A stretch of 34,008 nt of DNA, taken from NCBI GenBank assembly GCA_016183865.1, contig JACPDT010000006.1:1-34008 (forward strand), in the 5' to 3' direction. Shown here one piece after another: positions 1-34,008 of this stretch. Source of the DNA: Armatimonadota bacterium. Lineage in GTDB: Bacteria > Vulcanimicrobiota > JACPDT01. The notes under the pieces were generated by a model. The model saw nothing but the letters and a program-made list of their open reading frames with translations, had not been told where the DNA came from and did no database searches. Both the position numbers and the translations under genes were made by a program. The first letter of the stretch is position 1, and every line of letters starts with the position of its first letter.

Positions 1-133
1 GCCTTTCTCAGGCGGTTACTCCGCTTCAGCACTCCCGGTCACCCGAGGCACTGGGAGTCTGCTACACGGCTCTCTGGCAATTACCGTGACCAGACTTTCA
101 CTGGTTAGCAAACGATGACTTCGCAAGGCACAC
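1..133 (-). ncRNA. 5' part of a probable group II intron (domain I), runs off the left edge
   Basis: Read on the minus strand from position 133, the sequence starts GTGTG, which fits the group II intron 5' consensus (GUGYG). It then shows a chain of hairpins: ACCAG/CTGGT around a TGAAAGT loop (the GTGAAAGTC-type element common in group II domain I), CACGG/CCGTG, ACTCCC/GGGAGT, GCGG/CCGC and GCC/GGC. No coding frame continues through it. The insertion point fits: the disrupted DUF4143 reading frame ends KSPKLYLA exactly at the codon before GTGTG, where family members usually continue D-T-G-L. Only the first 133 bases lie in the window, so the class, the intron-encoded reverse transcriptase and domains V-VI cannot be seen. 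Another structured mobile RNA or a recombination scar is possible. Confidence 0.55.
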
Positions 134-475
134 GGCCAAATAAAGCTTTGGGGACTTGATGAGCCGGCTGGATGGTTTCCCCAGATAAGGAAGGAGTCTC
201 CGAAGCACAAAAGAGACTTCCAGGAGGCTCAAGTACCTTGAGGCAGTGGCTGTATTCAGTTTTGCATCACGGCCTAGCTCACTGATTTTCAGAACCTGTC
301 CGGTGCGCAGTGCAGCCAGGTGAAGAAGGTGTCGGAAAGAAATCAGATCAGCCACCTGCGACAGCTCTCGAAGATCACGCTCAAGATACGTCTGCTCGAA
401 TCCTTTGAACCAGAGGGACGGATCCCTGACTCCCTGCTGCAATAATCTGTCATAATGTAATAGAGTATAGTGACT
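134..475 (-). pseudogene. DUF4143 domain fragment of an AAA-type ATPase, truncated and interrupted
   Basis: The minus-strand frame reads into a clear DUF4143 region. It has FKGFEQTYLERDLRELSQV, then a winged-helix-like stretch (LKISELGRDAKLNTATASRY), then LLPYLGKPSSRLIKSPKLY. These proteins normally have an N-terminal P-loop ATPase domain of about 200 residues, and none is present: an in-frame stop sits at 476-478. There is no ATG and no ribosome binding site, so the fragment is unlikely to be translated from here. The 3' side loses family similarity just after KSPKLYLA, where the putative group II intron begins; reading on into the intron gives a stop at 98-100. I infer a decayed gene that lost its 5' half and is also interrupted by an intron. 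Confidence 0.7.
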
Positions 476-540
476 TTATGACATCATGTCAAGAGGGTGT
501 GCAGATCAGGCTTGGCTGTGCCGTGTGTTCCCGCGGCACA

Positions 541-1122
541 TCATACCACACTTGTAACCGGGTCCGGCGGCAATCCGCATGCGGCGCGCAGCTCCTGCCG
601 CTTTTCCTGGTATATCTGAAGAGCTTTCCGAACACTGTTCTGGGCGTCGAAGCGTCCCAGGAAATGCTCAACCCTGACTTCTTTGTTCTCCAGGGCCTTG
701 TAGTCCTCGAAAAAGCGTTTCAGCTCTTTCAGCTTATGGTCTGGCAATTCCGAGATATCCCGATAGTGCATGTATTCCGGGTCATGGATGTGGACCGCTA
801 TGATCTTGTCATCAGGGTCATTCCCATCCACCATCTGCATGAGACCAATGGCTTTCGCCATGACGATACAGAGCGGGTGAACCGGCTCCTGCCCCAGGAC
901 CAGCACATCCAACGGGTCCCTGTCCTCACAGTACGATTGAGGTATGAAGCCGTAGTTGGCGGGGTAGTGGACAGAGCTGAAGAGGACCCTGTCCACCTTG
1001 AGCAAGCCTGTCATTTTGTCCATCTCATATTTGTTCTTGGACCCTTTCGGGATCTCTATGATGGCCCGAAAAATCTCGGGTGCCTCGTCGCCTGCGGGAA
1101 CATCATGCCAGGGATTAGCCAT
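541..1122 (-). CDS. ppa: Inorganic pyrophosphatase, family I (soluble)
   Basis: Hydrolyses cytoplasmic pyrophosphate to phosphate, pulling biosynthetic reactions forward. The protein is 193 residues, a normal length for bacterial family I enzymes. The active-site signature is present as D67-R68-D69-P70-L71-D72; the second position is Arg where Gly or Ser is more usual. Other conserved parts are the substrate-binding stretch PKGSKNKYE near residue 25, YGFIP at 57-61, and the acidic metal-ligand region with D99, D104/D105 and K106 (VDGNDPDDK). The start is ATG with AGGAGGTG five bases upstream. It is divergent from transketolase across about 130 bases. A phosphate transporter lies far away at 23.7 kb and shows no direct link. 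High certainty. Confidence 0.96.
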
Positions 1123-1256
1123 CTCGCACCTCCTGCGTAGCTTGACCGGATACCACGGAATTCGGGCGGACCAGACGGATTCCCTCCTTAGAATACAGGA
1201 GAACTCAGACCGGCGGAGAAGAAAAGACCGCTATATTGCAAGAAGGGGATGTTCGC

Positions 1257-3332
1257 ATGGGAATCATCAATTCAGGAACCGGGATCGAAAAAAAGCTGGA
1301 TGTGCCGGAACTTATGAAAGCTGCTCAGGAAATGAGGGCCTATGCCCTGATTTCCATATTTGCAGCGGGATCGGGGCACCCGGGAGGAAGCCTGTCCATT
1401 ATGGACATCACGGCGGCCCTTTATCTCCACCAGGTGCGGCATGATCCCAAGAATCCATCCTGGCCCGACAGGGACAGGGTCTTTTTTTCAACAGGCCACA
1501 AAGCCCCCGCCCTGTATGTGGCTCTCGGCAAATCGGGCTACTTCCCCCTGGACGATGTGGTGACATTGCGGAAACTCGACAGCCCTTTCCAGGGACATCC
1601 CCATTGGCTGAAACTTCCCGGAGTGGAGGTCTCAAGCGGATCTCTCGGCCAGGGGCTCGGCATTGCGGTTGGAGACGCCCTGGCTCTGCGCCTGGATGGC
1701 CGCCGCTACAAGGTGTATTGCATCATGGGGGATGGAGAGCAGCAGGAAGGAAGCGTCTGGGAAGCGGCCATGAGCGCGGCCCATCACAAGCTCAACAACC
1801 TCATTGCCATTGTGGACAAGAACCGCCTGCAAATAGACGGCTGGGTCAAGGACGTCATGGACATTGATCCCCTTGGAGACAAGTACAAGGCCTTCGGATG
1901 GCACGTCATCGAGATAGATGGGCACAATATGGAGGCAATCCTCAATGCCTTTAAGGAAGCGGAGCTTGTCAGGGAGAAACCCACGCTGATTCTGGCACGA
2001 ACAACCAAGGGAAAGGGCGTTTCCTTCATGGAGAATGTCGCCGGCTGGCACGGTACGGCCCCCAAGGACAGGAAACAGTTGGACCAGGCATTGGAAAATG
2101 TAGCTGGCAAGACCTTCCCCAGGGAAAAAACGGACCAGCTTCTGGACCAGGCAAAGGCCTTTGGAGAAATGAAGCGAGCCGAAGTGGACAAATCCCTTCC
2201 CCGGTTCTCCAGGGATTACTGGTGGAACCAGGGAGACGGAATGAAAGTGGACATGGAGCCTACTCGCGCAGGCTTCGGAAAAGCCCTGCAAAAAATGGGG
2301 GATGATCCCAGAATCGTCACTCTCCATGCCGATATCTCCGATTCCATCAAGATCACCGATTTTGAGAAAAAGAACCCTGAAAGAGGGACCCGCGTGTTTA
2401 GTGTGGGGATCGCGGAGCAGAACATGATGCAAGTAGCCGCAGGTCTGGCAAGGGAAGGGAAGATCCCAGTTACCGGCACATACGGCGTCTTCGCCTCGGG
2501 AAGACCCTGGGACCAGTTGCGCACAACCGTGTGCTACGGCAATCTGAACGTCAAAATTGCGGGCGCCCATGGCGGAATCTCCGTGGGCCCAGATGGGGCA
2601 ACCCACCAGTCCCTTGAGGAAATCTCCCTTATGAGCATACTTCCCAACATGCATCTCGCCGTTCCCTGCGATTCGGTGGAAACCGAGCGGGCAACCCGCC
2701 ATTGTGTAGGGGAGCTTGTCGGACCGGCCTATCTCCGCTTTGCCAGGGAAGCCACGCCTGTTGTCACGACCGTTGAGACGCCCTACGTCTTCGGCAAAGC
2801 CAATGTCATTCGATTCAAAGGTGAGGCGGAACGTTTCATTGAGGCTTTCTCCATCCAATTGGCCTCCCAGCACGTGACTGAGCAGGAAGATCTCACCATC
2901 GCCGCCTGTGGCCCCATGGTCCCTGAGGCCATGAGGGCGGCATGGATCCTGGAGAAGGAATACAACCTCAAGGTCCGGATCCTGAATTTTCACACCGTAA
3001 GGCCCCTGGACAAAGAGGCCGTCATGGCGGCCGTCATGGAAACAGGGGCGATTCTCACTGCTGAAGAGCACCAGGTGGGCGGGTTCGGAAACATTGTTTG
3101 CGGCGTCATCGCGCAATTCAAACCATTTGTCACGCCTGTTGTTGTGGACATGGTCGGCGTTGACGACAGGTTTGGAGAATCGGGAGAGCCCTGGGAGCTC
3201 ATGAAAGTATTCGGCCTCACGGCAGAGCACATCGCTCACCGGGCCAAGGATCTCTGGGAAAGAAAGAAAGCGGGGTTCAGCGGGGATGGTAAAAGTCACA
3301 GAATGCGCGTACGCGACCTGGTACGGGACTGA
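1257..3332 (+). CDS. tkt: Transketolase, full length single-chain
   Basis: Thiamine-diphosphate enzyme of the non-oxidative pentose phosphate pathway that moves two-carbon ketol units between sugar phosphates. It has 691 residues, in line with single-chain transketolases and unlike the split N/C pairs of many archaea and Gram-positives. Domains in order: TPP-binding domain with GSGHPGG at about 38-44 and the GDG...N motif (GDG158-160 to N189); pyrimidine domain with the catalytic Glu in VGIAEQN (E387); C-terminal transketolase domain with LTAEEHQVGGFGN. I chose ATG 1257 because AAGGGG lies just upstream; an in-frame TTG at 1236 would add seven residues without a better site. The end overlaps a small ORF at 3286. 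Confidence 0.96.
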   Translation: MGIINSGTGIEKKLDVPELMKAAQEMRAYALISIFAAGSGHPGGSLSIMDITAALYLHQVRHDPKNPSWPDRDRVFFSTGHKAPALYVALGKSGYFPLDDVVTLRKLDSPFQGHPHWLKLPGVEVSSGSLGQGLGIAVGDALALRLDGRRYKVYCIMGDGEQQEGSVWEAAMSAAHHKLNNLIAIVDKNRLQIDGWVKDVMDIDPLGDKYKAFGWHVIEIDGHNMEAILNAFKEAELVREKPTLILARTTKGKGVSFMENVAGWHGTAPKDRKQLDQALENVAGKTFPREKTDQLLDQAKAFGEMKRAEVDKSLPRFSRDYWWNQGDGMKVDMEPTRAGFGKALQKMGDDPRIVTLHADISDSIKITDFEKKNPERGTRVFSVGIAEQNMMQVAAGLAREGKIPVTGTYGVFASGRPWDQLRTTVCYGNLNVKIAGAHGGISVGPDGATHQSLEEISLMSILPNMHLAVPCDSVETERATRHCVGELVGPAYLRFAREATPVVTTVETPYVFGKANVIRFKGEAERFIEAFSIQLASQHVTEQEDLTIAACGPMVPEAMRAAWILEKEYNLKVRILNFHTVRPLDKEAVMAAVMETGAILTAEEHQVGGFGNIVCGVIAQFKPFVTPVVVDMVGVDDRFGESGEPWELMKVFGLTAEHIAHRAKDLWERKKAGFSGDGKSHRMRVRDLVRD

Positions 3333-3480
3333 GGAGACCGTTTCGGTCCTTTGCCACGGCCCTGACGGAAAAGTCCGAAAAACGGTTCACGGGTTTGACG
3401 GAGAAAGCCAGGGGGATCTCGTAAAGCGGGCCACTGAATCACTGGACTGCGGGGGCTGCAAGAATTTCATTCCATCCTGA
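3286..3480 (+). CDS. Small protein of unknown function, overlapping the transketolase end
   Basis: A 64-residue frame that begins inside the last 47 bases of transketolase and continues about 150 bases beyond it. The part outside the overlap reads like protein, with SVLCHGPDGKVRK and a Cys-rich C-terminus (LDCGGCKNFIP) giving three cysteines that might bind metal. The ribosome binding site is poor: the GGGG before ATG 3286 is too close to the start. Translational coupling to transketolase would be needed. I do not recognise a family. A chance ORF is a real alternative. Confidence 0.4.
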   Translation: MVKVTECAYATWYGTEETVSVLCHGPDGKVRKTVHGFDGESQGDLVKRATESLDCGGCKNFIPS

Positions 3481-3555
3481 GCAATACCTTTACGAGAGCC
3501 CACCATGGCGCGATTATATCGTTGATGATTCGGCCGACCCCATCTGGGGCAATTC

Positions 3556-3581
3556 GTCAGGAGGGCCTCGGCCTTCCTGAC
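3556..3581 (+). terminator. Long perfect-type hairpin between transketolase unit and DinB gene
   Basis: The two arms, GTCAGGAGGGCC (3556-3567) and GGCCTTCCTGAC (3570-3581), pair over 12 positions with one G-T wobble and a two-base apex that would open in practice. No T-run follows, so it is not a classical intrinsic terminator. It lies 19 bases before the DinB start codon, so it either protects or ends the transketolase transcript or acts as a 5' leader element. Confidence 0.5.
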
Positions 3582-3600
3582 TGTCTTGGGGGTAAAGAAG

Positions 3601-4140
3601 ATGAAATCCGGGCAAACTGCAACCAGGTCTCAGAAAGAGTCGGTCCTGACCTCAAAAGAGATCTTAGCCGAGATCGTCAGCCATGTTCTGTATCTGCTGC
3701 GTGGAGGCGGCGCACACATCGGCTTCGAAGACGTCGTGAAGGGGCTGCCCCCTGAGAATCGGGGCACACGGCCGCAAGGCCTGCCTTTTTCGCTCTGGAT
3801 GCTGCTTGAGCACATGCGGATTTCCCAGTGGGACATATTGGAGTTCTGCCGAAATCCGAAGCATGTATCGCCTGTTTGGCCCGATGGGTACTGGCCGAAG
3901 GGTCCGGCGCCTCCCGACGGGGGCGCGTGGAACAAGAGCATACACGACTTCAATGCCGATTTGAAGGCCCTCGAAGATCTCGTGGCGGATCCGTCCACGG
4001 ACATGCTTTCGCCCATACCTCATGGCGAGGGACAAACCCTTCTTCGAGAGGCGCTTCTCGCGGCCGACCACAATTCCTATCACATGGGACAGATTGTGCT
4101 CCTCCGCAGACTCCTCGGAGAATGGAAGGAGACGGGCTGA
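3601..4140 (+). CDS. DinB-like four-helix protein
   Basis: About 179 residues with the DinB/YfiT-like helical-bundle pattern. These proteins usually bind a divalent metal through three histidines and include thiol transferases and damage-inducible proteins of unknown reaction. Visible features are FSLWMLLEHMRISQWDILEF in the first half (ligand-type His in LLEHMR) and ADHNSYHMGQIVLLR near the C-terminus, which supplies two more histidines in the typical HxxxHxGQ arrangement. The start is ATG 3601 with GGGG/AAAGAAG upstream; an in-frame TTG at 3586 is less likely. No SOS box was seen. The specific substrate cannot be told from the sequence. Confidence 0.85.
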   Translation: MKSGQTATRSQKESVLTSKEILAEIVSHVLYLLRGGGAHIGFEDVVKGLPPENRGTRPQGLPFSLWMLLEHMRISQWDILEFCRNPKHVSPVWPDGYWPKGPAPPDGGAWNKSIHDFNADLKALEDLVADPSTDMLSPIPHGEGQTLLREALLAADHNSYHMGQIVLLRRLLGEWKETG

Positions 4141-4239
4141 TCAAACCTCTGTGGACATTCCGTCCAGCATGATTAGACCTGTTAGGGACACTTGTAAGGG
4201 GTGAAGCAAGAAACGCCCCGGGGACCGACTTCTGCGCTC

Positions 4240-4425
4240 TTATTGCCAGATTTCGTCCACGGCCCACCGAATGCCGGAAAGCGAGCCCAGTGCCGCTCCG
4301 CCGTACCCGCCTGCGGACATTCCCACCGTCAAGCCTGCCTCAGCCAGGGTGGGATTGCCTGAGATCACGGACAAAATGCCCCCTGCCAGGAGTCCGGCTG
4401 CTCCGCCCAGGAAGAGCCCGCCCAT
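4240..4425 (-). CDS. Gly/Ala-rich hydrophobic small protein, start uncertain
   Basis: The ATG-initiated part is 61 residues with glycine-zipper-like segments (GGLFLGGAAGLLAGGILSV, then SAGGYGGAALGSLSG) and a charged end (VDEIWQ). The same frame stays open upstream to 4533, directly after a stop at 4534-4536. That extension also looks like protein (FEKAADGADAILTTGLRVG), but it contains no ATG, GTG or TTG. Either translation starts at a rare codon such as ATT or CTG, or the frame is reached by frameshifting from the macroglobulin gene ending at 4529, or the 5' end is decayed. The composition resembles the small membrane-active-looking proteins at 22397 and 27650. Function unknown. Confidence 0.45.
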   Translation of the reverse strand: MGGLFLGGAAGLLAGGILSVISGNPTLAEAGLTVGMSAGGYGGAALGSLSGIRWAVDEIWQ

Positions 4426-4528
4426 TCCGGTAAGCGTCCCGTACGTCAGGACGGCACCCGCTGTAAGACCGACTCTGAGCCCTGTCGTCAGAATTGCGTC
4501 AGCGCCGTCTGCTGCCTTTTCAAAATGG

Positions 4529-7500
4529 CTACCTCACCTCCAAAGTCACCGGCAGCGATTCTGCGCTGACCTTTGGATCATAGTAGAGATAAGCCCTCGA
4601 TGAGGGGGTTTTAGCCCGGAGGGGGTATTTCGCCTTCAGACGATAAGAGAGAGTGAACTCTTTTCCGGCTTCGATCCGCTCCAGGTAGAGGACGATCTGG
4701 CGTCCGGTGAGGCTGTATTTCTGGATCTTCTGGCTTCCCACGAGCTCATCGAAATCTCCTGCCTGGACTTCGAATCCTGGAGGAACGCCCAGATCGAGCA
4801 TCACCATATTTGCCGTCTTTTTGGAGAGATTTCGGACCTTTACTTTGCAGGTGACTGTATCGGCTTTGGCGAGCTCGGTTCGGTCATAGGAGACATGGAT
4901 GTCCAGCATCTCCTCCGAAGCCATTCGGGTCTTTTCCCAGGGAATGTGGTATTTCCCCGCGACTTTGAACATGCAGTTCCCCTGACCTGTCATGGTGAGG
5001 AGGATGGTGTTTTTCCCTTTTCGGGTTTCCGATTTCAGATCCACTTGATGGACCACATCATAGTTATCCGGTGTGATTCGGAAAGAGGCGCTCTTCACTC
5101 CATTGATAGCGATGGTCACCTGGCCGTCCACTTTCTCAGAGGCTTTTTCCAGGGAAAGGATCATGGTCCGCAATGCAAGGACTGTGGATTGGGTGGTGTG
5201 CCAGGTGCCGTATGCGTCTTTGCCCTGTACCAGCCAGGTGATGCCCCGATTGGCGATTTCCGGATGGGTTCCGGCTCGAAGAAGAGCGTGAATCGCCAGT
5301 GCTGTTGTCTCGATATCTGCGGCTGTGCCGGTGGAATAGGCGGCAGTGGCGATCGTGGATTTCCAGAATGTGCCGTCTTTCTCATCCACCCTCATCTTGA
5401 GAAGGCGCTCGACGGCATCCTCTGTTGCCTTATCGGTGGGGGAGTGGGAAGCCAGAGCATTGGCGCAAAGAGCCAGAGTATACGGATCCCTGGCCTCATC
5501 GAGGTGTTTCGCGATGTAGTTTGCGCCTTTTTCCGTCTGGGGGGAGCGGTCTCCTGTTTCCAGCAGAGCCCAGGTGATATAGGCAGTGGAAGGAAGGGCG
5601 CTGTTGGGGACATTGCTCCAGCCTTCTGCGTAGAAGCCCTGCCTTCCGGCGCCCCAGGCGCCGTCCTTGTCCTGTTGCGAGAAAAGCCAGGACCTGGTTC
5701 TGGCGATAAGGGCAGGATCCACTTCATGGACCTGGGCCATATCGGAAAACTCCATGAGCCCGAATGCGGTTAAGATTGGATTTGCCGGGGCCTGCCCGAA
5801 AACCGAAAATCCGCCGCCCGGAACCTCAAAGGTCAGGAGCCTCTGATAGCCGGCATTGATGAAGCCGTCTGCTTTCATGCGGATCTCCGGGGTGATTTTT
5901 CCTGTTTTCCGGAGGTATTGGAGCACAAGGACATTAGGATATGTGGTGGATGAGGTTTGCTCAAAACATCCTCCGGGCATGCGGAGCAAGGCATCCATCC
6001 CTTCCACAACCTGGGAGAAGATCCCCGGGTACACGGTCACCAGGATCTTGCCCGACCCGTCAATGGCCTCTCCGGGAATCTCGACAGGAACAGTGACTTC
6101 CCCCCGAAGGCGGTCGCTCTTGCTCACAATGATCTCCTCGCCGTCCGGAACCACCTCAATGCTTCTTCGAACGGCATCTGAAAGGACCGTGCCTTTGGCC
6201 GTGATGGTCAGGTTCTTGACTCCTATGCCTGTCGCCCTTATGGGAAAATAAGCGACTGTCACCTCATTGGGCTTGAGCGCAAGAGATTTCACCGTTTCCC
6301 CGATGGGCTCGAACCAGGAGTCCTTCTCCAAAGAGATGCGAACGATCTGGGGCTTCCGAAGATAGTTGTAAACGGCAACAGGGATGGAGATCCGATCCCC
6401 CTGAGTGAGCCTGACAGGGAGGTCGGGATCCACAAAAAAGTCCTGGAAGACTCGGATGGGCTTTTGCCCGTATCCCATTTCCCCTTGAAGGGAGGAAGCG
6501 AAAGCCCTGAGACGCCAGGTTGTGATGGAATCGGCCAGGGGAACCCTGATGGAGGCGTTCCCCCTGTCATCTGTGATCACTTGCGGGTTGGTGTACAGAG
6601 TTTCCGGGAAATACTCCCTGACCCTTGGGGCCTCCTGGTCCTTTGCGCCGGTGGTCGGTGTGGACGTGGCCGGTTTCAGCATCTCTCCTGCCTCAGCCTT
6701 CGCTTCAGGCACGGGCATGGCCCCGCCCATAGGGCCATTCATTACTATTCCGTCTCTCAAGAGAGCTCTCCCGTCAAGCTCGAAATACCGCATGGCATAG
6801 AGGTTCGAAATCTCCATGTCATCGGCGGTATGGAGCCTGCCGTCGGGGCCGAGGGAAAGAACTTTTGGCGCCCCTTTCTCAGTGAACTCCTCGATCCAGT
6901 ATGGGCGACCCCAGGGATCCAGAATCTGGTCCTTTCTCAAAAGACCCTCCTGAGACAGGACGGTGGCCCAGGCCCTTTTCAGGGGGTACCCGTGGCGGGT
7001 CGAATGTCGCCGAAGCGCGTCCAGGAGTGAAGGCCATTGGGAGAACATCTGCTGCCTCTTAAGCTGAGAGCTATCAAGTTTGACGGGGTAGAGATCCTTT
7101 TCAGGCAATTGGGAGAAAAGGGCTCTTGAGAGTTTTTCTTTTCTGGGCACGGGCGCCGACTGGGCTGCCACGTCAGGGAAGGTGAAACCATGGATTTCAT
7201 AGCCAGGGGAGAGAAGCTCCTTTTCCAGGAGAAAATAGACGCGCTCAAGACCAGGCTTCTGCTCCGCAAGGTAAAACAGACTTTCATCCACTATGTCAAC
7301 CCCCAGGGCGGAAACCTTCGGACCTCCCTTTGGATCGGTTACATGGAATCCGATGAGGGCGCTTTCCCCCGGCCTGTACGTCTTCTTGTCAAGGGAAACC
7401 GCCACCTTGAGATCCCCTGAAGGCTGAACAAAGATTCTTCGGGTGTCACGGACACTGTTCCCGTCCCTGGAAATCTGATAGGCATGGAGAGTCATGAGCC

Positions 7501-9031
7501 CCCGCATTTGAGAAGAAACAGGAACAGAGAAATGACCCCTCCCTGAACCCATCTCTATGGTGGCGGTCAGCACTGTCTGATCGTTTTGAATGAGATCCAG
7601 ATAAACGGCGCCCGATGGACGGGTGGAAAGGATCGTGCCTGAGAGGATTTCCCCCTGTTTCAGAAGGGAGCGATCCGGGCGGATCAACACGCTGTCAGGT
7701 GTTCCCTTCTGCGGGAGGGCCCTCTGAATCTCGACCTTGTTTCCTTTACTGTCCGTAACTCTCAGAAACAGCGTTGTCTCTCTTCCTGACTGCGGAGTCA
7801 CCTGCACCTCTGCGAAACCTTCGGCGTCCGTGTGAACAGAGATTCTTTTCCCCTGAAACGCGCCGCTGAGAAAGGCCGGCGCTCCCTTGCCGTCAGGGTA
7901 GGATGTCATGATGTAAATGGCATTGGAAAGACCCTTCGAGAGGCTTCCCCCTTCGGGAAAAATGTCCACAACCAGGGGCTGAGGGGCAACGGTGACTGAG
8001 CGATGAGAGACTTCCTTGTGCTGGGCTGTGTCGGTTGCGGAGATCTCCACGGCGAGCCAGCCCTTTCCTTTTTCCAGGGGGATTCCCACAAGATAGCTCG
8101 GGACGGTGAACTCAAAGGAGAAGGCGCCCTCGGAGTCGGTCTTCCCCTGGATCCGGGCCGTTTCCTTTGATTGCACATCAAAGGACCGAACAACAATCTC
8201 CACCTGCGCCCCTTTCACCGGTTTCCCGAAAAAGTACCGGACAACGATATTTCCTTTCACTGTTTCACCCGGCAAATAGAAGGATCGGGCAAAAGTGGGA
8301 ACGATCTTGAACTTGGGAAGGACATAGCGTTTTACGGTGACGCTTTTCTCGTCCCGGGCGTCATCGAGGATGGCCCGAACGTGGTATTCCCCGAGATTCA
8401 CCTCGTCGGCAAGGGTGAAGGCAAAGGAAGCCACGCCGAAGCGGGATGTGTCGCTCTTGTGTTTGCCTACCTTGTTCCCCTTGGAGTCCTCAATCTCGAA
8501 GACCAGTGTGCGACCTGAAAGGGGCGCAAGGGTCCCTTCCGAGAGACACAAGGCCCGCAGGTGCATGGTCTGCCCGGGCTGATAGAGGGGTTTGTCTGTG
8601 GAAAGAAGGATGCGCCTTCCCTCCTGCACCTGAACAGGGAAAGAGGCGACAGGCTTATCAGGAAAATCATCCTGAAAGAGGGCGAGGGTTCCTTCACCCG
8701 CAAGCTGAGCAGGGATCAGGCCGTGAACCGGAAGGTTTCCAAGAGAGTCGGTCTTGCCCGAGAATAGAGTGCGCTTGCCACATTTCCCTGAAAGGACCAG
8801 TGAGAAGGACCGATTCGCAGCAGGCTTCTCGCTTCCCCCGTAAAACGCCATGACCCGCACGGCAAACGGGCTTCCCGCCAGAAGCCGGCTCTGCCCAAGG
8901 ATTCGGACCTCGCAGGGGATTTTCGCGCCATGGGGTACACCCCCGGTAAAGGCGAGGTCCCTGTCGGCAAAATAGGCGCACAACAAGGTGACAACAAGGG
9001 TGGCAACCAGGAATGGTAGATTTTTTCCCAC
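4529..9031 (-). CDS. Alpha-2-macroglobulin family protein with thioester and pseudopilin-like insert
   Basis: A 1500-residue exported protease-trap protein. The N-terminus (FLVATLVVTLLCAYF) is a signal peptide or membrane anchor; the Cys there does not form a good lipobox. Beta-sandwich macroglobulin (MG) domains follow, with typical phrases such as STDKPLYQPGQTMHLRA and YVLPKFKI. The thioester motif G-C-F-E-Q is intact (C1022, Q1025), so covalent capture of attacking proteases is plausible. After it comes an alpha-helical thioester domain (WSNVPNSALPSTAYITWAL) and a C-terminal receptor-binding-like domain. Between MG domains, residues about 661-745 hold DPWGRPYW (D705 onward) and SLGPDGRLHTADD, the C-terminal signature of type II secretion G-type pseudopilins, near where the bait region is expected. 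The start is GTG with AAGGAGGGG upstream. No pbpC partner, commonly paired in enterobacteria, is adjacent. Confidence 0.93.
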   Translation of the reverse strand: MGKNLPFLVATLVVTLLCAYFADRDLAFTGGVPHGAKIPCEVRILGQSRLLAGSPFAVRVMAFYGGSEKPAANRSFSLVLSGKCGKRTLFSGKTDSLGNLPVHGLIPAQLAGEGTLALFQDDFPDKPVASFPVQVQEGRRILLSTDKPLYQPGQTMHLRALCLSEGTLAPLSGRTLVFEIEDSKGNKVGKHKSDTSRFGVASFAFTLADEVNLGEYHVRAILDDARDEKSVTVKRYVLPKFKIVPTFARSFYLPGETVKGNIVVRYFFGKPVKGAQVEIVVRSFDVQSKETARIQGKTDSEGAFSFEFTVPSYLVGIPLEKGKGWLAVEISATDTAQHKEVSHRSVTVAPQPLVVDIFPEGGSLSKGLSNAIYIMTSYPDGKGAPAFLSGAFQGKRISVHTDAEGFAEVQVTPQSGRETTLFLRVTDSKGNKVEIQRALPQKGTPDSVLIRPDRSLLKQGEILSGTILSTRPSGAVYLDLIQNDQTVLTATIEMGSGRGHFSVPVSSQMRGLMTLHAYQISRDGNSVRDTRRIFVQPSGDLKVAVSLDKKTYRPGESALIGFHVTDPKGGPKVSALGVDIVDESLFYLAEQKPGLERVYFLLEKELLSPGYEIHGFTFPDVAAQSAPVPRKEKLSRALFSQLPEKDLYPVKLDSSQLKRQQMFSQWPSLLDALRRHSTRHGYPLKRAWATVLSQEGLLRKDQILDPWGRPYWIEEFTEKGAPKVLSLGPDGRLHTADDMEISNLYAMRYFELDGRALLRDGIVMNGPMGGAMPVPEAKAEAGEMLKPATSTPTTGAKDQEAPRVREYFPETLYTNPQVITDDRGNASIRVPLADSITTWRLRAFASSLQGEMGYGQKPIRVFQDFFVDPDLPVRLTQGDRISIPVAVYNYLRKPQIVRISLEKDSWFEPIGETVKSLALKPNEVTVAYFPIRATGIGVKNLTITAKGTVLSDAVRRSIEVVPDGEEIIVSKSDRLRGEVTVPVEIPGEAIDGSGKILVTVYPGIFSQVVEGMDALLRMPGGCFEQTSSTTYPNVLVLQYLRKTGKITPEIRMKADGFINAGYQRLLTFEVPGGGFSVFGQAPANPILTAFGLMEFSDMAQVHEVDPALIARTRSWLFSQQDKDGAWGAGRQGFYAEGWSNVPNSALPSTAYITWALLETGDRSPQTEKGANYIAKHLDEARDPYTLALCANALASHSPTDKATEDAVERLLKMRVDEKDGTFWKSTIATAAYSTGTAADIETTALAIHALLRAGTHPEIANRGITWLVQGKDAYGTWHTTQSTVLALRTMILSLEKASEKVDGQVTIAINGVKSASFRITPDNYDVVHQVDLKSETRKGKNTILLTMTGQGNCMFKVAGKYHIPWEKTRMASEEMLDIHVSYDRTELAKADTVTCKVKVRNLSKKTANMVMLDLGVPPGFEVQAGDFDELVGSQKIQKYSLTGRQIVLYLERIEAGKEFTLSYRLKAKYPLRAKTPSSRAYLYYDPKVSAESLPVTLEVR

Positions 9032-9178
9032 GAGTAACCCCTCCTTCGCCGGTCTTCCGGTTTGAAGGGTTTTGACGCGATAATTTGGTTCGTATTTCGG
9101 GGGGATTTATTGCAGGCTGAAAAAAAGCGCACCCTGCCAGTATCCGGAAAGAAGTAATCAGTGGTTGAGTTCAGAGGA

Positions 9179-9877
9179 TTACTTGACAGCTATCCACTCG
9201 GAGTTTGTACCATATCCAAGGTGGTGATCAGGATATTCCACAACCACGGCCCGCTCGATGGTCCTGCCCTTGAGAATACCCTGGCCATCGAGAGTCCCCT
9301 CGGCGGCTATGGGGTTCTCGATTGAACAGTAAAACAGTTTGACGGGGATTTGCTGATCGGGGTCTTGTGGGTTGACGGCAACGGCCTGTCCATATCCGTA
9401 AACCCGTTCTTTGAGGATTCCGGAGTGACTCGGAAGGGGGGGATCGGGGTGGTCTACAAGGTGAATCTTGCCGAACCCCAGTCCCTCTTCCAGGTTATCT
9501 GTTCCGGGGGAATGCAGCAGGGCGCCTTCGGAAATCCACGAGGCCCGAGAGGGTTCCGGCCGAAGAATAATTCCGTATTCAGTCGCAATGGTGCGTTCAC
9601 TCAATTTGCGCAAGTCCAGGACTTGTGACTCATCCTCCACTGCAACACTACCTTTACCCGGACTGCCATCCATGAATCTCTCATCAAACTGGAGAAGTGA
9701 GGTAACCTCCCGGAGAACTGTGGACTTTAATTGAAAAGCTTCGGACGTGCCTGGTGCTTCCGGAGTCACAGGGGCAGTCTCTATGTGTTCCACCCATTCA
9801 GGGATTTCGCAATCCGGCTTCCGGCGCATACACTCTGTGAGTTGAACGTGGGGTTGTGTCAACCGCTGAATGGCCAT
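9179..9877 (-). CDS. Protein of unknown function, 232 residues
   Basis: I do not recognise a family. A longer frame exists upstream, but ATG 9877 is preceded at good spacing by a strong AGGAGG (minus-strand GACAGGAGGAACAATAGAG), so translation very likely starts there. The protein has no transmembrane segment or signal peptide and is rich in Pro, Glu and hydrophobic beta-type stretches (KIHLVDHPDPPLP; VKLFYCSIENPIAAEG; RAVVVEYPDHHLGYG). The N-terminal 35 residues carry CMRRKPDCEIPEWVEHIE. It lies upstream of the macroglobulin on the same strand with about 150 bases between, so co-transcription is possible. No function is assigned. Confidence 0.7.
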   Translation of the reverse strand: MAIQRLTQPHVQLTECMRRKPDCEIPEWVEHIETAPVTPEAPGTSEAFQLKSTVLREVTSLLQFDERFMDGSPGKGSVAVEDESQVLDLRKLSERTIATEYGIILRPEPSRASWISEGALLHSPGTDNLEEGLGFGKIHLVDHPDPPLPSHSGILKERVYGYGQAVAVNPQDPDQQIPVKLFYCSIENPIAAEGTLDGQGILKGRTIERAVVVEYPDHHLGYGTNSEWIAVK

Positions 9878-10461
9878 CTCTATTGTTCCTCCTGTCGGGA
9901 TTCCGCATTTTCTTGAGAGTACCACATTTTTCTCAGAGAATGCTCGTTTCCGGATCACACAGGCGTCAAATAGATTGACACAAGTTGAACAATTTGAAAT
10001 TCTCCCCTTTGACAACCCGTGCTTTGCCTGGCAAAATAACAATACAAATGGAACACATGTTCGACGGCAGAAGCCCGGAAGTGCCGGTGCGGCTACCTCT
10101 GAAGATGCGGATGCAGTATTGCTTGGGCCTTTCTCAAGCCGATCTCTCGGGGCTGGAGAGCAAAATTCGAGTCGGAGGATCAATCGCTCTGAAAAAAGAT
10201 GTCTACGTTCTCTTCCGCTTCCCAATTGGTCCTGTAAAAAAATAACCGGTTACCTTGTCTCCTCATTTGGGGGGACTCGGGCGCCAGTGTGAAGGGCGCG
10301 TGGAAGATCACGAGAAGTTTGCTTTCCTCTCGACCTCCCCCACCTGTGAGGAAGGCAAGATGGGGTAGGGGACAGGAACCGCCCAGGTTCTACCAGAACT
10401 TGCAAAACAAGAGCAAGAAGGCGTGTATGGCTGAAGCCGGTTAGAAGAGGAGAGAGTTGCC
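9878..10461 (+). other. Long intergenic region with a candidate promoter and a weak PilZ-like ORF
   Basis: About 580 bases without a well-supported gene. TTGACA at 10009-10014 and CAAAAT at 10032-10037 are 17 bases apart on the plus strand. Only ten bases later ATG 10048 opens a 65-codon frame ending at 10245. Its product (VPVRLPLKMRMQY then VGGSIALKKDVYVLFRFPI) vaguely resembles the first half of a PilZ domain, but it lacks the second half and has no ribosome binding site. It could be a leaderless gene, a degenerate remnant, or nothing. A second TTGACA is at 9975-9980 without a good -10. From 10246 to the next gene I see nothing definite. Confidence 0.25.
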
Positions 10462-11769
10462 GTGTTGAAGAGACTCCTGGTTGCGTTTGCGCTGTTCATC
10501 GTCATGGTTTTCGGAGGGATTGAAATCTGGCTGGCCAGTTACAGGGTGACGGATCCGGCGAAGGCCGAGCAGATATACAACGATACCGTTGTGAAGGTGC
10601 GGGCCAGAGACGCTCTAGCTCAGGACACCGGCAAGAACGGCTTCGGCGATTTCCAGAAACTGCTGCAAATTAGGCCCGACGAGGACGGAAGGCCCTGTTA
10701 CAAGGCTTTATCAGACTGGTCATATCCGGCCACAGGAAAGAAAGATTCGGACATCCTTGTGGCCTACGGGACGAGCTCCCGGAAGATCCGGGAAGCGGTG
10801 AAAGTCTTCGAGAGCGTCCTTCCAACGGTAATCGCAGTGCTTGCTAAGACCAACTTCCTCTGGCCGTCGGAGTTGGACCAGGGACCAAACAGAACACCCC
10901 GCCCATTCCTCGAGATGCGAGCCTTGGCGCAGAACCTGGTGGGTTATTCGGAATACTGCGAAGTGACGGGCAAGCATCCGCAGGCGCTGAACAATTATCT
11001 TTGGACGCTGGAGTTCGGCTCGAAAGTGGGCCAGAACGGCGGCCTCATGCCAAGCATGATCGGTATCGGCATCAACGCCATCGGACTGGAAGGCGCAATA
11101 GGATTTCTCGGCCGCTCACCCGAACTGACTCGCGAAGATTATCGCTCCGCCCTGGCCCGGCTGGAGGCTCTCCCTCTGACGCCGCAGACCTTCCTGGATC
11201 GAATGGATGAGGAATACGTCCTTAATCTTATCACCGTTGACATTCTCGGGAAGAACAGGAATGGGAAGACCGATGAATCCTCTGTCGGTGACCTGCTCTT
11301 GAAGTTACCAGGCTTACTGGCCCGTGAGCGGAAGGTACTTCAGAACATATATCTGGCGCAGCGTCCCAGCATCGAGAAATTGCATCCCCCCTTCCAGGAC
11401 GGTACAGATGTGCAAAACCTGGTGAAACGCAGCCGCTCCATGCTTGCAGCGATTCTCGTACCCAACTCGGACCGGGCCGTTATCCAATTTGACTATGCGC
11501 TAACCAGGATCGGTGGATTCAAGCTGCTTTGCGGAATAGAGCTATACAACCTGGAGCAGGGTTCGTATCCCGATACCCTCGAACAGCTCGTGCCCCGTGT
11601 GCTGAAGGTGCTTCCACAAAACTTCGCTAACGATGACGGCAAGTTCACGTATAAGAGGCGGGGTGACGACTTCGAGTTGTCGCTGGGGTTGAGCCCGACC
11701 ACGGCAAAGGTCTTCGGAAAAAAGGGGGCCGTCAGCATAGATCTACATCCACCTCCACCCCGGAAATGA
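10462..11769 (+). CDS. Membrane-anchored protein with pseudopilin-like C-terminus, unknown function
   Basis: 435 residues. Residues about 4-26 form one strong hydrophobic segment followed by the periplasmic or external bulk, so this is a single-pass protein or one with an uncleaved signal. The middle is mostly helical and unassigned. Residues about 354-415 (ELYNLEQGSYPDTLEQLVP, then VLPQNFANDDGKFTYKRR and DDFELSLG) follow the pattern of type II secretion G-type pseudopilin C-terminal segments, which occur at the end of large single-anchor proteins in some phyla. The end is Pro-rich with basic residues (PPPPRK). GTG 10462 is preceded by AGGAGAG; TTG 10465 is the alternative. The macroglobulin carries a similar module, which may mean a shared extracellular theme. 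Confidence 0.75.
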   Translation: MLKRLLVAFALFIVMVFGGIEIWLASYRVTDPAKAEQIYNDTVVKVRARDALAQDTGKNGFGDFQKLLQIRPDEDGRPCYKALSDWSYPATGKKDSDILVAYGTSSRKIREAVKVFESVLPTVIAVLAKTNFLWPSELDQGPNRTPRPFLEMRALAQNLVGYSEYCEVTGKHPQALNNYLWTLEFGSKVGQNGGLMPSMIGIGINAIGLEGAIGFLGRSPELTREDYRSALARLEALPLTPQTFLDRMDEEYVLNLITVDILGKNRNGKTDESSVGDLLLKLPGLLARERKVLQNIYLAQRPSIEKLHPPFQDGTDVQNLVKRSRSMLAAILVPNSDRAVIQFDYALTRIGGFKLLCGIELYNLEQGSYPDTLEQLVPRVLKVLPQNFANDDGKFTYKRRGDDFELSLGLSPTTAKVFGKKGAVSIDLHPPPPRK

Positions 11770-11802
11770 CGGTGCGTGTTCCAAATGTTTACAACAAAGC
11801 AA

Positions 11803-11831
11803 TTGCATTGCCGGCAAAAGCAGGCTATTAT
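11803..11831 (+). promoter_or_regulatory. Sigma70-type promoter for the 11871 and 12157 small genes
   Basis: TTGCAT at 11803-11808 and TATTAT at 11826-11831 are separated by exactly 17 bases. Transcription would begin near 11838, giving a leader of about 33 bases before an excellent GAGGAGGG ribosome binding site and ATG 11871. This is among the best promoter matches in the window. Confidence 0.6.
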
Positions 11832-11870
11832 GGAATCACTTCAGTCTTGTGATGAGGAGGGAATCCAAGA

Positions 11871-12089
11871 ATGGAAATCGAGAGAACGGCCTTAGCCCGA
11901 TCTCACAACATCAGCGGGCGCAAGCATCTCAGAAAAAAAGAGACAGATGATGCAACAGACCTGTTGAATCAAAGAGATATGGTGGAAATCAGAATAGCCG
12001 ACGATCCTGATTTCGGCACCGGAAGACGAATATTCAAAACGCCGAAGGACACCGATACAAGTGTGCCTCCCGGCTCGGTTCCGTGGTAG
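11871..12089 (+). CDS. Small charged protein of unknown function
   Basis: 72 residues, highly charged and hydrophilic (ISGRKHLRKKETDDATDLL; MVEIRIADDPDFGTGRR) with a Pro-rich end. It has no cysteine, signal peptide or membrane segment. Expression is supported by a promoter at 11803-11831 and by GAGGAGGG at good spacing before ATG. It is followed 67 bases later by another small gene with an equally strong ribosome binding site, so the two are probably co-transcribed. I recognise no family. It faces the radical SAM operon on the opposite strand, so a peptide-substrate role is conceivable but not shown. Confidence 0.6.
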   Translation: MEIERTALARSHNISGRKHLRKKETDDATDLLNQRDMVEIRIADDPDFGTGRRIFKTPKDTDTSVPPGSVPW

Positions 12090-12156
12090 AGACGGGACAA
12101 CGATAGAATAACAGCAGATACGGAAAATCTGCGGCAATTCGAAGGAGGATCAGGTC

Positions 12157-12576
12157 ATGAGAATCGGACTCGACGGCTTTAACCCCGCGGAAGGTCTGCG
12201 TCCCATCAAGGGCGACATGAAAGTAGTCAATGATGTGACGGAAAAAGACACATTTACCAAATCGGACAAATCCGTAAGCGGCTTTTTCCACAACCTCGGG
12301 GAAAAGATCAAGCACCTCTTTTCCGGCGGTGAAGAGGCGCCGAAGGAATCGGGAGGATGGGGGCCCAAGCCTGATGGAACGGGATATCAATGGTACCCTG
12401 AATCCAGCCCGCCTGCTCCGCTTTCTTCCGAGGGCCACTGGATTCTCGATACGGCGTGCGGCGCCGCGGACTGGTTCTGGCAAAAGGATGCGAAACCTGC
12501 GCCCAAGCCTGAGTCCCCAAATTCCGCGAATTCAACCTCAACGAGAGGAAGCTACACCTTCGATTCCTCCTGCTGA
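12157..12576 (+). CDS. Small protein of unknown function ending in Cys, facing a radical SAM gene
   Basis: 139 residues behind a near-ideal GAAGGAGG ribosome binding site. The N-terminal half is charged (MRIGLDGFNPAEGLRPIKGD; DKSVSGFFHNLGEKIKHLF). The second half is low-complexity, rich in Pro, Gly, Ser and aromatics (GGWGPKPDGTGYQWYPESS; CGAADWFWQKD; PAPKPE), ending YTFDSSC with a C-terminal cysteine. There is no signal peptide or transmembrane helix. A leader-plus-core layout of this sort, beside a SPASM radical SAM enzyme, would suit a modified peptide precursor, but the genes are convergent rather than in one operon and I cannot name a precursor family. Function is not assigned. Confidence 0.6.
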   Translation: MRIGLDGFNPAEGLRPIKGDMKVVNDVTEKDTFTKSDKSVSGFFHNLGEKIKHLFSGGEEAPKESGGWGPKPDGTGYQWYPESSPPAPLSSEGHWILDTACGAADWFWQKDAKPAPKPESPNSANSTSTRGSYTFDSSC

Positions 12577-12591
12577 TGGTCTTCGGCACGT

Positions 12592-12620
12592 CCGGGTGAG
12601 AGGCGATCCCTCCTACCCGG
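12592..12620. terminator. Hairpin between convergent genes, possible bidirectional terminator
   Basis: CCGGGT (12592-12597) pairs with ACCCGG (12615-12620), and inside it GAGG pairs with CCTC around a five-base loop. It lies in the gap between the convergent genes ending at 12576 (+) and 12613 (-) and includes the radical SAM stop codon. It lacks a T-run on either side, so termination strength is uncertain. Confidence 0.4.
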
Positions 12621-14013
12621 GGGCGCTGTTGACAAGCCATCGAAGTGAATCTTCATCCTCATTTCTGAGCTTTATGTAAAACCGCATGGCTTCGATGATC
12701 ATGGCCTTTCGCCTGATACATTCCATCCTGTTGCATCCGAAAGCTTCTCCCGAAGCGGCGAGGGAGCGATGATAACAGGGTCCGCCGCAGAGGAGCCTCG
12801 CCCAGCAGCTTGAGCATTCCGGACGATTCTCGACAGGCACTCTGTATGGGGCAAGCTTGTCTCCCTCTATGGCGGAATCTTCGATCATTCCAAGAAGAAA
12901 CCGCTTGTCCCCATAAAAATGATGGCAGGCATAAACGGCGCCTTCGGGCGATACGGCCAGACTGTCAATTCCCGCACGACATCGGCTGAAGGATGGTTTT
13001 CTTGCATGAATATTTCTCACGATGTCGGAGAGGGGGATGATCCGTAAATAGGCCCTGCTTCTCGCCTTAAGGTAAAGGAACTCAAAGGCCCCTCGGTATT
13101 TTCCTCTATACATTTCTGTAAGTTTCGCCTCACTGTCGGTTTCCTTCGCCCCCTTCGCATCATACAGCTCGGTCAGGTCTATCACATTGAACCCCATGGC
13201 TGTGAGTCTTACGATTCTTCCCTCCAGGTCGCTTTTCAGCGTATCTATCGTTGTGGCCACATACTTGTATGGATTGTCGTATCTTGAGAAAAAGTCCGGA
13301 AGGTTTTTCAGGATTCGCTCAAAGCTTCCTGTTCCGTCGGGAAAGAGCCTGTTGCAATCGTGCTCATCCCTGTCTCCGTCAAGGGTCAACTTCAGGCCAA
13401 TTTTGTATCGCGTGCAGAGATCAATGATTTCTCTCCGCAGCAGAGTAGCGTTTGTAGTGACAGCCATGGAAAGGCTCTTTCCTCTTTTTCTCAGCCTTTC
13501 CCCCCATTTTCCCCCTGCCTCCAGAATCTCCGGTTTGATCAAGGGCTCCCCGCCGATGAAATACAATTCATAAGAAGGCGTCTCTTTGCCGCTCCTTTCG
13601 AAGAAATCAACCAGCCTCAGAAAAGTCGCCATTGACATGTCTTTTTCTTCGGGGGAGTAAAGATTAAAATCAAAGTTGTTGTAACAATAGGTGCAAGCCA
13701 AATTGCACCTCATCGTATTGGCGAGGATGATTCTTCCGACAGGCACGGTATCAGGCAGGGGCGAAGGGATCAACCTCTCCAGGAGGCCCCTCTTCTCAAG
13801 GACTTCCATATTCTGAAGAACCTCGTCCACATACCCGTCCGGGTACCCCTGGGGCTTGCCGTTTCCGGACGCAAGGTCAGTGAGGATTCTCCCAAAATTC
13901 TCGTCATATTCCACAATGGTCATACTGCGCGGGAAATAATAGAACGGTCTTCCATCCAGCGAGTAGAACTTTTCCCATTCCAGATTTCCGATGAGGGAGT
14001 TTGCGCCCATCAT
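12613..14013 (-). CDS. Radical SAM/SPASM-domain peptide-modifying enzyme
   Basis: 466 residues. The radical SAM [4Fe-4S] motif CxxxCxxC is C103-N-L-A-C107-T-Y-C110, followed by GGEP at 154-157 and VTTNATLL, the usual SAM-barrel landmarks. The C-terminus has eight cysteines in SPASM order (C345, C363, C400, C403, C409, C413, C427, C432), which would hold auxiliary iron-sulfur clusters. Residues 1-90 look like a small winged-helix or RiPP-recognition-like part. Family members (anaerobic sulfatase maturases, QhpD-type and thioether-forming enzymes) modify peptides or proteins, so the substrate is probably a peptide. ATG 14013 has GGAAGG upstream. It is third in an operon, 66 bases after the CPCC gene. 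No sulfatase or quinohemoprotein partner is visible. Confidence 0.9.
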   Translation of the reverse strand: MMGANSLIGNLEWEKFYSLDGRPFYYFPRSMTIVEYDENFGRILTDLASGNGKPQGYPDGYVDEVLQNMEVLEKRGLLERLIPSPLPDTVPVGRIILANTMRCNLACTYCYNNFDFNLYSPEEKDMSMATFLRLVDFFERSGKETPSYELYFIGGEPLIKPEILEAGGKWGERLRKRGKSLSMAVTTNATLLRREIIDLCTRYKIGLKLTLDGDRDEHDCNRLFPDGTGSFERILKNLPDFFSRYDNPYKYVATTIDTLKSDLEGRIVRLTAMGFNVIDLTELYDAKGAKETDSEAKLTEMYRGKYRGAFEFLYLKARSRAYLRIIPLSDIVRNIHARKPSFSRCRAGIDSLAVSPEGAVYACHHFYGDKRFLLGMIEDSAIEGDKLAPYRVPVENRPECSSCWARLLCGGPCYHRSLAASGEAFGCNRMECIRRKAMIIEAMRFYIKLRNEDEDSLRWLVNSAPG

Positions 14014-14079
14014 GCAACCTTCCGGTTCAGTCAAAGTCTGTAGAGTAGTTTCTGTGGGGAAAGAGGGGTTCCTGTTCCA

Positions 14080-14337
14080 CTAAGTTCCGATCCCCTTCAA
14101 TTGTTCCGTCATGTCCCAGGCTTCGGGGCGTTTTTTGGGCTCGAACCACGTGCCGCCGCCCTCGATCCACTTCTGACGGAACTTATCCGCTCCCTCCGGG
14201 CGGGCATCTTCATAGCCGAACTCGCATCCGCAGCACGGGCAGATATCGTAGCTCGGAGTGGCGCCATCCTTCCCCCACGGGGGCTCTTTCAAATCGGGAT
14301 AGCCGCATATGGGGCACAAGTAACGCTTCTTGGGCAC
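14080..14337 (-). CDS. CPCC-family zinc-ribbon protein, candidate immunity protein
   Basis: 85 residues with the cysteine-rich CPCC architecture: YLCPICGYPDL, then PSYDICPCCGCEFGYED, giving two CxxC-type knuckles for one zinc, and a C-terminal WFEPKK segment. Proteins of this type are often encoded next to polymorphic or contact-dependent toxin genes and are thought to act as immunity proteins, though many are unassigned. Here the GTG start lies only nine bases after the stop of a gene whose product looks like a secreted nuclease toxin, with GGGGGG just upstream, so the pair is almost certainly co-translated. The toxin-immunity reading is inference from family context and spacing. Confidence 0.8.
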   Translation of the reverse strand: MPKKRYLCPICGYPDLKEPPWGKDGATPSYDICPCCGCEFGYEDARPEGADKFRQKWIEGGGTWFEPKKRPEAWDMTEQLKGIGT

Positions 14338-14346
14338 AGTTCCCCC

Positions 14347-14811
14347 CTATTTTCTGATCTGGGCATCGTAGTAATCCAGATTGGTGGGATATCGGTGGAT
14401 CTTCGAATCAGGCTTGAAATAGGTGCGAATGATGCCTTTACGGCTCACCACAAGGAACTCATTCGTACCCCTATTGTATGTGATGATATCCCCTGATCTG
14501 CGAGCGCCTTTTCCTCTCAAGATGGGGCCGCCGGTCGGCAGTAAAGCCAATTTCCGGGCGCCTTCAAGATACTCCTCAGGGGTCCGATATCCGAACTCGT
14601 GGCCATGCTTCTTGAAATGGGATGAGAGCTTGCCCCGGGCAAAATGGAGTTCCCCATGTTCTTGAGAAGCCTTTATCTGGGCTTTCGCCGTCTGCAAGGG
14701 GAACCTCGCGAGATCGGCTTGCCCGGCTCTTGCCGGAGTCAGCCCTGCCCAGGGCGCCACAAGCAACAGAAGGGCGATGATGACTGCCGAAACTCTGGCC
14801 ATAATTGGCAT
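14347..14811 (-). CDS. Signal-peptide protein with a BECR-type RNase toxin-like C-terminal domain
   Basis: 154 residues. The first 29 form a clear Sec signal peptide (AVIIALLLLVAPWAGL, cleavage likely after ARA). The mature part carries HFKKHGHEFGYRTPEEYLE, then RSGDIITYNRGTNEFLVVS, then GIIRTYFKPDSKIHRY. This is the pattern of C-terminal tRNase/RNase toxin domains of the barnase-EndoU-colicin E5-RelE (BECR) superfamily seen at the ends of CdiA-like and other polymorphic toxins. Unlike those, it is short and has its own signal peptide instead of a long delivery chain. ATG 14811 has GAGG at good spacing; ATG 14814 or GTG 14817 are alternatives. It is the first gene of the operon with the CPCC protein and radical SAM enzyme. 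The nuclease activity is inferred from sequence pattern only. Confidence 0.7.
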   Translation of the reverse strand: MPIMARVSAVIIALLLLVAPWAGLTPARAGQADLARFPLQTAKAQIKASQEHGELHFARGKLSSHFKKHGHEFGYRTPEEYLEGARKLALLPTGGPILRGKGARRSGDIITYNRGTNEFLVVSRKGIIRTYFKPDSKIHRYPTNLDYYDAQIRK

Positions 14812-15096
14812 CATCACCTCACGACGGGCGCACCCCAGCCGTCATACTCGCCACCGAGGTCTGCCCGTGAAATTCATCTCCAGGTGTGCGGCCTGCCGGG
14901 GACCTTTCCTTCCACATCGCATAAATTGATTTTCGGCGTTCTGATTAGCGACAATTAGAATTCCCCACTGCAAGGGACTACCGGGCCTGTTCTTAAACCG
15001 CATTCGTGAAAAGAAACTTCTCCTCATATGACGGTCATCCTTCCCTTCACAAGAGAGAAGATCAGAGGAGATTCCGGTGGCGGGAAGGAAGAATGA

Positions 15097-15369
15097 ATGA
15101 ATCAGTACACCGTCCATTCAGGCTTAATGTTCGGTGATAGGTGGTGCGACTACTTGAGACTTGATCGCGGGCAGATAGAGGTGCTGGATGACGCCATGGC
15201 GGAAATCCTGCGAGCGAAGACCCCTGCTGAACGCATTCGGATCGGTTGCGAAATCTGGATCTCAACTCACAAGATGCTCACGGCCCATTTGAAGACAACT
15301 CATCCCGACTGGGTTCTAGAGAAGGTGAACAGGGAGGTGGTCAGGAGGATGTCGCATGGGACCGTATGA
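15097..15369 (+). CDS. Small partner protein of the nucleotidyltransferase cassette (antitoxin-like)
   Basis: 90 residues, mostly helical, with AERIRIGCEIWISTHKM, then LTAHLKTTHPDWVLEKVNRE and VVRRMSHGTV. Short proteins with this HPDW...EVxRR ending are commonly found immediately before nucleotidyltransferase-fold proteins in two-gene cassettes that look like toxin-antitoxin pairs. The start has GGAAGGAAG upstream. The gene overlaps the next by 14 bases, so the two are translationally coupled. Which partner would be the toxin is unknown. No DNA-binding motif is obvious. Confidence 0.75.
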   Translation: MNQYTVHSGLMFGDRWCDYLRLDRGQIEVLDDAMAEILRAKTPAERIRIGCEIWISTHKMLTAHLKTTHPDWVLEKVNREVVRRMSHGTV

Positions 15370-15931
15370 GCTTTTGGAAATCACAGTCAAAGTATTCGAG
15401 CATCTTCGCATTCCGTATCTTGTAACAGGATCTGTTGCGGCTATGGCATACGGGGAGCCCCGTCTGACGAACGATATTGATATTGTCGCAGGGATTGACG
15501 AAGGCCACATCCCTGATCTGCTCGCAGCCTTTCCGGAAGACGAGTTCTATGTAAGTGCCGAGATGATCCAGGAGGCGATCAGGGAGTACGGCCAATTCAA
15601 TATTCTCCACCCATCATCCGGCCTGAAGGTGGATGTCATTATTCGGCGGGATACACCTTTCGACCGAAGCCGGTTCGAACGAAGACGTCGTATTCACCCT
15701 TCGGAGACCTACCAAGCTGATTTCGCTGCCCCTGAGGACGTCATTGTGAAGAAAATGGAGTATTACCGTGAAGGCGGTTCAGAAAAGCATCTCAGAGACA
15801 TTACCGGTATTCTGAAGATCGGCGGAAATGAGGTGGATCTGGATTATGTCTCGGAGTGGGCGAAGAAGTTGGGCCTGGAGGAAATCTGGAATGCCGTGAA
15901 GGAACGCCTCAGAACTTCTTCTACACATTGA
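15356..15931 (+). CDS. Nucleotidyltransferase-fold protein (AbiEii/DUF6036-like)
   Basis: 191 residues. The polymerase-beta-type nucleotidyltransferase core is visible: G25-S26 in VTGSVAAMAYG, the metal-binding pair D40/D42 in TNDIDIV, and a third acidic residue D93 in LKVDVII. The C-terminal half (FAAPEDVIVKKMEYYREGG; KHLRDITGILKI) is the helical part typical of AbiEii-like proteins, with a conserved Lys and Asp. Family members transfer nucleotides to tRNA or proteins, and some act as growth-arresting toxins or abortive-infection proteins. ATG 15356 is preceded by AGGAGG at seven bases. It forms a cassette with the 90-residue protein at 15097. Function is inferred from the family. Confidence 0.82.
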   Translation: MGPYELLEITVKVFEHLRIPYLVTGSVAAMAYGEPRLTNDIDIVAGIDEGHIPDLLAAFPEDEFYVSAEMIQEAIREYGQFNILHPSSGLKVDVIIRRDTPFDRSRFERRRRIHPSETYQADFAAPEDVIVKKMEYYREGGSEKHLRDITGILKIGGNEVDLDYVSEWAKKLGLEEIWNAVKERLRTSSTH

Positions 15932-16017
15932 TTCATCATTGCAAATCAGGGCAGTTCCTATACACGCGCGCTAGAACTCAGATTGCTGGTGTCTTGGCCG
16001 GATGTGTCTGGGACCTG

Positions 16018-16581
16018 TCATTTGGGTACCGCCTGCCACTTCTGCATTTGAGGATAGCAATAGAAACGGGTGTCGTACCGTATTCGAAGATCGTTATGCC
16101 TATGTCTACGACAATAAACGTATCCGCGCTGATAAGAAGTCTCTACGTACCCTTTGACCAGAACCTCGGAATCATTGATCCAGACGGCCTCGATCTCCTG
16201 ACCGCCTTTAACGCAATAGACAACTGTCCCTCCAGGGGGCTGTTCTATCCAGTTAGGATCCTTCTTTGGGGCAGCCCCTCCTGGTTTCGTTACGTAGACG
16301 GGTCCTGAGGTCTTCGATGGTCTGGCGTAACGACCTTCCAACAAGGAAACCATTGTAATAAAGGGGCTTGTGGCGCCACAATCGCTTACAAAAACTACAG
16401 CCGTGTACCTGTTCGACGGCGATGGAGCGACAGACTTGATCTTGTACGCACAAGGCCACAATAGATGTTTGGAAATGAACCCACATCCTGCATTCAGCAG
16501 AAGAAGCGACAGAGCAAGACCGAGCAGGTCTGTCGTGCGTGGCGGCATCGCCTGTAAGAACCTCCCTCGAAAGCAGCTCAT
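16018..16581 (-). CDS. Putative lipoprotein of unknown function
   Basis: 187 residues with an N-terminal hydrophobic segment (LLGLALSLLLLNAGC); the Asn three before the Cys makes the lipobox imperfect. The mature part begins with phrases such as APSPSNRYTAVVFVSDCGAT, a pattern seen in small unassigned secreted proteins, followed by beta-rich sequence (GGTVVYCVKGGQEIEAVW) and a Cys-containing tail. ATG 16581 overlaps the stop of the preceding gene as ATGA and has AGGTGAG upstream. The first twelve residues before the hydrophobic part are basic, as in a signal sequence. Function unknown. It is convergent with the nucleotidyltransferase cassette. Confidence 0.65.
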   Translation of the reverse strand: MSCFRGRFLQAMPPRTTDLLGLALSLLLLNAGCGFISKHLLWPCAYKIKSVAPSPSNRYTAVVFVSDCGATSPFITMVSLLEGRYARPSKTSGPVYVTKPGGAAPKKDPNWIEQPPGGTVVYCVKGGQEIEAVWINDSEVLVKGYVETSYQRGYVYCRRHRHNDLRIRYDTRFYCYPQMQKWQAVPK

Positions 16582-17135
16582 TCAAACTCACCTATGAGGA
16601 CGTGATCTGGGAGGAGTCCCAAGAAGCGCTTCACATAGAATGAGACCGACGTCAATGCGGTGCCCACGTATAAGTCGAGCTCCCTTTTCTTGTGGAGTAT
16701 CCACCGGTCGGGACTGATCGCCCGCTGTCGTTGCGATTCTACATAGGGTACCACTACCCGGCTAGTCGAGTATGTATCACGCCGTTTGTAAGTCAAGCGG
16801 CCTTCGCAGTCCCGAAGATACTGGGGCGACTCCACTTCCTCGATTCGCCCATCGGCGAGTTCAATTTCAATGGAGGAGGGCCAGAAATAACACCAGCGAT
16901 AATCCGATTTTGCGAGACTCTCTGTCCGCTGACCAAGCGGCACATCGCAGCGGCGATAGTCGCCTCTCGGGAGACAATGGGCCTCCCAGCGCGCTTCATC
17001 ATCCAGAGAGGAAAAGTGGTAAACGCGACACCAATAATAGCCCTGATCCGGCAGCAATTCAGGGACACTGCTTGCAATCGTCAGCACGAACACAAGAACA
17101 GAGAAAAGAAAGATTGGGACAAGCAATCTCCTCAT
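16578..17135 (-). CDS. Membrane-anchored or secreted protein of unknown function
   Basis: About 185 residues from ATG 17135. The start MRRLLVPIFLFSVLVFVLTI is a signal peptide or anchor, and the rest is hydrophilic with five cysteines (two each in WCRVYHF/HCLPRGDYRRC and YRWCYFW/YLRDCEGR) that could form disulfides outside the membrane. Upstream in-frame starts include ATG 17171 and others further back, but those would put a hydrophilic stretch ahead of the signal. GGTGGGG lies ahead of 17135 at a slightly long distance. Its stop overlaps the lipoprotein start, so the two form a coupled pair. I recognise no family. Confidence 0.55.
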   Translation of the reverse strand: MRRLLVPIFLFSVLVFVLTIASSVPELLPDQGYYWCRVYHFSSLDDEARWEAHCLPRGDYRRCDVPLGQRTESLAKSDYRWCYFWPSSIEIELADGRIEEVESPQYLRDCEGRLTYKRRDTYSTSRVVVPYVESQRQRAISPDRWILHKKRELDLYVGTALTSVSFYVKRFLGLLPDHVLIGEFE

Positions 17136-17386
17136 GCCGGCACCCCACCACCTATAGACTGATTTCTCCATTCCAGCTTTTGTGTTGCAATTTCTGGGAG
17201 AAATTTGGTAGTCCTCCCTGGATTCTGTTTTTTTCGTTTTGCCCAGTGGTTTAGTAGAAAAATAGGAGGCGTGAGGGGTGGAGCATTGCTGGTCCTGGCG
17301 CGGGATATCCCAGGAGGCGCCCTGGTCTAAGCATTTGCAAGGGGAGGGAACGCAAGTTGCGCTGATTCTGTTGGAAACAAAGAAAA

Positions 17387-17400
17387 CCCTGTTCACAGGG
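17387..17400. promoter_or_regulatory. Short inverted repeat in the leader of the sugar operon
   Basis: CCCTGTTCACAGGG, a six-base arm repeat around TC, lies 22 bases before the GTG start and just ahead of the AAAGGAGG ribosome binding site. It could be an operator half-site pair or a small leader hairpin controlling access to the operon. I see no convincing -35/-10 pair nearby. Confidence 0.35.
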
Positions 17401-17422
17401 CAGAGAAAAGGAGGCGACTGTA

Positions 17423-18751
17423 GTGAATTCCAGAAACTCTCCGCGTATCGCCATGATCTCGACTCACGGCTACGTGGAGGCTGTGCCTCCTCTTGGCGCG
17501 GCAGACACTGGAGGACAGGTGGTCTATGTTCTTGAGCTCTCCAAAAAGCTTGCTCAACTCGGCTATGATGTGGATATCTGGACCCGCCGATTCGAGCGGA
17601 AGCGCGAAATCGAGCAAGTATGCGACAGAGCGCGCATCATCAGGGTCCCTTGCGGCGGGCGAAACTTCATACCCAAGGAGCGCCTTTACGAGTACATTCC
17701 GGAATGGTGTGAAAACGCCCTCCGATACATGCAGAAGCATCGCCTCAAGTATGAGTTCATAAACAGTCATTACTGGGACGCAGGTCTTGCAGGCGAGTGC
17801 CTTTCAGATGCCCTTGGTGTCCCGCACGTCCACACTCCCCACTCTCTTGGGCTGTGGAAGCTGCGACAAATGGAAGCAGACTACGTGGGAGACCGCGCCC
17901 GTCTTGAAGCGGAATTTAATTTCGAGCAGAGGCTGCTCCGTGAGAGATCGCTCTATCAGGCATCGGACATGGTTGTCGCCACAACACCCATACAACTGGA
18001 CATGCTGCTTGCGGACTACGAAATTCCGCCTGAGAAATGCCGCATGATCCCCCCTGGCTATGATGACCATCGCTTCTATGCTGTGGGAGAGGAATCCCGT
18101 AAAGCGATCCGCGAGCGCCTGGGCTTTTCGGGAAATGTCGTTCTGGCGCTCGGACGATTAGCCACAAACAAAGGCTATGACCTCCTGATCCAGGCGTTCC
18201 AAATCGTAGCGGAGAGGGATCCCGATGCAGCGCTTCATCTGGCGATTGGCGGACTCAAGATGGACGAGTCGGAAACCAGACTGCTGGAGGAACTTCAGGG
18301 AATCGCGAGAGATTTGGGACTTGGCGATAGAACCAGGTTTTCAGGATATGTCACGGACGAGAACCTCCCTGACTACTACAGGGCAGCAGATGAGTTTGTC
18401 CTCTCCAGCCGTTACGAGCCCTTCGGCATGACGGCCATCGAGGCAATGGCCTCAGGAACGCCCACCATCGTCACCGTTCACGGCGGGCTTTGGAGAGTGC
18501 TCACATTCGGACGCCACGCCCTCTTCGCAGACCCCCTCGACCGCGAGGACCTTGGCATCACTATGCTGAAACCTTTCAAGCTCCCTGGTCTGAGAAGGCA
18601 GCTCTCCCTTGCAGGCGCCCAGAGAGCTCTGAGTCGCTTCACCTGGGGAGGAGTCGCTCATCAGTTGGTCAGTGAAATCGAAAAAAGACCCAGAAAAACG
18701 GACATCTTCAACACGGAATGGGATGAGAGAGACCTGCCCCATGGCTTGTAA
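17423..18751 (+). CDS. mfpsA: Mannosylfructose-phosphate synthase (GT4), or close sucrose-phosphate synthase relative
   Basis: 442-residue GT4 glycosyltransferase. From memory it closely matches the Agrobacterium mannosylfructose-phosphate synthase, including AMISTHGYV, PPLGAADTGGQVVYVLEL, FINSHYWDAG, HTPHSLG, MIPPGYDD, LALGRLATNKGYDLL and the tail LGITMLKPFK. That enzyme joins mannose from GDP-mannose to fructose 6-phosphate. The GT4 donor-site motif E-x7-E is E332...E340 in SSRYEPFGMTAIEAMASG. Sucrose-phosphate synthase is the main alternative, since the families are homologous; the bound nucleotide sugar cannot be proved here. GTG 17423 has AAAGGAGG upstream. It overlaps the next gene by 11 bases, and all three genes of the operon are coupled. 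Confidence 0.82.
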   Translation: MNSRNSPRIAMISTHGYVEAVPPLGAADTGGQVVYVLELSKKLAQLGYDVDIWTRRFERKREIEQVCDRARIIRVPCGGRNFIPKERLYEYIPEWCENALRYMQKHRLKYEFINSHYWDAGLAGECLSDALGVPHVHTPHSLGLWKLRQMEADYVGDRARLEAEFNFEQRLLRERSLYQASDMVVATTPIQLDMLLADYEIPPEKCRMIPPGYDDHRFYAVGEESRKAIRERLGFSGNVVLALGRLATNKGYDLLIQAFQIVAERDPDAALHLAIGGLKMDESETRLLEELQGIARDLGLGDRTRFSGYVTDENLPDYYRAADEFVLSSRYEPFGMTAIEAMASGTPTIVTVHGGLWRVLTFGRHALFADPLDREDLGITMLKPFKLPGLRRQLSLAGAQRALSRFTWGGVAHQLVSEIEKRPRKTDIFNTEWDERDLPHGL

Positions 18752-20822
18752 GCTCTTTGCCTCCGATCTGGACGGGACCCTCCTCGGAAACCCTGAGGCC
18801 ACGCGCCGCTTCAAGGCAGCCTGGGAGTCCCTTGCAACGGGACGTCCCCTTCTATGCTATGCTTCCGGCCGGCTGATTCCTGATGTTCTCAAGCAGATTG
18901 AGGAAAATGCTCTGCCGTCGCCTGACTGGATCGTCGGGGGTGTGGGAACGCAGATTTACAACTATGAGAAAAAAGAGCTGGTTCCCGAATTCACGGAAGT
19001 CTTTTCTCGCGGCTGGGACCGAAGCATGGTGGATGAAATTGTGCAATCTTTTCCTGAAACCGTCAAACAGCCTCAGGAATTGCAGCACGATTTCAAGTCA
19101 AGCTGGTATTTTCCCAGAGCAAAGCTTTCTGAGATCAGGGAAATTCGAAGGCGCTTGAAAAAGGCCGGTCTTGATGTGAACATCGTCTATTCCAGCCTTC
19201 GGGATCTGGATATCCTCCCGCGAAAAGCCAACAAAGGGAATGCGCTGAAATGGCTTTGCCAGAAGCTGGACATATCTCTTGAAGAAGTGCTCGTTGCGGG
19301 GGACAGCGGGAATGACAGCAGCATGTTCCTGCTTCCCGGAGTCAAAGGAATCGTGGTCGAGAACGCCCAGCCGGAGCTCCTCGAAGCAGTGGTGAAGCTT
19401 CCCGTATTCTGCAGCTCCCATGTTCTTGCCGATGGCGTCCTGGAAGGACTCTTACATTATGGAGTCATTGGGCGCACTCCTCCGCACACAGTAACCCCCG
19501 AGGAGCCCGTCCCCAGGCCCCCCGCTCTTGCTCGCGTCCTTGTGGAGAGCACGGCGGCGCCCCTCTCCGCAGAGCAGAGAGGAATGATCAGGACAGGATA
19601 CCAGAAAGGGCTTGAGGCATTGCGCAAGAACATCACTCCCCTGGGATTCTCCGCCTGTTCTATGGCGGACAATGAAGCGACCGGAACCGATGAGAATTAT
19701 TACAGCGTCTGGGCGAGGGACGGCGCCATTACTCTGGTTTCCACCATTGATTTGAGCGAGCCCGATGTTCACGTCGCCCAGGAGCGGACCCTTCGAACTC
19801 TTTTCGACAATCTGAGCCCCACAGGCCAGGTTCCCGCCAATGTAAGAGTGAAGGGGGGAGCGCCCGATTACTCCGGCGTGGGAGGAGTAGGCGCCATTGA
19901 CAGCGGCCTCTGGGCGATCATAGCATTTTATTACTATATCAACAAAACAGGGAACATGGATCTACTGGAAGCGTATGCCGAAAAGCTTCAGTCGGCGATG
20001 AACTGGCTGAGCGCCCATGACAGCAATAACGACGGCTTGATCGAAATTCCGGAGGCCAGCGACTGGACCGACTTGTTCGGCAGAAGCTATGATGTGCTTT
20101 ATGATGAGGTGCTCTGGTTCAGGGCGAACGTCTGCTACGGCCGTCTCCTGGAATTCCGCAAAGAGTACGAGCGCGCTTCATATTACCTCCGCCTCTCCCA
20201 GCAGATCCAGGGCACGCTGCTGACGCTGTTCTGGCCCTCTACCCGTCCCCCTGCAGAAGGGCGGCAAACAACGACTTTTGCGCACAGTCAGTTTTCTCTC
20301 GGAGACACCAAATATCTTCTCAGTGAAATTACGCCATTCGGGTTCAACTGGCGCTGCGACGTACTGGGCAACATACTGGCTGTCATGTTCAATCTCCTCG
20401 ATGTTCCGCGAGCTCAGACAATATTCCAGTTCATGTGGGGCGCCGGAGTCAATGATCCATTCCCTGCAGTGAATCTATACCCTCCTGTCCAGTCAGGGGA
20501 CCCTGACTGGAAATCTTACTATGTAGTTAATCTCCTCAACCTGCCTTATCACTATCATAATGGCGGGATCTGGCCATTCATCGGGGGAATGTGGGTCCAG
20601 TTCATTCAGCGCCTCGGGCTGCGGGAGCTTGCAAACCAGGAGCTTGCGCGCCTGGCCGAGCTCAACAGAGCAGGGGTAACACATGAGTGGGAATTCAATG
20701 AATGGGCCCATGGGAGAACAGGACGCCCCATGGGCAAGTGCTTTCAGGCATGGTCGGCTGCCACGTATTTGCGGGCATGCCAGGAACAAGGCCTTGCACC
20801 GGAAGGAGAAACCCTTGAGTAA
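18741..20822 (+). CDS. Fusion: HAD mannosylfructose-phosphate phosphatase + (alpha/alpha)6 glycoside hydrolase
   Basis: About 693 residues with two enzymes. Residues 1-250 are a HAD phosphatase of the sucrose/mannosylfructose-phosphate phosphatase type: D9-L-D11 in FASDLDGTLLG, GGVGTQIY in the cap, and GDSGND at 187-192. Residues about 282-693 are an (alpha/alpha)6-barrel hydrolase related to GH100-type invertases and amylo-1,6-glucosidase-like proteins: VWARDGAITLVSTI, IDSGLWAIIAFYYYINKTG (D387 region), IPEASDWTDLF, YHNGGIWPFIGGMW and EWEFNEW (649-655). A Pro-rich linker (PEEPVPRPPALAR) separates them. In Agrobacterium the phosphatase is a separate protein of about 250 residues. The hydrolase probably cleaves the disaccharide made by the upstream synthase, by analogy to invertase; this is inference. 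ATG 18741 is chosen by family alignment; ATG 18723 is possible. Confidence 0.85.
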   Translation: MACKLFASDLDGTLLGNPEATRRFKAAWESLATGRPLLCYASGRLIPDVLKQIEENALPSPDWIVGGVGTQIYNYEKKELVPEFTEVFSRGWDRSMVDEIVQSFPETVKQPQELQHDFKSSWYFPRAKLSEIREIRRRLKKAGLDVNIVYSSLRDLDILPRKANKGNALKWLCQKLDISLEEVLVAGDSGNDSSMFLLPGVKGIVVENAQPELLEAVVKLPVFCSSHVLADGVLEGLLHYGVIGRTPPHTVTPEEPVPRPPALARVLVESTAAPLSAEQRGMIRTGYQKGLEALRKNITPLGFSACSMADNEATGTDENYYSVWARDGAITLVSTIDLSEPDVHVAQERTLRTLFDNLSPTGQVPANVRVKGGAPDYSGVGGVGAIDSGLWAIIAFYYYINKTGNMDLLEAYAEKLQSAMNWLSAHDSNNDGLIEIPEASDWTDLFGRSYDVLYDEVLWFRANVCYGRLLEFRKEYERASYYLRLSQQIQGTLLTLFWPSTRPPAEGRQTTTFAHSQFSLGDTKYLLSEITPFGFNWRCDVLGNILAVMFNLLDVPRAQTIFQFMWGAGVNDPFPAVNLYPPVQSGDPDWKSYYVVNLLNLPYHYHNGGIWPFIGGMWVQFIQRLGLRELANQELARLAELNRAGVTHEWEFNEWAHGRTGRPMGKCFQAWSAATYLRACQEQGLAPEGETLE

Positions 20823-21720
20823 AGGAACGTCAAAGATTGTGCTGTGCTTCGGTGAAGTGCTGTGGGATGCGCTGCCGCAAGGACTTTTCCTTGGGGGCGC
20901 CCCAATCAACGTAGCTTATCACTTGAAACTCCACGGTTTCTCGCCTGTCCCCGTGACTGCCGTGGGCGAAGATGCTCTTGGAGATGAAATTTTGAACCGC
21001 CTCCACAACTGGGGACTCCCGACTTCCGGAGTCGTCCGCTTGAAAGGCAAGCCCACAGGAGTTGCGAGGGTGGAGCTCTCCCCTGACGGGTCGCCCCATT
21101 TCGTGATCGAGCCCGATGCAGCCTGGGACTGGATTGAGTTGGCGCCTGATGTGCTGAAGCCGGCTGAGGAAGCAGCAGCCATCGTCTACGGCACTTTGTC
21201 GCAGCGAGGGGAATACAATCGGTCCTGCCTGGCTGACCTCTTATCACTCGCATCCGGCGCAATGAAAGTGCTTGATGTCAACTTGCGTCCCCCCTATGAT
21301 TCTCTCGATCTTGCGTGGAGCGTTGCACAGAAGGCGGATATGATCAAGCTCAACAGGGATGAGCTGAATCGGATGATCCCCGCTAAGGGCCGCGGCCAGG
21401 ACCCTGCCATTGCAGCAGCAGAGCTCGGATCCCGGGCGGGTTGCCGACTTGTTTGCGTCACTTCCGGAGCGGAAGGAGCAGGGCTCTGGTCTCACGGAGA
21501 GTGGCACAGGGCCCCTGGGAGACCGGTGAGGGTTCGCGACACCGTGGGGGCGGGGGATGCCTTTCTCGCCGCACTCGTCGCCGCGATTCTCGAAGGAAAG
21601 CCAAACCAGGAAGCACTGGAGAAAGCTTGCCGTCTTGGAGAGTTTGTGGCCGCGTCGGAAGGCGCCACTCCACCTTACAAGCTCTTGCTTGACGGCTCTA
21701 TCATGCCGCCTGCTATGTAG
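20815..21720 (+). CDS. Fructokinase, PfkB/ribokinase family
   Basis: About 301 residues. It starts like fructokinases (VLCFGEVLWDALPQG, then LGGAPINVAYHLKLHG, the first PfkB signature) and ends with the second signature DTVGAGD (D242 to catalytic D248) followed by AFLAAL. It would phosphorylate fructose to fructose 6-phosphate, which is both the acceptor for the synthase upstream and the product expected after hydrolysis of mannosylfructose. The start is TTG 20815 with GGAAGGAG seven bases ahead, overlapping the previous stop by eight bases. Longer in-frame starts exist inside the hydrolase but have no support. A fructokinase homologue is also found with the Agrobacterium mannosylfructose genes. 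Confidence 0.9.
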   Translation: MSKGTSKIVLCFGEVLWDALPQGLFLGGAPINVAYHLKLHGFSPVPVTAVGEDALGDEILNRLHNWGLPTSGVVRLKGKPTGVARVELSPDGSPHFVIEPDAAWDWIELAPDVLKPAEEAAAIVYGTLSQRGEYNRSCLADLLSLASGAMKVLDVNLRPPYDSLDLAWSVAQKADMIKLNRDELNRMIPAKGRGQDPAIAAAELGSRAGCRLVCVTSGAEGAGLWSHGEWHRAPGRPVRVRDTVGAGDAFLAALVAAILEGKPNQEALEKACRLGEFVAASEGATPPYKLLLDGSIMPPAM

Positions 21721-21756
21721 ACAAGGGCGGGAGGGAAAAGTGGTACAAACAGGATT

Positions 21757-22326
21757 TCAATGCTCTCGTTTCGCTTTGGCCGCTTTGACACTCTCACTAA
21801 AACTGCGATGCATCTGTTCCACGGTTGTCCGAATGATGGAATCCATGAACAGATTATAGGAAAAAGGGCTTGCGGGCGCCACAAAGCCGACTTTTTCGGA
21901 AAATGCCGTGGCGATCTGGTAGTAAGGTCCGGCAACGGGGACCTCTTTGAGGGACTTGTATCGGATCGGGTTTGTGAATCCGCATCCTCGCATTTCGGCG
22001 CCTTCCTGAACATAAGGCCCGTATAATCTGCACCCAAAGGGACGTGCTTCGCGAATCGTGCATCCATTGAGATAAAAAGGGCATCCCCAATACGGATATT
22101 TGGATCTTGGGTCCGGCCATTCTTTGGGAAGGACTTCGAATCGAAAATCGTCCGGTCTTCCTTTGTCACGGAGCCAGGCCATTATGTACTCGAACTCGAT
22201 TTCGTAAACATCAAGCAAAGGCACTCTGCAGCATTTCCCCCGGTGCTTGCAGAGGTTGTGTTTGACCGGCAGTTGGCTGTCCATCCTTGAATAAAACCTG
22301 CCCAGACGCTCGATATGCTCCTTCAC
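21757..22326 (-). CDS. YkgJ-type CxxxxxCC cluster protein
   Basis: 189 residues with the YkgJ-family metal-binding pattern: LCKHRGKCCRVPLLDVYEIE near residue 25, then GCPFYLNGCTIREARPFGCR, giving five or six cysteines for zinc or an iron-sulfur cluster, and the RPxxCR landmark. Family members are often labelled zinc/iron-chelating, with unknown reactions; several are encoded near flagellar or modification genes. The GTG start 22326 has AGGAG seven bases upstream. It is convergent with the fructokinase, with 36 bases between. No specific role can be given. Confidence 0.85.
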   Translation of the reverse strand: MKEHIERLGRFYSRMDSQLPVKHNLCKHRGKCCRVPLLDVYEIEFEYIMAWLRDKGRPDDFRFEVLPKEWPDPRSKYPYWGCPFYLNGCTIREARPFGCRLYGPYVQEGAEMRGCGFTNPIRYKSLKEVPVAGPYYQIATAFSEKVGFVAPASPFSYNLFMDSIIRTTVEQMHRSFSESVKAAKAKREH

Positions 22327-22396
22327 GATATCTCCTGTTCCAAAAATGATGCCCTCGCAAAAAGTCGCCGGGTCTGGAGTTAATGTTTTACCAATC

Positions 22397-22867
22397 TTAG
22401 TAAAGTTCCTGGTGCTCTTTCTTGCATTCCCCTGCCACCGAAATCATTTGCAAACCTTTTCCGACTCCAACTCCCCCGAGTATGGAACAAAGAAGTCCGG
22501 CAACGCCTATCGGTGTGCCTATCCCCCCTGCAGAAAGGGTGAACAGGGCGGCCATCCCCACCACGTGGCAGGTCCCCCCAACTGCTACTGTGATTTTCCC
22601 CATTCGCGAAAGGTAGTCCACGCGCTCTTTGAATTCCTTGATTGACTCAGGCGTGTAACGTCCGTTTTTCTCCTGCCCAACGGTCACCCTGTCCCTTCCC
22701 CGCATCCTCCTTATGTTTTCGGCTGCAGCCTCCAACTCTGCTTTCTTGCTCTGGCGGCTTTCAATTCGATCTTGCATTTCCGGGTAAACGCCCCTGTTTG
22801 AGCCCACCTCACTCAGGATGTTCCATCTCCCTTGATTCGATAAGGTCTGAAGTGCTGTGTTCGACAT
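22397..22867 (-). CDS. Small protein with helical head and two Gly-rich hydrophobic segments
   Basis: 156 residues from ATG 22867, behind a near-ideal GGGGAGG site. Residues 1-90 are hydrophilic and helical (YPEMQDRIESRQSKKAELE; RYTPESIKEFKERVDYL). Residues about 91-142 are hydrophobic and glycine-rich (ITVAVGGTCHVVGMAALFTL; IGTPIGVAGLLCSILGGVGV), enough for two membrane passes or a membrane-active hairpin, then a charged end (CKKEHQELY). No signal peptide. The layout is like the protein at 27650 and the fragment at 4240. I recognise no family; pore-forming or secreted effector roles are guesses. Confidence 0.65.
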   Translation of the reverse strand: MSNTALQTLSNQGRWNILSEVGSNRGVYPEMQDRIESRQSKKAELEAAAENIRRMRGRDRVTVGQEKNGRYTPESIKEFKERVDYLSRMGKITVAVGGTCHVVGMAALFTLSAGGIGTPIGVAGLLCSILGGVGVGKGLQMISVAGECKKEHQELY

Positions 22868-23106
22868 AAAAATCCTCCCCTTTCAAGTTTTCAATATTGT
22901 CGGAACTTCGTGGATTCATGATAATTCAGACCTGTTGAGAGAGCATCTCAGCACCGTAAAAAATTCGTAAAAATAAGACCACACACGTTAACAGCGGGGC
23001 TGAAAAGTTACCAGGGTGTCAGGTTTTTCGATGCAGGGCGGAGGAGAAACGGACCTCTGTTGCGAAAAAAAGACACCGTAAAACCGGATTTGAGGGAAAG
23101 GGAACA
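22868..23106. other. Divergent intergenic region
   Basis: About 240 AT-richer bases separate the divergent genes at 22867 (-) and 23107 (+). Both must have promoters here, but I find no -35/-10 pair on either strand that is clearly better than chance; the minus-strand TATCAT near 22930 lacks a good -35. Confidence 0.3.
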
Positions 23107-23676
23107 ATGGTGGACAAGGAAACTCAATGCAAGCCCCCGACTGAGCAGATGGCAGCCTGCAGAGCCCTTTGCCTCGGTGTGGTTATCATGAGGGGCGAAT
23201 TCGAGCAGGTCATACAGGCCATCCACGAACCGGCCGTTGTGGGGATGAACAAAGGCTTGATTGCAGATTCTCAAGCCTGGGCCCGGCGTGAAGGTTTGGC
23301 CTCCCACCTGACAGACAGGGAGAAGGCCTTCCTCGGAAAACCTGCAGGCGCTTGGGGCCCACAGGAGCTGGCAGGGGTAAAAGGGTGCGCTGAGTCCCTG
23401 GGAGTCATCCTGTGGGCCCTGTCTCTGATCACGACGCTGCCTCCCCCCGACACCCCATTTGCACAGCCTGATGTGATCAGGAGATTGCGCCTTCTCAAGC
23501 CCACGAAAGACTTCTTCCAGCAAGTCAAGCTTCGGGCTCAAGAAGAGATTTCAGATTCCTTTGAAGTCTATGAAAGACTGCTGAACGACGGCAAGGAGGC
23601 CCCTCTTGTAGGGGAGAGACATTCCGCCCTGGGCTGGCTCACAGGGCACTCTGGAAATTGGGACTGGGGACAATAG
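23107..23676 (+). CDS. DUF4272 domain protein
   Basis: 189 residues following the DUF4272 pattern: an early MAACRALCLGVVIMRGEFE helix, a middle QAWARREGLASHLTDREKAF segment, and the diagnostic ESLGVILWALSLITTLPPP, followed by a basic helical region (DVIRRLRLLKPTKDF) and a Trp-containing end. The family is widespread and uncharacterised, cytoplasmic, and often linked to genes of toxin-immunity loci. ATG 23107 has GAGGGAAAGGGA upstream. Its TAG stop shares one base with the GTG start of the phosphate transporter, so the two are translationally coupled, which is an unusual partner for either. Confidence 0.8.
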   Translation: MVDKETQCKPPTEQMAACRALCLGVVIMRGEFEQVIQAIHEPAVVGMNKGLIADSQAWARREGLASHLTDREKAFLGKPAGAWGPQELAGVKGCAESLGVILWALSLITTLPPPDTPFAQPDVIRRLRLLKPTKDFFQQVKLRAQEEISDSFEVYERLLNDGKEAPLVGERHSALGWLTGHSGNWDWGQ

Positions 23677-24797
23677 TGGAACCTGTTCTTCTCTGGGTTT
23701 TGATTTTTTTCGGCACAGGCGCCCTGGCCTGGGGGAATGGGTCGAATGATGTCTCAAAAGGAATCGCCACACTGATAGGAAGCGGTCTCGCCAGTCCCCG
23801 CCGTGCCGTCCTCTGGGGCGCTTTTTGGACTCTCATCGGGGGACTTTGCTCCCTGGTCCTCGCCAAGGAACTTGTGACCTCCTTTGCAGCCGTGTGGTTC
23901 CCCAATGGCACGCCCCTCGCACCGACAGTCGTCCTGTGCGTAATCCTGGGGGCCGCGAGCTGGATTTTTCTCGCGACATGGCGCGGATACCCCGTTTCCA
24001 CGACCCACGCCATCGCAGGTTCCTTGTGCGCCGCCGGATTCTGGGTCAGCGGTTCGGCCATACACTGGACTCTTGTGAACAAAGCGGTGCTCCTTCCACT
24101 TCTGGCAAGCCCACTTCTGGCCTTTGCGGCGGCCCTTTTTCTATTGCCCCTTCTGAGACGTTGTCTGACCCCATGGATTCACCGATGTGTCTGCCTTCAC
24201 ATCACCCAGGAATGCACCCCCGCCTCTGTCTCGCCATCCGGTGCGGCCACACAAGCGCTGACGGCCTTTCCGATTCATGCAGCCAATGGAAGCGCCTCGC
24301 AATGCGCGGCTCTGCCTGCGCCTTTCCTGAAGATCGGAGTAGACACATTGCATTGGACATCGAGTGCAGCCGTCCTCTTCGCCAGGGGGTTGAACGATGG
24401 ACCCAAGATTCTGGCAGTTGCCCTTCTGGTTTCCGCCATGAACCATGGACAAATTCCGTGGGTTCTTCTTATCGCTTTATCCTCGTGCATGGGATTGGGA
24501 AGCCTGTGGGGCGGGCGTAAAGTTACCCAGGTTCTCTCCAGGAAGGTGACTCACCTGCCTGAACTGGAGGGACTCGGCGCCAGCCTTGTCACGGCAACAC
24601 TCGTGCTGGGGGCGTCCCACGTGGGACTGCCCGTTTCCACAACTCATGTCAGTACATCAGCCATCGCATCTGTGGGGCTCCAGAGAGGGGCATCCGCCGT
24701 TTCCTGGGAGGTCCTGCGAGGAATCACCGGCGCCTGGCTGGTCACCTTCCCCGCTTCAGCGGCGATTACCGCATGTCTCCTCATCTGCTGCCACTAA
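23676..24797 (+). CDS. pit: Inorganic phosphate transporter, PiT family
   Basis: About 373 residues, strongly hydrophobic with roughly ten membrane segments. Both family repeats are intact: GNGSNDVSKGIATLIGSG near the start with PVSTTHAIAG, and RGLNDGPKILAVALL with PVSTTHVSTSAIASVG later. The two halves are joined by a cytoplasmic loop of about 60 residues. PiT proteins import metal-phosphate complexes using the proton or sodium gradient at low affinity. GTG 23676 shares a base with the preceding stop and has GGGG seven bases ahead; TTG 23658 is an alternative that adds six residues. No PhoU-like DUF47 partner, often adjacent to pit, is present. Confidence 0.95.
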   Translation: MEPVLLWVLIFFGTGALAWGNGSNDVSKGIATLIGSGLASPRRAVLWGAFWTLIGGLCSLVLAKELVTSFAAVWFPNGTPLAPTVVLCVILGAASWIFLATWRGYPVSTTHAIAGSLCAAGFWVSGSAIHWTLVNKAVLLPLLASPLLAFAAALFLLPLLRRCLTPWIHRCVCLHITQECTPASVSPSGAATQALTAFPIHAANGSASQCAALPAPFLKIGVDTLHWTSSAAVLFARGLNDGPKILAVALLVSAMNHGQIPWVLLIALSSCMGLGSLWGGRKVTQVLSRKVTHLPELEGLGASLVTATLVLGASHVGLPVSTTHVSTSAIASVGLQRGASAVSWEVLRGITGAWLVTFPASAAITACLLICCH

Positions 24798-24814
24798 AGT
24801 CGTACAGAGTATAA

Positions 24815-26170
24815 TTACTGCCGCAACGCCTTCTCCATCCCCTTTTGGATGATCCCCACTCCAAGGTCAATCTCGTCCCTGGTGATGACAAAGGGCGGCG
24901 TGATCCTGATGCCCGACTCGCCGCAGGAGAGGATGAGGAGTCCGCTCTGATAGCATTCCTCCACGATCCGGTTTCTCAGCTCTTTTGCAGGCTCTTTGGT
25001 TTTGCGGTCTTTAACGAACTCGACGCCCATCAGGAAGCCAAGAGTCCGCACATCGCCGATGCAGGAGAATTTGTCCTTCAATTCCATGAGCTTGTCCTTA
25101 AAATATTTGCCCTTGGATTTGACTTCATCCAGAAGCTTCTCTTCCTTGATGATCTTCACAGTAGCCAGGGAAGCTGCGCATGAGATCGCCTGGCCTCCGA
25201 ATGTGTTGGAATGAATTCCCTGTTTTGGGAAATCCAGCTCTGCAGGTAAGGTCGTTGCACCCATGGGCGCGCCATTTGCCAACCCCTTGGCCATTGCAAC
25301 GATGTGAGGCACAATGCCGAAATGCTCGGAAGCAAACCAATATCCGGATTTGCCGAAACAGGTTTGAACCTCGTCCGCTATGAGCAGGATTCCGTGAGAT
25401 TTCGCGATATCGGAGAGAATCTGGAAGAACTCCACGGGCGGAACCACATATCCTCCTTCTCCCTGAACAGGCTCGAAGACAAAGGCGGCCACATCTTCAG
25501 GGGGAAGAACGGTCTTAAGATAGCGTTTGATCACATGGGCGCAATGGAGGTCGCAGGAGGGATATTCCAGTGTGTACCAGCAGCGATAGCAGTAAGCGAA
25601 GGGGAGGGCATAGGTGTTGGTGAGATAAGGGGTATAGTGCTGTCTCTGGACGCTCTTGGAGGTGGTAGTGGCAAGGGAACCCGTTGTTCTTCCATGGAAA
25701 TCCCCCAGGAAGCTCATAATCATGTTCCTTTTTGTCCCTATTCGCGCGACTTTGTAAGCAGCCTCGACAGCTTCAGTGCCGGTTGAGCTGAAAAAGACCT
25801 TTTTGGGAAAGTCGCCTGGGGCAAGTCTGCACAGTGTTTCCGCGATGTCGGCCTGCAGGGGACTGGGGAAATCGGGGGCATTAAAATAGACGTATTTCTG
25901 AAGCTGCTCACTGACTTCCTGAACCCACTTCGGGTGCGAGTGGCCGAGGAGATCCACCATGCCGTTGGTCCAGTCCATGAGAACATTTCCATCCACATCC
26001 TGAAACCATACGCCCTGACCCCTCGCCGGCACTGCAGGAGTCTCCCAGCACTTCGTTCCTGTTGCCACATATTTTTTCTCTTTTTCTATGATTTCTTTGG
26101 CTTTGGGACCCGGGAGGGGGGTCTTAATCGAAACATGCTTGGAAAGTTCCTGGTCAACTTGCAGAGTCAT
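24815..26170 (-). CDS. Class III PLP aminotransferase (acetylornithine/GABA aminotransferase family) with a Cys4 insert
   Basis: 451 residues, cytoplasmic. Fold-type I class III features are clear: STGTEAVEAAYKVAR, FHGRTTGSL, the PLP-binding ILLIADEVQTCFG (D266), and the Schiff-base Lys in MAKGLANGAPMGA (K295). Residues 194-210 carry four cysteines, C194-x2-C197-x8-C206-x3-C210, near the substrate loop, as in the archaeal-type subgroup that includes 4-aminobutyrate and ornithine aminotransferases and the broad amino-acid racemases; the Cys cluster may bind metal. Substrate cannot be fixed from sequence. ATG 26170 has AAAGGAGG nine bases upstream. A strong hairpin with T-run lies in its leader (26194-26221), suggesting attenuation or separation from the gene upstream. 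Confidence 0.92.
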   Translation of the reverse strand: MTLQVDQELSKHVSIKTPLPGPKAKEIIEKEKKYVATGTKCWETPAVPARGQGVWFQDVDGNVLMDWTNGMVDLLGHSHPKWVQEVSEQLQKYVYFNAPDFPSPLQADIAETLCRLAPGDFPKKVFFSSTGTEAVEAAYKVARIGTKRNMIMSFLGDFHGRTTGSLATTTSKSVQRQHYTPYLTNTYALPFAYCYRCWYTLEYPSCDLHCAHVIKRYLKTVLPPEDVAAFVFEPVQGEGGYVVPPVEFFQILSDIAKSHGILLIADEVQTCFGKSGYWFASEHFGIVPHIVAMAKGLANGAPMGATTLPAELDFPKQGIHSNTFGGQAISCAASLATVKIIKEEKLLDEVKSKGKYFKDKLMELKDKFSCIGDVRTLGFLMGVEFVKDRKTKEPAKELRNRIVEECYQSGLLILSCGESGIRITPPFVITRDEIDLGVGIIQKGMEKALRQ

Positions 26171-26193
26171 TGTGAAAAGCCTCCTTTAGCTCG

Positions 26194-26221
26194 AAAAAAG
26201 GACCGGCAGAATTTGCCGGCC
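26194..26221 (-). terminator. Intrinsic terminator or leader attenuator before the aminotransferase
   Basis: On the minus strand GGCCGGCA pairs with TGCCGGTC (eight positions, one G-T) around AATTC, then CTTTTTT. This is a textbook rho-independent terminator. It sits only 23 bases upstream of the aminotransferase ATG on the same strand, so it either ends transcription from 26338-27432 or works as a conditional stop in the aminotransferase leader. Confidence 0.8.
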
Positions 26222-26273
26222 TCCCCGTAGGGCGTATCCTTCGATCAGAATTCTCAGGAATCCTTCTCAAAGC

Positions 26274-26296
26274 AAAAGGGGCCCTTTGCGGGACCC
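26274..26296 (-). terminator. Second hairpin with short T-run, terminator of the 26338 gene
   Basis: Minus-strand GGGTCC (26296-26291) and GGGCCC (26284-26279) pair with one wobble around CGCAAA, followed by CTTTT. It lies about 40 bases after the stop at 26338 and is weaker than the hairpin at 26194-26221, with which it forms a tandem. Confidence 0.55.
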
Positions 26297-26337
26297 TCTT
26301 ATTCGGCGGCTCTTCTCCTGGCAGGTTTCGACGCCGA

Positions 26338-27432
26338 TCACGGGGCGGTCGAGACGTTGACCTCCTCAGGGACGTAGTAATAGGGGTCAGCTACGGTCAT
26401 GTTCGCATTCGGGTGACTGGCATTGTATCCATTCACCCACTCCGTTATGTCATACTGGTTGTCGGAGAACAGGCTCCCTATCGGACGGGTGATGAGCCCG
26501 CCGACGCCGTCCTGTGTAGGTGGAGAGATGGTATCCCAGGGCTTGTTGGTCGTATCCTGATTCGTGAACGCCCACTGTGTGAGGTTGACCGCATCCTGGG
26601 GTGTGATTCGCTGGTCTCTGAGCGCCTCTCCAAGCATCGCCGCGAAGTAACCGTTGCGAGTATCACCCGGATTGGTCGCATAGTTGTCCATGAAATCCTG
26701 TGCCGATCCAGCCAATTTGCTCCCCCTGTTGTGCCCGACCTGAAGCAATTCGCCGAAATGGTGAGTCACGGTACTTGTGGGGTCTGCATCTACTATATTC
26801 GGATCGAATCCAGCGGCGACGGTGGAGCCGCCGTTCTGTCCGTTGATGGTTTGATGCATGCTCTCCAACACAACACCTGCGGGGTTCTGCCCCGCCCCCA
26901 TCACGCCCCGGCCACCCTCCATGATCCCAAGGCCGCTCTGACCGGCATTCCCCTCCGAAAACGCCATTCCGACAAGGTGGACGAACTGGTCATGGTCATT
27001 TCCGGAGATATCCGCCGCGTGTTGCATCACATTGATCATGTATTGCGATTCATTGGTGTCTCCGTTGTTGAGAGATTCCAGCTCATCAAGAGTTGCGTCA
27101 TACATGTGGCGGTCATCTTCATCCAGATTCTGAATGGCCTGCTTTTCTTCATCGGTGAGGGGAGCGTGGAGAGGGTGTCCGTTCTTGTCTTTCATGCCTT
27201 CGACCCGCTCGATGAGCTGCTCCGATGTGGGCGGCGGATCATCCAGGGATTGCTGAGCTTCTTGAGTCAGCCTGATCTCGTCCCGCTCATCAGGAGACAA
27301 GCCCCCGGTGGCTGCGCCGTGTCCGTCCGCGACGGGCGTGTCTCGTGCAGCGGTTGGAGTTACCGATTCTTTCTTGAGAGTGGTTTGTTCTTTTTTTGCC
27401 GGTGCGCCAGTGACACCCTCGACCACAGCCAT
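26338..27432 (-). CDS. Large soluble protein of unknown function
   Basis: 364 residues from ATG 27432 with AGGAGGGG six bases upstream. The first 120 residues are hydrophilic and low-complexity, rich in Thr, Ala, Glu and Asp (KKEQTTLKKESVTPT; LTDEEKQAIQNLDEDDRHMY). The middle is Gly- and His-rich (FSEGNAGQSGLGIMEGGRG; VTHHFGELLQVGHNRGSK), followed by a helical part (NGYFAAMLGEALRDQRITP, DAVNLTQWAFTNQ). There is no signal peptide, Cys or membrane helix. An antisense frame of similar length covers it (26413-27459), but only this strand has a good start site and downstream terminators. I cannot name a family; a secreted effector without a Sec signal is one guess. Confidence 0.7.
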   Translation of the reverse strand: MAVVEGVTGAPAKKEQTTLKKESVTPTAARDTPVADGHGAATGGLSPDERDEIRLTQEAQQSLDDPPPTSEQLIERVEGMKDKNGHPLHAPLTDEEKQAIQNLDEDDRHMYDATLDELESLNNGDTNESQYMINVMQHAADISGNDHDQFVHLVGMAFSEGNAGQSGLGIMEGGRGVMGAGQNPAGVVLESMHQTINGQNGGSTVAAGFDPNIVDADPTSTVTHHFGELLQVGHNRGSKLAGSAQDFMDNYATNPGDTRNGYFAAMLGEALRDQRITPQDAVNLTQWAFTNQDTTNKPWDTISPPTQDGVGGLITRPIGSLFSDNQYDITEWVNGYNASHPNANMTVADPYYYVPEEVNVSTAP

Positions 27433-27539
27433 TGTTCACCCCTCCTGACCCCGAAGTGAGGAAAGCGACCATGTGGAGCTTATAGTGCTGCGCGTTGCAA
27501 ACTTCACGAATTCACCGCAGAATGACGCGCTACGGGGTC

Positions 27540-27601
27540 CTGCCGCCTGCGGCAGCCCACAGTGCTCGCAAACTCCCATCCCCCAGTGGGACCCAGTTTG
27601 C
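27540..27601. repeat. Two adjacent hairpins in the gap 27433-27649, REP/BOX-like
   Basis: CTGCCGC/GCGGCAG (27540-27546 and 27549-27555) is a perfect seven-base inverted repeat. Thirteen bases on, GCAAACT (27568-27574) pairs with AGTTTGC (27595-27601), with CCCA/TGGG inside. The region carries no gene and is GC-rich. Such double hairpins are typical of dispersed intergenic repeats, though only one copy is seen here. Confidence 0.5.
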
Positions 27602-27649
27602 TGCGCGCTTTAGGGCTCCCAGCCTCCGGCGTCACCCCTCCGCGCTTGA

Positions 27650-28159
27650 CTAAGATGGCGGTTCCCCTGCGATTTTCGTGACTCCCCACACAATGGTGGC
27701 GGCAGCCATAACAGCGGCCATGCCGGCGACCGTCCCGCCGACTCCGGCAACCAGACGGCCTACTTCCGGGGTCAGCGCATTACTGACCACCTGGCCGACT
27801 CCTGCGCTGAGGCCGGTTACAATCAACCCCTCGGCGACGCCGGATCCGACTGAGTCCATGAAGTTCTTTCCTTCTGAAGCTGCGCCCAGATACCCCTTGA
27901 TTCCTCCAGCCGCGACGGCCAGAAGGAAGCCAGGAGGTCCTAAAAAGGCTCCTGCCGCGCCAGCTAATGCCAGCTCGCCGAAGGCATGGACTCTGGGGTT
28001 CGAAAGAAAGGACTTGACTTTCTCCAGAGTGCTGCCTGAGGTTTCCACGGAATCCCGCGGCTGCCCTTGCAGGGCTTGCTGGGTTTTCCCTTCACCCGCG
28101 ATCTCACGCAGATTCGCCGAGCTGATTGATGATGGATTAATGGATGGCAACAATGACAT
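27650..28159 (-). CDS. Small protein with Ser/Gln-rich head and long Gly/Ala hydrophobic tail
   Basis: 169 residues from ATG 28159 with GGGAGGG upstream. Residues 1-60 are hydrophilic (LPSINPSSISSANLREIAG; QQALQGQPRDSVETSGSTL). From about 61 on there are repeated Gly/Ala-rich hydrophobic stretches (ELALAGAAGAFLGPPGFLL, VAAGGIKGYLGA, VAEGLIVTGLSAGVGQVV, GVGGTVAGMAAVMAAAT) like glycine-zipper membrane proteins, and a short charged end. No signal peptide. It shares this plan with 22397 and 4240, suggesting a lineage-specific group. A minus-strand promoter candidate lies at 28201-28229. Function unknown. Confidence 0.65.
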   Translation of the reverse strand: MSLLPSINPSSISSANLREIAGEGKTQQALQGQPRDSVETSGSTLEKVKSFLSNPRVHAFGELALAGAAGAFLGPPGFLLAVAAGGIKGYLGAASEGKNFMDSVGSGVAEGLIVTGLSAGVGQVVSNALTPEVGRLVAGVGGTVAGMAAVMAAATIVWGVTKIAGEPPS

Positions 28160-28200
28160 ACGATCCCTCCCGATTTCCTTTGTACTCCCATACTCCGTCC

Positions 28201-28229
28201 ATTATGGTACCACATTTCAATTCTGTTAG
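28201..28229 (-). promoter_or_regulatory. Candidate promoter for the 27650 gene
   Basis: On the minus strand CTAACA (28229-28224) and CATAAT (28206-28201) are 17 bases apart, matching sigma70 boxes at four and five positions of six. A start near 28194 would leave a leader of about 35 bases. Confidence 0.4.
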
Positions 28230-28300
28230 GAAGGGGTAAAAATGTTAATAGAATGTTAACTTTTTGGCGCAAGCTACGCAGGAGAACTGAAGTCGTAAGA

Positions 28301-28370
28301 GAACACGAATGGACACGAATGAGGCAAGATCATATTCGTGACATTCGCAGTATTAGTGCGATTCGTGTTC
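28301..28370. repeat. Nested inverted repeats built from a CACGAAT unit
   Basis: GAACACGAAT (28301-28310) is exactly inverted at ATTCGTGTTC (28361-28370). Inside it, a second CACGAAT (28314-28320) is inverted at ATTCGTG (28334-28340), with a further ATTAGTG half-site near 28353. The element lies in the leader region upstream of the vWA gene (start 28402). It could fold as a branched RNA, be a regulator-binding array, or be a dispersed intergenic repeat of a kind seen in many environmental genomes. Confidence 0.6.
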
Positions 28371-28401
28371 AGATCCGCTGAATTGCATAAGGAGGTGTCC
28401 C

Positions 28402-29970
28402 GTGAAAATCGTCTTGACTACCGACAAGATCCCCTTCGGCAAGGCTTTATCCGATACCGCGGATTTTCCACTGGTTGCGGGGATTGTCTTTGAGGAAAAG
28501 GACCTGGAGACTCGAAGTGTTGCCGCAGAGCCCATCAAATGCGAAGGATGCGGGGCCATTCTGACCGATCTTTCGGAAGTCAGGGAGGACCCCAGGCTGG
28601 GCACCGTTTTCCAGTGCAGCTTCTGTAATGCAATTCACAAAGTGCCGAAAAATTTGCCTCAGGAAATTTTGGCGAATGCCGATTTCGTGCTACCCCTTGA
28701 GGCCCAGCCCCGGGAGTCCTTTGCGGACACACTGATTGCCTGTATTGACATCTCGGGCTCCATGGAGGGAGGCGCCCTGGAAGCAGTCAAGAGCTCCCTT
28801 GTGAGCACACTGAGGGACTTGCAGCACGCTTCTCCGGAAACGCGATTCGGCCTGGTCACATTCAGCGATGATGTGCGCCTCTATGTGGAGCCGGGCGCCA
28901 TCGCCAGGACCCTTGGAGATGAGCAGGTCCTGCTCTCGGTGGACAAGATCAAAAAAGACATCCTGTCGGCCCGCTTGACTTTGCACCCCTTGAGCCGGAT
29001 CGGCGAAGGAATGCGCTCTTTTGTTTCGGCCCTCCGGACGGAGGGCTCCACGGCACTGGGTCCCGCGGTAGTTGCGGCATCCGCACTCCTGGAGAAGCGG
29101 CCCCACGGGCGCATCGTTCTTCTCACAGACGGTCAGGCCAACAGGGGAGTAGGCTCATTGGATCACCCCACTCCGGTGGGCAAGAAGCTGTATGAAGACC
29201 TTGCCGGAGAGTTCGCGAAAAGGGGAATCATCTGCGACATCGTGGCCATCTCAGGGTCTGGAACGGTTGAGGTCAAAGCATTGGCCGTCCTGCCGTCATC
29301 AACAGGAGGCGATCTTTTCTATGTATCTGTTGAGGAGCTGGAATCCACGTTTCAGACTCTCGGGACAGTGGATTATTATGGCAGAAATGCGGTGCTCAAA
29401 GTTTTGACTCCGAGCGGAATCCAGGTATCGGATCTGAGCGGCGTGGCGTCGGGAGTTGGGCCCCAGGCAAGGGTGGCTCTCGGTCATCTGGCTTCCGGAC
29501 GGGAAGTCTACTATGGATTCAAAAGCGACAAGGGAATTGCCGCAGGGCAGACCGTTCCTGTCCAGTTTCAACTGGAATGGACCGACACTCAGGGGAATTC
29601 CCATGTGACTGTGAAAACCGTGAACCTGACAGGGACGGAGAAATCGGAGGAGATCCTTGCAGCATACAATCCCTTGCCCTGGACAATCATGGAGGTTCAA
29701 AAGGCTGGAGAAGATGCATTCCAGTTCGATTTTGACCACTCAAAGGACAGGCTTCAAAGAGTGAAATCTCTTTTGCAGAAGCTCACTCGTGCCCCGAGGG
29801 AAAAGAGCGAAAACTGCATGCAAGTCCTGGGTGAAGAGTTGGCGCAGATTGATGAAATCGTTCAGAGGAGGCACAGCTCCTCCTATTATGATGACAGCAC
29901 CTATGAGTCCTATTCCATGACAAGACGGAGAAGCTCGGCGCCGCCGCCCAAGCGGAGAAAGCTCGTCTGA
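28402..29970 (+). CDS. Zinc-ribbon + vWA protein with Sec23/Sec24-like domain order
   Basis: 522 residues, no signal peptide, so probably cytoplasmic. A zinc ribbon (C47-x2-C50 ... C72-x2-C75, ending SFCNAIHKVP) is followed directly by a von Willebrand A domain with an intact MIDAS: D116-I-S118-G-S120 in ACIDISGSM, T217 in GSTALGP, D243 in LLTDGQAN. Then comes a beta-rich region (NAVLKVLTPSGIQVSDLSG; TVPVQFQLEWTD) and a helical segment (RLQRVKSLLQKLTRAP; EELAQIDEIVQ), ending in a basic, Ser/Pro-rich tail. Zinc finger, vWA trunk, beta-sandwich and helices in this order recall eukaryotic COPII Sec23/Sec24, although the gelsolin domain is absent. GTG 28402 has a perfect AAGGAGGTG. It heads an operon with the two genes after it. 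Confidence 0.85.
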   Translation: MKIVLTTDKIPFGKALSDTADFPLVAGIVFEEKDLETRSVAAEPIKCEGCGAILTDLSEVREDPRLGTVFQCSFCNAIHKVPKNLPQEILANADFVLPLEAQPRESFADTLIACIDISGSMEGGALEAVKSSLVSTLRDLQHASPETRFGLVTFSDDVRLYVEPGAIARTLGDEQVLLSVDKIKKDILSARLTLHPLSRIGEGMRSFVSALRTEGSTALGPAVVAASALLEKRPHGRIVLLTDGQANRGVGSLDHPTPVGKKLYEDLAGEFAKRGIICDIVAISGSGTVEVKALAVLPSSTGGDLFYVSVEELESTFQTLGTVDYYGRNAVLKVLTPSGIQVSDLSGVASGVGPQARVALGHLASGREVYYGFKSDKGIAAGQTVPVQFQLEWTDTQGNSHVTVKTVNLTGTEKSEEILAAYNPLPWTIMEVQKAGEDAFQFDFDHSKDRLQRVKSLLQKLTRAPREKSENCMQVLGEELAQIDEIVQRRHSSSYYDDSTYESYSMTRRRSSAPPPKRRKLV

Positions 29971-29971
29971 C

Positions 29972-30874
29972 TTGGATTGGACCGTCACACTCCCCCTGCA
30001 AAATCGGTTTCCCGAGGCCCGGGATGCTGTCGTAAAATTTGCGGACATCATAGCACAGAGGAGCGGGATATCTGGAATAGCGAGTGTGGGGGGGCTTGCC
30101 AGGGGATATGTTGACAAGCACTCCGATCTGGATCTTCTCGTTTTCGGCGATGTGCCTGGACTCGGAGATCTGGCGTGGGATTTCCTGGAAGGAATGATAA
30201 AGAAAGGCTTCCTGGCGGAGCTTCCCCCGTGGGCCGAAAAAGGCGCCCTGGATGTGCGGGATTCAAAGGTCTGGTCCTTCGTCAAATTCCGGGCTTCACC
30301 CAACAAGACCATAAAGGAGCTGCGCATTCCTGAGCTGGACCCTTTCATAGTGGACCTGGAACTCCTGGACCTCGAGTCCGTTAGATCTGGGGGACCCTGT
30401 GAACACTGGCTTCTGGAGTATCGCTGGATGCTCGGCCACGCCTGGATCCCGTATGACCCATCGGGCGCTGTGCAGGAACTGTTCACAGAGGCGGCGCGCT
30501 ACCATCCGGAGGATCAGACGGCTGACCTGAATGACGAGGCTGAGGCTGTCCATGTCGCTTTCCATCAAGGAGAAACATGGATCCTGCGAGGAGACCCCCT
30601 GAGCGCCTCCTTCTCCATTCACGGGGCCCTGGATCACCTTGTTTCCACCCTATACATTGCGAGGGGGGTTCACGTTCCTTACGGCAAATGGAAGGCCTAT
30701 TATGTTCGAAATCTCCTTCCTCAAGGGGATCCCCTATTCCAGGAGCTGTCCGCCTGTCTGGCAAGCCCGGGGTGCGACCTGCCGAAGCTTCGGAAACATC
30801 TGGAGCGATGCAGGGAACTGAAAAGAAAGCTCTATGACCGCTTTGATGTGAAGGCGAAACGAAAGGGGCTGTGA
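29972..30874 (+). CDS. Nucleotidyltransferase-domain protein with helical C-terminal part
   Basis: 300 residues. The polymerase-beta-type core is visible as VGGLARGYVDKHSDLDLLVF (G40-G41, D52/D54), with a third acidic site near FIVDLELLDLE. The C-terminal half is helical (EAEAVHVAFHQGETWIL; SIHGALDHLVSTLYIARG; KWKAYYVRNLLPQ), as in the minimal nucleotidyltransferase-HEPN style and DUF4037-like proteins. The target is unknown; RNA, protein or aminoglycoside are all possible for the fold. TTG 29972 is one base after the previous stop, with a weak GCGGAG site 15-20 bases ahead; the start is the least certain part. It is coupled to the PfkB kinase by an ATGA overlap. Confidence 0.78.
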   Translation: MDWTVTLPLQNRFPEARDAVVKFADIIAQRSGISGIASVGGLARGYVDKHSDLDLLVFGDVPGLGDLAWDFLEGMIKKGFLAELPPWAEKGALDVRDSKVWSFVKFRASPNKTIKELRIPELDPFIVDLELLDLESVRSGGPCEHWLLEYRWMLGHAWIPYDPSGAVQELFTEAARYHPEDQTADLNDEAEAVHVAFHQGETWILRGDPLSASFSIHGALDHLVSTLYIARGVHVPYGKWKAYYVRNLLPQGDPLFQELSACLASPGCDLPKLRKHLERCRELKRKLYDRFDVKAKRKGL

Positions 30875-31812
30875 TGACGAACAGCACATCCAGGGTTGTC
30901 GGAATCGGCCAGATCGCCTTTGACCTCATCGGCCAGGTGGACCAGTACCCGCCCAAAGACACAAAAAAAGAGCTCCTTTCCTTCTTGATTCAGGGTGGAG
31001 GTCCTGTTGCGACGGCACTGGTCGCACTCTCAAGGCTCGGAGTCCCCACAACCTTCATAGGCAAGGTCTCAGACGATTACTTCGGAAAGGAGGGCTTGAG
31101 ACAACTTCGGGAAGAGAAGGTGGATGTAAGTCATACCGTGGTGGAACCCGACAAGGTGTCCCAGTTTGCCTTTATCGCCGTGGAAAGGGGAGAAGAGGCG
31201 CAAAAATCCGCAGGGGCAAGGACCATTTTCTGGACCCCCGGCACAGTGTCCCCTTTGAAGTCCTCCGAGATCCCCAGGGAGATGATAGAAAACTGCCGCA
31301 TCCTCCATCTGGACGGCCTGATGATTGAGGCATCCCTGGAAGCCGCAAAATGGGCAAAGGGGGCGGGGGTTCCGGTCACTCTGGATGCAGGGAAGCTCCG
31401 GGATGGAATGCCGGACCTTGTGAGTCTATCCACCATCCTCATAGCCTCCGAGGAATTCGCCCGAACCTTCGGTGGGAACAAGGGGCTGGAAGAAACGATT
31501 CAGGCCCTCAAGAGCCTGGGACCCGAGCAGGTGACAGTCACCCTCGGCGACAGGGGGAGCCTCACCCTCGGGCCGGAAGGCTGGGAGGGGGTTCCAGCCC
31601 ACCCCGTGGACGTAGTGGACACAACGGGCGCCGGGGACGTGTTCCACGGGGGATTCATCTATGGCTACCTTTCCAAATGGCCCCTCAGGAAGAGCCTGGA
31701 ATTTGCTTCTTTCCTGGCAGCCCAGAAATGCCGCGAAATGGGGGGGAGAGCGGGGATTCCCTATGCTGATGAGGTGAGAGGATTGCGGAAAGGGCATTCC
31801 GGACGGGCGTGA
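30874..31812 (+). CDS. PfkB-family carbohydrate kinase
   Basis: About 312 residues. Both PfkB signatures are present: the N-terminal IGQIAFDLIGQVDQYP, IQGGGPVATALVALSRLG region and the C-terminal DTTGAGDVFHGGFIYG with the catalytic Asp in GAGD. It is closest in style to ribokinase and sulfofructose/ketohexokinase-like members; the sugar or nucleoside cannot be told. ATG 30874 overlaps the preceding stop as ATGA with AAGGGG upstream (GTG 30871 is the alternative). The last 128 bases overlap the end of the convergent YiiX-like gene. Its position behind a vWA protein and a nucleotidyltransferase does not match a known pathway. Confidence 0.9.
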   Translation: MTNSTSRVVGIGQIAFDLIGQVDQYPPKDTKKELLSFLIQGGGPVATALVALSRLGVPTTFIGKVSDDYFGKEGLRQLREEKVDVSHTVVEPDKVSQFAFIAVERGEEAQKSAGARTIFWTPGTVSPLKSSEIPREMIENCRILHLDGLMIEASLEAAKWAKGAGVPVTLDAGKLRDGMPDLVSLSTILIASEEFARTFGGNKGLEETIQALKSLGPEQVTVTLGDRGSLTLGPEGWEGVPAHPVDVVDTTGAGDVFHGGFIYGYLSKWPLRKSLEFASFLAAQKCREMGGRAGIPYADEVRGLRKGHSGRA

Positions 31813-32632
31813 AGATCGTGTAGGTAGTCTCGGGATCTTCTGAAGCCCAGAGCAGTCTTGTTCCGGGGATGGATATGAGGTCATCGGCTGTGACGATCTC
31901 TTTTCCCACTCCAAGCATCTTCCGAAGGGGAATTTGGGGAGGGGTTTTCATTTTCTGCAAGGCCCGGTATAGAAGCTCAGTGCAATATTGGCGCCCGTCT
32001 TCGGTGATGTCAAGACCTGAATCAAACGGTTTTCCCACCTGGGACATCGTGTATCCAATGACCGCTTCCCGATCCTCGTCCGATTTGTATTGGGGTCGCG
32101 CAAGAGCTGCATGATTGACTCCTCGCAGAAAGTTATCCAGAGGGCGAAGCTCAACTCCCCCTCTGGTTGATTCGATGATCAGTCCATTTCCTACATAGAG
32201 AGCCGCATGTATCCAGTTGCAGTTCCACAGGAGCTTGCCGGCAAACTCCAACTGTGGAGCGCCGTCCCTGCGTTGTACAAGGATATCGCCGGGACGGGCG
32301 ATTTCATATACCTGGGCAACCATGGCTTCGGGGAGAAAGGGGCTTGTAGTGCGAAAGCTCCGAAAGGGGAACGCTTTCATGGCGCACAGGATCTTCTGAT
32401 AAAGACTTTGATGCTCTTTCGGACGGCTCTCAAACTCGGGAGGCTCTTTCCATTGGGGCGCCCCTTTTATGTGGTAATGCTGCAACATGGCTTCCCTAGC
32501 CCCGACGAACTCATCCCTCGTAAATTCGTAAACAGCGTGCCCTTCGCGGTAAAAGGGCCCTCTGGACGAACGGAGCTGAGACTGGGGAACCTCTCTGTCG
32601 GGCGATGCACTCAGGCCCGGAATCCGGCCCAT
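31685..32632 (-). CDS. YiiX/YebB-like permuted papain-fold protein (NlpC/P60 superfamily)
   Basis: 315 residues. The permuted NlpC/P60 core runs from about residue 113: PGDILVQRRDG, then CNWIHAALYVGNGLIIEST with the catalytic-type His142, and RQYCTELLYRAL with the nucleophile-type Cys217. Such enzymes cleave amide or ester bonds in peptidoglycan peptides or lipids. The N-terminal 100 residues are unassigned and no signal peptide is present, so a cytoplasmic substrate or non-classical export is implied. ATG 32632 has AGGAGGAGG at good spacing and a consensus promoter upstream (32656-32684). The last 42 codons overlap the pfkB gene on the other strand and look unlike the core (SPHQHRESPLSPPFRG), so the true end may be a read-through extension. 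Confidence 0.82.
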   Translation of the reverse strand: MGRIPGLSASPDREVPQSQLRSSRGPFYREGHAVYEFTRDEFVGAREAMLQHYHIKGAPQWKEPPEFESRPKEHQSLYQKILCAMKAFPFRSFRTTSPFLPEAMVAQVYEIARPGDILVQRRDGAPQLEFAGKLLWNCNWIHAALYVGNGLIIESTRGGVELRPLDNFLRGVNHAALARPQYKSDEDREAVIGYTMSQVGKPFDSGLDITEDGRQYCTELLYRALQKMKTPPQIPLRKMLGVGKEIVTADDLISIPGTRLLWASEDPETTYTIFTPVRNALSAILSPHQHRESPLSPPFRGISGLPGKKQIPGSS

Positions 32633-32655
32633 GGTTTATCCTCCTCCTACGCACT

Positions 32656-32684
32656 ATTATATCTTCCAGTGGAGGATATCTCAA
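32656..32684 (-). promoter_or_regulatory. Near-consensus sigma70 promoter for the YiiX-like gene
   Basis: On the minus strand TTGAGA (32684-32679) and a perfect TATAAT (32661-32656) are 17 bases apart, with AGGAGGAGG shortly after and ATG 32632. The -35 box overlaps the stop codon of the surface-protein gene, so the two genes share sequence but start transcription separately. Confidence 0.75.
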
Positions 32685-34008
32685 CAAAGAAATGAGAACA
32701 ATCTGTTAATTCTTGGGGCGGCTGCCGAGCGCCTTCGCTTCCGCACGAACAACAACATTGCTGCGGCAAGACAAAGCAGCAACAGGAGGGGATGCTGAAC
32801 TGCAACGACTATGGGCGTCAGTGCTACCCTGGTCACGAGGCGCAAACCCTCGTGTCTGCCAATGACCTGTGCGAGAGGCGGCGAAATCCATTCATACAAA
32901 GCCACAAGGCGGCGGCCCGGCCAATTGGGCAGCAAGCAGCGGTCCCTGAAGTTTCGCAAAGTCTGAACCTCCGGCGCCAGGTACGAACCGTAGGCGGCAG
33001 TGGCAATAAAGCAGCGGAAGCCGCCGCCGCCGCCGCCGCCACCACCTGCACCACCATTCTCGGCATTCCACGGAAGCACCGTTACCTTGAAATTCGTTGC
33101 GGTTTCATTGCCGGCTTCGTCGGCAGCGGTCACTCGAACCGTCGTCACTCCCACGGGAAAACCGGCCCCTGGTGCGGGCGCCGTGGTAACCGTCACATCC
33201 GAGGGTGGGTCCACGGCCCGGGCGAGCGGGGAATCAGAGGCCGTGGGCAGCGGAAAATCAACTTCCACATCGCCTCCGGAGTAGCTGATTGTGTTGATAT
33301 CCCTGGGCTTTGTGACGAAAGGCGGGGTGTCGTCAATGGTATTGCGCCATAAGGGGGTGTCAATAGGGGCATTGGTATCGAAGACAATTCGGGCCTGATT
33401 TTGAATCTCCGTGCCGTCAGGGAGTCCTGTCCGGGGCGTGACGGTAAAGACCACGCTTCCCTGGCCCTCGGGCGGATTCTTGTCTGGGGGCAGAAATCCC
33501 GCATCAGGGTCGGTTGGCGGATTCATGGTGGATGGGTCCAGGGAACGGAAACGCCAGGTGAGAAGGCCCGTATTCTGGTCAAGAGTCGCGTTGATTCGAA
33601 CTACCAGGTTGTTTGCCGGTCGCAGGTCCACATCTGTGGTATAGTCGGACACACCCGAAGGGGGCGTCGTCACGGTGGTATTGAATGTCATGGGTCCGAG
33701 AGCAAGGGAGGAAAGGTTCACTTTGCCGGGATCAAGCTGATCTGTGATGGTCACCTCCTGAGCCGGGGCCGTCGCAGTGGGCAGGTTCTCAAAGTAGATT
33801 ACGTAACGCAAGGGCTGAGCCGCTGTAACGAAATTCCGAGAGCTTTTGCCCTGCCGACCGATCTTGTCGTTTGGATCCATGGATGAGACCACTGTCACGG
33901 TGTGCACTTTGGGAGGTATGGGAGGATTTTCTTCATCTTTCGGGCTGCACTTGTCGAGTACCCCGTATAGATCATTGGCCCTTCCTGCCAGTTTCGTCAC
34001 CGTTGCAA
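32681..34008 (-). CDS. C-terminal part of a large surface protein with CFI-box-CTERM anchor (5' end outside the window)
   Basis: The frame is open to the right edge, so only the C-terminal 442 or so residues are seen. Counting from the GTG at 34000, residues 40-210 are a DUF11-like repeat domain of the DUF7619 kind ([37 protein letters not shown]; later [18 protein letters not shown]). Residues about 225-310 are a HYR-type beta domain ([19 protein letters not shown]). A run of glycines follows, then [16 protein letters not shown] at about 330, the CFI-box-CTERM motif, a hydrophobic helix (about 400-419) and a basic tail (RKRRRS). This is a sorting and anchoring signal on exported surface proteins. 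Preceding adhesion or enzymatic domains would lie beyond the window. Confidence 0.88.

Follow-up and report, generated by a model that had tools for sequence, protein, structure and literature searches.

A 522-residue bacterial protein resembling the core of Sec23/Sec24

The window analyzed here is a 34,008-nucleotide stretch of an Armatimonadota genome bin (contig JACPDT010000006.1 of assembly GCA_016183865.1). Three open reading frames follow one another on its plus strand (28402-31812), separated by a 1-base gap and then joined by a 4-base overlap (Table 1). The first encodes a 522-residue protein with a vWA domain, while Pfam assigns the second to NTP_transf_2 (E 4.3e-5) and the third to PfkB (E 6e-44). 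An inverted repeat at 28301-28370, GAACACGAAT ... ATTCGTGTTC, with arms 50 bases apart, occupies the intergenic DNA 5′ of the vWA gene; it is partly matched at nine further sites in the genome, and thus belongs to a dispersed repeat family. A minus-strand reading frame for a Peptidase_C92 protein (permuted papain-like amidase), at 31685-32632, runs toward the PfkB gene, with 128 bases of overlap between the two ends in the present calls. Two minus-strand genes, at 27650-28159 and 26338-27432, encode proteins without a Pfam or NCBIfam match, the shorter of which (27650-28159) is glycine- and alanine-rich and resembles a glycine-zipper membrane protein. Further upstream, an alpha-2-macroglobulin-like protein of 1500 residues is encoded at 4529-9031 on the minus strand.

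Table 1. Coordinates of the vWA gene, the features of its product and the two downstream genes
Feature	Position	Strand	Details
Ribosome-binding site AAGGAGGT	28389..28396	+	5 bases before GTG start; AAGGAGGTG directly 5′ of same start
Sec23/Sec24-core-like protein gene	28402..29970	+	522 aa; GTG start
C4 zinc ribbon, residues 44-83 (Cys47, 50, 72, 75)	28531..28650	+	Pfam zf-Sec23_Sec24 E 0.0043
vWA / Sec23 trunk domain, residues 112-312	28735..29337	+	Pfam, PDB profile, tree
MIDAS DxSxS (D116, S118, S120)	28747..28761	+	Invariant in family
MIDAS T217, within TALGPA motif (Sec24: SALGPA)	29050..29052	+	Invariant in family
MIDAS D243	29128..29130	+	Invariant in family
Sec23_BS beta-sandwich, residues 329-409	29386..29628	+	Pfam E 3e-6; strands in models
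Helical region, residues 427-511, four predicted helices	29680..29934	+	Low-confidence model
Nucleotidyltransferase gene, NTP_transf_2 fold	29972..30874	+	300 aa; TTG start
PfkB sugar kinase gene	30871..31812	+	313 aa; alternative ATG start at 30874

Along the 522-residue protein, an N-terminal segment is followed by a zinc ribbon, a vWA domain, a beta-sandwich, a predicted helical region and a basic tail. Sec23 and Sec24 have the same order of zinc finger, vWA trunk, beta-sandwich and helical region. The first-pass annotation, made from the sequence alone, had proposed a zinc ribbon, a vWA domain with full MIDAS and a beta-sandwich in Sec23/Sec24 order, and this arrangement is upheld by Pfam matches and invariant residues. 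The Sec23_trunk model matches residues 115-308 at E 1.2e-10, over the curated cut-off, which it also exceeds in all three members of the family described below. The zf-Sec23_Sec24 match has 17.5 bits, under the Pfam curated cut-off of 25, and the zinc ribbon searched alone displays no Sec24 specificity, with other zinc fingers scoring equally well. The Sec23_BS match has 28.2 bits, under the curated cut-off of 33.5; the matches in the family (E 3e-6 and 3.2e-6) are likewise under it, and the alignment to Sec24 continues through the sandwich. Invariant in 3/3 family members are the four cysteines (Cys47, 50, 72 and 75) and the five MIDAS residues (D116, S118, S120, T217 and D243). The helical segment that had also been proposed is retained in part, as helices are predicted in the expected place by low-confidence models, but the region has no match to any Pfam family. 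A Pfam scan of the protein found neither a gelsolin domain, with about 10 residues remaining past the last predicted helix, nor the ArnB C-terminal domain, and no 19-residue segment exceeds 1.7 on the Kyte-Doolittle scale.

Searching 147 genomes of the phylum located the family in two of them: the source genome, which holds a single copy, and a second genome (G002) with two paralogues that are 28-33% identical to the 522-residue protein and 48% identical to each other. When 84,980 species genomes were scanned with the family by a method that depends on exact short peptide patterns so that the family may occur elsewhere, the matches were two paralogues in one MAG (‘Bacillota bacterium UR.bin48’) alone. 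No relatives were found in the viral contigs, plasmids and phages searched, and defence-system models gave only weak matches. Contamination by eukaryotic DNA as the source of the vWA gene was rejected, since the reading frame is unbroken, the ribosome-binding site is strong, GC (0.55) and GC3 (0.64) agree with the neighboring genes, GC agrees with another contig of the bin, and the family is present in a second bacterial genome. The source genome bin (4.4 Mb) is 96% complete and 3% contaminated.

Sec24 is a building block of the vesicle-budding coat in eukaryotic cells. When a profile of the three-member family was searched against the PDB, Sec24A-D and yeast Sec24 ranked first over residues 117-468, with E 9e-14 to 7e-7 (Sec24B 9e-14, Sec24A 1e-13, Sec24C 4e-10, yeast Sec24 5e-7). 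The first non-Sec protein appeared at E 0.005, and ArnB was not among the matches. Each G002 paralogue used as a single query also placed Sec24 first. Motifs common to both sides are TALGPA/SALGPA, GVG and FYxxL...C. As controls, five further vWA proteins from the phylum had no Sec23 family match at E up to 1; Sec23_trunk and Sec23_BS are found in 3/3 family members versus 0/5 controls, and the control protein of ArnB architecture has ArnB and ArnE as its top matches. Scored with the family HMM, Sec24A/B reach 54 bits, the best control 36, ArnB 12 and ArnE -1. Removing the vWA domain from the HMM leaves Sec24B (17 bits) and Sec24A (15 bits) as the top non-members, with scores that are not significant on their own. 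A tree of the vWA domain, thinly sampled with 14 sequences (those of Sec24 and ArnB taken from alignment printouts) and with a long Sec24 branch of 3.1 changes per column, joins the family and Sec24 in one group with 100/99 support. Constraining the family to ArnB-type proteins made this tree 28.6 log units worse and was rejected (p-AU 0.00085). A shared insert of approximately 40 residues contributes little to the tree, its columns being mostly excluded by a 50% filling rule. Judged by these sequence comparisons, the Sec24 likeness of the 522-residue protein exceeds generic vWA resemblance, and its vWA-to-sandwich part is homologous to Sec24.

AlphaFold2 models built from the three-sequence alignment have a pLDDT of 55.5 and pTM of 0.49 for the 522-residue protein, and 52.8 and 0.50 for a G002 paralogue. 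Residues 1-108 of the former fall below a pLDDT of 50, and neither model gives a confident placement of the N-terminal strands or of the zinc ribbon, whose packing the first-pass annotation had named as a test. The structure prediction and Foldseek comparison called for by the first-pass annotation ranked Sec23/Sec24 top for either model (E 4e-17 and 8e-16), albeit at these pTM values and with TM-scores of only 0.3-0.45. In the list for the 522-residue protein, the Catenulispora protein 4fx5 takes rank 11 and ArnAB ranks 18-19, while for the paralogue both lie outside the best 50, among which no ArnB-type structure is found. Within the viral library, vWA proteins of giant viruses came nearest. 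The Sec23/Sec24-likeness noted in the first-pass annotation is borne out, against controls, by the profile search, the vWA tree and the Foldseek results.

The proposal that the vWA gene shares an operon with the nucleotidyltransferase and the kinase, and that the three make up an undescribed system, fared differently. Tight spacing favors the operon in the source genome, where the three genes are probably co-transcribed, but none of the other genomes searched has all three together, and a coupled system consequently lacks comparative support. The nucleotidyltransferase has a homologue in none of the other phylum genomes searched (1/147 with the source genome) and none among PDB structures. For the PfkB kinase, the best solved homologue is sulfofructose kinase (7ag6, E 2e-31), and a homologue of 52% identity in another genome (G048) has no nucleotidyltransferase alongside. 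Neighbors of the G002 paralogues, assigned by eye, are PTS enzyme I-like and amidohydrolase-like genes or a glycosyltransferase-like gene, with neither a nucleotidyltransferase nor a PfkB kinase beside them. With differing neighbors, a nucleotidyltransferase unique to one genome and a kinase relative that stands without it, the combination of the three is, to date, known from a single genome. One could still picture the three products as a single functional module, for example one that detects or produces a modified sugar phosphate, as the genes are closely packed on one strand and the nucleotidyltransferase (GGLARG...SDLDL) and PfkB (DTTGAGD) motifs are intact by eye; given the lack of conservation, we regard such a module as unlikely. 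Nothing in the evidence points to the nucleotidyltransferase and kinase sharing the function of the vWA protein.

There are other possible explanations for the nature of the 522-residue protein. It could be an ordinary bacterial protein of the ArnB/YfbK type (vWA, beta-sandwich, helical bundle) preceded by an unrelated zinc ribbon, in which case the Sec24 likeness would be merely the shared vWA fold. The ArnB architecture is widespread and Sec23/24-like, and archaeal ArnAB has been called an ortholog of the Sec23/24 core (PDB 8s05; PMC12852372). ArnB/ArnE of Sulfolobus, with ArnA, likewise have a vWA domain, a split beta-sandwich, a helical bundle and a zinc finger packed on the sandwich; the ArnA finger packs against both the sandwich and the C-terminal domain of ArnB, which the authors liken to the same-chain finger of Sec23/24 (PMC12852372). 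The presence of 4fx5 and ArnAB in the fold list of the 522-residue protein also speaks for this reading. However, the finger of ArnB resides in a separate FHA-domain protein, ArnA, whereas the 522-residue protein has a zinc ribbon in its own chain, and a Pfam scan of the two downstream genes gave no FHA match. By sequence, Sec24 is also a far nearer relative of the 522-residue protein than ArnB is, and the rejected grouping with ArnB-type proteins, the missing ArnB among the PDB profile matches, the gap between 12 and 54 bits and the second model without an ArnB-type structure in its best 50 make an ArnB/YfbK-type protein improbable. Alternatively, the core homology to Sec23/Sec24 may invite the idea of a bacterial membrane coat working like COPII, for which the two paralogues in one genome could supply a heterodimer. 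The source genome has a single family copy, though, and no Sar1, Sec13 or Sec31 partner was identified for the 522-residue protein. A genome search for gelsolin domains also found none, although its control gave no match anywhere either. All frames matched by the Arf/Sar1 model, which is unspecific in bacteria, have 515-779 residues, and none is Sar1-sized; these are most likely unrelated larger GTPases, given their size and the matches of the same model in 12/14 control genomes. With the gelsolin domain missing and no Sar1-like partner seen, in searches of which neither is conclusive, we consider a membrane coat very improbable, and nothing in the evidence points to coat formation by the 522-residue protein.

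The 522-residue protein is best read as a bacterial, rarely encountered branch of the Sec23/Sec24 core. It differs from Sec23 and Sec24 in being bacterial, in having no gelsolin domain, in its complete MIDAS and in its size (approximately 520 residues versus 750-1000). We favor, with some reservation, a Sec23/Sec24-core homologue that is most likely a cytosolic scaffold. The cytosolic location is suggested by the lack of any segment hydrophobic enough to span a membrane, and a scaffolding role accounts most simply for a same-chain finger as in Sec23/24 combined with a complete MIDAS as in ArnB. Most likely, the MIDAS would bind a divalent metal and, via the metal, an acidic ligand on a partner protein, while the ribbon would bind zinc and pack on the beta-sandwich of the same chain, as in Sec23/Sec24 and comparable to the separate ArnA finger on ArnB. 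The protein would then act as a cytosolic, metal-dependent protein-binding scaffold, a role argued from architecture alone.

Searches for the prokaryotic ancestry of the COPII coat usually turn to archaea, via ArnB-like or Asgard proteins. The present family may tentatively be placed as a sister group of Sec23/Sec24 within bacteria, having diverged before the eukaryotic loss of the MIDAS and gain of the gelsolin domain, in which case the COPII inner-coat core would have been a metal-dependent scaffold in prokaryotes outside archaea; we hold this to be possible but doubtful. Acquisition of the vWA gene from a eukaryote after COPII had formed appears rather unlikely. The very patchy spread of the family (2/147 phylum genomes) would suit such uptake, as would the midpoint-rooted vWA tree, where Sec24 is nested inside the family with support of 93/87 only. 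The aligned stretches of Sec24A/B in the PDB profile alignment, however, have neither DxSxS nor the TDG aspartate, so that a later arrival would require the regain of all five MIDAS residues, which is unlikely. It is possible that the donor was instead a eukaryotic vWA-zinc-finger protein without a part in COPII, for example one of the kind joined to cpRAS (PMC2430557). Eukaryotic proteins with a four-cysteine zinc finger ahead of the vWA domain occur with or without cpRAS; compared by description only, they have the finger followed by a vWA domain called Sec23_trunk by Pfam, and no gelsolin domain is reported for them (PMC2430557). Passages in PMC7997004 and PMC9648965 cite Sec23/Sec24 family proteins in Thorarchaeota, which by description are also prokaryotic, but archaeal.

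In the papers that our literature search on bacterial Sec23/24 covered, no relative from bacteria is described that lies nearer to Sec24 than to ArnB. Some bacterial proteins are listed under Sec23_trunk in public domain tables; the 522-residue protein would in that light add one member to a set with little description so far. A bacterial family nearer to Sec24 than the ArnB types are, and retaining the metal site that Sec24 has lost, offers a tractable intermediate for asking which role the Sec23/24 core had prior to vesicle coating, and bears on the origin of the coat. Other vWA proteins of the phylum are fused to NAD/ADP-ribose enzymes, one with a Sir2 domain (L012:316-2292) and one with an ADP-ribosylglycohydrolase domain (L009:1201-3399).
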